Positions 1 to 64,000 of a DNA stretch of 64,000 nt are shown piece by piece (the first letter of the stretch is position 1; each line of letters begins with the position of its first letter). The notes beneath the pieces were generated by a model. The model was not told the DNA's origin, searched no databases, and worked only from the letters and a program-made list of their open reading frames with translations. A program made the translations under genes and the position numbers. The DNA comes from Biscogniauxia marginata (taxonomy: Eukaryota; Ascomycota; Sordariomycetes; Xylariales; Xylariaceae): positions 248,001 through 312,000 of the forward strand of contig MU404069.1 in NCBI GenBank assembly GCA_022695795.1, read 5' to 3'.

Positions 1-1215
1 CCGGGAGAGCTACGGGAGTCTGTCTGGAGCTTCGCACTCACGCCCTACGAGGACCTCGATAATCTCTATGCCCTGGACCAGCGTTATGCAAGACCAGGAC
101 AAACTGCACCACTGCGTGTCGCAGTAGGCTTACTTCTTACGTGTCGAGCGATTTATATCGAAGCCTTTCTCGTCCCCTTTCAAAACATCCCAATAGCGAT
201 CTTTGATGGGGACCGCGAGGATGTGCCACCCCCAAACCCACTTCAGTGTACATCCACAAATTGGACACAGCTGCGCAAGTTAAAGCCTTGGCAATTCGCT
301 CAGATCTCCTCTGTAGAGTTGACTGTGCAGCAGGTCATGCTGGAAGGTGGTAAGTTTAGCTTGGAGAGGACGCTATAGGAATTGCAGAGAAATTGCACGA
401 CCTAACTGACTGCGTTTATAGGTGCTATCGAACGAGCATCTCGCTTAGTTGGGGGCAAAAGTCGACACGCCGGATATGAGGCTAGAAATTTCACAATTGC
501 AGGCTATGCATCCTTTGCAGAGCCTAAGGATCTCACATCTGCTCAAAACCTTGGTGACAATGAAAACAAGGCACTGCCCATGGACAATATTCTTGTGGGC
601 AAGAAGATCACACATTTGACTATACGCATGTCACGCACCGACTGGTGGACATGGTCAACTGACCCTCGATATGAACAACAAGACCCTTCCAAACGACTCC
701 GTCTCGAACCAATGATCAATACAACCTTGGCCACGTTTTCAGCTATGGGGGCCGGTTACCAGGCACGCAGAGCAGGACAGGATCCCGACTTCGAACTTGA
801 TGATTTCGAAAAGCAAGGACGTTGGGGCATGCACTTTGCAGAGTTTTTTCCAGACCTCCAAACACTTGAGCTGGTACTAGAGACATTCGCACCGAAGCAA
901 GATCAGCTCGAGTCGGTTGTAGAGTGTGCTAAACTTTGGACGTTTCCGCTCAAAGACGGGCACCACTTGAGATGGAACGGCAAACCAGAGTCGACTATCC
1001 GATGGGAAGGCGCTAGTAGATACCATTATGGTGAGTATACGGCGTGGATCTGGAATTGCAGTAGACGGGAAGCGTCCAGGGACGAGAACGTCCAACTATG
1101 GAGACAAGCACGAGAAAGCAGCGATCAACCTCGCCGTGGACAGGTATTCGTCATGAAGACACTAGTCTTCGAACGACAAAGGAATTCAGACTACGAACCT
1201 CCCTCAGAAGTGTAG
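1..1215 (+). CDS. 2EXR-family hypothetical protein, 5' end missing
   Basis: The reading frame is open from base 1, so the start lies outside the window. Two exons are visible: 1-349 and 422-1215, split by a 72-nt GT-AG intron (350-421) that keeps frame. The first residues read PGELRESVWSFALTPYED, which matches the L-P-x-E-L-R-x-x-I-x-x-x-A-L start of the fungal 2EXR/F-box-like fold, followed by the usual LLLTCRAIYIEA helix. A later DWWTWSTDP stretch is also typical of this large fungal family. Members are mostly uncharacterised; a protein-interaction role is inferred. It runs toward the RiPP-like genes in the same direction, but nothing shows a shared function. About 380 residues are present, so perhaps only 10-40 are missing. 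Confidence 0.8.
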
Positions 1216-1494
1216 TACCTACCACACGCATGAGGGGTGCTGGCATAGGGAGCAATAGGCCTACAGTACTAAAGTAACATGCCATTGTTGTTGATTGCAG
1301 AATGTTTGTTTAGAGATATGAATAACAATGTTTTACAAAATATGAGTGAGCAATATTGATACGAAAAAAAAAACAGGGGAATCCATGTTCGGGAATTTCA
1401 TATACTATCCAGGTATATAACCAGTGTCCACCACAGTTTTGTCTAGCCTTAAGCCCCTAGACCCCCTAGGTACCGTATCAAGTGCATTTTTAAA

Positions 1495-1701
1495 GGGCCT
1501 TTTAAAATTGATTTTTCTTAAGGTGGGTAGTTATAATTTATTACAAAGTTCATTATAACTTGTTTATTTATATATTAAAGTACTTTTTACTAAAATTTCT
1601 AATTTTTAATATTTTATATAAATTAAAAAGCTTTTTTTTAATTATATAATGATTAATAATAACTTATTTATATTTATAACTCTTAGTTTAAAAAAGGGCC
1701 C
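1495..1701. mobile_element. AT-rich element with imperfect terminal inverted repeats (MITE-like candidate)
   Basis: The left edge reads GGGCCTTTTAAAA and the right edge, read on the minus strand, GGGCCCTTTTTTAAA, giving an imperfect inverted terminal repeat about 13-15 bp long. The roughly 200 bp between them is almost pure A/T with no coding capacity. This shape fits a small non-autonomous DNA transposon degraded by RIP-like C-to-T change. No clear target-site duplication was found, so a chance AT-rich spacer is possible. Confidence 0.35.
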
Positions 1702-1860
1702 GTGAAAGCATTAAGTAGTAATTACCTTATAATATAAACTAGAAAGGTAAGTTGACGTTAACGGGCTATTAACGGCCGTAAAAGATTTGTCAAGTGATTC
1801 AAGGTTTCAATACAGCCACGATAAATAAACTTGGTGGCTGCAGTTCAATTGGGTTCGCTC

Positions 1861-1868
1861 TATATAAG
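1861..1868 (+). promoter_or_regulatory. TATA-like box upstream of the MFS exporter
   Basis: TATATAAG stands 173 bases before the ATG at 2034, followed by a pyrimidine/adenine-rich leader with several CAA and CACA stretches typical of fungal 5' UTRs. Position and sequence fit a TATA box; no transcript evidence is available. Confidence 0.4.
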
Positions 1869-2033
1869 CCTCTACACCGACCTATCCTCTACAACAATCT
1901 TACATGCTCAGGTTGCTAATCAAATTCCCCATCACACTTTACGACAATTCAGCTATTTACATCTTGGCATGTGCCAGATTGCGAGTCCAACGAGTATATT
2001 GTGACTTCTTATTCAACTCTCAACTCTAGGACC

Positions 2034-3638
2034 ATGGATACGTCCCTACCTGACGACTTGGACAAAAGTCCCCTTGCAATGGCGCATGAGACTGACCTAG
2101 TTCAGTACGAATATCTGACATTCTCGACTGACTTGTCAGGTCTCATGCGTGACGCTGCAGCTCAAGACAAGACGAAATCCGAAAATATATCCCACGGTCC
2201 ATCTAGGCCGCCTTTCCCTTCCTTGACACAGTATTCCGACCCTCAAAGCTGGTCCCCTCGGCGCAAGGCGTTTGTTACTTGGCTATCGTGCTTCTCAACC
2301 TTTGTCACGACATACACTCCAGGGGCTTACGCGGCTGGCCTGCCCCAATACAAAGCGGAATGGGGTATAAGCGACATAGAGGTCTACGCTGGCATCACTG
2401 TGTTTACGATACTCTTTGCCTTGGCGCCTATGTTTCTAGCTTCGTTCTCCGAGCTGATGGGTCGGCGGCCACTCTTCCTAGTCGCCGGGGTTGTCTATGT
2501 CATAAGCCAGATCGGCTCTGGCGTGACAGCATCGTTTGCAGGCCTACTCGTCACTAGAGCGCTTGCTGGAATTTCTTGCTCAGTCTTCAGCACAGTAGTG
2601 GGAGGTGTCATCAGCGATATATACAAGACTAAGGACCGCAACACTGCCATGGCAATTTTTTCTGGCGCCGCACTCTGCGGAACGGGAATCGGGCCCTTGG
2701 TGTCGGGGGTCATTACGGAGCATCTGAGCTGGCGATGGATATACTATGTTCAAACGATAAGCTGTGGCATTGTCGTGATTGCACTATTCGCCTTCTTTCC
2801 CGAGACTCGCGGGAGCGTATTACTGAGCCGAAAGGCCGAGGCGCTCAACACCTGGTGCAGTAGTATCCAAGACTCATCAACCCCCGGCCGTGTGCATTGG
2901 AAAGTCGCAGGCGACGAAGAACGCCAGTCTCTTGGTCGCATAGTCAAGACGTCGTTCCAACGTCCGATCCACCTTCTCTTCACGGAGAGCGTCGTTTTTT
3001 GGTTCTCTTTGTGGATGAGTTTTGCCTGGTCGATTTTGTACTTGACCTTTGAGGCCATTCCACTGATATTCGGGAGAGCATATGGCTTCTCCTCACAAGC
3101 GAGTGGGTTTGTCTTTGCAGCTACCGCCGTGGCGTCTGTGATCGGTACCGTGGCCGCAATCGAACAGGAAACGCTGGTCACCAGCTCTACCTCATGGTTT
3201 TCGACCCTGGTCCCTACCGGTCGGCCCGAAGCGCGTCTCACATTTGCCTGCGTCCAAAGCCTCCTTTTACCTATTGGACTGTTCTGGCTCGGCGGTACTG
3301 CAAGACCTTCGATCCCGTGGATCGTTCCTGCGCTATCGATCGGTTCTATAACCCTGGGAATCTTCAGCGTCTACCTTAGCGTTTTCAACTACCTCGCAGA
3401 TACTTACCACTCTTATGCCAGTTCGGCGATCGCTGCCCAGTCTTTCACCCGAAACGTTTTTGCCGCATTCTTGCCATTGGCCATCAAACCTATGTTGGAT
3501 TCTTCACTACAAATCGTAGGTACTGGGTCCCTTTTGGGTGCCATTGGCTTGTTGCTTAGTGCTGTTCCTTGGGTGCTCGTTTTATGGGGCCCTCAAATTC
3601 GCAAGCGAAGCCGGTTTGCTACGGTAGATGTATCCTAA
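2034..3638 (+). CDS. MFS transporter, DHA1 drug:H+ antiporter type (putative peptide exporter)
   Basis: A 534-residue, single-exon membrane carrier. The frame stays open further upstream, but the first in-frame ATG is at 2034 in a good context (ACCATGG). Residues 1-75 are a polar cytosolic tail; the SWSPRRKAF motif (72-80) leads into the first of about 12 hydrophobic segments. The loop after segment 2 carries the MFS motif A form ELMGRRPLF, and FFPETRG closes the first half, both typical of the DHA1 family that exports drugs, polyamines and secondary metabolites at the plasma membrane. The pair R-P-E-A-R-L...QS-LLPIGLFW is also characteristic. It lies about 1.9 kb from the repeat precursor and 3.5 kb from the UstYa gene, so export of the mature cyclic peptide or self-protection is the likely role. 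That role is inferred from context, not from sequence. Confidence 0.88.
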   Translation: MDTSLPDDLDKSPLAMAHETDLVQYEYLTFSTDLSGLMRDAAAQDKTKSENISHGPSRPPFPSLTQYSDPQSWSPRRKAFVTWLSCFSTFVTTYTPGAYAAGLPQYKAEWGISDIEVYAGITVFTILFALAPMFLASFSELMGRRPLFLVAGVVYVISQIGSGVTASFAGLLVTRALAGISCSVFSTVVGGVISDIYKTKDRNTAMAIFSGAALCGTGIGPLVSGVITEHLSWRWIYYVQTISCGIVVIALFAFFPETRGSVLLSRKAEALNTWCSSIQDSSTPGRVHWKVAGDEERQSLGRIVKTSFQRPIHLLFTESVVFWFSLWMSFAWSILYLTFEAIPLIFGRAYGFSSQASGFVFAATAVASVIGTVAAIEQETLVTSSTSWFSTLVPTGRPEARLTFACVQSLLLPIGLFWLGGTARPSIPWIVPALSIGSITLGIFSVYLSVFNYLADTYHSYASSAIAAQSFTRNVFAAFLPLAIKPMLDSSLQIVGTGSLLGAIGLLLSAVPWVLVLWGPQIRKRSRFATVDVS

Positions 3639-5541
3639 CTTACAAGCTGAGGCTAGGTATATGTTTATCTATTCTTGTCAATAATATCTCCCGTTGAAGG
3701 ATTATGTATCAACTGTGACGACTGGAAACAATAGAAACAACAGGATATGGCTTGTATTCACTATAGCAAAGGGGGACAAAAGAGCAATAGCCATGGGGGC
3801 ACGTAACTCACACTCATATGTATTTAGCTGTGTAAATGGCCCTAAGAACCATTCTAGATTTACTCTCCTTCCCTGCATTTAGTATTTTCGTTCATAAACT
3901 AGGAAACTATGCATTTTCTTCGATCCACCTGCGTTGCCGTGACATCAACACATTTGGTTGATGATCCCATTCTCGTAGACCATTGGCCCCCCTCTGTCTG
4001 CGGCTCTTTACATGTTTTTACCCAAATAATCTGGATCATTGTCCTATAGGTGTTGGTTTACCGATAAATGCCCACATCAGAGGAAGCATAATGTGACTAA
4101 ATCCTAGCTTTGCTCGATTTGTCAGAAAAGGGGTTAAATCAAGGGCGGAAATATTAGCTGTCGATGTGCGGGGCGTATAACGTCGCTACAAGAACACACT
4201 CCCTGAAAATATCCTACACCCACCAGAAGAGAGAGACAGCACACAACACAATACATGCGTAACCACACCAATAACTGAACTCACTAGTATATGACACCAT
4301 TCTACATTGAGTATGTATCATAGAGAGATCCCTTACAGATGCTGAATATATTCATTCATCAAACTGACAGCCAAGGAGGAACTGTCATATTGGCGGCGAG
4401 ACCGACGATCCATGACCTTGTGTCTCAACTTCCACCTGCTACAGTGGATGGATGGATGAATGAAATTGAGACCCTTGCTTAGATCTGGCCCTTCATGTTA
4501 CTAGCTCATTGGATACGAGATGAAGAAGATGGCGGTTCAAATCTCATCTCAAAGGTCTAGATTCTAGTGCAACTGGTTAGAAACCTGCACTCATGTCGTA
4601 CAGGTTTATGAAGGTGTCATGATAGTGTATAAACATGTTTTCTTCATTGGTCAGTGGTAGATGGATAAATGGGGTGCGTGACACCGTCAGCATCACCTTA
4701 GATCTGTACATCTTACCGGGCCATAATCTTTCGGAATCCGATTCGCTACACACTAGTACAAAGTATGTAGTTGCATTCTAAGACCGTCATGGACCGCAAT
4801 GACGACGTGAGCATGGCTTATGCTGTACACAACTACTAGAACTACTTACATGGGTTTTTGATAGTTCGCTGATCCTATTATAGTATGTGCTTGCGGAAGG
4901 TTCTTCTCATTGGTTGACAGAAGAGTGCGGCTCGGCGGTATCGCTATCCAATTGGTATATAAAACTACCCTGGATCATCGCCGCTAGTACAGTGGCGTTT
5001 GGTAAATGTTTAAGCACATAAAAAAAGCAGAACTTTTAACTTATTTTCTAATAACTCTCATACGTGATATAATAATCATGATATTTAATCTTTAAAATTT
5101 GATAATCAATTAATTTATTTAAACTATAAGTTATTTTATAAGTATCTGCTTTAGACTGCCGTGCAAAGCGCAGCAAAATATGTCAGTTTACATATTAAAC
5201 TTATTAATATCAACTTATAAAGAGTCTGTTACGACAAAGGCCGTGGTTAATTTAAACAGTATTGTATAAGTACTAGGCATGGTTCAGCCGTAAGAAGTTG
5301 TTCCTATATGTCTGGATATGCTTAGATTGGTCATTGCTAAAGAGAGTTGCTATCTAGAGTTTTAATGAGCGTGCGTCTGTGACAGAGTTGTTCTCGTTTT
5401 GTGCCTTGAACTAGAGACCGGCTATATCCAACCAAATGACAAGGAAACAATAGCAAGGAACCTAATGTTTAGTGTAGCTCGCCTGACTTATTTTCATTCC
5501 TCCTGTACCAAGGCAGGCATGATGCATCAGTTTAACACCGA
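3639..5541. other. Intergenic between exporter and precursor
   Basis: No convincing gene. The exporter (+) and precursor (-) converge on this stretch. It contains an AT-rich patch with inverted ends at 5027-5149, a short GGAT/GAAT repeat run near 4446-4464, and a decayed Pol III-like pair of boxes near 4502-4544 (see rejected items). Otherwise I see nothing recognisable. Confidence 0.5.
5027..5149. mobile_element. Second AT-rich patch with terminal inverted repeats (MITE-like candidate)
   Basis: The left end reads AAAGCAGAACTTTTAACTTAT and its partner at the right end, on the minus strand, AAAGCAGATACTTATAAAATA, so the outer 8 bp match exactly and the following bases match with small gaps. 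The 123-bp interior is A/T-rich and non-coding. This suggests a small RIP-degraded inverted-repeat element, separate in sequence from the one at 1495-1701. No target duplication was confirmed. Confidence 0.35.
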
Positions 5542-5919
5542 TCACTTCCCCACGGCTTCAGCACCGTCAACATAGCTCTTGACAAAATTGCTCCAGGCAG
5601 CGCCGTTCCAGTTATTTTCGTCACGCTTGACATCCTCGGCCCCGTCAACGTAGCTCTTGACGAAGTTGCTCCAGGCGGCCGCGTTCCAGTTCTCATCACG
5701 CTTGGCAGTCTCAGCTACATCAACGTAGCTCTTAACGAAGTTACTCCAAGCAGCTGCATTCCAGTTTTCCACATCGGGCTTGGCTACGGCTTCAGCCGCT
5801 ATATGAGGTTATCAGTTCATACATCGATCTTGAGAATAGGTAGAAGAAGACTTACGGATGGCAGTAGCCGAGATTGCGAGAGCCTGAAAAAGGACGGGGA
5901 GAGCAATCATGATCTGCAT
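5542..5919 (-). CDS. Kex2-processed repeat precursor peptide (dikaritin/UstA-like RiPP precursor)
   Basis: Two exons on the minus strand: 5919-5856 and 5798-5542, split by a 57-nt intron (GTAAGT donor, ATATAG acceptor), giving 106 residues. The ATG at 5919 has a CACC context. Exon 1 is a signal peptide (residues 1-21: hydrophobic LPVLFQALAISATA core). The rest is three near-identical blocks of 25-26 residues starting at residues 32, 57 and 82. Each contains W-N-(A/G)-A-A-W-S-N-F-V-K-S-Y-V-D; blocks 1 and 2 end in Lys-Arg (54-55 and 79-80), the Kex2 cleavage signal of the Golgi. Block 3 has an extra Asn and ends in Gly-Lys at the C terminus. Signal peptide + tandem cores + KR spacers is the hallmark of ustiloxin, asperipin and phomopsin-type precursors, and a UstYa gene is its divergent neighbour. 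The core sequence is not one I recognise. The mature peptide's bioactivity is unknown. Confidence 0.87.
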
Positions 5920-7121
5920 GGTGAAGGTGTTTGTGTTGAGTCTGTTGATGATAAATACAAGAGCTAATAAGTAAAATATTCCAGCAAGGTGAGGAGCTGT
6001 GACTAGATCTTCGAACAAAAATGTGAGATTCTAGAGAAATGGATGATAGAGAGTATTGCCTTTCTCTATTTATAATCACTGAGACGTGAGATTCTCTATG
6101 CATCCGCACACCGGCCCCAAGGTGCTAGTCAACTAGACTTCTTCTTGTCTCGCCGGTCCAATTCATTCTTTACAATATACCGTTGTACGGTAATCGGAAG
6201 TTCATCCGTCTATCTTCGCTTCTAGAGCATGCTTCGTACTACATACAGATCATGTAGTCATCTGGCCACCGTTAGTATATGCAGAGGTAGACTCTAGTCA
6301 TGCGTTCCGTGGAGTCTGGAACTCTGAGTTTTGAGCAACAAGGTCTTTTGCACGCCTAGATTCATCTGCGGGTTCTACTGCATATGAATTCTGGACAATG
6401 TGGCGGTCTGAAGAAACGTCCATTGGCACATCTTTGCCGCCATAAATTCTCCATCATCGGAGGTCATCCGCCTTCATCGGGCGAGAACCATCATCTCACT
6501 ATCTCAAACTTCTACGGCCGAGATCAGCGGTTAACGTGCGGGGTTGCTGCAAACAATTGTACTCTCCTGTAGGCCAGATCTTTCCTCTACTGCAATGACG
6601 ATTGGCCGTAGATACTTTGATGCCGAGTGATATGCATTGGGAATGAGTCGGCCTGCTTGTGTGATAGACTGTGATTACCCATTCTGTGGCCATCATTCCG
6701 GCTCGAGATGACAATCTAGAACCATAAACATATCCTATGGACATGCCAGGTAATTGGACGCATAAGGTGATGTTCTATCCATGACGAAGGTGCATACTCC
6801 CCCCCATATTAATGCCGCATACGTGTCTAAGGGGCCATGAATAAATGATATTGTATTCTCTCTACGATCAAGTTTTTAGTCTTAGACCCTTCTAGAATCA
6901 TTATCCAGGCTCAGACAAGCTCGAGCAAAGTGAAGAGTATTTCATTAACTTCACCCGAAGCCCCGGGATACTTATTCTCTCAAGCTCCTCCTTCATCAAG
7001 ATTTTTCCTTCAAGCTGTCGTTTCTTGTCCTCCCCCAATTCAAAGACTATCCTGTCTTCACGGTTATATCATGTCTCGTAGTAAATCTTTACATTCTTTC
7101 TTAGCCATTGTCTGGCAAAAG
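5920..7121. promoter_or_regulatory. Shared divergent promoter region of precursor and UstYa genes
   Basis: About 1.2 kb separates the two divergently transcribed RiPP genes. It holds the precursor TATA box (6067-6074) and the C/T-rich leader of the UstYa gene (about 6950-7060). The only ORFs are short and unsupported. A head-to-head arrangement allows co-induction of substrate and enzyme; no transcription-factor site can be named with confidence. Confidence 0.5.
6067..6074 (-). promoter_or_regulatory. TATA box of the precursor gene
   Basis: On the minus strand the sequence is TATAAATA, 148 bases before the precursor ATG at 5919. A strong TATA box fits a highly expressed, inducible small secreted-peptide gene. 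Confidence 0.5.
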
Positions 7122-8153
7122 ATGGCACCAACTTCTTACCAACCTATCGAGGGTAAGGAAAGTGATTCTGGGCGAGATTCAAGCAGAGAGAGTTACAGTG
7201 AGGAAGAAGGGCTTCTTCTCAGGGAGCAGCCGCTTATAACACCGCGGCGATCGTTCTGCAACGGTAACTTACGTCTCCTCTTTGAGGCTGCCCTGCTGCT
7301 CGCCTCGCTTATGGCTCTTGCTGTAACATTATATTACCGACCGTCGTTGTATAAACGACAGCAGGAATGCGGCAGATTGCTTGGACAATGGTGTATGTTC
7401 ATCTTTTTCATTTTTCGAGCACACATCGAGCACTATGCCAGCCCAACCTCACTCGAATGCTGACAGAATAAGTGCCGGATGCCGAGCAAGGTGTAGAGTA
7501 CGAAGTACAGCGCTTCAGGGGTAGCTTTGGCCTCAAGACCCCCTATACTGGCATTGGACCCGAGGTTGATGCGGCCTGGGATAACATAACCGATGGTACA
7601 GTCAGCCCCCTCACTTTCAGCCTCATCTAAGACGGTCTGGTAATAATGACAATCAGGTCCCGTAGGTGGCGCCATCGGTATAACTAAGGAGCAGTGGGAA
7701 GCTGTCAATGAGTATCACGAATATCCTGTCCTCCTAGACAAGGACCACGGTACCGGACAGTATCTCGCGAGCTTAGACGTGTTCCATCAACTCCACTGTG
7801 TGGATCTACTGCGCAAGTCGCTTCATCGAGAGTATTACGACAAGCACGAAGGCTCGTTCGCCGGTGCTCCCGAGTCGATCGTACAGGGACACCTGGAACA
7901 TTGCGTGGAGACCTTGCGGCAGACACTCATGTGTCACAGCGATATCAGCTTACTGACGTATAACTGGGTTGAGGGCCGCTCTATGCCGCATCCGAACTTC
8001 AATACCGTCCACACATGCAAGAAATGGGACACTCTCATTGAGTGGAACATGAAACGGGATGTAACGGTTGAGTGGGTGGACGGCGTTGGCAAGAAGATGC
8101 TGAGTCCACCTATAAAACCTAAGAACGTCAAGGGAATGGCAACCCCCCCGTGA
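7122..8153 (+). CDS. UstYa/DUF3328 family peptide-cyclising oxidase
   Basis: Three exons: 7122-7392, 7473-7595 and 7657-8153 (introns of 80 and 61 nt; the first acceptor is AATAAG, preceded by a CTGAC branch site), giving 296 residues. The product has a polar N-terminus, one membrane anchor (about residues 57-80, LLFEAALLLASLMALAVTLYY), then a lumenal domain. It shows the family's two signatures: HQLHC at 175-179 and HLEHC at 210-214, the latter followed by the usual LRQTLMCHSD. A VEYE start of the domain and a W-x-E segment after it are also typical. UstYa proteins catalyse oxidative side-chain cyclisation or chlorination/hydroxylation in fungal RiPP and related pathways, probably using the HxxHC residues as a metal site. 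An in-frame ATG at 7071 would add 17 residues; 7122 was preferred because MAPTSYQPIEG resembles usual family starts. The neighbouring precursor is the likely substrate. Confidence 0.92.
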
Positions 8154-9285
8154 GAGCAAAGACGCATTCATCGTCAGAAAGCGGACTTACGCAGGGCATG
8201 GCTAGATACACCTCCTAATCTTGCAACCATAATTATAGAGATGAGAATGTTAGCAGTTTAGTGGACAGACTTTCAACTCAAGGAGCAAAGTAGACTCCAA
8301 GGATGTTTCTATGGAGTAGGTCTTTGCATTTAACTTTTTAGCTGGGCGAACATTGGCTAGGGGGGTATACGGGGTGGGCAAATTTCAATTAGTAACCGAT
8401 ATCAATCACATCTTTGGGGCACTTCCGTTGTCTATACACATCCAATGACAAGTGGGAGCAGTCCGAAACGCCTCGACAGAAATCCTCAGCAGTTTTCTCT
8501 AATATCTATGGGATTCCCATAAAACCCGTAACTAGGAGTCTAATGATGGATATGTGTACATGGTCACTTAGTGGGACTGTGTTCTGGCCATCTACATAAC
8601 TAATACCTCCTTCGCCACACTTGACAGGGCGACTACATTAACTGGCACACAAGGCGCGGCCAGATGTAGAAAATGGAGAGGTCGCCAACGCAGAGAGCAG
8701 CTTTACTTTTCCAAAGTATAGCGCTATTAAGTATTGGCTTGCTGTGACAGTAGCCTAGCCAAGGAAACAGAGTACGTTGACAGAAACGAAAATTGAGTTC
8801 CTCCATAGCAAGTTGGGTATTAGTGCTCAATGTCCGCGTTTTTCTTACCAACCCTGCATATGGAATTACACTCTTAATTCCAGAGAGCCTCAGTGTTGTA
8901 AACATGCCACGATTATTTCAGTCACGGAAGACAACAACAATCTGGTAGACTTGAAATAATTATACTTGCCCGACGAGGCCATTCTTATGAACGAGTGGCG
9001 CATTTATTTTAGTAACCCGGACCCCGGGGTACTGCGTCTTCCGATTCCGGCCCTCCGATATCCAGGAAGCATCAAAACGGCCCCGCCCCGGCTATTACAT
9101 ACAAGTTGTAGCGCGCACACGGAGTAAACTTCCCCAAACCCACCACGAATCCTTCATCCTCACCATCACACATCATTCGCATAACAACCCTCCCCCACCC
9201 CCCCCAAGTCCCATCGAACAAAGTCCTCACCTTCACCCAATCCCCCCCCCCCCCCCCCTTTTCCATTAGTTCGACATATATATCT
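8154..9285. other. Intergenic between UstYa and GNAT genes
   Basis: No gene is supported; short ORFs near 8414-8960 lack any family resemblance. The last 200 bases before the GNAT start are very C-rich, with runs of C near 9190-9207 and a 17-C tract at 9242-9258. Confidence 0.5.
9242..9258 (+). repeat. 17-nt poly-C tract in the GNAT leader
   Basis: An uninterrupted run of 17 C lies 27 bases before the ATG at 9286, inside a C-rich leader. Such tracts are length-variable and may affect promoter melting or form structures; the assembled length may also be unreliable. Confidence 0.9.
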
Positions 9286-10098
9286 ATGCTCTCGCTAGCC
9301 CTCGCCGCCCCTGTCGACGCCCCCCGCATCGCCGAGATCCACATGGCGGCCTTCGGCGCCAACGCGATGCTCCGGGCGCAGTTCCCCGCGGCGCCGGTCC
9401 GGGCCGCGCTGCGGCGCAGCGTCGAGGTCAAGGCGCGCGCGGACATGGCGGACCCGCGGACGACGGTCCTCGTCGTGCGGGAGGATTGCAGCGGCAGTAG
9501 TAGTGATAGCCATGCCCGGGGAGCCGAAGGAGGAGGAGGAGGAGGAGAAAAAGGAGTTGTCGTAGCTTTCGCAAAGTGGGCGCACCCCGTACCGTCCGCG
9601 GACGAGGACTACGCCGAACCGCCGTGGATATGGCCCGAGGGCACGGATCGCGGGATCCTGGACGCGTGGGCGGGGAAGGCCGAGGAGGCCCAGCGGCGGG
9701 CGGTGGGGTCGAGGCCTTGTTATCGTGAGTTGTCCCCCCTCCTCCCCTTTTTTTTTTCGTCCATATTCCCCCGTCTTACACCTGAAATATCACCGAATTG
9801 GGGGGAGCAGAGCAAGCGACTGACTGATAAACATGTCCCAGGTCTCACGTTCATGGGCACGGATCCGGCGCACGAGAGGCGCGGCGCGGCGACCATGATG
9901 GCGCGGTGGGGCATCGAGCAGTGCAAGAAGGATCGCGTCCCGGCGTACCTGGAGAGCACGCTCGAGGCGGCCCCGTTCTATGCGAAAAACGGCTTCACTT
10001 CTGTTGAGAAATTCTCCCTAGAGTACCGGCGTGCGGGTTCGAGTGGTGAGCCGGAGACATATGAGGAGATTAGTTTTGTATACGATCCCCTGTTGTAG
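9286..10098 (+). CDS. GNAT family N-acetyltransferase
   Basis: Two exons, 9286-9724 and 9842-10098, with a 117-nt intron (GTGAGT donor, CCCAG acceptor), give 231 residues. The acetyl-CoA binding motif A is seen right after the junction: F-M-G-T-D-P-A-H-E-R-R-G-A-A (about 149-162), followed by an amphipathic helix and the late Y-x-K-N-G-F motif (AAPFYAKNGF), both typical of fungal GNATs resembling puromycin N-acetyltransferase-type proteins. A Gly/Ser-rich loop at about 65-88 is encoded by a GAG/GGA microsatellite (9527-9546). The intron is a multiple of three with no stop, so retention would give a 270-residue form with a 39-residue insert just before the CoA motif. Exon 1 is markedly GC-rich. 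The acceptor substrate is unknown. Confidence 0.85.
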   Translation: MLSLALAAPVDAPRIAEIHMAAFGANAMLRAQFPAAPVRAALRRSVEVKARADMADPRTTVLVVREDCSGSSSDSHARGAEGGGGGGEKGVVVAFAKWAHPVPSADEDYAEPPWIWPEGTDRGILDAWAGKAEEAQRRAVGSRPCYRELSPLLPFFFSSIFPRLTPEISPNWGEQSKRLTDKHVPGLTFMGTDPAHERRGAATMMARWGIEQCKKDRVPAYLESTLEAAPFYAKNGFTSVEKFSLEYRRAGSSGEPETYEEISFVYDPLL

Positions 10099-10984
10099 GC
10101 ATCATTAGGTAGATACCTCTTAATAAGCGTAAGCTCATGTTGCTGCTATTCATCGCAAAGATACCGGATAAAACGTCATGTTACTGTTATGCATCGATTT
10201 CTTATTGTAAACATGACCGGCAATCAGAGCAGCTTAGCGGCGAATTCGACGAGATGTACGCTGCGCGAAGTTGTTGCTAAGTCAGCTCCGTCGCCAACTA
10301 CGTGTTAGATTAATTACATACAATGCTACGACGAGCTATACAAGAAAGATTATCTGCCGTGACTTATACAGCACTCGAGAAAATTCCAGAATAATGAATT
10401 AGAACAGCAGCATATCACTTCGGCATAAGAAAATTAGGAGAGACGACGAGCTATTGAAGATAGAGTGGTAGTAAAAATATAGATTTCCGGTTCTTCAATA
10501 CAAAATTAAGGATAACTAGATAATAGATAAGTATTTCTAAGGTCGTTAACTTCGCGTTTCATTTCCCATTTCTTACCTATGATTTACCCTTCACCCTTTT
10601 CACGTTCATTTCACGTCATATCATCCCCTCCCGCCTTTCCCCTTATCCCCCCTTTTTCACAAAAGAACGCCCCCCCAAACCAACCCAAAACCAAGTAAAT
10701 GCAAAATGAATGAATCTCGCCCCCCCCACCCTTTACTAAGCCATGCATCCCGCCCAATGAATGTATGTATGAATAAATGAATGACCCAGACCTCATATCT
10801 CATGAACATAGCATCTTCCGAGTACAATGCAAGGGATACAAGGGATTTGGAGAAAGAAAGAAAAAAGAACGTATTACACCCTCGGTTTATCCTCAATAAG
10901 CAACAACTCCAGGACCAGCCCGTAGGTCATTGCGCTGCTGTCTGTCTGTCTGTCTGTCTGTCTGTCCTCCATAGTGGATGGGGA
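10099..10984. other. Intergenic: convergent 3' ends
   Basis: This is the 3' flank of the GNAT gene (+) and the conserved protein gene (-). A poly-C/T-rich stretch near 10615-10735 and a TGTC microsatellite at 10938-10966 are the only structures seen. Confidence 0.5.
10938..10966 (+). repeat. (CTGT)n tetranucleotide microsatellite
   Basis: About seven perfect copies of CTGT lie in the 3' UTR of the minus-strand gene, 19 bases beyond its stop codon. Probably length-polymorphic between strains. Confidence 0.9.
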
Positions 10985-12744
10985 TCAGCACGCTCCGTAC
11001 CGCACGCCCCTCTTCCCCAACTCCTTCCTCCCGATCGGGTCCTCAGGGAGCACCCACCCTCTCGCGCGCTTAGCCTCCCGCTTCTCCGCCAGCTGGGGCT
11101 GGGGCATCCAGTCGTCCCGCGGCAGCGCCTTGCGGCGGGTGCCCTCGGCCGGGGCGCCGATGTCCGCTTTCCAGGGGGCGTGACCGGGCGCGGGCTCGTC
11201 GCCCGCGAGCATGCACAGCGCCCAGAGCGCGAGGCAGGCCGTAAGGGGCGTCGTCTCGCCGTCGCTGTCACCCTCGGCGCTGGCCGCGGTGGCGGCCAGC
11301 TGCACGCTGCCGACCTCGAGGTAGCCGAAGTTGGGGACGCCATCGCCGCCGTTGCGCACGACGACAAGCTCGATCTCGGTCAGGATGAAGCCGTAGCGCG
11401 TGCCGTGCTCGCGCATCGCGTGGTGCAGGTGCGCCAGCCCGCGCAGGTACTCGACGCGCTTGACGTTGCCCTCGACGCGCATGCCCGTGTTGAAGCGGTC
11501 GAACGACTTGACCAGGCCGACGACGCGCGCCGTCGGCTTGCCGCCGAAGATGGCCGCTGCCGTGCTGGACTCGCCGACCATGTTGGCGACGATGAGGTGG
11601 TCGTTCGCCGACGAGGAGTTGGCGGCGTTGGCCTTTATGGAGGGCACGGAGAATTGGAGCGCGTTCTGGGAGGATAGCGCCAGTGCCGAATTGAGCTTGG
11701 GGATGTAGTATGATGCGTAGATGCTGTGGAGCGCAGCCTCTGTCTCTGGGTGACGCGCGCTGGCGGGCGGTTGCGGGAGCAGCGGCTGGGGAACCGGGCA
11801 ATGAAGGAGCGCAGATGCGCCGGGCAGCGAGAGGACGGTGTCTATGTTGAAGGCGGTCCAGGATCGGATTTGACGGACATCCCACCAGAAGTGCTTTGTG
11901 TGAGGATCGCGAAGAGGGAATGAGATGGTGCGCACCAATGACGGCGCAGGGTTGGATGTGGTGAGATAGTTCATGAGTGTTGTGGATGGCGTCGGGTCAG
12001 GAGTTGACGCCAAGCTCAATGGCGAAGGTGCCCGAGGAGCAAAGTTGTACATGAACTGATCAGGTTGGGGCTGAGGCTGGGGTTGTTGGACGGCTGGAAC
12101 GTAGGAGGGCATCTGGCGATACGTAGGGAAGCCATACCTCTCAAGCGCTGATCCGTCTAGGCTGACACTTGAAGCACGACGGGATTCTATGCTATCCTGG
12201 GCAAATGTGATAGGAGAGCACAACAGCGAAGATGGGAACACGGGCTGGTCCTCGGCGGGTGCGAAGAACGAACCGGAGAAGTTGAGAGTCTCAGGGTTGG
12301 TGTAGCTCCGAACATGTGTAGGACGGAATCCTCCCTGGCGGTTAGGCCTGCGCGTGGGTGCTGGTGAGGTCTTCACACGTTTGGGAGGTGACTCTATGGC
12401 TTGGTCTTGCGATCTGATCTTAGGTAGCAGAATAGGACCATGTTGCCGAATCGGCGGTGGTGAGCGCGATGGGGTGGTATGGCGTGTGCTGACCGAGTCG
12501 GAGGGCGACGTCTCGGTAGTTGAGCAGAAGGAGCCATATGAGCTTGAGCGAGCATGTCCGGGATTGTATGGAATATCGAGAAGGGACGGATCAAAAGAAT
12601 AGCTCGGCGGAGTGGCCGGCTCACAGGCGGGGAAAGTGAAGTCGAACGACATGTCTGCTGCCAGACTGCGTGAAGCTGTATTAGTCTCACGGTGTCTCTT
12701 GTATGAGAGAGGGTAATGAACGAGACCATCACTCACGTAGCCAT
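10985..12744 (-). CDS. Conserved fungal protein of unknown function
   Basis: Two exons: a tiny first exon 12744-12737 (eight bases, ATGGCTAC) and 12665-10985, joined over a 71-nt intron with GTGAGT donor, ACTAAT-type branch site and GCAG acceptor; product 562 residues. An alternative start is the ATG seven codons into exon 2 context (MSFDF...). The first 250 residues are Pro/Ser-rich and disordered, with a basic SPPKRVK patch that could be a nuclear signal and a Q-P-Q-P run. The conserved part (about 255-420) starts LRDPHTKHFWWDVRQIRSW and includes LPGASALLHCPVPQP; this block is shared by many ascomycete proteins, some labelled sialidase without support. A second conserved stretch reads TRYGFILTEIELVVVRN. 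No catalytic motif is seen; a regulatory nuclear role is only a guess. The 3' part is very GC-rich, which creates long open frames on the other strand that are not genes. Confidence 0.8.
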
Positions 12745-15700
12745 GTTAGTATCTAGACGGATGTTCTTGTTTACTTAGACAAGAACAGGACAATTATTTT
12801 GAATTATTGAAAGAGGACAGAATGGAGAACCAGCTCCGAAGGGGTATCCTGTCGACAGTTTCGAGGGGTGTGTATGATGATGCCGGGTGCTTGGGACTGC
12901 TTGCTGTGAAGCGGGAGGGAACCAAGGTCGCGTTTACGGCCGGCCTTCCTCTGCAGAGATCTAAGAGATAAAGAAAGAGAAAAAGGCAAAAGGAAAAGAT
13001 TGTATTGGCTTGTAGTTGAAACTGAAGAACTAGACTGAAGAGAAACGGGATATGAAGAGGAGGATATCCGGGCCTCTTATCCTCGAAGGTCACGATGGGC
13101 CGGATACAAATCAGCTCACTCGAGCTGGATTAGAGGATGATGTAGTGCAAATGCAAGGTCGTCTAACCTGAAACATGGGGTAGAAAATTGAATTCGGATG
13201 CTAGTGAGAAGTATCACGTATCATTCCACGAGATGTATGAGCCCGCTTGTTCTGGCCGGTAGGTATGGTCAAGCCGGCCTGGTATTGGACCTGACGGTTG
13301 AAGGTTGAGGTTGAGGGCGACGGGACTTACACAAAAGATACGTACCGAAAATAAAGTAACGCAGGGGGGACTGCATGAAGGTGGGTCTTCCATCCCATGC
13401 CCGCTAATGGACCTAGTGGACCTGGTCGGTTACTTGTACACTAATTGTGCGGCTACAGCGAAAAAGAGGCGCAGCAGTCCGTGTAAGTCAGGGTTCACAC
13501 GTTGATCTCCGGGCAAGAATGGCGGCTATATCACAGTAACCAAGACATGGCGCATTCTCGACCCGGCTAGCCCCTGTCAAGCCTCCCCCACTTAAGGTCC
13601 CAATTAGGTAGGGGTCATCTTGGTTTAGGGATCGATTCTCAACACCTAAATGGACACATCAGTTATCCACTGATCTCCGTCGCCCGTCGGGTACAGGCTT
13701 TTCGACTGCTGGATACGGAAAAAAGACCTGCTGTTCATATGCAGCGTCTATGAGTCACTCGAAAATAGACACACACGTCGCCTGCATTAGTCTGGCTTGG
13801 AGAATGGGCATCCGCTTACATGGGTCACAACCTGCAGGGCGCCAACGAGGTGTGGGGTTGGCTGCTGTTGTTGAAGGGTACGGAATACTGCGAGTCTCTC
13901 TCGTCCTTCGACGCGACGTGAAGGAAGACGCGATTGTTGCTGCGACACGCACACACACGTCTCTGCGTTGCCGCGGCGAACGAGGCGGTGACACAACTAC
14001 CGGTTCGCCTGCTCATGCCTCATATCCTCAATGTCCCACCACGCAGCATCTGCTGCTATTTGATAGTATAGTACTGCGTTTCTGCAGCGCGGTCGCAGTA
14101 CGCATTGCTGGTTTTGCCGCGCTGGTCTTCCACAGCTGGTACCAGGCTATAGCGCATAGCGACGAGCCCTTGTCCTTCCGTCCTCGTCAATCTCGTCAAT
14201 CAGCGCCTGTCACAAGCCAGTCGCAGACCGAGTCTCGTGTGTACCTCCTAGGCTTGGATGACTTCAGATGGATGAATGATCTACTTCCAGGTTGCCTCTC
14301 GACTGCTACCTGGCAGGCTGCCCGTACTGTGCCATCTTGCGGTTGCGCTTGATTTAGTTACCGATATTACTCCTACTATTTTTGTATGGGAGCGTCTCGG
14401 CTTCAGTAGTTAGCGAGCGCTTGCTGAAATGAAGCCGAAGCAGAAGCGACCTTTAGACCCGTCATCGGAAACACGCGTAGCCGCTCCAGCTGACATAACC
14501 GCGGCGGCTAATTCTGCGAGGGATTAGAGATTTGAGATGGGGCGAAGATCGGGATCAGATGCTGATTAGGTACCTACAAAAATAACAAAGTTGCCGATCA
14601 GGTCCACCGCGGCATTCACCTGGAATAAACCTAGCTCTAGGATAATCTTTTGTTGAAGTGTTGTGTTCCGGTTCAAAGCATCTGCCCACTGCCAGCTGAT
14701 GACATAAGATTGTAGGTTAGATGTTATGTTAGGTAGATAGGTAGTCTCTTTTCTTTTTTATTACCTCCAGTCGTATTGGCCGAAGAGCGCCCCAAGACTT
14801 CATATTTTACATAAGTCCGACTATACAATAATATGAATCCATACAGGGGCATTGTGTAACCCATGGCCTCCAATCATCATGCATTTCGCATCTCTGTGTT
14901 GAGGTCCCTAATATATATGCATTTAAATAGTATTTATACATTCATGAATTGCAAATATAATAGGGGTAGGTAGGTATCTGGGAGGTAGGTATGCAAAATC
15001 TACATTGAACGATCTCACCGACCTACGGATCTGTGCGAGCTGTGAGCCGCTGAAGAAGTTCGCCAGATCCGCTTACAGAGCCATGCGGTACTACAATCCA
15101 CAATATGACGAACACATACCAACCTACGTACAGTAGGTAGGCATGTATATATATAATTAACGGCAGCGGCTATAGAATGGGTCCTCAGTATCTGACCGAC
15201 GTACGAACCCAACTGGCTTTCTTTTCCGTCGCTTAGGTATAATACCTACGGTCACCGGCCGTCACCGGCCGTCCCGTCATCAATGCCTTTAAAGGGCTCT
15301 GCTCGGCTTGACAAATTCCCGGCCGAGGATATATTGAACATTACCTACATGCCCGGATCCATACCTAAACATACTAGGTTACTCGAAGAAGCGCGCATGA
15401 CTTACCTAACCACACACGTTATATTACCTACGAGAGAGCACAGCCGCTTTCGCCCGGCGCTTAGCTCATTTTCGCTCAGTCAGTGCGTGTCTCCTCCCCA
15501 CCATGAGCGCTTAAATACAGATGGGGACCGCGACCTTGGTGGGTAGGTAGTGCAATAGTCATGATTGGCCGGCGAGCACGCGCCCTGCCCCCCCTGTCCC
15601 GGGAAACCGTGGAATGGCAGCGCGAAAGACTAGGTGTGCCCAATCGGCTCGTTGCATTCTCGACTCGACCGCGTCAGGGACGGGTCGATTGGTCGTCGAC

Positions 15701-17303
15701 GGTCGGGTGTCAAGGTACATGCCATATATTACGTCCGTAGAGGGGTACTTACAGGTTGGCTAGTCCGGGTTGGGGGGAGAAGGAGGAGGTTGGGGAGGGG
15801 AGGGGGGAGTTATTCAGGTAGTAGTGCTGCCGAACCCAGCACTACCACTACTAGGTACTAGCATCGTCATGAACGGTATCTCGGACTCCCGGACTGCCAT
15901 GTCATTGGATAGTGTCTAGTAGGTTAGGTATGTAGGGCATCTGATTTTCTTCTGTTTCGTTTCGTTTCAAGTTCATCTTCCTCTCTTTCTGGGCCGATGT
16001 GGATAGGTCCGGTTGGGTATGCATGTAGTATCTGGCGTGGCATGTGGGTAGTGTAGTGTGGTGTAGTGTGCGAAAGAAGGAGAAGAACATGTTACCTACA
16101 TGCAAAGTAGATCCGATCATACATTGGATATCTTTACCTTTTCCCTTTTCGCCCTTTGTGTTTCAGATCTCGCCCTCTCTCAGCCTCTGGCACTGAGCTG
16201 GAGCGACGAACCTCCGTCGACCGTGACTCATCTTTCCTAGAACTTGCAGCTCTTCGGCATGCAGACAGGGGTTTCATGTTGTAGGGTTTGATCGGTCTAG
16301 AAGATTATGACTCAACGACGGACAACGTCTCGTAACAACCTTGAAATTGTTCTGAAGAAGAAAAAGTCGCAATCTCGAATGCTATCTATTTACTTAGTTG
16401 GCATCGATCGAAAGAAAAAATCGTGTGGCTGGGGCATGACAAACGTGTCGACGTGTTGGCGACGTCGTGTCTTAGCTATCTGCTGTCGCGTGTGACGTGC
16501 AACCCAGCTTCGACGAACTCCCCTGCTTCCTCTCTGTCAGCGGGCCCTCTTGATCTCTAATTTGCCGGTTTCTAGTCGCTTGTTCAACGTCTGGCTTGGT
16601 CTGTACTACCTCGTCACAGGAAATCCAAATCGTAGCGCTCTCTCTATTATCTATCTACGCCTTAGAAGGGAGGGAAGCACCTCGTAAATGGTGGTTTGCG
16701 CATATACATGCCTCCCCTTGCCTCTCACTTACATTAATTACACATGGACTCGCATCCGGCTACCGAACTACTGTACATACATACATGCATACGGGTCCCA
16801 GATAGACCGGCCCAGCGGCCAACAAAAGCCGGCCTCTCTTCGAGGCCTTTGTTTCAAACGTTCTCGGCGAGCCCTATCTGCCGGGACCTCGACCCTCACT
16901 AGCATCCTATAAAATGGCACTGCCACTTCTCGACAGCTGAGGAGTAGGAGCCGCGCGTTATGATAAACAGCCCATCACACACCTCTTTATATGTTTGCCT
17001 ACATCAGCTCGATTGGTTACCTCCTGATTAAACCTCGGGATTCCGTAGGTCCTACGTAAGCAGCCATCAGCATAGTAGGCGAGTCTTTAATTCAATGTGG
17101 CGAGGTCTCGAGTTGAGGTCGGGCGTAAGGGGGAAAGACAATTGAGGTCTGAACGGCGCTTGTAACTGATGTGAGCGATGCTGAGGTAACGTGGCACTCG
17201 GCCCAGTCGTTCATTTCAACTAGGCTATCTCATTAGGACATTCATGTCCCTATATCGCCACCTATGCATCCCCTTCTACAATGCATAGGTTCCCTAGTCT
17301 AGT
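12745..17303. other. 4.5-kb gene-poor interval rich in TAGGTA/TACCTA words
   Basis: No convincing coding region. The longest ORF (13750-14352, 200 codons from an ATG) has no recognisable domain and a low-complexity composition. From about 14700 to 16120 the words TAGGTA, TAGGTAGG and their complement occur more than a dozen times. A tandem 10-mer GTCACCGGCC stands at 15251-15270. The right end (16100-17000) is pyrimidine-rich. It could include a long upstream regulatory region of the gene starting at 12744, or noncoding RNA. Confidence 0.45.
14715..16105. repeat. Cluster of short dispersed TAGGTA / TACCTA motifs
   Basis: Repeated occurrences of GTAGGTAGGTA-like words and their complement are seen at, for example, 14722-14740, 14966-14990, 15130-15140, 15235-15250, 15338-15375, 15400-15432, 15540-15550, 15850-15858, 15917-15931 and 16092-16098. 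Similar words appear elsewhere in the window (21955-21968, 23315-23337, 27705-27720, 35636-35650, 52360-52370), so this is a dispersed intergenic word with a local maximum here. Origin unknown. Confidence 0.5.
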
Positions 17304-20300
17304 CTAATCTTCGAGCACAATGCCTACTGCGGCGGATTTGCCACCCCCAGAAACCCCAGTCATCAACCCCTCATCGTTATCACCAGAGTCGCTTTCCGAG
17401 GCGACAAGAGCAAGTGCCTCTAAAGTATGAGTATCCGGTACTGGTACCGGAGAGACATCCTTCAGCTTCCTCAACGCCCTTCTAATCCCTTGCAGACGCT
17501 CGCGCTCCAAGATTAGCATGCCCTGTGCCAATTCCTTGATCGCCTTGCGACCCATTCGTTCATGCATTTCTTGCCATCCCGCCAACTCGCTCGCTACTGT
17601 CTGTTGCGTGTACCGCAGCTCTTTGCCCAAATCGTCAACCTCGACCTGGGTCCGTCTGGCCTTCTCTTCTTTTTCTTCGTTGAGCCGTTGACGAGTCTCG
17701 TCAAGCAGCCCAAGTGGCCATCTTGTCGACCGAGAGAGCGAGTTATAACTCCGCTCAATCGCCTTACGGGATGCAGTAATCTGAGTGATAAGTTGAGGTG
17801 GTCGCGAAAGTGCAGTCAACATGGCCTGAATTGTCGACTGTAGGGCAACAAAGGCATTATGAAAGAGGTAGGAGGGATTAGATGCCTGGGGAAGAAGAGT
17901 CTGCGTGTATATCTCAAAGGCAGAAATATGCGTCTGCGGGAGAAAGGCGAGGTTAGCAACTCCGCGAGATAGGAGCTTCGCTGCCTCATAGAGATCTAAG
18001 CAGAGTAATCAGTATCGCCTCATCATTCACCGGGGTAAGATAGGAGACATACCAGTAGTAACGACACTCATGGCATTGGCCCGTCGCGCAACGCTCTTAG
18101 TCGAATAGTTGACGCTGCGAACCATGTCGCGTGCGTGGTCCACAAACTGCTCTACCTCGCGCACATCCTCTAAAGGTTCGAGCTCATCTCGAACCTTCTC
18201 CGCTCGTGTTTCTGCCTTGAGGCGACTGCGTTGCTCCATCATGTCTGCTTGTAGATCGGGTACCAAAAAGAATTCCCATAACATTTCGTGTGTCGCAAAG
18301 GTAGGGTGTGACAACATGATTCTAAGAAACGAGTCCGCACGTATCTGCATATCCTTCAAGACAGCCCTTGAGGGCTTTGATGGGATCTGAAAGGGAGATC
18401 GTGCACCTGTAACCTTTGGTATCCAAGATGCTGGATTTTCAATCGATAGTAGGTTAGCTAAGCGCTCAAAGTCTGTCATAGAACGCCGGCACGTGGTTAC
18501 CGTCCAACTATAAGCATCAGCCGGCGCACCCGACTTCAAGACAAGTCGGATCGTAGCGTCTTCTACGAAGAATGATCGCACCACTCCGGTAAAACGCCCG
18601 TCATCGCCAGGCATCATGGTGAACAATTGCAAGTCGTCGATCTTGTTCCGAACATCGTCATCTTTCGCCAACTCCACCGCCGTGAGACCGCGCGCCTCCT
18701 TTGCGGCAACATCTACTCTTGGGTCCGAATACAAGGTTCTAACCATTTCAAAACGGCCATACTTGCTAGCGACCATGAGGGCTGTAAATTTCTTATCGTT
18801 CGTGGCGTTTACGTCGACATCGCACTGCTGTAGGATCTTTGCTGCTAACTGAGGGTGACTAATAATGTGTAGGAGCGTATTCCCCTTTGAGTCCACATGA
18901 TCGTCCAGGTGAAGTGGCTGGCCGTCGCCCTGCGTACTGGTTGCAGCTTCAAGGCCGGCATCGACCATCTCACAATAATGCGGGTGGTCATAAGACCGAC
19001 AGAGCGCGAATAACGGAGTTTGCCCATTCTGGTCTTTTTGGCGCCAGGGAAGCAGCTTGCCAATGCGCGCGATCAACGACGGCGCGTGGAAGAGATAATG
19101 TGCGATGCTCCGCCCTCGGATATCCTGTAGCGCGAAATAGTTGCGAATCCGCTGATCGGGCGCTGACGCCATTACAAAGTCGAGGATGATATCGATCAGC
19201 TCGGTATGCCCTAATTGGACAGCAGCGCTAAGCAGACTAGTGCCTTCGTTGTTACAGTCGTCGATAATGACTTCTAATGGGAAGAGATCCGTCAGTGAAA
19301 GCAAATACTTCAACGCGTCTGGTCGTTCGTGCTGGATTGCCATCATCGGAACCGACTCCCCGAACGGGTCTTGGGTTTGACAAAGTCGTTCGATTGATGT
19401 GTCCCCTTCAAGCCCACTGCCCATTGTGATGATACTCTCTGGTCTGGAGTGGTAAGAATATTCAGAACCGCTTGACATGCTCCTAGTGTCCATGGCTACC
19501 TTCTTAACTTTCTTTGCAGAGGGGGCTGGTCCATCATGCCACGCTGCGCTCTGAAACGGAAAGACATGGCTCAATCCAGATCCTTGAGAATAAGAATCAG
19601 ATGGCGTCAAAATAGTTGAAGATCTTTTAGAAGATCCATTGAGCATACTCCAGCTAATTGACGGTGCACTGTTGGAAACTGCTGACTCGGGGAGCTCATC
19701 ATCATCCTCAATAGAATCGGCATCTGGAGTCATCATTTTTTTGAGCTCGCTCATCTCGCCTTTAGAAGTTGCATCCCACAACGCCTTGTTTCGGCGGCTT
19801 GCCCTTCTAAGACTGCTCGAGTCTCCAAATAGGTAGGAGATTACAGCCTCAAATGTGCTTAATGCATATCCCATTTCGCCACTGTCAACATCGTCTATGA
19901 AAATGAAATGTCGCATGTACAGCAATCGAGCCTGTAGATGTTTTACACCCGCTCGGATCACCACGAAGAGGAGCAGAGAAACCAAAGTATCGGCGTTGAC
20001 AGTGAGAATAGGCTTCTCCAAAGAGGTTTCCGTATCAATGCTAGGTCTCGGGTGTTCAGCTAGTTGTGTGGCTACTTTTATTGTCGAGAGAAGAGTTTCC
20101 ATCATATCCTGCGGGCACGTCGCTACTGATAATTTGCGGAACTCATCTACAGCATGTCCAAGTTTGATCGTGAGCTCGTGCTTTCCTCTTGGACCACCCT
20201 GAATGGTTATTCCCAGTTGGGAAATGTCGATAAACTCCATTTGGCGGATCTTGGCTTCTAGTTCGAGGTCTTCGGGTCGTCTCATCGCGGCAAGTCGGGG

Positions 20301-21384
20301 CCAGATGAGATTGTGAACATTCTCTGCTACATACTTTTCGATGAGTCGCTCGACTACCGGTCCTGTAAGCTCCGTAGTAGCGCCTAGCATTGACAGCTGT
20401 TGCTTGTCGACACTTTGAAAGAGGTCGATAGCATTTGTAACCGCCGTTTCTAACGAGGCTCTCATAACATCTTCGTCATCTTCGGTAAAGAAATTCTCTG
20501 TGGCTTGGCTGCTGCCCCGGTCGTCCAAGCTGGCTCTCCTCGCAGACAAGCTATTTGAGCGAGCTCTCTTCATTGCAGAAGTAATTGGGCCATCCGGCTG
20601 GGGATCAGGGATATGTACTGCAGACGGCGGAGGAGGTAGTGGTTTCTCGAAGACAAGCGTGAACTCTCTAAACAACTTTTCAAGCCCAGAATGCATTTGC
20701 CTCGCAATGATGGGAAAATTGTTTAGAAGATCGTGGAAACTCTTGATCTCCTTCTTTCTCGGGAGGCTTGGCTCGCCATTTTCAATAGCCGTCGCTCGAT
20801 CAGCCTCTGCTTGCTTCTTCCTTGCCATGCCCTCTAGGAAGACAGCGCGGGGAACCTCGATATCTTCCCACACTCCCATCAGGGGTCGCGACACATAATA
20901 TATCAGCCATTGTCGGGGTTCGAGGGCGTCGGCAAACCAGATAGAGTCGTTCAATAACTGTGATTGAGCCAGTATTTTGAATCCTGTCCTCTTCCGAGTA
21001 AGACAAGAAGCATTAAGGTGATGGCGCGTGCTACGGGAAATACATACCCTTATTTGTATATATGAAGGTATCTTTGATGACTACGCTGCGTCCATTCAAG
21101 GTGGTGTATTGTCGCGCCTTGCCCTTCAGCTCTCGCAGGTTCCCAACGGCATCCTTCCCTCCCGCAGCAGTGGCCGGACTAGGAATGCGAAGTACATGGC
21201 TTCCCAGAAACTCTTCAGATCCGACAAAGTCTGACAGAGATAAGCCGCTTTCGGTCTCGCGGGAGGTAAGGAGGAATTCAACGGTCGGGACTAGGAGAAT
21301 GTGATGATGGACTGGCGTGCACTGGGCGACGATGGAACTGCCCGGTCTGAAGAAGGCGGCTAGGAAGGGATTCAAGGGTTGCAT
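17304..21384 (-). CDS. VPS9-ankyrin-PX-BAR protein (VARP/Vrl1-like Rab5 GEF)
   Basis: Three exons: 21384-21048, 20983-18053 and 17995-17304 (introns of 64 and 57 nt, both GTATGT donors), 1319 residues. Order of parts: N-terminal domain (1-210); disordered Ser-rich linker; VPS9 domain at about 290-510, with the telling stretch DTLVSLLLFVVIRAG followed by GEMGYALSTFEAVISYL; Ser-rich spacer; ankyrin repeats at about 630-890 (NEGTSLLSAAVQLGHTELID, KGNTLLHIISHPQ, KKFTALMVASKYGRFEMV); a PX-like domain at about 930-1040 (TDFERLANLLS, RADSFLRIMLSHP); then a long helical C-terminal region with heptads (about 1090-1270) that fits a BAR domain. VPS9 domains exchange nucleotide on Rab5-type GTPases of the endosome. 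This architecture matches yeast Vrl1 of the VINE sorting-nexin coat. Function is assigned by domain order; the partner subunit is not in this window. Confidence 0.87.
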
Positions 21385-22211
21385 TCAGGCAGATGTCTGC
21401 CGGAACAAAACGAACCTCTTGACCATGCCTCCCCAGCCTCGCGCCAGGGTCTATTGACAGAAATGTCGGGTCTGATCGTAGGCGCCGTCGGGGGTGTCGG
21501 AACGGAGGCAGAAGAAGAGGCCTTGGGAGTTCTCGGCCGGGAGGAGAGTAACGCTTAGCCTTGTTCACCTCGTCGTGTCTACAGACAAGCGATTGCGGTT
21601 ATTACCATACCGCTCGAAGGAGAAAGTGTGATGTCGGACTGTGTCGCGTGGATTGGCGGAGGATTGCGATTAAGATTAAACGGGGTGGAAGAAGAGTTGA
21701 ATTGGAGCTGGAGCTACCCATGAGGACTAAAGGGTGGCAGGACTCAGTACAAACGGCTGACGGCAAGTAATAAGATTAAGTTGCGATTAGCTTGCGATAG
21801 TCAATGATGCGACGTCGTAGCTTTAATGTCATAGCGCACCAGTTTAGTGCCCTGCATGTACAATTCTATACATGTTGCCTATCAAAGCTGCCTGTTTGCA
21901 TGTACCTAGAGGTTTGGTATCTCTTAGCGAATCAATGCCTAAGGTGCCTGCCTACCAGGTAGGTACATAAGGTGAGGGGACCACTCCGGGCCATATCCGA
22001 AGTTCTACCGGCTCACATGTCACCCGCCGACACTGTCACGAACACCTGACTGTTTTCTGGTCCGTGCATAACATGGAGAGACCTTCTGTCGCAACAAGTT
22101 AGGTATAGTCGGTACCCTTACAGACACTTATACTCGACATACCTCCAGCTTAGCAATGTGGGAAATGCATTGGCTAGACCATCTACATATCTAATCGAGG
22201 ATCCCGGAGTG
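21385..22211. other. Intergenic upstream of the VPS9 gene
   Basis: This holds the presumed promoter of the minus-strand VPS9 gene and the 3' flank of the methyltransferase at 22212. Short ORFs at 21278-21770 are unsupported. One TAGGTA cluster lies near 21955. Confidence 0.45.
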
Positions 22212-22955
22212 TTACTCTCTTCTGGACTTCGTCGCCCCGATCAATAAGAATGTTGGTCTAATGATCTCATCCGCCCATTCTGGAAATATTTCCAGGTCCT
22301 CTTCATCGGGACGCCACTCAACAAAATTTGTCACTTCAAGACCAGCCTTGAGTAACATAGTGATATACGTTGCGACTGTCCGGTGCTGCTTCTTCACTCC
22401 TTTCATGAACCAATTTGTCGTTCTTAACCCTTCTTTCTGGTAGCCATCAATCGGCCAGAACTTGCGGCCGTCCTCCTCGCTGACTAAGAAACCCGGCTTC
22501 GATGGCGCTGTGAATATGGGATGTTCGATCGAGTACACAAGGCGTCCTGAGGGCTTCAGGCTCTCCGCAATCTCTTGAACCAATTCGGGCAGGTTGACGA
22601 GGTAATGCAAAGTCAGAGAGCTGAAGACGGCATCGTACTGGCTCTCGGGTAACTTGAGCCTGTCAAGGTCTGCCTTTTGAAACTCGATATTATCATCCTT
22701 CGTCATGCTTCGGGCCTTCTCGAGCATGTTTTCGGATAAGTCAATCGCCCGCACGAACGTCGCTCCTTGTTCCCTTGCGTATCGAGAGAACCAACCAAAT
22801 CCACATCCCAGGTCAAGGACGCTCTGGCCTTTTAGATCCGGGAGCATGGCTCTAAGTTGAGGCCATTCGGGAGCACCATCAAGCCCCCTTGTCTGTCGAT
22901 CTAGCTGGATGTAGCCCTGAAAGAACTCAGGTTGGTCGTAAACATTTTGCGACAT
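22212..22955 (-). CDS. Class I SAM-dependent methyltransferase (Methyltransf_11 type)
   Basis: A single exon of 247 residues from an ATG at 22955. Motif I, VLDLGCGFGWFSRYA (46-60), binds S-adenosylmethionine; the acidic end of strand 2 is the AIDLSENML segment; motif IV is ADLDRLKLPESQYDAVFSSLTLHYL, followed by LKPSGRLVYSIEHP. This is the full set for a class I small-molecule methyltransferase, and the length is normal. A WRPDEEDL segment near the C-terminus is a frequent ending in UbiE/YcgJ-like proteins. The substrate cannot be named. It is not in an obvious cluster. Confidence 0.88.
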   Translation of the reverse strand: MSQNVYDQPEFFQGYIQLDRQTRGLDGAPEWPQLRAMLPDLKGQSVLDLGCGFGWFSRYAREQGATFVRAIDLSENMLEKARSMTKDDNIEFQKADLDRLKLPESQYDAVFSSLTLHYLVNLPELVQEIAESLKPSGRLVYSIEHPIFTAPSKPGFLVSEEDGRKFWPIDGYQKEGLRTTNWFMKGVKKQHRTVATYITMLLKAGLEVTNFVEWRPDEEDLEIFPEWADEIIRPTFLLIGATKSRRE

Positions 22956-24694
22956 GTCTGCCGGGGACTGGTTTCAGCTCGATGAGGCACAGTAACAAAG
23001 CCAACGTAGATATTTTGTGCCTAGGAAATCTTAGGAATTTCTGTGCACCTGTTTAAGACTTCATGTCCACGGCTGGCTGAGCCATTTATATAGGGCAATT
23101 ACCTCACATATAGTATACTATATCGAGAGTGACCAGACTGTAGGTAACGTCTCGTGCGTTCCCACTAACCCGATAAATATACATAAATTGAGTCACGCCG
23201 ATAGAAAAAAGCCCTGATTGGTCAGCAGGACACTTATAAGCAATCTGCTAGTTTGCGTTGTTTTCCCCTTCTTAGATCTGCTTTCCCGCTAGGTTAGTCC
23301 ATATTACCTAGCATTAGTAACTAGGTAGGTACCTAACTAAATATCCCCTGAGACTTATAGTATATACCATCTTCACTCGCCTTTGGGAGATCGTCTTTAC
23401 GAAACAGAAAAGGATATCAAAGCCTCTACTCTAACGAGGTCATTCTTCAAGCCATAGGCTAAGAAATATCACTTTTGATTTTGTAATGTTTAAACATGTC
23501 TGAAAGATCTACTGCTACCAAGCTGTTAGGAAACATCAGTTCTATCTTGACCGTTGTGACGAAGCGGCTCCGAAATCTTTGCGTTACCTTCTCATGTGGG
23601 AATCTGAAATATTAATGGCTACTTTAGCATTGTAGACTATATTCGTGGGACTTACCAAACTTTTTGGAATATCTCACTCGCATAGTTACTATATGATGTC
23701 TTCCCGGTTTTACATCCCTTTCGTACCGTACTTAACGTGGATTCATCTACTTCGCATGCTAGAGACACATATTCCATGTGGTCAATGATGATATTAATAC
23801 GTCTATTTTGCTCTTCAAAGCAGCGCAAGACTATACGCTCTAACTAGATATGTAACTCTAAATCATTGAAAGGTCTCAAGTGGACGTATACGTATATGAA
23901 TGTGCCATTATTAGTAATTAAACATATATCTGTAATATCCACCAGAACATCAAAGGCTATCTTGGGTACAATAAATATCAATTAGCATCTCGAATTGTGT
24001 TTTACTTAGTAGATGATCCACTATTCTAAATGAAGCAATGTGAAGTGGATGATAAGCTCTATTGGTATTATAGAATATATTGTATTTGAATTGATGGCCT
24101 TACGAGTGTAGCTTTCAACCTTCGTTGCACCGTCGTAACCATTATGCGAGTTATTAAATAGTCCCGGGGAAATGCTGGTGATATGTTGTTGAGGCTTCAT
24201 TGAGTATAATGTTGCACGTGAAAGTTGACTAATGCGTATTCGAGCAAAGACGGACCTCACAGCTTCATGTAAACTCCATCGAATATTACAGATAAGGCAT
24301 TTTAGCACGCCCTTAAATCGATGGGTTAGCCCTTAAATCGACGAGTTCAACATTGGCCTGTGCTTCATGCATGAACTAATCTGCCAAGCTAATCCCAACT
24401 TAACACATAACCCCCAAAGAACAGGCGTGAATAGTGTCTATTATACTGTACGGGTACTAATATTACGTGTTGTTGCGCTGGAGAGGAAAGGTCTCTCTAG
24501 AACTACATATCAACTATCTCGTACTATGCATGGATTACATGTGTGGTAGTGCATGGGCCAACTAGCGGTCAGGTGTCCGTGACATATACTAATATACCTT
24601 ACCAACTCACTTGAATATATTTTTATATAATATGCTTCTTACCCTCCACATGTAAGAATTGTTTCATAGATACCAGACTACGTGACTTCCCACA
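22956..24694. other. Intergenic between the two methyltransferases
   Basis: AT-rich, divergent promoters of the flanking genes. No coding signal. An imperfect tandem repeat of about 20 bp, built on GCCCTTAAATCGA, lies at 24310-24350, and a TAGGTA-rich patch at 23290-23340. Confidence 0.5.
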
Positions 24695-25525
24695 ATGGCT
24701 GCTACAGACCCTTCCTTCTCGTCTGTTCGTTATCTGCCCACGGACGAAGCTTACGATAGATGGGCCGCGATCTACGACACAGACGGGAACTTCCTGCAAG
24801 CCATCGACTCCATCGAAATGAAGACCCTGTTCCCACGGTTAATAGCGTCTATTGAATCTCCCCGGCCCTGGCGGATCGTAGACCTAGGGTGCGGCACGGG
24901 CCGTAACACAGCGCTGCTGCTCAACGTCCCCGACGCGGAAATCATCGCCCTCGACGCCAGCAGGGGCATGCTAGACGTGGCAAAATCCCGTCTGTCGCCA
25001 CCACCTCCGAGCGCGAGCGCGGAAGATGATAGCGGAGGGGTCCCGACCAAGGAGGATAACAGCACGTCTCAGACAAGGACCCTCCGCTTCGAAATCTTCG
25101 ACCTGCTGTCCGCGCCCGCCTCGCCCGAGTTCGCGCAGCGCGCGGACGCGGTGATCAGCACGCTCGTCGTCGAGCACGTCCCGCTGGCGGTGTTCTTCTC
25201 CCACGTGTCGCGGCTCCTGAAGCGCGGGGGCGTGCTGCTGCTGACGAATATGCACGCGCACATGGGGAGTATTAGCCAGGCCGGGTTCGTGGACGCGGCC
25301 ACGGGGGAGAAGATCAGACCTACGAGCTATGCCCATACCGTGCAGGACGTCGTGGCTGAGGCGAGGAGATGGGGGTTGGAGGTTGAAGAGGGCCCGGGAG
25401 GTGGTGTTGAGGAGCGTACTGTTGAGGAGGGTATGGTTGAGAGGCTGGGGCCTAGGAGCGCGAAGTGGGTTGGTATTACGTGCTGGTTTGGGGGGTTGTT
25501 TAGAAAGGTCGAAGATGCATCTTGA
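24695..25525 (+). CDS. Class I SAM-dependent methyltransferase
   Basis: A single exon of 276 residues; ATG in context CACAATGG. Motif I IVDLGCGTGRNTALLL (61-76) is clear, then AEIIALDASRGMLDVAKSRL for the SAM ribose-binding acidic residue. A Ser/Pro/Asp-rich insert (about 98-125) interrupts the fold before the FEIFDLLSAP strand. LLKRGGVLLLTNMHAHMG is motif VI-like. Many fungal relatives sit in secondary-metabolite loci, but no biosynthetic partner is visible here. The C-terminal third is Gly/Glu-rich. GC content is clearly higher than the AT-rich flanks. Confidence 0.85.
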   Translation: MAATDPSFSSVRYLPTDEAYDRWAAIYDTDGNFLQAIDSIEMKTLFPRLIASIESPRPWRIVDLGCGTGRNTALLLNVPDAEIIALDASRGMLDVAKSRLSPPPPSASAEDDSGGVPTKEDNSTSQTRTLRFEIFDLLSAPASPEFAQRADAVISTLVVEHVPLAVFFSHVSRLLKRGGVLLLTNMHAHMGSISQAGFVDAATGEKIRPTSYAHTVQDVVAEARRWGLEVEEGPGGGVEERTVEEGMVERLGPRSAKWVGITCWFGGLFRKVEDAS

Positions 25526-26579
25526 ATGGTTCGACACATTCTGTCTATTCTATTTGTACATGGTCCAATATGTTTTCCTTAATGACCGTGCAGCAAATCA
25601 GAATTTTGATCCTTAGGACTGGTCGACAATTTCTAGATAGCGAGATGCAGAGAGCCCTATGAGAACACGATTTAAGCTATATCTCCGGGGATACATTCTA
25701 TCTCTGCGAGTATTGTGTTGTACAGTAAAGGAGAGGTGGAGTTGGTCGGGTCATTTAAGAGAAGTTGACTAGGATACGTGCCTGTAGACAAATAAGCGTA
25801 ATGTGAGTCGAGGTTATAATATAAGACGTGGAATATATGATAAATGGAACCCGTGAATTCCTCCCCCTCCCTTTTGACGACGTAATTCCGATATCAACTT
25901 AATATCTTTGTATTTGATTGATCTCCATGAATATCACTGTAGAAGTAAGTGGCTTACACAGCCTGTGGTGTCCACTAGGAAGTTGCCACCTCGGGACTTG
26001 GCGCTGGTATGCACTCAAGGTAATAATGGTTATAATGATAAGTTCGTTTACGTCCGAAAAACGGGAACGATTAAATGCCTATCTGCCTATTTCACATATA
26101 AAGTGAATAGAGCCTTAGGTATTATGTATTTATTTAGTTGCGTAAAGATTTATGCCTCGAACGGAAGACTTAAAAGTCTTGAAACCCTCTAAGGCCTAGG
26201 TAATAAATGGCTTGGCATGTCTTTAGTTTCTTCGCATTTTACAAAGTGGCCTAGAACCCTTTTCTCGCCGTACCGGCAGGGTCGACTTCGCTCCGGGTGG
26301 CCTATTCTCTCATGGTACTCTGTCAAGTCACCATGTCTTGTTCTTTCTGCTATTAAGCGGCGTAACATTGTTCGTTTGAGGGTTAATTCGCCTGGGGTGC
26401 GCCCCTATCGTTTGTGCTCCGGGGGGAGTTTCGTCGACGGTGGTAACGGCTATCTAAGGTACCCGAGACATCGAAAAAGGCATTTTCTTTTCTTAGCTTC
26501 TCCCAATTCGCCCGCTACATAACAGTTATTCATTTACTCCACCAACAAATAACCAACTCGATTCAAATATAGAGAAAAG
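25526..26579. other. Intergenic upstream of oligoribonuclease
   Basis: No gene is seen. A small perfect inverted repeat (AAGACTT-AA-AAGTCTT) lies at about 26165-26180. The last 300 bases are the probable promoter and leader of the oligoribonuclease gene. Confidence 0.45.
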
Positions 26580-27215
26580 ATGGCAGAAAATGGCGCACTG
26601 GTTTGGATTGACTGCGAGGTGAGAAAAGACATCGGGTCGAGTTACGTGTTCTCCATGGGTCGTGAGCTAATGCCACGCGCCTAGATGACGGGTCTCGACC
26701 CAGACCGGGAGGAGATAATTGAAATATTCTGCATTATCACTACAGGGACTCTGGAAATCGTAGACGAAGCTGGCTGGGGAACTGTGGTGCATCAATCAAA
26801 GGAGAGGATGGACCTGATGGACGAATGGTGCACGCGAACACACGAGAAGAGCGGCTTGACAGCCGCGGTGCTGGCCTCAAACGTGACTCCAGAGCAGGCT
26901 GCTGATGAGCTTCTCGCCTACATTAAGAAGCATGTTCCCGAACGAGGTGCCTTGCTGGCTGGCAATAGCGTGCATGCAGACCGTGCGTTCTTGCACAAGG
27001 AGCCCTACAAGAAGGTTCTGGACTACCTGCATCATCGGATTCTCGACGTCAGCACCATAAAGGAGGCAGCTAGACGGTGGTGTCCTACGGAGGTCCTCCA
27101 GAACGCACCTCGGAAGCAGGAGCTACACCAAGCAAAGGAAGATATCTTGGAGAGCATCGCTGAGGCTCGATATTACAAGGATGTGATATTCAATAGCGGC
27201 AAACCTGGCGAGTAG
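26580..27215 (+). CDS. REX2: Oligoribonuclease (3'-5' exoribonuclease, REXO2/Orn)
   Basis: Two exons: 26580-26618 (13 codons) and 26685-27215, with a 66-nt phase-0 intron; 189 residues, the normal size for Orn. The DEDDh catalytic set is visible: D11 and E13 in WIDCEMTGLD, D112 in NSVHADRAFL, H161 and D166 in LHQAKEDILES. The intron splits the first motif right after E13, leaving exon 2 to begin with MTGLD, so an annotation started at 26685 would lack two catalytic residues. The enzyme degrades 2-5-nt RNA fragments to mononucleotides, in mitochondria and cytosol in eukaryotes. No obvious mitochondrial presequence is present. Probably essential housekeeping. Confidence 0.95.
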
Positions 27216-27973
27216 GTAATTAATCCTAGCTGAGCGCTAGCCGCCCCGAAAAAGGTCAAGCACGGGAAGTTCTTGAGGTTCTAGACTGCCTAACAATACC
27301 AGGTCTCTACATGTACATACCTGTTTTCGTTTCCCTGAGCTAAGGCTATATTGTGGCGTCAATACATATCTTGGGTGTTCATTGCCCAACAAATCCGGAT
27401 GCAGGATGTCCACGCAAGCCCAAGTTAGTCTACGTAGATTAGTAGGTACCTACTGTATGTGCCCTATTTGATAGCTCACGTGTGATTGGAAACCGGCGTA
27501 CCTATGTATTGGACAAAAAAATATCGCGTGGCTCATTGTTTGGCTGAAGAGCTTGCCAGTTTGGGTTATGATAACGCATGACGGTTTTCGCGAAGTGGCC
27601 TGTATGACAGTTTATTGACACTGTCGGAACCCATACAACGTACGGCAGAAATTACTGTGTATATCAATATTCTACACTGTATAACATCTTACACATGCTA
27701 AGCTTGCTTAGGTACCTAAATTGCAGGTGGTTCGTTGGTTGTCGCACCCCACATGTGGAATGAGATCACTGCCATTTGCTACCCCGCCAATGCATCCACC
27801 CCTCCACCCGCTACCATCACCTCCTTTTTCGTCGAAGCTTGATGCCATTCCTTTCCCTTTCCCTTCCTTTTCCTTTCCCAATCCCGGATCGACTTCTATA
27901 AATCCTCTTTCTGCTTCAGTAAAACCGTCCCCTGATACTAACTGATTCCGCTGCTATTCAGAGATCAGCCATC
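27216..27973. other. Intergenic upstream of phosphoglucomutase
   Basis: This is the presumed promoter of the phosphoglucomutase gene. A pyrimidine-rich CCCTTTCCC tract lies at about 27850-27880, and a leader with TATAAAT at 27897, upstream of the ATG at 27974. No gene is seen. Confidence 0.5.
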
Positions 27974-29925
<1,952 letters not shown>

Positions 29926-32022
29926 AAAGGGGGTTTCGGGTAAGATTACGGGAACGACTGAGCGCCAAGGAAGTCGATAGCTATACACATGATAACATGT
30001 AATTACATGATTTCCGGGGAGTCTACGAATAATGATTACATGATGTGGAATCAAGCCGGCAACATAATTCAATAAAAGTTGATGTTTACATAAGCTAGAA
30101 TATGTCGAATACTTCAGAAGTGATGGGTGTCTTTTTAATTCATATGCAAATCACTGGGTTGCTATGTAAACGTTGCTAGAAGCAACCAATCCTATGCCGC
30201 GTGTCTTGAATCTCGTTTATGCACATGGATTAGAAGAGATATATATAGGCTCACCTACATACAGGGAATGTAGCCTTACTAACCAAATCTTGAATCCTAG
30301 GTAAATTGGATTAGTAGGGCTGCTAGGTACTGTAGAGATGCTGGCATAATATGATATGGCTTGATGCAAACGATTTCTGCATGGCTCTGGAAAGTAAATC
30401 TAGTGTATCGAATATCTGGAATTCAAACGGAATGCTGCTCCTTGTTCTCCTTAACTTGCAAGTAGTAGACAGGCATATGGGCACACAGCTTCATAATATG
30501 ATTCAATTTTATTCTTCTTTAGGATTTAATGTGTTGTCGGTCGTACTATGCTGGGAATCATGCTTGTGGTTTTATTCTTCTTTGCAAGGAGCTTGTTAAA
30601 GAGCTAGCTTGTAAAAAATTGCAACGTAGGCCTTGTTCCCTTGGCGACGGCATACAGAGAAGTTGTTCATGATTTTCGAAAGGTCACGAACCACTGGACA
30701 CATAGCTTTCGAGATGAGACGACGATTTAATGGGGGGAGGGGGGTTGAAATGTGTATTGGTCCAAGGTAGAGTAAGAGGGATGGGAATATGCCATGGAGG
30801 ACCGTCTAACAGGCCCTATGTTTGAGAAATAACTAGCAATATAAGGTCACAAGGGCACTTGTCACTCGGTACTTTATTCCCATGTGGTTTTTTTTTTTGC
30901 CTCCATTCCCTGCTCCAGCTACAACATCTATTCCCTTCTCCTTCGTCCACTTGGCACTTTCAACATTCACTCTTGGTGCTATCTTCGGCAAAGACAATCT
31001 CTACGACAGATTGAAATTCTCCACCAAGGTACCTAGTGATCATCTTGCCTACTAGTAAGAATTTCCAGTAGTAAGTCAACACCATTTCCAAGAGCTTCCC
31101 TTTGGCCTTTTCTGCTTTTCTTCACCCCTTAGTACCTGACCTACTACGTACCTGTTCACATCCTTCGGATCCCCACACGACAGTGACAAAAACCGAAGAT
31201 TGAGTGCCCAGCAGATTAGCACATACTCACGTACTCGCAATACTCTTGAGGTACCGAAATACCTCTTCGCCTACTCATTCTGCCCTGTCAAGCTCCCATT
31301 TCTCGTCACCTCCCCACAGTACCTATCATCCATATTGTCACAATCATTGCCCTAAACATTTCCCCCTCTCTCGTTTGCCCCAACTTCAGAAATATCTCCG
31401 TTCATGGAGTGCTAAAGAAGGTTTGCAGATTCACGTACCTCTCCGATCCTTCATTAGATGTACACACATAAACATACACACGGCGCTAACTACAAACAAG
31501 CTTGTACCTTTGCGACCTCTTCGACATCGACCTCCTTCTTCGGCACATAATCACGTCTGTGTCTACCTGATCAAGCAGGGTACGCCTTTCGCTTGGACTT
31601 TCCTCAACTACCCACAGAACTTTCTCAAGCCTGGCATCTTGCTCGTTAAGGTTAGTTCGCTATATACATCATCATCACAGTACTTGCGGCTTTGAGCTGG
31701 TAGCTAGCCCTTTTATTGAGCACCCGCTCTCTCAATATCTTGAATTTTATACCCATTGACTGCTAGCCCTGGCCCTGTTGAATTGTCTGTTAATTTTACA
31801 GCGCATCCCCAATCCCCGAACATTTCCTCACTTTGATACATACCAGTCGGTAACCATTTATGTTATCTTTATGCCCCCTACTATTATAGTATTGCATTTG
31901 ACATTCTCACGCCTGTCATGCTATTTTTTTTGCTTTCTTTACTAACTTTAAACAAGAAAGTTCTTTCCTGATACTCTCAGTGAGAATCCTTTAGGAAGCT
32001 ACAGGACGAACCCGCAGCAAAA
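29926..32022. other. Intergenic between PGM and small 2EXR gene
   Basis: A 2.1-kb stretch. The left part contains the PGM 3' flank. From about 30880 to 32000 the plus strand is strongly C/T-rich, which is typical of a long fungal promoter and leader. The 163-codon open frame at 31204-31695 has no ATG start and low-complexity composition, so it is not called. Confidence 0.45.
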
Positions 32023-32730
32023 ATGTCGGACAACGGGGATTCAGGAGATTCCTCTTACGAGCCCTCCTCGTCAGACGATGAGGATGATTTGACCAGCTCA
32101 TATAGCAGTGCCGACGAAGATGCGGATGAGGATGAGGATGATGAGGACTTTGACACGATAGCTGAGGATGAGGGCTACGATCAACACCCCGAGCAATCTA
32201 CCTTTTTAACCGACATCCATACACGAACTGAGGAGCGCCTGGAAATTGTGGCTTACTTGGATGCAAAGATAACGCCCAAGATTTTCTCGAGAACTCAACC
32301 CTTCACCAAGTTCTCTGCACTACCACCCGAGCTCCGAAACATGATCTGGGAAGAGGCTGTACATGAGCAAGATCGAGTTATCTCTGCTCCCGGGGGGGAT
32401 ATCGTGATGTGTGCATCTTGCCCCGTGCTCTTCCTAGTATGCAAAGAATCGAAGCAGGTGGCGGCGAAATACTACGTGAGACTCGAAGGCGGCGACCTGC
32501 TCGCCATGAGTCTTCGTCCCCTCTCCATGCCATGTCGCGGACCTGTGCTGTCGTTCGACTATGATGTCTTCTTCGTCTCAAACGCGTGGACATATTGCTC
32601 TTTCGAAAGATTGGCATCTGGGGAGATTATAAGGAACGAGGAGAAATCGCTGCCTGTCCCCATAGCTTGCGACAAGATCGAGGGGCTCTACAGAATGGGA
32701 ATTCGTCGGGTCGAGCAAGACAAGGTCTAG
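32023..32730 (+). CDS. 2EXR domain protein with acidic N-terminus
   Basis: A single exon of 235 residues; ATG in context AAAATGT. Residues 1-60 are almost all Asp, Glu and Ser (a highly acidic disordered tail). The 2EXR domain starts near residue 92 with KFSALPPELRNMIWEEAV, then VLFLVCKESKQVAAKYY and LSFDYDVFFVSNAW, the standard order. The family is expanded in filamentous fungi and uncharacterised. It is a smaller relative of the partial gene at 1-1215. The protein may be shorter than typical because the domain's C-terminal part is brief; an unspliced intron near the end cannot be excluded. Confidence 0.78.
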   Translation: MSDNGDSGDSSYEPSSSDDEDDLTSSYSSADEDADEDEDDEDFDTIAEDEGYDQHPEQSTFLTDIHTRTEERLEIVAYLDAKITPKIFSRTQPFTKFSALPPELRNMIWEEAVHEQDRVISAPGGDIVMCASCPVLFLVCKESKQVAAKYYVRLEGGDLLAMSLRPLSMPCRGPVLSFDYDVFFVSNAWTYCSFERLASGEIIRNEEKSLPVPIACDKIEGLYRMGIRRVEQDKV

Positions 32731-33368
32731 GTCGGCGAGGTATGCAGAATGGTCCGATGGGATACACAGATTACCTCGACGAAGACGATGAGGTATAGCA
32801 AGTATGGGAATCACAGATAAAATGGAGGATGTAGTGGCGAGTGGTAGAAATGGCACTGCGCATCTTCTCTTATTTGTTAAGCCTTTTCTTGCTGGCAGGC
32901 TTTTTCACACTAGGCGATGAAACGTGAAGCATTGAGAGTGGACTGCACTTGGAGCTAGATAGATAGACCGACCATCTAGCAAAGAAAGACCATGTCACCC
33001 TCCTGAAGTCACAAGAAACGTTATTAGGTGCCAGGATCATATATATGTGTCTGTGTAATTCACCTTCGGTAACCTTTTGAAATAGGTGTTACCTTTGAGG
33101 TTTGTTGTAAGGGGACCTTTGAATTCCCTTTCTATATTAACCCTAAGATGACAATACCAAAGAAAACTCATCAGTGCTTGCCTCTACCCACACGACTAGA
33201 GGAGCTATATTTCACTGATGATTCGATAATAATCACTTAGTGATTGTACCCCTTCTTTTATCAGATGTTGAATATTATAAGCACATGGGAAGCATCCCAA
33301 TTGCAACCTGTTCATGCATTGACCTGAAAGGCACAATGTCACGAGTCATATGATTAAAAAAAGATTTT

Positions 33369-33408
<40 letters not shown>

Positions 33409-33592
33409 CTGTAAATTTACGATAAGTGCTCGTGGAACCCCTTTTTACTGCGAGTTTGATATGTGGACAGGGGCAAGACTAAATGGTCTACACAACCACA
33501 TATAGGCTATTAACTACAATTATCTATCATCGGCTTTCCTTATTTCTATGTCTACCAATTTTGTCAAAAATCCAGTGCCTCTTTTTGTTGCT
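32731..33592. other. Intergenic with a 31-nt poly-A tract
   Basis: This is the convergent 3' flank of the 2EXR gene (+) and the dehydrogenase (-). It contains the A-tract at 33376-33406 flanked by AAATTTA on the left and GTAAATTTAC on the right. No gene is seen. Confidence 0.5.
33376..33406 (+). repeat. 31-nt poly-A run
   Basis: An uninterrupted run of 31 A preceded by an AT-rich stretch. It could be a mononucleotide microsatellite or the tail of an old retroposed copy; no body of such a copy is recognisable upstream. Confidence 0.85.
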
Positions 33593-34840
33593 TCAGTACC
33601 CAAGCTTTTTGTTCACACGGTTGACAACCTCTTTGCCCTCTGCCAGACGTTGCAAATTGTATGCCAAAATTCTGAGCACCCTCTCGTTATAGTGATTCGA
33701 ATTTCCACTGCAGTGTGGAGTGACCGTAACATTCTTATATTTCCAGAGCTTATGGTCAGCCGGTAGCGGCTCCGGATCTGTGACGTCAAGGGCGGCGCCC
33801 CGGATTAGATCCTGATCAAGCGCCTCGATGAGAGCGTCTGTGTCGATGATAGGCCCACGCCCGACGTTGCTAATATACGCCTTTTTCCTGCTCAGCAGGG
33901 CGAATTGATCGCGCGAAATCATGCCGTGCGTTTCTTTGGTGAGCGGCAGCGTGATCACAAGCAGGTCTAGATCCGACCCCAAGAACGTACCCAGCTGCTC
34001 CTTTCCGTGGAACCATTTGCTCGGGAACTCGCCGTTTGGGTCACCCAGCCCGGGCTCCGTAAAAGAGTCGTCCTTTTGCGACTCTGGTGTCGAACGCTCG
34101 TGATTTGTATATGCGTAAACATCCATCCCAAAGGCTTTTGCGACACGGGCAACTTGCCGTCCTATGCAGCCGTAGCCTAGTATTCCCCTGCCATTGGCGT
34201 TAGCAGCGATACAAAGTGTGTGGAGTGGCTGGATGCAACTTACACTCTTAGACCCACCGCATCCTCTGTGTCTCCATCGGACTCGGGGTCAACCCATTTT
34301 GAGACTTTCTGGTTTTCACGATGCTCAGGAACTAAGGGCAACCTTGCTTAGCATCTCAAGCAAAGTTCAATGTTACATGTTAAGAGACTCACGGTAGTGC
34401 TGAAAGGCAAGGAATGTTGCGAATACCCATTCCGTAATTTGAGGTCTACAATAAAGAGTCAGCCCAGCTGCAGCAGGATAGAGATAAACAGTGATTAAGA
34501 AAAAGGGTTTGTTCTACGGGTGGACACCGTTTGCGGTGCAGAACGCGATGTCAGTATCCTCGAACAGGGGGAGCCCGAAGATCTGGTTGCAGCCTGCGCT
34601 TAGAAGCTGGACATATTTGAGATTGGGTGTCAGTTCCCGCAGGGGGAACCTCTTCCAAGTGAACAGCACTGTGACCTTTTTCCATGTCTCGGCACTGATC
34701 TCCTTGGGAATGTCCGTCCCGTACATTTCAACTTTGTGCGCCTCGACCCGAATTCCAGGGCTGATCTTCGCCAGGTTAGAAACCCAATCTGACGGAGGAA
34801 TCCATGGCATGAGAACCATTAGGAACTCTGGTGTTGACAT
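33593..34840 (-). CDS. D-isomer-specific 2-hydroxyacid dehydrogenase
   Basis: Four exons: 34840-34518, 34445-34393, 34331-34244 and 34187-33593 (introns 72, 61 and 56 nt), giving 352 residues. The NAD(P)-binding Rossmann loop GYGCIG (159-164) is encoded just after the third junction. The catalytic triad can be placed at R265 (NVGRGPI), E294 (DVTDPEPLP) and H313 (VTPHCSG). The N-terminal part (LKYVQLLSAGCNQI, then TANGVHPPQITEW) is the substrate domain. An unusual insert of about 35 residues between the Rossmann loop and KEQLGTFLGSDLDLLVITLPLT is Ser/Asp-rich. The family reduces 2-keto acids such as glyoxylate, hydroxypyruvate or pyruvate in the cytosol; the exact substrate is unknown. An annotation that stops at single ORFs would break this gene into fragments. 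Confidence 0.9.
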
Positions 34841-36419
34841 GTTGGCGGACGATGATGTTTATTGCGCTGAGAGGAGGGTTGGGGAATATAGAGGGAGGGT
34901 ATGTTGGGCGGTGAACATTTGAATAATAGTAGTGCAGTCATGATGATGGCAAGATATTATCTGTCAATCCACATGGGAGTATGACTAGAGTTAGTCTCCG
35001 ATGCCTCTCCGGTTTTGAGTCAGATAAGGAGTTTGAAGAGGGCTGGGCTAGGAGGACAGCTCTATCTACTGCCTATTATAAGTTAGTTTTAAGCGGGGTT
35101 GACTCGGCTCTGCCAAGATACTACTGCTAATTCCTGTTATATCAAGTTGAAGATGAACTGAATTAAGAGCGGGAAACGCGGTCCAGCCCATATATGGTAT
35201 ATAGTTGACAGCTAATTTAGGCAAAGCCAATATTTCGTCCATCAGCATAATTGTAAATCATGCTATTCGCCGTCTAGTAGGCCAGGGTTAATTTGACGAC
35301 CAAACATCTTCCTTTGGCTATGGAGGGTATGGGATGTGAGCTATTTAATGTGGCTTATCAGCATTGCACTAACCAGCGCTTTAGCTCTCTTCCTATATGA
35401 GTCTTTGCCCGTATATAGAACGGCGTAGATTTATTGTAGCCGCAAGCCTGGTCTAGTGCCTGCCGAGATCCATAACGTGAACTTGTAGGGAACTCAAATT
35501 TAGTTCTATAAGGATTGCTAATTATTAACTGATATTAAATCATTCTAGACCGCTATTTAGTTTATAAACACCTGATAGACGCCTTCCCGCGCTAAAAATG
35601 CGGGCAAATAGTTCATATGCATTATCATTGTTAACTACCTACCTACCTAGTTATCCTATTTCAAAGCTACAATTGTTGAGATGAGACGAAGATGAGAGGA
35701 TAGGATCAAGTGTATTTGTTCAAGGTAAGCCCATCCTACATATGTAGATACAAGTGACCAGGGGTCATATAGCCCATCTTTCAACAACTAGAGACAAAAT
35801 ATTGACATATTTCTCTATCTGTATTGATGGATAACTTCTTGGCTGTCTTCTATTTGGTTTGAAAACGAGATGTACCCGATCGACATAAGTATTACAGGGC
35901 GATTATGGGAGTTTGGCCTCTAGGACTTCATGAATATTTGAATTTAGGTCTACTTCGGCAAGCTCTTTCATTCAGGGCTCATTCCTTAGGTTTATGGGTT
36001 ATACGAAATATATAAACAAAAAGATGAGTATCCCGATGTAAGTCACAATTACCCTGAAGAGCCTCAGTAGCCCTCCAGGAAGACAGCATGTTCATTGTAG
36101 TGAAATCGATTTGTAAACTCGACCATATAACACAGAGTTATTTTTCACCTAAAGCAGCAGGTCATTTACTCTGGAAATACCGTGTCTGGGGCGTCGGGGG
36201 AGCCACTACATTGCATCTACAACGCCCCTATATACAGCATACGATGCCATTATCAGTAATTTCGTGGCCATCTCTAATATTATTACTCAAAACAATAGCA
36301 TTATTTATAAAAACTCTATAAATAAATCATAGGAAAAGAAGTTAAGTACAATGCCCCTCCACTAACTCTAGTCATTTTTCTTTCCACCAAAACGAATGCA
36401 TAGCAGCTTAGGCGTCGGA
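34841..36419. other. Intergenic with an LTR-family copy
   Basis: AT-rich, non-coding. It contains one copy of a dispersed LTR-like repeat (35674-35786) and a TACCTACCTACCTAG word at 35636-35650. The stretch from 36190 to 36360 is AT-rich and ends at the TylF-type gene. Confidence 0.5.
35674..35786 (+). mobile_element. Solo-LTR-like repeat, copy A
   Basis: It begins TGTTGAGATG and ends CATCTTTCAACA, an imperfect terminal inverted repeat with TG...CA ends as in retrotransposon LTRs. Its inner sequence GAGGATAGGATCAAGTGTAT is shared with copy B at 41892-42025. About 113 bp; no internal retrotransposon genes adjoin it. No exact target duplication was found. Confidence 0.55.
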
Positions 36420-37211
36420 TCAAAACCCGGTTCCCGGCTCGTCGATCCGGACCACGACCTGCTCGTCGTTGGCGGTATAAGCGAGCCAGGTGAAACGGGT
36501 CCCGGTTCGAACGACGTATTCCTGCCACGCACGGTGCTCGTGTCGCTCCCAGCCCGGGAAGTTAAAATACTCGTCAAACACCAGGATCGAGCCGGCACGC
36601 AGGCGGGGCCCACAGTGTTCCAGCACCGTCACGGCCGACGAGTACAGGTCGCTGTCGACGTGGAGCAGGGCGATGGGCCCCGGGTGCTCGGCGAGGAAGC
36701 GCGGCAGAGTCTCGTGAAACCACCCGACAACCAGTTTGGCGCCAGGCACCTCCGGTGGGGTGTTAACTGCAAAGGTGCCGGCACTAAACCCCGAGCGCCA
36801 GGTCTCAGGCAAGCCCTGAAAGGAATCGAATCCGTAGACCTCGCCAGCCCGGCCGGCCGCGATGCGTTGCAGGGTGGCGCCGCTGTACACCCCGAACTCA
36901 AGGGTCATGCCCTCTTTCGGTGCGGCGTTGAGAGCGTAGCAGAGCGTGTCGCCCTTGTCAAAGAAGGTTGTAGCGCTAGGGAAGTGCTCGCCAGCAAACC
37001 GTGCGCTCGAGAGCGTTGCGTCGTGCTCGGCAGCCTGAGAGATGTCGCGCCTGCTGCGGCGGTCGGCATCGCTATTCTTCTCGGTGATCTGGTCGAGGCG
37101 CGCGCGTAGCCACGCCTCGTGTTGCTCGAACCGGGCTTCGATGCGGACCTGGACGACCTCCTCGAACACCCTGGTCACGTGCGAACCCAGCCACAGCCAG
37201 AGCTGCATCAT
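36420..37211 (-). CDS. TylF/MycF-type class I SAM methyltransferase, bacterial-looking
   Basis: A single exon of 263 residues from ATG 37211 (a second ATG is the next codon). Key blocks: LEFGVYSGATLQ (104-115, SAM motif I), YGFDSFQGLPE (126-136), LLHVDSDLYSS (182-192) and LVFDEYFNFPGWE (210-222). These are the hallmarks of macrocin/mycinamicin O-methyltransferase-like proteins (Methyltransf_24/TylF), where the Asp/Glu residues hold a metal ion. Such proteins are common in bacteria, including many beside glycan or antibiotic genes. The gene is intronless, GC-rich and stands in AT-rich transposon-marked DNA, so transfer from a bacterium is plausible but unproven. An N-terminal helical region with many Arg/Glu (about 15-60) precedes the fold. 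Substrate unknown. Confidence 0.85.
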   Translation of the reverse strand: MMQLWLWLGSHVTRVFEEVVQVRIEARFEQHEAWLRARLDQITEKNSDADRRSRRDISQAAEHDATLSSARFAGEHFPSATTFFDKGDTLCYALNAAPKEGMTLEFGVYSGATLQRIAAGRAGEVYGFDSFQGLPETWRSGFSAGTFAVNTPPEVPGAKLVVGWFHETLPRFLAEHPGPIALLHVDSDLYSSAVTVLEHCGPRLRAGSILVFDEYFNFPGWERHEHRAWQEYVVRTGTRFTWLAYTANDEQVVVRIDEPGTGF

Positions 37212-38946
37212 GAAGGTTATATGATCTACCGTCTGTTCTCAACAGTGAAACAAACTGCGCTCTAGTCCCACGACCTGGAAAAAAGAAATATGCAGGAATT
37301 TCAGAAACTGGTTTAAAAAAATCTATGAATAATTTTTGTTGTTAAGAAAAGAGATTCCTCTACGACTTATATAGTATTTCTAACTACTCGTATATAGCCG
37401 GCTTGATCCAGGCATAGCCATAGCGAAGCTGTATCAGTATAGCCAACCTAATATGAATCATGTGCTCTTGCTCATCTATCAGTCATAGTAGTACGCCACG
37501 GAACTTCCCTGTCGCCTTTCGCATTACCGAGTAAGACGCTCACCAGGGACCTGCGAGACCTGCGGCGCAGCAAATGGGAGATGCAGTACACAACAAGGGC
37601 AAAGATATCAAAGACTTCGTGCGGAGCGCGCAGAAGAATGGACGGATATACGGAGGAAATAGCATCACGAAGAGATTCAGATCGCTATAGACGGCGGCAT
37701 CCGCCGTGATTCAGAATTCTTCAAAGCCCTAGTCCTCGGCGCCCAATACTGCTTCGTTGTTGGAATACTCATTTAGGGACTTGCTATACTTTATTACCAT
37801 TTTCAGTCGCCCGGGCCTGTTTTCCGCTGGCATTTCCAAGTATCAGAGTGAAAGGAGCGTTGATCTCACCGTTTGTGTTGGCCTACATGAATTTAAGATG
37901 ACTATGATATTAGCTGGGTAATAGAATGCGAGAGCGCGCTTCTGCCAGAGATACAAGATACTTATACAAATTACTACTTTGCGAAAGACCGAAGTTACTC
38001 CAGAGTATCTCTCCGTCCTGGGTGTGGATGTTATTCTATGTATCACATCGCATAAAGGATCCTCTCCCTGGTATTCAATAGATGGGCTAATAGGATAAAT
38101 CGGGCAGGTCACATAAGTTTCAACTAAATGAAAACAAAAGGTATGTACAGGTATCGATGATGCCATGGTATTCCGAGATAATATCATTAGGTGTTGATAA
38201 AGGATATTTATCGGGGTGTGACATGTCCTGTCTTTTCTAACCTGTCCAGATTGCTAGATCATCTCAAGCTTGTACTCACAATACATTTCTATGGCAGATA
38301 TTAAATAATCATCGTAACTCGACAGCAGAAGTGGAACTAGAATTGTTGCTAGTCACCTTGCATTATTCATGTCAGAGAGGAGGGGTTACGGCGGTAAAGC
38401 TCGTGAGAAGCGAGGATATTCGTGATAACAAGAACGTAATTACTAATGGCCAAAACGAACTAAATCTATGCAGCTCGGCTTATAGAGTAACATTAACTGC
38501 ATCTATCTTGATCGCACGCAGCTATTTTAATTTACAAGGTTCTCACAGGGCCGAATGCAGCCCCTGTCCAGGTTCACCAACATAGGTCGTTTACGCAGGG
38601 CAGGTCGGCCTCAGAATGCCGAAGGTGAAGAAGTGACCCAGACCAATCGGTTAAAATACAAAGCAGTGAGCTTGCATGTTTTTATTTGGTTCAACTATGC
38701 TAGAGAGGAAGGAAAATCTGTTTACACACATGATAGAGATCGAATGTTTTGTAATGCACTTTAGGTAGTCAACTATTCCCGTGAACACGCACTCCACCAG
38801 TTTCAGGCTGAAATATTGAGCTAGAAATTTAGATTATCCTTCACGATAAGGCGTACTGAAAGTCGTTGCTGAAGGAAGGTTATCATTCCTGTCTTGAAAT
38901 TCCGAGCGAGCGTCATGCAGAGCTGATCGATTATGGGTTTCCGACC
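37212..38946. other. Intergenic holding a gene relic
   Basis: Mostly AT-rich and non-coding. It includes a degraded fragment of an FMN-dependent hydroxyacid dehydrogenase at 37669-37791. The segment 37500-37690 is less AT-rich than the rest and may be more of the same relic, too decayed to read. Confidence 0.5.
37669..37791 (+). pseudogene. Relic of FMN-dependent alpha-hydroxyacid dehydrogenase (C-terminal part)
   Basis: Translation from 37669 gives E-E-I-Q-I-A-I-D-G-G-I-R-R, then a stretch equivalent to K-A-L-x-L-G-A at 37723-37743 and F-V-V-G, then a stop codon (37774-37776) exactly where family members have Trp before G-L-A. The DGGIRRG-x-D-x-x-KAL-x-LGA-x-x-V-x-x-GRP-x-x-WGLA segment is the FMN phosphate-binding signature of lactate oxidase, cytochrome b2 and glycolate oxidase. 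Upstream sequence is full of stops and cannot be aligned. The Trp-to-stop (TGG to TAG) change fits RIP-like G-to-A decay. Only about 40 residues survive. Confidence 0.6.
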
Positions 38947-40104
38947 TTATTGACCTGTCACTTCTGACTCCTTCTTGTCATCCCATTTGGTGTACAAGTC
39001 TTTCGGTAGCATCGGTTTGTTATTGGCTTTCGTGACAATCAAAGCATCCCTTATGCTGTCATACTTGATTGTAGCGCTTCCGCCATGCCCCTTCACCACA
39101 GCCACGATCTTCTTGACAAGCGCAGCTAATTCTTTCAAATTCTTCTGTTGTCTCTGTTCCCATATTCTGATCTCCCCCATTACGTCTTCAACCTGTGGTC
39201 TTTGGAATAGGCCGCCGCGGTGGTAAGCTCGAACAAGTTTCGGGGTCTGAGAAACCCAAAGCTGTGGCGCAACTTCCGATAACATAAGAGGTTTATGAGC
39301 GACTCTCGTTTTGATTTCGAGAACAGATTCTAGTGGTACTGTATGACCCTCTTGTAGAATGGCCATTTTAGACCCAGCAGGGATGGTAGCCTTACGACGG
39401 CTACTAGATGAGGAGAGGGACAAGGAGCCCAGGAGACCAGAGAGACCGTCAGGTTCCAGTTCTTTGCTGCTAGAAGCTGCGCCCGAATTTCCCTCCAGAT
39501 ACCCATCTACTTCATAGCGGACGATGAAAGTCAGGCCACCGAAACGGTAGGAGACGATTCTGTGATGGCCAGTGCTGTCACTGATCTGGTATTTAGTGTA
39601 CGCCTTCTCGAATTCATGGCCAAAGCCCTTAAATTCATGTGGTTGGATGATCTCCTTGGTCGCTGTTTCCTCTCGGGAGAAGATGACAGTGTTCCCTGTA
39701 GCCTCAACATTGATAGTGAATGCCTCAAGTCCATTCCTGCTCGAAGAGGGGTCGACGAAGGAGAGCAGTTTGCGGATATTGTTCCGATCGGTCACGATAT
39801 CAATGGAGCGTACGTCGAATTGAGGATTGGTGATGTACAATGCGCGAAACAATGGTTCAAGAGGATTCTCTGGATGACGAGCTGCATTCTGTGCAATGTA
39901 AACTAGACCAGAATCTTTTGGTAGTCGCCAATCACTTCTAGGAGGAGACCATCGTGGTGGAATTCCTGGTACCGAAATGGTGGGAATGGGTGCCTCAATC
40001 CAGCTGTAGGATGCCAGGTGCTTGACATCAGTAATGGTTGCCGCTGGAGCATTATTCTCTTGGAGATCCTGGCGGGATATTGTTGCCTTAATGGTTGCCG
40101 CCAT
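38947..40104 (-). CDS. Conserved filamentous-fungal protein of unknown function
   Basis: A single exon of 385 residues from ATG 40104. The conserved N-terminal block reads LASYSWIEAPIPTISVPGIPPRW, then DSGLVYIAQNAARHPENPLEPLFRAL and IVTDRNNIRKLLSFVDP. A second block is HEFKGFGHEFEKAYTKYQ with GHHRIVSYRFGGLTFIVRYE. I recognise this pattern from many ascomycete proteins, some carrying the misleading label geranylgeranyl pyrophosphate synthetase; no prenyltransferase motif (DDxxD) is present here. A Ser-rich linker (about 205-235) separates it from a helical C-terminal part. No signal peptide or membrane segment. Role unknown; single-copy within the window. Confidence 0.8.
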   Translation of the reverse strand: MAATIKATISRQDLQENNAPAATITDVKHLASYSWIEAPIPTISVPGIPPRWSPPRSDWRLPKDSGLVYIAQNAARHPENPLEPLFRALYITNPQFDVRSIDIVTDRNNIRKLLSFVDPSSSRNGLEAFTINVEATGNTVIFSREETATKEIIQPHEFKGFGHEFEKAYTKYQISDSTGHHRIVSYRFGGLTFIVRYEVDGYLEGNSGAASSSKELEPDGLSGLLGSLSLSSSSSRRKATIPAGSKMAILQEGHTVPLESVLEIKTRVAHKPLMLSEVAPQLWVSQTPKLVRAYHRGGLFQRPQVEDVMGEIRIWEQRQQKNLKELAALVKKIVAVVKGHGGSATIKYDSIRDALIVTKANNKPMLPKDLYTKWDDKKESEVTGQ

Positions 40105-41891
40105 GATGGTTGTAGGGTTGTACTATGTAATCATCAACGACGTGATCAGAAAACTGAGAAGAGAATCAGTTTAATAAATAATTTTAGGTAGCGACCGAGC
40201 TTCCAACATCTCGATCACTTGTTTCTCTCTCTTTCTCGGCACTCATATTGATGACCACATAATAGCGTACTCCAAATCTTACACCGTTTGCATCGTTTCA
40301 CAGCTGCGGGCTTGATCCATTCAAGTGAATCGATTCTTCCTGCCAACGCATACTTGCATATTACAATAAATACAAAGAACGTCTTGGAACGGACTGGTGC
40401 AGCTTTAGATTCCGTCAACGAGGTAAACTGCACAGGATTATCAAGGACTCTATGCTCAATGGCTCTAGGTAAATCGGCATGCTAAATATCCTGTAAGCAG
40501 GACGATTACGAGAATAAGAGTTAGTTCACCGGTTGCAGGGGACGAGGAGAGCATGCCTATTGCAATTTAAAATTAATTTGGGAATGGGCTTTTTGTTTCT
40601 ACACCGAGTTAGCTGTCGTGTCTAGCAAAACGAAATGATTCACAAAGCCAATAAAAGGGGAGAGTGGCTGCTACCTACATCTTGCCGGTTTCACAAATAC
40701 GTGTCTTGCTCTTCGTCTTAGAAGCTGATTGACTGCCCTGGACTTTTATTGAAGGCTGGCGACAGACTTTCGGCTTGCGTTTGGTCCAACAAAGCCTGCC
40801 ATCACAAAACTACAAGCTCCAAGATGCTGTACATTAATGAGGGGTCTAATCTTGTCCAAATACCCGTGTAAAGCAAACTTACGTTATGATATATCATATT
40901 CAAAATGTTAACCGGATTATAGCAGTGCCAGCTCAGCTGGTTGCACTATTCTATAGGCAATTTATCACGATGTCATTCGTAAAAATAAGAAGTTAATTAT
41001 AGCCATATATAATTATGAATCTTTAATTAGTATAACTTCAGATATAAACTTTTGCTGGTTTCAAAATAGTAGCCATATTTACAATCACTTGTTTTAATCT
41101 GGAAGTACTATTCATCAAAGTGAATGGTAGGTCGTAGGCTAATCGACAATTCAGTAGGCATCGACACGTGGTCCAGAACCCTGAGAAGACTCTGGATTTC
41201 TTGTTCCCACAAAAAGGCATAGATGGATATTCTATAACCTGTCGTTCATACTTGCAGTGAAAGTATTGCCTCGGAGCCCTTTGGACCCCCTATTTGTGAC
41301 GAGCCAGGGGTAGTTTTCTCATACTTCAGACAGCCCGGGAACAGTGAGTGCGTTTCATAATTCATAATTATCTTCCCTTCTAACAATCTGGTCCTCTTCC
41401 AATTTTCATCGTAGTGTTTATCATGCGCCACATGCTCAAATTTCTAACTCACGTGGTTCCTGACGGCTGGGGGGTAGTTGGCCCACGACTAGAAATGAAT
41501 GTCAGCCCTCACGTCTCACGTCCCCTCAGATTCAGCTCCGCATAGATGTAACTACCACGGGGAAGTTCCCCTATAGCCACCCTATGACCTAGATGATACG
41601 ACACGGCGAGGTGGCCAAGCTCTAACGCCCATACTTGCTCACCTAGTTCTTGGGCTCGGTAACAGCAAGTAGTACCTATAACCGCGTAGCTGAGAATGAG
41701 ACCGTTCTTTTGGACCGGCTGCGCCTTGACCTGAGCCCGTTTATAGTCGTCTTGGCGCGTAAACAGGCCATAGACTCAGCCATACACATGGACCCACACT
41801 AGTTAAGGGCCTTCAATTCTTATACGAAAATAGATGCGAAAAAGCAATGCACCATTAAGAGTAAACCCTTCAACATATTTGATGATAACGT

Positions 41892-42025
41892 TATTAAGAT
41901 GGGGCGAATATGAGGATAGGATCAAGTGTATTAGTCTAAGGTATGAGTCTAGGTAGGTGGGCGAAGCCCGTCTATATATATACAGGACCATGGATCGTAC
42001 AGGGGCATAACCCCGTATTTCAATA
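41892..42025 (+). mobile_element. Solo LTR, copy B, with 5-bp target duplication
   Basis: The 134-bp element starts TATTAAGATG and ends TATTTCAATA. It is flanked on both sides by AACGT (41887-41891 and 42026-42030), a 5-bp target-site duplication as made by LTR retrotransposons. Compared with copy A (TGTTGA...TCAACA), the end changes are G-to-A and C-to-T, as RIP would produce. A TATATATATA stretch at about 41972-41981 could be the LTR promoter. No internal retrotransposon coding remains. Confidence 0.75.
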
Positions 42026-42259
42026 AACGTGCTCAGTTGATGGACCGGATAATAGACCTGTCCTCAGAATTATCGCAAGTGTTGTAACCAAGTCTATTTT
42101 TATTGAGATATTAGACAAGTACGAGATTGACTTCATTGGTGGCAAGGAGCCTCGGCTCGCTTGTATTTATGAGTTCGGTTTCTGGCATCTAAATTAGAAA
42201 ATATAGGATCAGTGTAGGAAGGAGCGCTTAGACATCATGTAAAACTGACAAGAGGCTTT

Positions 42260-42386
42260 TGATACAAGATAAAGATGGAGGATTAGATTAGTCCAATGTG
42301 AGAGTCCAGGGTAGATGTGCGAATCCCAGATATATTAGGAGGTCATAGTAGGACAGTACACAAAGGCCATGCTCAATTATTTCAAC
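42260..42386 (+). mobile_element. Degraded LTR-like repeat, copy C
   Basis: It shares with copy B the order ATTAGTC-AA-GT-GAGTC-AGG-AG-TG-GCGAA-CCC followed by a TATAT tract, GG-C-AT and a terminal TTATTTCAA. Divergence is high and ends are uncertain. No target duplication was found. It lies 235 bp from copy B, and the interval does not encode retrotransposon proteins. Confidence 0.45.
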
Positions 42387-43760
42387 GGAGGATTTTTATT
42401 ATGAGGCCCTCCTACGCTTACTACTATATACTGTTCTCTTTTAAGTTTTCCCTCTAGTACTTCTGACGTTTTCTCTTGATCTTGACTCCTGCCTTACCGG
42501 ATTCCAGACTGTTGGCTCGCTGATACTTTTAGAATATGAAATATCATCCATGGTAATTGTTTTGGTGTTTGTCTCAGTTTAAAAGAATAATTAGAAGTAG
42601 CCTTCTAAGAGTATTCTCATCCACGACCCGGTGGCCATTGAACGCCTCTCTGAAATATAAAGTCCCAATTAGCATCGACACAGGCAACAACCTAACTTAT
42701 TTTCAAGTCAATCTAGGTAAAGGGAGACTGTCACCTTCAAGCCTTCTTTCGAAGTGAAACTCTATGCACCTAACAGCCAAACAGAGATCATGAGTATGGT
42801 AAGTGATTCATACGTTTGGCATTGTAGTTCGTATAAACAGTCATCCTCCAATACTTTAATGTAGTTTAAATAGGGTTCTTTTGGTCCTGCAGGTGTGGAG
42901 ACTTATGTAGTAGCTCTAGCTTCGAGTCTCCTAGGAAGGTGTATCTCCCCTTACGCGCGTACTATACTCCGTATTTATATGTATGTAATCATCTATACAT
43001 CCTTGTACCTATTTATATATCCCGGAGAGAGTGGTATACTATACATGATTGCGAGTTTCCTAGGGAATAAACCTGAAGGGGTGTAGATTCGCTAGATACG
43101 GAGGTAGCTAGATTTTAAATATGTAAGTCAATATTGTATTATTGGAGTGATGGGTGTCTAGCTTATTCTTAAAGGTCAGCCATCTCCCCGGTAGCGGTAT
43201 TGATGCACCGATCATATCATGAACATTCGACGGAATATACTCACTTTAGATGAATGCACAAAGACATCTGGAGAATCTAAGTTGTTTTTGGGGGTATTTC
43301 TTTTGTAACACCTACAAATTCCTTGGTGGCTGTTTTTAGCCATGTCACTAATTTGAAGCCTCCGTGCGTTTTCCATGAAACTTGTGTAATTTTCTAGATC
43401 CCTGGGCTCATTTAATCTATGGATGCCAATTGAACATGATCTGATTGATCCAGGATACCCTCGTCTTGTTGACGACTCCACTTCACACTTATTGAAGGGA
43501 CACATTGAATCCCACCTGTGATCGAGCTATACAGTCTACGTGAAACAGAATCAACGCACCGAGAGGGGCTGGTAAACGTAGAATATATAAATTTCTTCAC
43601 GGCCTGTAAATATAGATATCATGGGCTCCCGACTTTACCTGTATCACCTGAATTGGATGCATCGATTTGCTCTTGACAGACCCCAAGACAGTTAACCCCG
43701 TTGCTGAACATCGCTTCACAGAAAAAGAGTAGACTTTACCACGCCACTTCTTTACGCACT

Positions 43761-44488
43761 ATGAGAACTTCCCATATCATCTCTTCCGTCATAGCGGCGT
43801 CATTCGCGATGGCAGCAGCTGATGCCGTCACTGGGACGTCAACGTTCTATGGGGGTAACCTGCAAGGAGGGCAGTGCCTGTTTTCTACCTACACCTTCCC
43901 TTCTGGCATATACGGTACAGCTTTTTCAGGTTCAGCTTGGGATAGTGCTGCAAACTGCGGAGCTTGCCTCGAGGTGACTGGTCCGAATGGGAACTCCATC
44001 ACTGTTATGGTAAGATATACCTCTTAACAGTTGGCTCAACTCTTTAACAGTAGAACCACTCATACCTGACCTGCCAGATTGTGGATCAATGCCCCGAATG
44101 TGATGCGGGTCATCTCGACCTCTTCGAGGACGCCTTCAACGCCCTCTCGCCGTCATCGAGCGATCCCGTATCGACATCGTACACATTCGCCGAATGCGGC
44201 ATAACGTCGCCACTGGTCCTACACGCAAAGTCGGGCGCCTCGCAGTACTGGTTCTCGATGCAGGTCGTCAACGCGAACGAGCCCGTCTCGAAGCTCGAGG
44301 TCAGCACCGACAGCGGCTCAACGTGGCAATCGACGACGCGGACCGAGTACAACTTCTTTGAGAACACGAGCGGGTTCGGAACGGCGACGGTAGACGTTCG
44401 TGTCACTAGCAAGTCGGGGAAGACAGTCGTGGTGAATAGCGTTACGGTGGCGTCGGACGCACAGGTCACGGCATCTTCGAACTTTTAA
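43761..44488 (+). CDS. Secreted expansin-like protein
   Basis: Two exons, 43761-44009 and 44078-44488, with a 68-nt phase-0 intron; 219 residues. The ATG at 43761 starts a signal peptide (about residues 1-22, MRTSHIISSVIAASFAMAAADA). The first domain is a double-psi beta-barrel: GTSTFYGGNLQGGQC, then AWDSAANCGACLEVTGPNG, and VDQCPECDAGHLDLFEDAF, which contains the conserved HxD motif with the Asp needed for wall loosening in expansins. The second domain (about 125-219: YWFSMQVVNANEPVSKLEVS, W-Q-S-T-T-R-T-E-Y-N-F-F) matches the CBM63-like half. Fungal expansin-like proteins loosen plant or fungal cell-wall polymers outside the cell without hydrolysis, so plant association or saprotrophy is suggested. 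Confidence 0.9.
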
Positions 44489-46724
44489 GTCCTTGTCAGA
44501 TCATATAGGCCCGGCTCATTGGTAGTATACTTGGCCCGTTTAAGCTGTCCCGATAACAGGGTCAATTGTGTAGATCGAGGGCAAAGTTGAAACGTCACAC
44601 TCAGCCGCAATTTGATGAATGAAGAGCCCAATACTAGTGGAAGCATGCTGTACGGTGTAAGGACTATGTCTTCAGGTTGCAGGTTGGTCGAGCTTGTCAT
44701 GTTCACGGATGCAGAGTGCCGAATGCCTCATTCCTCTGGGCTTCGGGCTTCGAATTGCCTACGTTTATTGTCAGCCCCAAACACGGAACTTAGGATTAAT
44801 GAATAGTCTCTAGGACAGTTAGTTGGCATCATCCATAACGAAACACAACTACCCCAACTACTCGTGTAGGCATGCTTAACTGGATCAACAGGCCAGACCG
44901 GCTTATACTTTGGACGAATGTATCCTCGCAGTCGTTCGGATTCTTGTCTCATCAATTTTCGGTCAGGCTGCATCCATCTTCGCGAGAGGCCGTGGCGCAC
45001 CAAACAGACACCGCCATTTGATGCAAGTATCCGATCTAACACGCCCTTCGCTTCCTGAACCATATCTACCTCAGTACTCCTCCAAATCCTCTGAGGATAT
45101 CAGAGTATGCGATCAACTTTGCTTTCTGCGCGGCGTTTGAGTAATAGTAGCATGTTAAGGACGGAGCACTGCGCTAGCGTTGCCTGCATTTGGAGTCGGG
45201 CCCCCTATTGCAAGAGAGGTGAAGTAATGCTCCTCTTCAGCATTTGGCGGTGAATCATCGTTTTCAGTATTGCCGGCTAACACTGCCATAGTGGTCAATC
45301 ATTGATGACAAGTTGAGTTAATCGTTATGGTATAGTCGACAATGAAGTCATTATTTGTGCTTACACAATGGTAAATGAGCTGACTCCGTAGGTGATTACA
45401 CTATTGAGGCGCCCCGATAACCCATGATACGAGCGCTCCCGAGCGACGGAGGTGGCCGAGAACGCAGTGACGGCGGCCCGGGCCTTGATGCTTAAGCGCA
45501 AGCACCCGTACGTAAAGTTTCTGTAAAGTTATTGAATCCTCCCTTCAAATTCAATCCCATGACTGCATAGAAGAATTTCGTGTCATTAGGTTTTGGATAC
45601 GTCGTCTGAGCCTGTGGGTCAGAGAGATTAATCATGCATGCAGCAGATTTGCTGGGCAAGATTGACGTTTCCAGCGAATGTTCTCGGGGGGTTCAACTTC
45701 GCGTGGTTCGATCGCGCTATGTAGTTTCGCGCAGAGGAGAACTTGCACGTGGCCACGGTATTTACATTTCCAGCTTGTGTATACTCTAGTATTTGTCTTG
45801 CCCGATCAACTATGGAGTCAAAGTTCACTTTCAAGATACATACAGAGATAGGGAATCGTAATAGGATGGCTATCACTCTATGCTAGGAAAGCCGACATCC
45901 CATGATTTCTCAACTCAAGTAGGTTCAGTACCTATGCTCATCCGTGCTATCATTACTGCCCGACATTGTGTGTAGGACCTTACCGGAGCCGCGCGCACAT
46001 TCTGACCGGATCCGTGGATCAGCGCGAAAGGAAACCGGAGAACCCAGAAGGAATGAGGTGTTAGCGACTCTGCTCAACCCTGCCCGAACAGGTGATACAC
46101 CGCCGTAAACGAAAATAATAATACATAGAAATAAAATAGCATATTGTGAACAACTCATATGAGGATGGTCCCGGCGGAGCGGAACGAACTGGAAACATCT
46201 GTGCCAAAACGGAGCAGATCACGACCAACATACACGTTTGTTGGTAGCGACTCCACTGGCCCCCGCGAGAATAATTCGGGAATCTGTCAGGCTGTTAATA
46301 CAAAAAAGGGTCAATGAAAGTCCGGTAAGGGAGCATGCCTTGGGCTCTGTCGGCCAGGCTGGGTCTCTGTGGCGCCACCGTCGTGTGAGTAGGATCTAGC
46401 GCTCAAAATGTTACCAAATCCAGGATTCGGAGTGGCCCGAATGTCACCCCATTGCCAGTTCCAGAGGCGGCGGCTCACGATGAAGCTGAGCCTCGCAGAG
46501 CAGAATGGATTTACACTATATTTGCCAGCGATAATGTCGTCGTTTTCGAGAGAGGGGACTTGCGTGTTCCACCACAGCATCTGCAAAGCATCTGCAACAC
46601 ACAGACATATAAACGCATCAATCAGTTCTTGATTCTCATCGCCAACGTTACCTCGCAGGTGAAAATCAATCAACCAAGGCTAAATCAACCGACCAATCAC
46701 AACACACAACACACATCCACAATC
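44489..46724. other. Intergenic between expansin and small-protein gene
   Basis: No firm gene. It includes a 44-codon minus-strand ORF (45155-45289) listed separately and a 111-codon ATG-started ORF (44728-45063, minus) without recognisable domain. The last 80 bases are a CA-rich leader (ACACACAAC) of the next gene. Confidence 0.45.
45155..45289 (-). CDS. Possible small ORF, 44 residues
   Basis: An ATG-started ORF on the minus strand, rich in Asn, Pro, Gly and Glu (MAVLAGNTENDDSPPNAEEE at the start). Its composition is more protein-like than its surroundings, and it could be a short peptide or the last exon of a gene further right. No family is recognised and there is no conservation evidence. 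Confidence 0.15.
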   Translation of the reverse strand: MAVLAGNTENDDSPPNAEEEHYFTSLAIGGPTPNAGNASAVLRP

Positions 46725-47089
46725 ATGCCCGCAACCATGCACACACCAATGCACTCTGCCGCCCGTGCCCACCCCGTGGCCGCGCAGCTACACGCCGTCC
46801 CCAAGTCCGGCCCAGTGGCGTCGAAGATATTACCAACCCTGGCCGTAGCAGGAGCAAGTCAGTGCAACCCATCCGTCTGGACAAAAGGCCGTTGACTAAC
46901 ATGCAAATAATAGCTTACGTTGTCGCCTCGTACGTGCAATCGCAGCTGAAGCGGGAGTCTGGCGATTTGGATCGCATATACTCCAAGCAGAACACGGCCG
47001 AGGTCGAGGCCGCAAGGAAGGCGGATCTATGCGTCGACACCTACGGCGACCCTCGAAACAACCTATTCAACTTCCTAGGCTGGTCATAA
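46725..47089 (+). CDS. Small conserved fungal protein, 102 residues
   Basis: Two exons, 46725-46857 and 46914-47089, joined over a 56-nt intron with a GACTAAC branch site. The ATG context is CAATCATGC after an A/C-rich leader. The first 40 residues are rich in Ala, His, Pro, Val and Lys with few acids, resembling a mitochondrial targeting sequence. A short hydrophobic segment spans the junction (LAVAGATYVVASYV). The C-terminal half is charged: SQLKRESGDLDRIYSKQ, ending NNLFNFLGWS. I do not recognise a named family. A mitochondrial inner-membrane role is a guess from the N-terminus. Confidence 0.65.
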
Positions 47090-47962
47090 GGGGCGCAGGA
47101 GAAAAGCAGCGGAGGAAGAAATGGGAGTCAGGAGAATCATTATACCCCCAAAACTAGGATAGTTTGCTTTGTTTGACGTTGGGGCGTTTGGATGGACTTG
47201 CATCGTTTAATATGTACTGTACATACTTCTTGACAGTCGTCACTGGCCAAGCCTGACACTGGAAGTTTCATAAATCACAACCATAATTGATCAATCACTA
47301 CACGCTCGCATTCTCGCAAGATGTGAAGAAAGGTGAATATGAAGTGCCTTCAAAGCTCACCCGCATCTGGTGGTTATTATGATGGGCACTTGCTGGTACG
47401 TAGACATTATACTGGCTGATCCAATATAGGGGAAAACAAGGGGTGTCTCGTCCAACCTACTTGCTAATATGTGCCATGCGTTTTTCACATTACAGGTGAC
47501 AACCAACAATACTTTAGAGCTCTAAGTCTAGATAGGTGTTCAAAAGCAAGATAGGACCATGAAAGCTTCCCGAAATAACTCGATACTATCTGAGGTCACA
47601 AAATGTTCTCAAGAAGTCTGAGGCTAGTAGAATTGCGGCGAGCGAATCCATAGATTTTGGCATTAGTCTTCCACTACATCTAAGGTCAAATTCTACCATT
47701 CATTTGACAATTGACATGGCTTATACAAAGAGATTCGATATGCCACGTAAGACTTGACAAGTTTCCAATAAATTTCCTATTCAAATAAGTATAAACTTTC
47801 AATTTTTAACTTGTTCTAGCCCTGGACTTATGAAAATGCCCCTGAAGATCCCTTCTTTTCTTTGTCTCTTCGAAGAGCATCTCTCTTATTTTCGAGTGGA
47901 CTAGTTTCTTTCCCCGCCAATAAGTATCTCCTTCTAATATTCTCAAAGGCTTTGTCCCAACC
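47090..47962. other. Intergenic, convergent 3' flanks
   Basis: AT-rich, non-coding sequence between the small-protein gene (+) and the carboxylesterase (-). Nothing recognisable is seen. Confidence 0.5.
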
Positions 47963-49666
47963 TTATTGCTGCGATATCTCAACCTTGTTCCACCAAAAGT
48001 CGCTCTCCTTCTTTGTCCATACATCATCTACTACCACAGCCGGAGTCCCAATGTCGCCTCCAACGAGCTCTTCGTTACCCATACCAAACACTATCTTCTT
48101 TGGCTCCGGTCCTTGATGGGCTATCCATTCTGGCCTGTCCCCATAGGCTCCCGCAATCTTGTTCGGGTCTCCCGTACAGATGAAGCTCGTCACGTACGCA
48201 TGGTGGATTCCCGACAACTCGTCTTGCGCTTTCGACTCGGCGCAGACTGCCGGGTCACGCACCTCGTAGGCCATATTATCAGCGTGACTTGCCCCGCCAA
48301 TGATGCTACTTATCGGTGCCCAGTGATATAGGTATACTGGCACATGTGGCCCGGCAAAATGTGCTGTTTGTCTGACTGGCGAGACGTAGGCATAGTGGGC
48401 ATAAGCTGCTTCAATACGTTTGTACTGTTCGCCAACACCGTGGCTCAGACGGTCTTCTTTGTAGATCGAGTCAGGCACAGTAGCCGGGTCAGGGTAGAGC
48501 GCATTTATAGTGCCAAGGTCCTCGTTTGTTAGCTGTGGCAACAGGGTACGAAAGAAATCCGTGAACTCAGAAGATTTCGACATGGATTTCGGAACGTAGA
48601 GGGATCCCTCGTTGCCATTGAACCCCGTCATTATCGGAACCTTGTGCCACTTGCCGTCGCGCCAGCCGTCAATGGGTCTTCGTCGTATAATCTTGCCGTC
48701 AATCACGGGCTGGAAAGCCCACCGTAGGCTAGGATTATACTTATCGAACACTGCTACCTGGGCATCTGCAATAATAGACGTCGGTAGAGACCGGAGGAAT
48801 GGGAATATTTCTGACTCTTCTATCTCCTTGGGGCATTTTACTGCTTCTAAGAAGTCTTTAAATTGCTGTTCGTGGATTTCTGCATCGTAGTGGCGCACAG
48901 CCCGAGAAGTTGGTGCCCCTGATTCCATTATTACCCGTTGGAACAGCGGGGGTTTATCATCATCATAATTTAGCAGGTGGTGCCCAATCTTCGCTTTGCA
49001 TAAGTATTATGTCCCCTAGTAGTATAGGTCTATAAGTTAACCTACCGAATGAGCCCCGGCTGAGAGACCAACAAGTGTCACGTTGTTCTTGTCGCCACCA
49101 AAATGCTCAACGTTCTCCTGGACCCATTCCATTAAGAGGATCTGGTCCCTCAACCCCAGGTTGAGAACGTCTTCTTTAGCGCTCAGACTCGAAGGTAGAA
49201 ACCCCAAAGCCCCGATTCGATAACCGAAAGATACGACTATAAACGGTTCGGCAGACCAGCCGACCATAGAAGCGGTATCGTGCATAGCTGCGTTGCCACG
49301 GTTGAATGCGCCCCCATGGAAGTAGATCGCGACGGGCAACAGTTTGGAGTCAGACACACCGGTTGAGGACTGGCGGAAGACATTGGCAGTGAGACAGTCT
49401 TCGCTGCTCTCAAGCGTCGGGCCACGGACGACGAACTGCTTTGCTGGCGCTCGCGGACCGAAGCGGGAGGCATCAACGATTTCACTCGATGGTGGGACCC
49501 TTTCCGGTGGCCTAAAACGTCGATCGCCTATGGGCGGTAGAGCATATGGAATCCCTAAGAAGGCATCAACGGGGTTTGGATAGGCACCATGTTGCTGAAT
49601 TCCGATGATTGTTCCCTGACCGAGTGTGACCTTTGGTCGTGGTATCGAGCCCCCGTTAGCCGTCAT
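47963..49666 (-). CDS. Carboxylesterase type B (alpha/beta hydrolase)
   Basis: Two exons, 49666-49046 and 48988-47963, with a 57-nt phase-0 intron (GTAGGT donor, GAAG acceptor); 548 residues, normal for the family. Visible signatures: FLGIPYALPPIGDRRFRPP near the start, SEDCLTANVFRQ, the oxyanion YFHGGAF, and the nucleophile elbow GLSAGAHS with Ser202. The elbow lies six codons before the intron. Downstream are VIMESGAPTS and FNGNEGS (family glutamate region), and a His in SGIHHAYVTSF. No signal peptide is seen, so it is probably cytosolic. It hydrolyses carboxylic esters; the substrate is unknown. It is divergent from a Dal5-type carrier, 576 bp apart, suggesting co-regulated uptake and breakdown of an ester or acid. 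Confidence 0.9.
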
Positions 49667-50242
49667 GACCAGGAATCATGTGCACCAACCAACAAGCACA
49701 ATTGTTTTGATGTTGAGAAGTGCGCGGCTCCGATGATATTTCAAGTAAATAAATATCATACAATCTTAGATTCAGTTAGTATTGTTCAGGTCGGTAATGT
49801 AATGAATTGTCTGGTTCCGAACTCGCACAACGCCCCCAAGCTTGATGCGACGGCTGAGAACCCTGTCAGCTCCGCGTCTCGGGGTCTTCGGCTAACATTG
49901 TCCCCAACCTAGGAAACATACCAATCGATCGGTTGCAAAGAGCTGGAGCCGGGATCAAGATAATCTATATCTCGGAGGTGGGCCGTGATTGCCGCCTGAA
50001 CTGCTATTGGCTCAAGTAGTATAGCTCCTCAATACTACGTGAATACTCTATATTCAAGATGTCGGAGAATCCCCGATATTTAGAAGGCAATCAAGCTTAT
50101 GGCCTCACTGGGGGTGGTGTTTATCAGGCCTCCCCATCTCTTTATAAGCAAAAAAGTAGGAAACAATTTGAAACTTGCAATTCCTAGCCAAATCTAGGGC
50201 CAGCACGCTGCTGAACGTCTGCTCCGCGAGGGAACCTAGACA
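49667..50242. promoter_or_regulatory. Bidirectional promoter, esterase / Dal5-type carrier
   Basis: 576 bp between divergent ATG codons. It has an AT-rich core with the palindrome-like TATTGAGG/CCTCAATA area near 50030 and an ATTGGCT CCAAT-like box near 50008. No transcription-factor site can be assigned with confidence. Confidence 0.4.
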
Positions 50243-51889
50243 ATGGATGATAAAAACAAGAAGGCCGAGGAACCCTCCTTGGGAAAAGTCGATTTCGAGG
50301 TAATTCAAGATCTGGATGAGGCAGAAATATTCCTCCGGGACAACAACTTTAGCCACGAATACGTCCAAGAATTACTCCAAGATGAGACCATGCTCAAACG
50401 TCTGGTGCGGAAGGTTGACCTCGTTGTTCTCCCGCTTCTCGCTGGGACATACGTACTACAATATATCGACAAACAGGCTCTCAGTTACGCGGCCGTCTTT
50501 GATCTGTTCAGCGACACGAAAATTACACAGACGCAATACTCCTGGTTCGCCAGCATGTTCTATATAGCATACCTGGTGGCAGAGTACCCATGGAGTTTTC
50601 TAGCCCAACGCACACTGATGGCCAAAGTCATCAGCAGCTGCGTGGTCGCGTGGGGTGCTGTACTTATGGCGACGGCGGCTTGCACCAACTTTGGAGGTTT
50701 AGCTGCATGTCGATTCTTGTTGGGTGTTTTCGAAGCCCCCATAACACCTTGCTTTATGATGATGGTGGCTATGTGGTAAGTCTTTTATCTTATCTAAAGT
50801 CGTCTATAGGTTAGGTTATATGTTTTGAAAGTTCTCTAACATTGACTAGGTACGTACGAGAAGAGCAACCGTTTCGAGCTGGAATCTTCTACAGCTGCAA
50901 TGGCGTAGGATCGATGATAGGCGGGGTGCTCTCTTATGCCGTCGGTCAGATACGAACATTCCCTGTCTGGAAAGCGATTTTCCTTCTCTGTGGTGGAGTT
51001 ACCATGGTGTGGGGTGTGATTCTGTTTCTCTATCTTCCTGACAATATCATCGCTGCTAGAAGGTTCACCCTTGAGGAGAAAGCAGCTTTGATCGGCCGTG
51101 GAAAACTCGGCCGTACCGGCATACTCCATCGTCAGATCAAATTTTACCAGATAAAAGAGGCTCTTTTAGATCCCCAGGTCTGGCTTTTAACACTCTTCAC
51201 GTTGCTGAACGAGGTCATAAATGGGGGGATTGCCAACTTTGGGAAACTAATCATTAAGGGGCTCGTGAAGGATCCGCTTCAGACCACAGCTCTCGGTATT
51301 CCCCAAGGCGGGTTTCAGGTGTTCTGGATCCTGTCGGGGACGTTTCTAGCATCGCGGTTTCGCAATGTTCGCACCATCGTCATGATCGTGTACCTCATCC
51401 CGACTGTGATTGGGACAAGCTTGATGTGGCGTCTGGACAGAGAACATAGCAAAGTCGGTGTGCTGGTTGCGTATTATATTGTTGGGGCGTTCGTCACGTC
51501 GCTAGTTGTTGCGATGCAAATGCCCGCTTCTAATCTTGGCGGATATACGAAACGTATGACGGGCACGGCTGTCGTGTTCATGGCATATTGCATAGGAAAC
51601 ATCATAGGTCCTCACGCGTTTCTGGAGGAGGAATCGCCCATATATCCAACTGGCTGCAGAGTCATCCTTGCCTGTTCGGTCGCCCAGATGTTCATCGCGT
51701 TTTCCTTGAGACTCTTGTTGACCTGGCGGAACAAGAGGAGAGATGCTGCAGGGACAGTCGCTGAAGATGCAGTGGTGGAAGAGCTCAGCGCCGACTTGAC
51801 AGATTTCGAGGTAGGCGACATGCATCGTGTATGTATCTGGTTGCATGTGCTAACGCTCACAGAACCCGCATTTCCGATACGTTCTTTAA
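50243..51889 (+). CDS. MFS carrier, anion:cation symporter family (Dal5/allantoate-permease type)
   Basis: Three exons: 50243-50775, 50850-51810 and 51863-51889, with introns of 74 and 52 nt; 506 residues. The last exon codes only eight residues (NPHFRYVL) and restores the family's standard C-terminal D-x-T-D-x-x-N-x-x-F-R-Y motif; reading straight on gives a spurious longer tail. Near the start L-V-R-K-V-D-L-V-V-L-P-L-L leads to TM1, with Y-I-D-K-Q-A-L-S-Y-A after it, a classic ACS signature. About 12 membrane segments are seen. ACS carriers import organic anions such as allantoate, nicotinate, pantothenate or carboxylates with protons at the plasma membrane. The substrate may be the acid released by the divergent esterase. 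Confidence 0.93.
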
Positions 51890-53008
51890 TCTCACTCACC
51901 TTCGCAATTGGTATAATCAAGTTGAGCTGATGCCAAGAAAGCGGACGCCGGTCTAGGTTCTAGAAGTGAGACGGGCATCCGGGGATCCCCCTCCCTATTT
52001 CTTGCCCATTGGGAACAAGCTATTAGGCTGCGTTTATAGTGTTCGGATGTGACTAGCAGTCTGTCGGCTCCCCATCGAGCCGGTCGGCAATTAATATGTC
52101 CATTGTATTCTGTAGTAACCTATCAATATTATCTGGTTTAACTAAAGGAGAGCTGTTTCTTGCATATTGAGGCAAGCAAGCCTCGTCATCTCTTCAACTT
52201 CAAGAGGCTTGGCTGACGGATGCTAGAATAACCGTGCGTTTCCTTTATCTACCTAGCTTTGACTTGCCGGCCCCCTGCATTGTGTTGGCGGTGGTGTATT
52301 CAGCCCCCAAGCTAGGGAGCAGCTATTTATAAACCGCCTCAACCAAGCCGACCAATACATACTAGGTAGGTTAGTCTACATAGTGAGACGACGAGCTGAA
52401 CGCCTCCAAATCCATTAAGTACATTTAACTACATAAAGCCCCGATCGATACTAACTGGTAACTATACGTCACCTCAACGTCGCACGGCAATATCGGTCTG
52501 GTATAGTGAAGGGAAATGACGAAAAGCGATCGGCTAACCACGATTATTGGACATCACTGCGTCCATCCAGCGTCATACGAAGCTGTGTGGCTAATGTAAG
52601 ACCCCTCCTGCCGAGTTTGGCTGCCAACCAACCGGGCCCGAGTTACCTTGCAGGGGAGAGAGATCATCAGCCAGTTAGTTTTCATGGCAGCGTCGCAGGA
52701 GGGCTAGTCAGCCGGGGTGCTGGCGTCACTGGCAATTCAGGGTAGAGTCGCATCTGCTAGATTAAGGCATCACTGAGTTCCAAAGTGGAATGCTGACACT
52801 TTTGCCAACATCTCAACTTCTACCAAGGGCTGAGTTCTTCTGTGCATAGGTAGCCTTATCTTCCCCCCTATCTCTTTCGCAAAGCGCGAATTATGGGATT
52901 GGAGCGTAAGAGAAGAATACCCGAAGCCTTCTCTCCCGTCTTTTCTCCCTTTCGCATCAACTAAAGGCAAACTTTCCAAACTGTGATTATCACAAGCAGT
53001 CATTTACG
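51890..53008. other. Intergenic upstream of DUF7053 gene
   Basis: No gene is seen. A GGTAGGTTAGTC motif lies near 52365, and CT-rich leader sequence at 52850-53000 (TTCCCCCCTATCTC, TTCTCTCCCG). Confidence 0.5.
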
Positions 53009-54289
53009 ATGGTGCTCCGAAAGAAAGAAGTGTATACGGTCATCACGCCAATACCTAGCTTCATCCCCCGCCAATTAGCCATTGACATTCTCCATAGCCA
53101 TGGGGAGGTCATTACATTAAATCCGCTCGTCCTTAGCCACAAACAGATCAAAGCGCCCCGCGATGCCGCCGCCGACGAGTACTTCTCAACCTGGTACGAG
53201 ATCACCGAACGAATCCAGTATATTCCCGGTACGGGGAGGTTTGGTTCGGGCAAGATTGTCTTCAACGGTTGTTTTCACGATCTACCGTGGGGGTTGCAGA
53301 CTCACATATACGCGCCGTTAAATGTCGACCTCCGAAACAAGTACCGCATCGGTGGGAACCAACCTGGCGTCGAGCATCCAGAGCAGGCCGAAATCGGGCT
53401 GGCAGCTCTTGGTGCCCCGAAAGATGGGCTATATCTCCGGGAGGATATTGAAATACGGTGCAATATTACGATGGTCGGCATGGTGAAAGCGCAAATGAAG
53501 ACAGCCAGCAAAGAGATGGTACAGAGGATAATCAAGAAGGCGGAGTTGCTCGATGCCGGAGTGTTGCAGGCTATGATCGAGGATGGAAAGATGAAGACCT
53601 ACAATCCAAACGACAGGACTTATACCGGAGGCTTAAGCTCGAACACGGTGATGTCTCCGCAGTTATCGCCAGCAGACCCATACCGCCAGCCACCTATGTC
53701 CCCCTCCATGCCGTACCAGGTTCCACGACCGATATCACTACAGCCTCAAAGCCGACCAGGGACCTCTGGCTCACAAAGCTACCCGGCACATTGGCAATAT
53801 CAGCAACAGTTGATAGACGACCAGAACAAGCAGCACCAGCAGTATTCTGAGTTGCCTAGCATTCATGCTCCTGGATCAAAGCCTGGAACCTCAGGTGTTG
53901 TTATGGAGCTTCCAGGCGATTATTATCATCCGCAAACTCCTCCACTGTCCCAAAAGCCACAGCTATCCCCTGTAAACCAACAGCATGGCCGCCTCTCACC
54001 GGCATCAAACCAGTCCCAGTCACCAGACCTAGGCGGCTGGCGTTGGTCGTCAGGCCAACAAAGTCCTTCGCTAAACAGTTCGCGGCCAACGTCGTTCTCT
54101 TCAGATCCTGGTAGTGGGAATCATGGCTCGCCGGGGTTGGATCACAAAGGCTTCTCGGCTGGGCTCCCAACCCACCGAGAGACGCAGGAGGAGTACCGCC
54201 ACCCCGAGAGCCTGAGGCCTTATCCTCAGGGGCGCGCAACCTCGGACTACAGCTACAATCCGGCGCATTACGCTCAGATGGGTCGATGA
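53009..54289 (+). CDS. DUF7053-domain protein with long disordered tail
   Basis: A single exon of 426 residues from ATG 53009. Residues 1-190 form a compact domain beginning VLRKKEVYTVITPIPSFIP, with the conserved WYEITERIQYIPGTGRFGSGKI, FNGCFHDLPWGLQTHIYAP and RCNITMVGMVKAQMK, as in the fungal DUF7053 family, whose fold resembles START/polyketide-cyclase-like lipid-binding proteins (inference). From about 215 onward the chain is Ser/Pro/Gln-rich and disordered, with repeated SP and PPxSP motifs and Gly-Ser-Pro runs. Possible phosphorylation-rich tail. Function unknown; probably cytosolic or membrane-peripheral. Confidence 0.85.
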   Translation: MVLRKKEVYTVITPIPSFIPRQLAIDILHSHGEVITLNPLVLSHKQIKAPRDAAADEYFSTWYEITERIQYIPGTGRFGSGKIVFNGCFHDLPWGLQTHIYAPLNVDLRNKYRIGGNQPGVEHPEQAEIGLAALGAPKDGLYLREDIEIRCNITMVGMVKAQMKTASKEMVQRIIKKAELLDAGVLQAMIEDGKMKTYNPNDRTYTGGLSSNTVMSPQLSPADPYRQPPMSPSMPYQVPRPISLQPQSRPGTSGSQSYPAHWQYQQQLIDDQNKQHQQYSELPSIHAPGSKPGTSGVVMELPGDYYHPQTPPLSQKPQLSPVNQQHGRLSPASNQSQSPDLGGWRWSSGQQSPSLNSSRPTSFSSDPGSGNHGSPGLDHKGFSAGLPTHRETQEEYRHPESLRPYPQGRATSDYSYNPAHYAQMGR

Positions 54290-54810
54290 TCAATATTGTC
54301 TGTCATCAATTATTATCTGGTAAACCTCTTCAGGCGTTCGTGGATGTATGGTTGGGAGTGTATAACACGGTGATATCCCGGCCATTGGCTCACTGGAGTT
54401 TTAAAAGGTTTCGATTTCATGGGTGTTGGTATTTATATTTGATAGTTGGACATTTCTGAACGTGTTTATATCAAGTAAATGCGCGTTAGGTTTAACGACG
54501 AACTGATAGCCTAGCAAAGGCCATAGGCATTCCAATAGCTATGATACACATTCTCGGGAACTAAATCGCACGTCTTACTATGTGAAACAAGATCTTGGTG
54601 TTCTCAACGGCGTATATCCGTATTCTTTCCTTGAGCTACGTTACGATTACATACAAACGACCCGACTAGCTCTAATGTGAATCGCAATGCCAATAAGTCA
54701 CCGGAAAGGGACCGAATCCTACGGCCATCCAAATATCTGATAAAAGACCAAGCTTATACGCCCTAGTTACCTTGTATGCGAAATATCATGGACACACCGA
54801 GCTAGTCACA
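54290..54810. other. Intergenic before second GNAT gene
   Basis: Non-coding 3' flank of the DUF7053 gene and leader of the GNAT. Nothing notable is seen. Open frame from 54772 upstream of the chosen ATG begins at TTG and is not counted. Confidence 0.5.
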
Positions 54811-55572
54811 ATGGATAATCCTAACTTCATACTTTTACTAGCAACCATCGAGGACGTCCCTAATCTCGTCCATATCTCAGCTTCAGCCTTCAAACATGAT
54901 ACTCATACCCAAATGAAAACAATGGTGCAGGGTCCTGGTTCATTCGAGCGCGTAATGGCAACTGGACTCACACAATGGATTCAATCAGCAGACAGATGCG
55001 CCGTACTTAAAGCAATCAACACCTCCGATGGCGCCATTGTAGGCTTCATATCGTGGGGTTTCCGGGGCGTACAAATAGACCCGGTGCCCGAAGGCGAAGC
55101 CGGAATCCACTCCACCGGAGGATCCACGGAGGGGGCCAACCCTCCTACCGTGGACAAGAACCCACAGCCGCAACAGGCGAAAAAAATCGCATCACTGGAA
55201 AGGATGACAAATGAACATCTGGCCAACTTCCAAAAGCATATTATGCCCGATAGTACACGGCGCATGCATATCGGGATAGTGTCCGTTGATCCTCGGTATC
55301 ACGGCGTGGGCATCGGGTCGCAGCTCGTGAAGTGGGGGACCGACCAGGCCGATCGAGCCGGTGTTTTCTGCTGGGTGCACTCGTCCGACGCTGGGTGGAA
55401 GATGTTCGCCAAGCACGGCTTTCGAGAAGTTGAACGACTGACAATCAATATGGACCAGTGGACTCCCCGTCCGCCGGGGGAAGGCCAAGCGATAGAAGCC
55501 CCGGTCAGTACAAGGCAAGAGGTCTGGGGAGATTATACCTTTAGATACATGACCAGACTACCGGCGATCTAA
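54811..55572 (+). CDS. GNAT family N-acetyltransferase
   Basis: A single exon of 253 residues; ATG at 54811 in context ACAATGG. The acetyl-CoA motif A is IGIVSVDPRYHGVGIGSQLVKWG (162-184, Gly-x-Gly after the DP pair), then AGVFCWVHSSDAGWKMFAKHGF, the conserved late motif with F-x-K-x-G-F. A low-complexity Gly/Ser/Pro stretch (95-122) lies in the middle. It is similar in design to the GNAT at 9286 but intronless and not a close copy. Acceptor unknown; fungal relatives act on small amines or xenobiotics. Confidence 0.88.
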   Translation: MDNPNFILLLATIEDVPNLVHISASAFKHDTHTQMKTMVQGPGSFERVMATGLTQWIQSADRCAVLKAINTSDGAIVGFISWGFRGVQIDPVPEGEAGIHSTGGSTEGANPPTVDKNPQPQQAKKIASLERMTNEHLANFQKHIMPDSTRRMHIGIVSVDPRYHGVGIGSQLVKWGTDQADRAGVFCWVHSSDAGWKMFAKHGFREVERLTINMDQWTPRPPGEGQAIEAPVSTRQEVWGDYTFRYMTRLPAI

Positions 55573-58282
55573 AGTAATTCAATGATAGGGTATCGGCCTG
55601 TGTCGCGAAGGTGACTGGGAGGAAGATAGCATAAATATCGAAGATGATACGCGGTACTACTCTGTTGTCTCCAGCAAGGCTAACAGTAGTTCCTACTGCT
55701 AAATACCCAATCAGTGATGTATCGGGAATTGCACAAGATTGAAACATGATTTGATCTATCGATAATAATCGCTAAAGAGGAGAACGATATGCCGCCAAGT
55801 TTAGGATTTAGAATTCTCGATGCATGGTTACTAGTATTAATCTTGTCCGACAGGCGATATATCATCTACCTATTTAATCGCCGTGTTGCGATTTATGCAT
55901 GCATAAATGGCGATTATAGTTCAAGTTAATATCATTCACTCTTAAGAAGTTCATTCGCATATTTCGTTTGGCAGAAGCAACGAGCCACAGGAAATGTCTC
56001 ATCCGATTCTACCCTCGAACGTCCATATTCCCATGAAACTCGACTTGAAGTATTAGTAACAGCATGTTCATCCTAAAGATCAGGGAAACTAAAGATAATG
56101 GCTTGAAATATGAGAAATCCTCGTCACTCATCATCGTCGTGTCTCCCTTGCCCCTGATAACTACCTATATACGTGCCTCTGCCGGCAATATCGCGAGAAT
56201 TGATAAGTGTTGGGATCCTGGCTCGCGTAGTTTTCGGCGTAGCTGTATTATTCTGCGAGAGTAACCGTTGCTACGACCTCGCCGTAATTGGGTGCTTGGT
56301 ACGTTACACATTCGGCGGTATGTCGAGTGAAATCGGCCACGTGATTAACCGCACTCCTATCGATGCGTTGCGGCTTACGACTTCGTCGTTGGTACCCCTA
56401 ACTCAACCCGAAGGCTAACGATATGATTATCAAGAACGTGCTTCAGATAAAGCCCGCGTCTCCTCCGATTCCACATCAAGTCAAATTTTTTATTTATTAA
56501 ATATCCTGGTCCATTTTTCACGCCAGATCTCCTAACTCAGTTTCATCATGCAAGATATTCTAGATAATATCATGGTATTAGCCTGTAGTATGCACCGCAT
56601 AGTGCTTCCAGTGTAGCACCTCATACATAATTAAGTGTTACCAGAGCGAGAATCTCAAGATGCTGGTACTGTTGCTGTGAGGCCCTCTGGAGCGCTGCCT
56701 GTTGTCAGAATCGAGGGAAGAGGACTAGCTTCTACAAGAGCGAAGGTAGCAACGATGATTGGTACAGGGAGCTACAGAAGTGTCAATTCAAAACGTATAT
56801 ATCAAGCAACCAAGAGAGCAAAGAGTCAGATAATTCCACAGCAGACTTTTCCAAGCGCTAATCTGGGAACATTCTCGATGGCCATATTTCATATCCGTCA
56901 ACATCAACACGAGAATACAAAGAGTTTTATAATCATTAAAGCGAATTCTGCTTAATTTTCCTTTCCATAGCCAACCTACCTATCAACTGGCCTGGATTGT
57001 CAGAAATATCTGAAGACAGGTATTCCATAAAGTTTATTCTAACGAAACAATTTACATAGTAACTTCATTCGAGCCCCTTTTTTCCTTTTCTTCTCCAGTG
57101 TCCTATGCGGCTACTAGATAATAATCAATTATTAGAACATTTACCTCTCACTTCGCCAGTTTAGAACTTCACTGATCAAGAAAAATAAGGCGAGCTTAGT
57201 AATAATCACTTCTCTGGCTACAAAATTATGAGATGAAGGTGTATAGATAGGATTACATGTAATGAGTACCACCACAAGGTATTATCAGATATGAGGTAGA
57301 AATAACCCACTTATGTAGGAAGCTATACAAGACCATGTAGTGAAGAGAATATCCTTAGATTTAATTACTTCTATACCTGATGGCTCAAGGTATCTTACGC
57401 CTGTATATTAAACATCCGCCCTTTACCTATTTTAATAGCTATTATATTCTACGATCAAATCTGAAATGTTAACATAAAGAAACACAACGGGTGATCAACA
57501 GGCTGACATGATCCCACGCTGTTCCTTGTATCATGGTAACTTATTAGTTAGCGAATAGCAGCCCCTTTGCTCTAAGCAAAGGCATCTAATGCTAATCGCA
57601 ACCACCCAACCCCGAGAACAAACTGGTTCACATTGTTCAATCATTGCACAGACGGCATTTTCGCCTTGTTAATTCCTTGAATTGCAGACGCACACCCTTC
57701 CCTGTAGATACTTTTTTTTCACTCGAAAGCAGCACGGCTCTCATTACCCCTATCTACCACATTATGCTAGACTTGGTGAAGGACTGGGCTAGTTGAACTA
57801 TATATATTTGAGCTTGCAAGATTAATACCATCACCCGTAGATATAGATGTGATTATAGATGTGATTCCAAGCTACATAACTGAAATCAAGGCCTAATCCT
57901 GATAGCCCAGTACCCGTAATAGCAAGCCCTGAGTTTTACAACCCCTTGTTGCCGATTCCAACCCCCTCTCTGTAGTGTAATGGGACTCACGATGACTCGG
58001 CATGCCGAGCACCTGCTCCAACACACCATCATTCACTGACCACTGCGGTACCTACACAACAGAGCCCTACATCACGAAAACACGAGGGTAATGTGCCCTA
58101 GCCTATCGTGTCCCACACCCTTCCTGTTTTGTATTTATTTGTTTGTGGGTTCTTGCAGTCCTTCAAAAATTTTCTTCCCTCCTCAAGGTTTTCTTCTTTC
58201 TCACCTCTAGGGCTTCACTACCTACCCATCACCTACTACTCTACGACATCAAGCATTACCTCTTGAACAACATAACAGAGAG
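55573..58282. other. 2.7-kb gene-poor interval
   Basis: AT-rich, with no supported gene. An open frame at 56635-56955 (106 codons, no ATG at its start) is not recognised. The sequence before 58283 is T/C-rich leader with ACCTACCC. Confidence 0.45.
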
Positions 58283-59092
58283 ATGCCTCCCTTCTCAGGC
58301 CCTCAGGATCCCGAGGATCCCGTCCAGGGCGGAGATCTCTCTCCATATGGGGTGAGTCGTGACCCGACCACATTATTGCACTTTCGCTAAATTATCTAGC
58401 CGCCTGCTCCGGAGCATGGCCCGGTGATGCTGCCAGCAATCTCTACACTCCTTCCCAACTTCTCTCTGCCCGAGGGCTACCCTTTCGCGTATGGTGGCGG
58501 TGTAATCAATGGGCCGAACAATGGCTATGGCTACGCAATTGGAACCCCCGCTGCTTTTGGTGACCTCCCGGCTGGTAATCCCCCTGCCGCTGGCAATGCT
58601 GTCATTGGGAATGCCTTTATCGACCCTGCCCTGACCGACCCTAACAACGGCGGGAACGTTGGCGCTGAGGCTGGCGACGGCGGCAACGCCATCGCTGCAG
58701 GTGTCGATGGTGGAGATAATGGCGATCCATCTCTCGACCTTGCACCGATGCTTCGTTCTCTGCGTGTAAGTACCGTACCATAAATACATCACAAAACCAC
58801 AATTACATAACTAACGAGATGTCAGGGTACCACGCAATGCTCTTCTTGTAGCAAGCAGAGAACAAATATGCTCCGCCACCTGGCGACGCATGTGACGCAG
58901 TGCAACATCGACGGCTGTAGTCAATCATTCGCCAAGTCTGCTCAATTGGGTCACCACCTTATAGAGATACATAATCATGGTCATCTTGATAGATGCTGCC
59001 TAGGTTGTGGTGGGGTTCCGAGCTCCCGCCGTGGCGAGGTTAGTCTGCACCTCCGTCAACACGTCGTCGCGAAAAACCACGCGGGTGCTTGA
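58283..59092 (+). CDS. C2H2-type zinc-finger protein
   Basis: Three exons: 58283-58351, 58400-58765 and 58826-59092 (introns 48 and 60 nt, both phase 0), 233 residues. The first 145 residues are Gly/Asn/Pro-rich and acidic-to-neutral, with NGPNNGYGYAIGTP and DPALTDPNNGGN. The C-terminus has three Cys/His clusters. Finger 2 is canonical: C171-x4-C176-x12-H189-x4-H194. Finger 3 is near-canonical: C203-x2-C206-x13-H220-x3-H224. Finger 1 is short: C150-x2-C153-x9-H163-x3-H167. The odd first finger and long Gly-rich tail are unlike common fungal regulators. A DNA-binding regulator is likely but not proven; no nuclear signal is obvious. Intron 1 is only 48 nt, near the lower limit. Confidence 0.68.
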
Positions 59093-61605
59093 GCGTTCGT
59101 GTTCGCCAGGATTAGGGTTGCTCGGGGGTTCTTCGCTCGGGGGTTGGTTCCTAACATGAACCACCAGCACGTCCTTAGCTAGTTCTCGGTGATGAGGCGA
59201 AGTCTGAAGCAGAGTTGCGAGGGAGAAGAGGGATAGGCCAGTCACGGCCACGTTAATGGCAATGGCAGTAGCTAGTCTACCATGTAGCTAGTCTACTATT
59301 AGGAGTTGAATGCCAATTTCCCAGATAACACTACATACATGCGTCCGCAAGTGAAGTTTTGTTCTGTTCACTTTTTTTTTTTATAATTACTAGGTATGTT
59401 AAGATACTCGGCAGTTGTAGTCAGTCGTGTGCCTCGCGCTCCGGCCGAAGTCATGCTGTTAGTATCGACTCCTCACCACGATTAAAGACGCTGGAGCGTA
59501 TAAATAGACCTTGTATTACGGATGAGAGGACTACAATGCGCCTTCCGCAGCTGAGGAGTTCCGTAGGGTGGCATGTAGTAGTACATTTAGAAGAGTATTT
59601 GGTGACATCGCGAAGCCGTAGTAGCTATCGCGCCTGCTATTCCCTGTAATATATCTCGCCTGTGTTCCTCTGTACAACGATTTAGCCTCCCCCCAGCCTT
59701 AGGTACCAACAGACCAACAGAGATTCATCTACAATGGATTTTCCCTCCTTCCAAAATCCTTTGATCTCGGTAGAGTCTCTCTCGATATGCTAGGCACCGC
59801 CCTGTCTATTGAAGCCCCGAAGTTTCCTACGGAAGGTATCGAGGGCATATCCCCGCGGACGACACAAAGGATATCACACAGATACCACCTATCCTATGAA
59901 ACCAACTTATCTGCTGGACCTCCTCGTAGAAATGACTAGCGATGTTTGGGGGTATCGCCAGCTCAAGCCGCACCATAGCTAGGGTACGTGTCCAGGCAAT
60001 GACGACTTGCTGCTAGCCTGCCAGGCCACTTAATAGCGGTGCTGAGTACCTAAACCTCTGGCAAGAATATCTGCATTCAGTAAGTCCATGTGCAAACGCC
60101 CAGGTAGGTGGACGTATTCCGAACCAAGCTACGACATTCTTGTCAGGTTGGTTTCTTCCAAGTCAGATTAACCCACGATAAAACTACCTACCCGCTTATC
60201 GCTGGCGTCGCGGATCTCAGCAAGAGGAATATATTTTGGGTACCTCTTTCTAAAGGGGAGAGGGCAGTCTAATGCAGTCCCCATAAAGCCTAGAAGAGGC
60301 ATCACCGATCTTGTAGTTCATTTGTATTCCATTGACGGCATGAGTAGCTTCACGTAATATCTTTGGGTCCAGAGTAATGAATTTTCTGTTCTGGACTTGC
60401 CCTAGGTCAACTGCCTGGAATATGCAGGCACGATAAGTACAGAAATAATCTTTGATCCTCCGAACCTGCTAAATATTTTCCGTCCTCCTTTTTCTTTGCC
60501 ATCCCCTTGCCACCCACAAGAGGGCATCATAACAGCGCAACGTGTCCTGCTTCAGCATCTTCAGCTACCCCCATCCAGCCTCAATTAACTCCTCAGCTCA
60601 CCACTCTCTAAGTAAAGCATTTCTCTGTTCATTCTTCATTCTCAAAGCACATCTTCGCTTCGATTACCCCCATCATCATGAGAGATAATAAAACGTACAA
60701 GCAGCAGACTATCAACCAAAAACTTGGGAACGCTCAACAGGAGAAAAAACAGAAAATAAAAAGAAAAAATTCTTCGAGATAAAAAGAGCGAACAAGAGCA
60801 GCGATGCTCGAGAGAAGATCAGTAGATTAGAGAAAAGAAATTCAAAAGAGACAAAAGAGCCAACAATGTTGCAAAGAAAGGGGTATCACAATCTGTTCGC
60901 TAATATTTTTCCTCTGTGGATTCTCGTCTTTTTCTTGAATCGTAATCATCATCGTCGTTGTCATCATTCATATCAATTTCGTCAGAAAGCTTCTTCGCTC
61001 GCCAGGGGGTATTTCTTCTTCTTTCTTTTTAGGATTATTTTTTTCTCTTCCGCCCGTTTCGTTCGTTATGTGTCATCATTAATTGAAGTAATTAAAAAAA
61101 AAAAAGGCAAGGAAAAAATGGGACTACTTGTGCGATTCGTAAATCTTCGTGAAAAATAAACATATGAGGGCAGTTGAGTGGTTAACGTTTCGTGTCGTCC
61201 AGTCTATCGTGCTGTATCTGTTGCAGATAGATATATTAATGTCTGATATAGCGTGGTGGTCGTCGTGGGTTGTGTCCATGTCATGCTTACAGCATGAGGT
61301 GTTGCACGGAGAAGGTAAAAACTGAGTTGAGTCGAGATTCGTGCGCTTAATCATGGGTTGGCAGCATGAGAGATCCATCTGCCAATATAGCTTGTTGTAT
61401 TATCGTTGGAAGGGTCAAGGTTCGGGTATTCGAAAGCTTGGTGGCAAACCGCGGCTTTATTGCCAATTCCGAGAGCTGTTGTCAGAAGGCGACTTATAGT
61501 GGATTATGAACTCGCCGAATATCGTAATTCAACAGACAAGTAGGCTCAAATGTGGCGTATAACCATATTCTACGGTCATTTTTAAGGCCACGCCGATGGT
61601 AGCCC
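59093..61605. other. 2.5-kb intergenic interval
   Basis: No supported gene. A/T-rich microsatellites lie at 59371-59380 (T run) and 61095-61106 (A run). The 97-codon ATG ORF at 60866-61159 is low-complexity (Phe/Lys/Arg) and probably noise. The region from 60480 to 60700 is C/T-rich and could be an unannotated leader. Confidence 0.45.
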
Positions 61606-63714
61606 CTAGTGATCGTCGCCCGGACCGGCTATGTTATGGCCGCCCGCTGAGTGGCTCGAGGAGGAGGCGATAGTCGGGTCTGGACTCGGACTAAAGAGTT
61701 CCTTGAAGCGCCTGGCGGCCTCGCCGCGGACGAACTCGAGCTCAAACGCGCCGTTCTTTCCCTTGCGCTGGTGATGCGCCTGGTATTCTTCGCAGAAGGT
61801 GTATAGCTGCAAGTCCCGAATCTGGATGCGGCATCGCGACCTGCGGCTGGCCCAGTTGGCCGAGACGTTGGGTGGCACTATGCCATGCGTAGATGTGATA
61901 TTAGCATGGTAAATATTTACCTAGCATCGGGGTTGTTGGGAGGGGGTAAGAAGGGGGGGAGGGAACGAAATAGGTGGGTAGACAAAGGATATATCATGAA
62001 AGGAAGGGAGTGATGGTGAGGAACACGCACCGAAAGCAGTCCATACAGGACAATACCTGAGTTCACCATCCCATACGGCGGCGTGGAGACGACGGCCACC
62101 ACTGATTTGGTCTTCGTATACCATTAAGCAATGATGAAATCCATCGTCCTTTACTTGCCTAGCGTTATGTCAATACCTTTGAGTAGCACATCTAGGAACC
62201 AGGGGTAGCGCACGCTTGAAAAAGGCGCTTCTCCTTGCGCAGTGTGTACTCATCCGGATGCATTTGTAGGGTTCGCAGGCTCCGAGCCTTGAGGCCTAAA
62301 AACGTGCAATAAAATAGGACCATTTCTAGATCGCTTGTCGGTTAGAAGATGCCATCGCTGATACTGGTGTCGGAGGTGAGCGAAATAAATACGAACCTTC
62401 CCAAGTCAAGAACGCGAGACTTGCCCACGGTTTAGCCCTATTTTCGGACTGGCTCCACCTGGTGAGGCCCAAGACAGAGCTGCTCTCCCGCTTGATGCGG
62501 AGTTCGTGTACGCCGTGCATCGTGACCCAGACCGCATCGGCTTGTCGGATGCGCGCAAGGATGTAAGGCGCCTTGTCTTCTGTCTTTTGGAAGAAAATCA
62601 CGGATACTCGGTCATTATCAAAGGATCTAAGCACTATGTTTAGCTTCATCATATAGCAGATATGCCGGGAAGAACATAGAAGGATACGGGGGCGGATACT
62701 ATAGGAGAGTTGAAAGATACGCACCTTTTCACCAGTATTCTGACATCTTGCGGAAACGGGTAAAGATGGCCGAGTTGCTTACACGGTCCAAACACTTCCG
62801 AGCTTTATGGTGTCAATTCGGGGTTCTATTTCCTGCTTCAGTTAACCCATGCGTAGCTTACCTGCCCTTTTTCTTGAACTCTCTCCTCGAAGGCAACGGC
62901 TGTGAGAATATAGCCTCAGCCCAGTGAGACTCCTGTTTGAAATTAGTGGCATAGACATTTCGCCGGAAGAAATCGAGTACTAACGGTCTCTTTACTCCAG
63001 AAATCGATAGCGGAGCCTTGTCTGATGAGGTCTGTCCGTATGGGACTGGGAGGTGCTGAGTTATGAAGTTAGTTACGCATGTGACGACTTAAGACATGGA
63101 TTTACTGACGCATATTTCTAGCCTGGCGGAGCTGAAGAATACGAAGTCGGAGAGACTCGATGGCGTTGAAATCAAAATTCGGCGACCTATTCAGGGGATT
63201 AGCAACCCTACCACCTGGTACTAGCCGTACTTTGACCCTACCTTATCAGAAGATATTGGAGCAGCACTAGGAACTGATTGTACATGATGAACCGCGCCGG
63301 TAAGGTGAGCCCTGGGAGTTCGTCTCCCATGTGATGATACATCTTTCTCCAACGCCGTTCCTTGGTGTCTTGTTTGTTTTCATAGAAGCCAGTGATGTCC
63401 TGTAGGGTCTTGCATAAGCACGGAAGGATGATATTGAGATAGTCGAACACAGCTGACACCTGAGAAAAATGCACCTGGGACTTGTCGGCAAGGTCTCGGA
63501 GCAGACTACTCGTCTTATGGATCTCGTCTATGAGGCCGTTGAGGTGTGGATGGAGACGATCCGGCAAGCAGTTGCGTAGCCCTAGGAGTTGTATACGGAC
63601 GATATCGGCTCGCTCGGCCTCGTGACAGCAGCCCTTGAGTAGTTCAGGATGGAGATACTGGGTGGTGGGTAGCCTCATGGTTGGAGTTTTTGCTTGGGAT
63701 GAAAACGGATCCAT
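61606..63714 (-). CDS. Eight-exon conserved filamentous-fungal protein, function unknown
   Basis: Eight exons on the minus strand (63714-63242, 63186-63110, 63055-62985, 62932-62862, 62746-62397, 62325-62214, 62158-62031, 61877-61606) keep frame through seven introns of 52-153 nt and give 517 residues. ATG 63714 is followed by a short Ser/Thr tail, then a helical region (about 30-155: LLGLRNCLPDRLHPHLNGLIDEI, ITGFYENK, RRWRKMYHHMGDELPGL). Later blocks FQLSYSIRPRILLC, VHELRIKRESSSVLGLTRWS and LHAAVWDGELRYCPVWTAF are strongly conserved in ascomycete proteins of unknown role that I recognise only as a pattern. An Arg-rich helix precedes the end. Two acceptors are non-CAG types (CAAG at 62747, CTAG at 62326), so exon edges may shift slightly. 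No catalytic motif or membrane segment is seen. Confidence 0.8.
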
Positions 63715-64000
63715 TACTAAATCGGCGTCTACCGTCTCATTCTCTGGCGGGTATTATAAGAGTTCCCTTCTTTGTCTCTGTTCCTAACCCTTGATCATCC
63801 CTTTGGCAATCCTGATTTATAGTTTTTCTTTCCGGCTTGTAATCTGGTGAATATGACGGTGATGATGATATTCCGAGAGGAACGGGGTCCTTTTCGACTT
63901 GGAATGTCAAAATCCGGGGTGCGGGCAGCTAGTCAGTGTTCCACTCGGGGGTTGATAAGAAAGGACGATATCTCCACAGATGTCCGGTAAAGTGGCCGTG

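Follow-up and report, generated by a model that had tools for sequence, protein, structure and literature searches.

Does the small repeat protein encoded beside a UstYa-type (DUF3328) oxidase in Biscogniauxia marginata give rise to a modified peptide and, if so, to one of the dikaritin type? An initial annotation had proposed such a pathway for a 64,000-nucleotide stretch of this 45 Mb genome (hereafter the window). Dikaritins are defined by a Kex2-processed repeat-protein precursor that is cyclised by a UstYa homologue (PMC10512285). We considered the genes, the recurrence of their association in other fungi and the constraint on the repeats in turn.

The precursor gene, of the KEP type, lies on the reverse strand (5542..5919) and encodes 106 amino acids in two exons (5919-5856 and 5798-5542) separated by an intron (5855-5799). 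This exon model is identical to an independent database protein from B. marginata (P0001, F5X99DRAFT_374274). The first 20 residues (5860..5919, reverse strand), with A-T-A ahead of the likely cut, fit the signal peptide claimed earlier when judged by eye, and a comparable QA[LV]A[VI]S end to the putative signal peptide is seen in P0003, P0004, P0005 and P0043. The remainder contains three copies of a 14-residue core of the form WN[AG]AAWSNFVKSYV, all on the reverse strand: 1) WNAAAWSNFVKSYV at 5722..5763, followed by DVAETAKR; 2) WNAAAWSNFVKSYV at 5647..5688, followed by DGAEDVKR; and 3) WNGAAWSNFVKSYV at 5569..5610, followed by DGAEAVGK and the stop codon. The exon model, the identity to P0001 and a 75-base array of 2.8 copies detected by TRF (score 254) all uphold the three near-identical blocks that had been described, the first two ending in Lys-Arg and the third in GK-stop. 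A degenerate core pattern, composed after the sequence was known, had 3 matches in the window against a mean of 0.00 over 100 shuffles. Tandem cores, KR spacers and the signal peptide called by eye thus give this protein the sequence features of Kex2-processed repeat proteins. The locus is single in the genome, the sole other match being on contig C26 with an E of 2.88. Pfam matches of the precursor below the cut-off were set aside as chance, and so was an NCBIfam match that scored 19.3 bits where 500 are required.

The UstYa/DUF3328 gene (7071..8153, forward strand) encodes 313 amino acids in exons 7071-7392, 7473-7595 and 7657-8153, with introns at 7393-7472 and 7596-7656. The database model P0009 (296 aa) starts at the second Met and is 100% identical along its full length; both the precursor and the UstYa protein thus match B. 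marginata protein models at 100%, and with independent models agreeing for the two genes the earlier observation as a whole is confirmed. The annotated divergent DUF3328/UstYa gene with both HxxHC motifs is likewise real: the protein matches PF11807 in Pfam (E 1e-48), and HQLHC (7785..7799) and HLEHC (7890..7904, both forward strand), read from the sequence, supply predicted copper ligands. In alignments of 27 and 23 rows, the H, H and C of both motifs show either no variation or conservation of 90% or more. In a structure model of P0009 of low to moderate confidence (mean pLDDT 61), a long helix in the N-terminal region (45-71) looks like a membrane anchor, and the motifs sit on paired helices (172-187 and 204-225). 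This predicted arrangement, an anchor helix followed by a helical domain with HxxHC(x)nHxxHC, resembles that of the cyclochlorotine hydroxylase CctR, a DUF3328 protein. Searches of solved structures yielded no relative by sequence (best E 0.63), and by fold none of 22 matches reached E <= 0.001 with this low-confidence query. The UstYa match is the only one on the window's contig. A paralogous cluster in the same genome was considered and rejected, as a scripted search of 20 kb around the best-scoring UstYa paralogue (C27) revealed no repeat precursor.

The DHA1-type MFS gene reported near the precursor (2034..3638, forward strand, one exon) also stands as a gene: it matches PF07690 (E 6.9e-39) and TRI12 (5.3e-08), and its closest solved-structure match is Quinidine resistance protein 2 (E 3.9e-18). 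It encodes a DHA1/QDR-like transporter and possible exporter; it is a possible member of the cluster, its membership being uncertain because proximity is the sole basis for it. In ustiloxin and phomopsin loci an S41 peptidase is clustered. The suggestion that an S41 peptidase or a tyrosinase might be encoded to the left of base 1 did not hold: among the genome matches at E <= 0.001 in six-frame searches, with only the best candidates scored, 0/2 for S41 and 0/13 for tyrosinase lie on the window's contig (C15). The 10 kb to the left of the window contain nine long frames, six of which were searched in Pfam, with two matching (a PPPDE peptidase and a GTPase) and four unmatched; a further 10 kb leftward was inspected by eye only. 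That no dedicated peptidase was found nearby counts against the dikaritin reading. As a separate observation, two AT-rich stretches of the window have further matches in the genome: 1440-1900 has 12 (approximately 80-135 bases, 70-78% identity) and 4980-5330 has one (100 bases, 78%).

The link between precursor and oxidase is strengthened by its recurrence outside B. marginata. The core family comprises 48 copies over 21 proteins. Six named species have a precursor match, and in four of them, B. marginata included, the precursor and a UstYa gene fall on contigs of equal length. The other three are Rasamsonia, Acrodontium and Stipitochalara. The four paired species represent four classes, and in two of the pairs the locus tags are consecutive (Rasamsonia 3164/3165 and Acrodontium 00557400/00557500). 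Two observations count against the reading: Xylariaceae sp. FL0255 and Penicillium hordei have the precursor with no UstYa among the UstYa matches listed, and a close UstYa occurs in many species that are absent from the precursor matches. In a 16-row UstYa tree 14 rows form a group with 100/100 support separate from two Aspergillus rows; within the tree the four precursor-bearing species do not come together, and 9 of the 13 inner branches are under the support mark. A 25-row tree including five segments from the B. marginata genome is dominated by long branches. No exact match to either of two narrow degenerate core patterns occurs in bacterial/archaeal and viral contigs. The pairing is well supported and recurs across classes; since peptide and oxidase occur together in such distant fungi, their joint product is probably a single conserved peptide altered by oxidation.

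The cores themselves are constrained. Between the B. marginata copies there are 8-11 synonymous differences over approximately 10 synonymous sites versus 1-2 nonsynonymous ones over 44; synonymous sites are saturated while only 1-2 residues differ. Across the family, aromatic residues are among the most conserved core positions, with Tyr13 present in 46/48 cores in a count made without the WS[NK]F anchor, which added a diverged real copy (P0049) and from which three chance windows were rejected. In the 47-core set selected via that string, W6, S7 and F9 are invariant by construction, and as all family members were found by searches requiring shared five-residue words there is a bias towards conserved cores. 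Known filamentous-ascomycete alpha-pheromones contain Cys. The core lacks it, and this, together with the recurrent UstYa pairing, makes it very unlikely that the repeat protein yields an unmodified pheromone- or hormone-like signalling peptide with the oxidase as an incidental neighbour, even if conservation over four classes is what would be expected of a receptor-bound signal and mating pheromones do occur among Kex2-processed repeat proteins (PMC7329392). The MF_alpha family is absent among the precursor's Pfam matches at E up to 1; these models may miss filamentous-fungus pheromones. Least probable of all is a linear amphipathic, membrane-active peptide: of four peptides examined, a 20-residue extension stands out with a helical moment that just 3.4% of shuffles attain, but that of the conserved 14-mer is reached by 39.6%, which is chance level, and those of the KVYAVDD and FIKSYVDDFEA forms by 93.8% and 17.2%, respectively. 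The amphipathic-helix reading of the 14-residue core was accordingly rejected.

We regard it as likely that the locus encodes a dikaritin-type RiPP pathway with Kex2-released repeats, copper-dependent oxidation and an uncharacterised core. The gene structures, homology, repeated pairing and core constraint are the established part of this reading, and a repeat precursor with a UstYa fits the published definition; the earlier interpretation is in this respect upheld in part, whereas cyclisation, export by the MFS protein and a new compound class, which had also been proposed, stand as predictions. The putative signal peptide would bring the precursor into the secretory pathway, where Kex2 would cleave after the Lys-Arg between cores to give units of approximately 23-26 residues around W-N-A-A-A-W-S-N-F-V-K-S-Y-V. 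A proprotein-convertase P domain is present in the genome, and family-wide KR or RR occurs in 24/26 spacers joining successive cores. Kex2 cutting is not universal, as KR/RR is absent from 2/26 spacers (in P0003 and P0050), 10/47 cores have none within 7 residues upstream, and the single-core Acrodontium precursor wholly lacks KR/RR. The UstYa, presumably membrane-anchored with its HxxHC pair lumenal, would oxidise the core via copper and dioxygen, as suggested by CctR, a binuclear-copper, O2-dependent DUF3328 dimer, and by AprY, for which the same dependence is stated (PMC12435403). This oxidation would most likely introduce one or more side-chain crosslinks at the conserved Tyr13 and/or Trp1/Trp6, and the product might exit by secretion or via the adjoining MFS exporter. 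The computed [M+H]+ values are 2587.1371 (linear) and 2585.1215 (one crosslink) for DENWNAAAWSNFVKSYVDGAEDV, and 1642.8012 and 1640.7856 for WNAAAWSNFVKSYV. The conserved 14-residue core is longer than known dikaritin and macrocyclic cores, which counts against the dikaritin reading and might suit an enzyme that hydroxylates, desaturates or otherwise oxidises the linear Kex2-released peptide with no crosslink. DUF3328 proteins do not imply cyclisation, since CctR hydroxylates its substrate, a nonribosomal peptide, and other members halogenate or desaturate (PMC12435403, PMC10512285). Such linear oxidation is nonetheless unlikely, given that the aromatics, the usual crosslink sites, are among the best-conserved positions and that the characterised products of repeat precursors with UstYa described in PMC9233826 and PMC10512285 are cyclic.

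The cores of asperipin-2a, epichloecyclins and victorin appear to differ from that of B. marginata. The asperipin-2a pathway (aprA/aprY, a dikaritin) shares with this locus a repeat precursor, a single UstYa (PMC7329392) and a small gene set, four genes being responsible (PMC10512285), while epichloecyclins and victorin share a multi-core precursor, their products being cyclised through side chains (PMC9233826). Ustiloxin and phomopsin likewise combine a repeat precursor with KR sites and a UstYa homologue, but differ in having an EDYxI-type core (PMC6339444), absent from the family cores listed; two or five UstYa proteins (PMC7329392) versus one match on the B. marginata contig; and the S41 peptidase and tyrosinase without a match there. 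Tyr is found in 65.6% of repeats near DUF3328 genes, and is hence common but not universal (PMC7329392).

The pathway logic is already known; what is new here is the core, together with its occurrence in several classes. Five core strings had no match in the literature texts searched, and the supplementary tables of the KEP surveys may list the type. Only five dikaritins were reported by 2022 (PMC10512285), and among 838 types of Kex2-processed repeat proteins most are known from one genus each, with 22% of all such proteins near DUF3328 genes (PMC7329392). More speculatively, and with considerable doubt, a single crosslinked W-x4-W-x6-Y RiPP, self-acting and hormone-like, might have been kept near-unchanged from Dothideomycetes to Sordariomycetes, the matching UstYa lineage forming a Trp-involving crosslink. 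We know of no other UstYa enzyme that forms one. The four-class core and its matching UstYa lineage form an enzyme-substrate pair that is minimal and comes in natural variants, which would allow direct tests of UstYa chemistry and of the peptide's biological role.

The precursor gene lies on the minus strand at 5919-5542 of the window, which corresponds to bases 248001-312000 of contig C15 in a 45.3 Mb assembly of 229 contigs; it encodes a protein of 106 aa and is interrupted by a 57-base intron (5855-5799, GTAAGT...ATAG). The three near-identical blocks reported in the initial annotation, two of them ending in Lys-Arg, are borne out: there are two cores of the sequence WNAAAWSNFVKSYV and one of WNGAAWSNFVKSYV, with Lys-Arg after two of the three, and the array was independently reported by TRF. 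A degenerate core pattern, designed post hoc, yielded 3 matches in the window versus 0.00 in 100 shuffles. Comparison of the three copy pairs as 18-codon blocks revealed 8, 9 and 11 synonymous changes over ~10 synonymous sites, whereas the 44 nonsynonymous sites carry just 1, 1 and 2. Given these many synonymous and few nonsynonymous changes, the core copies are, judging from the codons, old, and the peptide itself looks to be under strong constraint.

The adjoining gene (7071-8153, plus strand, two introns, 313 aa) is a UstYa/DUF3328 member, as had been proposed (PF11807, E 1e-48 against Pfam), and alignments recover both HxxHC motifs with the His and Cys invariant or at least 90% conserved. 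For each of the two predicted proteins there is a Biscogniauxia marginata database model with 100% identity; that of the UstYa protein, P0009, begins 17 residues downstream of the start of our model, whose longer N-terminus is similar to that of the Xylaria intraflava homologue P0010. The first UstYa intron uses an uncommon AAG acceptor, and the same junction is implied by the database model because the two are identical across it. An AlphaFold2 model of P0009 (mean pLDDT 61.1, pTM 0.51) displays a long N-terminal helix (45-71) and places the HxxHC motifs on two helices, in agreement with the published description of CctR; we regard this as modest evidence. Neither sequence nor fold searches recovered a solved UstYa relative.

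Single-sequence and profile searches recovered 21 precursor proteins in all, several of them fragments, including Acrodontium P0053, which was kept despite an E-value of 0.48 because of its plain core and the locus tag of its neighbor. As these searches require shared five-residue words, diverged relatives would escape them. A first scripted count anchored on WS[NK]F gave 47 cores; since this anchor fixes W6, S7 and F9, we recounted without it, obtaining 51 windows matching at least 5 of 14 positions, of which 3 are chance matches and 1 is a diverged copy in P0049. Across 48 core copies W6 and F9 occur in all 48, N2, A5 and S7 in 47, W1, N8 and Y13 in 46 and K11 in 45. Position 12 is mainly S or V and position 14 mainly V, A or F, and these positions define two subtypes, KSYV and KVYAV. 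KR or RR occurs within 7 residues upstream of 37 of the 47 anchored cores, and in 24 of 26 spacers.

Precursor matches fall in six named species: B. marginata, Xylariaceae sp. FL0255, Penicillium hordei, Rasamsonia byssochlamydoides, Stipitochalara longipes and Acrodontium crateriforme. Four of these have a UstYa match on a contig exactly as long as that of the precursor (562445, 363345, 2788198 and 1278406), and from this equality we take the contig to be shared; they represent Sordariomycetes, Eurotiomycetes, Leotiomycetes and Dothideomycetes. The two genes bear consecutive locus tags in Rasamsonia and Acrodontium; the Stipitochalara pairing is at the scale of a 2.8 Mb contig. Close UstYa relatives (70-89% identity) are also listed without a precursor, e.g. 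in Cryphonectria, Eutypa, Akanthomyces and Meristemomyces, and short precursors may be unannotated in those genomes. UstYa trees do not separate descent from transfer.

To the left of the window, 6 of 9 long frames in the first 10 kb were run against Pfam, giving a PPPDE peptidase, a GTPase and four frames without a match; the next 10 kb was inspected by reading only. An S41 peptidase or tyrosinase, suggested as worth seeking on this side, was not found: the 2 and 13 respective genome-wide matches include none on C15. A proprotein-convertase match, to a profile of the P domain only, lies on another contig (C50). Within window 1-37,300, 14 of 25 long frames were run against Pfam, and the MFS and GNAT frames separately. 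The transporter at 2034-3638 is DHA1/QDR-like, in line with the DHA1 type proposed for it, but that it is present here says little, because MFS_1 is the commonest profile in the fungi surveyed in PMC7329392. AT-rich islands flank it at 1440-1900 and 4980-5330 (21% GC at 1501-1800; 33% at 5101-5400), with 12 and 1 short matches elsewhere in the genome, respectively. The GNAT acetyltransferase frame (9286-10098; Pfam) follows UstYa at a distance of 1.1 kb on the right and may either serve in tailoring or simply happen to lie there. Three methyltransferase frames (22215-22973, 24686-25522 and 36423-37238) lie 14-28 kb from UstYa, too distant for assignment to the locus, and other right-hand Pfam matches are an ankyrin/VPS9 protein, an exonuclease, a phosphoglucomutase and a 2-hydroxyacid dehydrogenase. 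GNAT aside, the scanned frames include no obvious second peptide-tailoring enzyme in the immediate vicinity.

Elsewhere in the genome, a second repeat precursor (C8:244243-244470, minus; three DDVVVADGF copies separated by KKR) is flanked by UstYa matches at C8:243002-243589 and 246195-246452. A third (C39:267012-267638, minus), with a signal-peptide-like start by eye, contains seven mostly KR-separated copies of [SD]PQFVIDGYEET, with UstYa matches ~3.2 kb away (C39:270829-271366). C131:65363-71577 and C4:264598-269631 each contain several UstYa matches, and our script found no repeat precursor in the stretches examined.

Dikaritins are described in PMC10512285 as RiPPs whose precursors are Kex2-processed repeat proteins cyclized by UstYa homologues. 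PMC12435403 presents CctR as a dimer that has a lumenal domain and requires copper, electrons and dioxygen, and AprY as copper- and dioxygen-dependent. By analogy with these relatives, precursor and UstYa would meet in the secretory pathway, Kex2 would release core-bearing units and the UstYa enzyme would oxidize the core. The likeliest outcome is a side-chain crosslink, as Trp, Phe and Tyr are conserved in the core, though which residues bond is our inference. PMC7329392 places 22% of 7,878 Kex2-processed repeat precursors in the neighborhood of DUF3328 genes and records most of their types from just one genus. Our core is absent from the conserved motifs named in the text of PMC6339444 (section 10), and its strings were not found in the main texts of the literature searched; on this basis we count it as uncharacterized. 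Thus, what is new is an uncharacterized core spanning four classes, in a locus of known, dikaritin-type logic. P0053 of Acrodontium crateriforme, with a single core, no KR or RR site and a UstYa neighbor by locus tag, offers a natural test of the need for Kex2 repeats.
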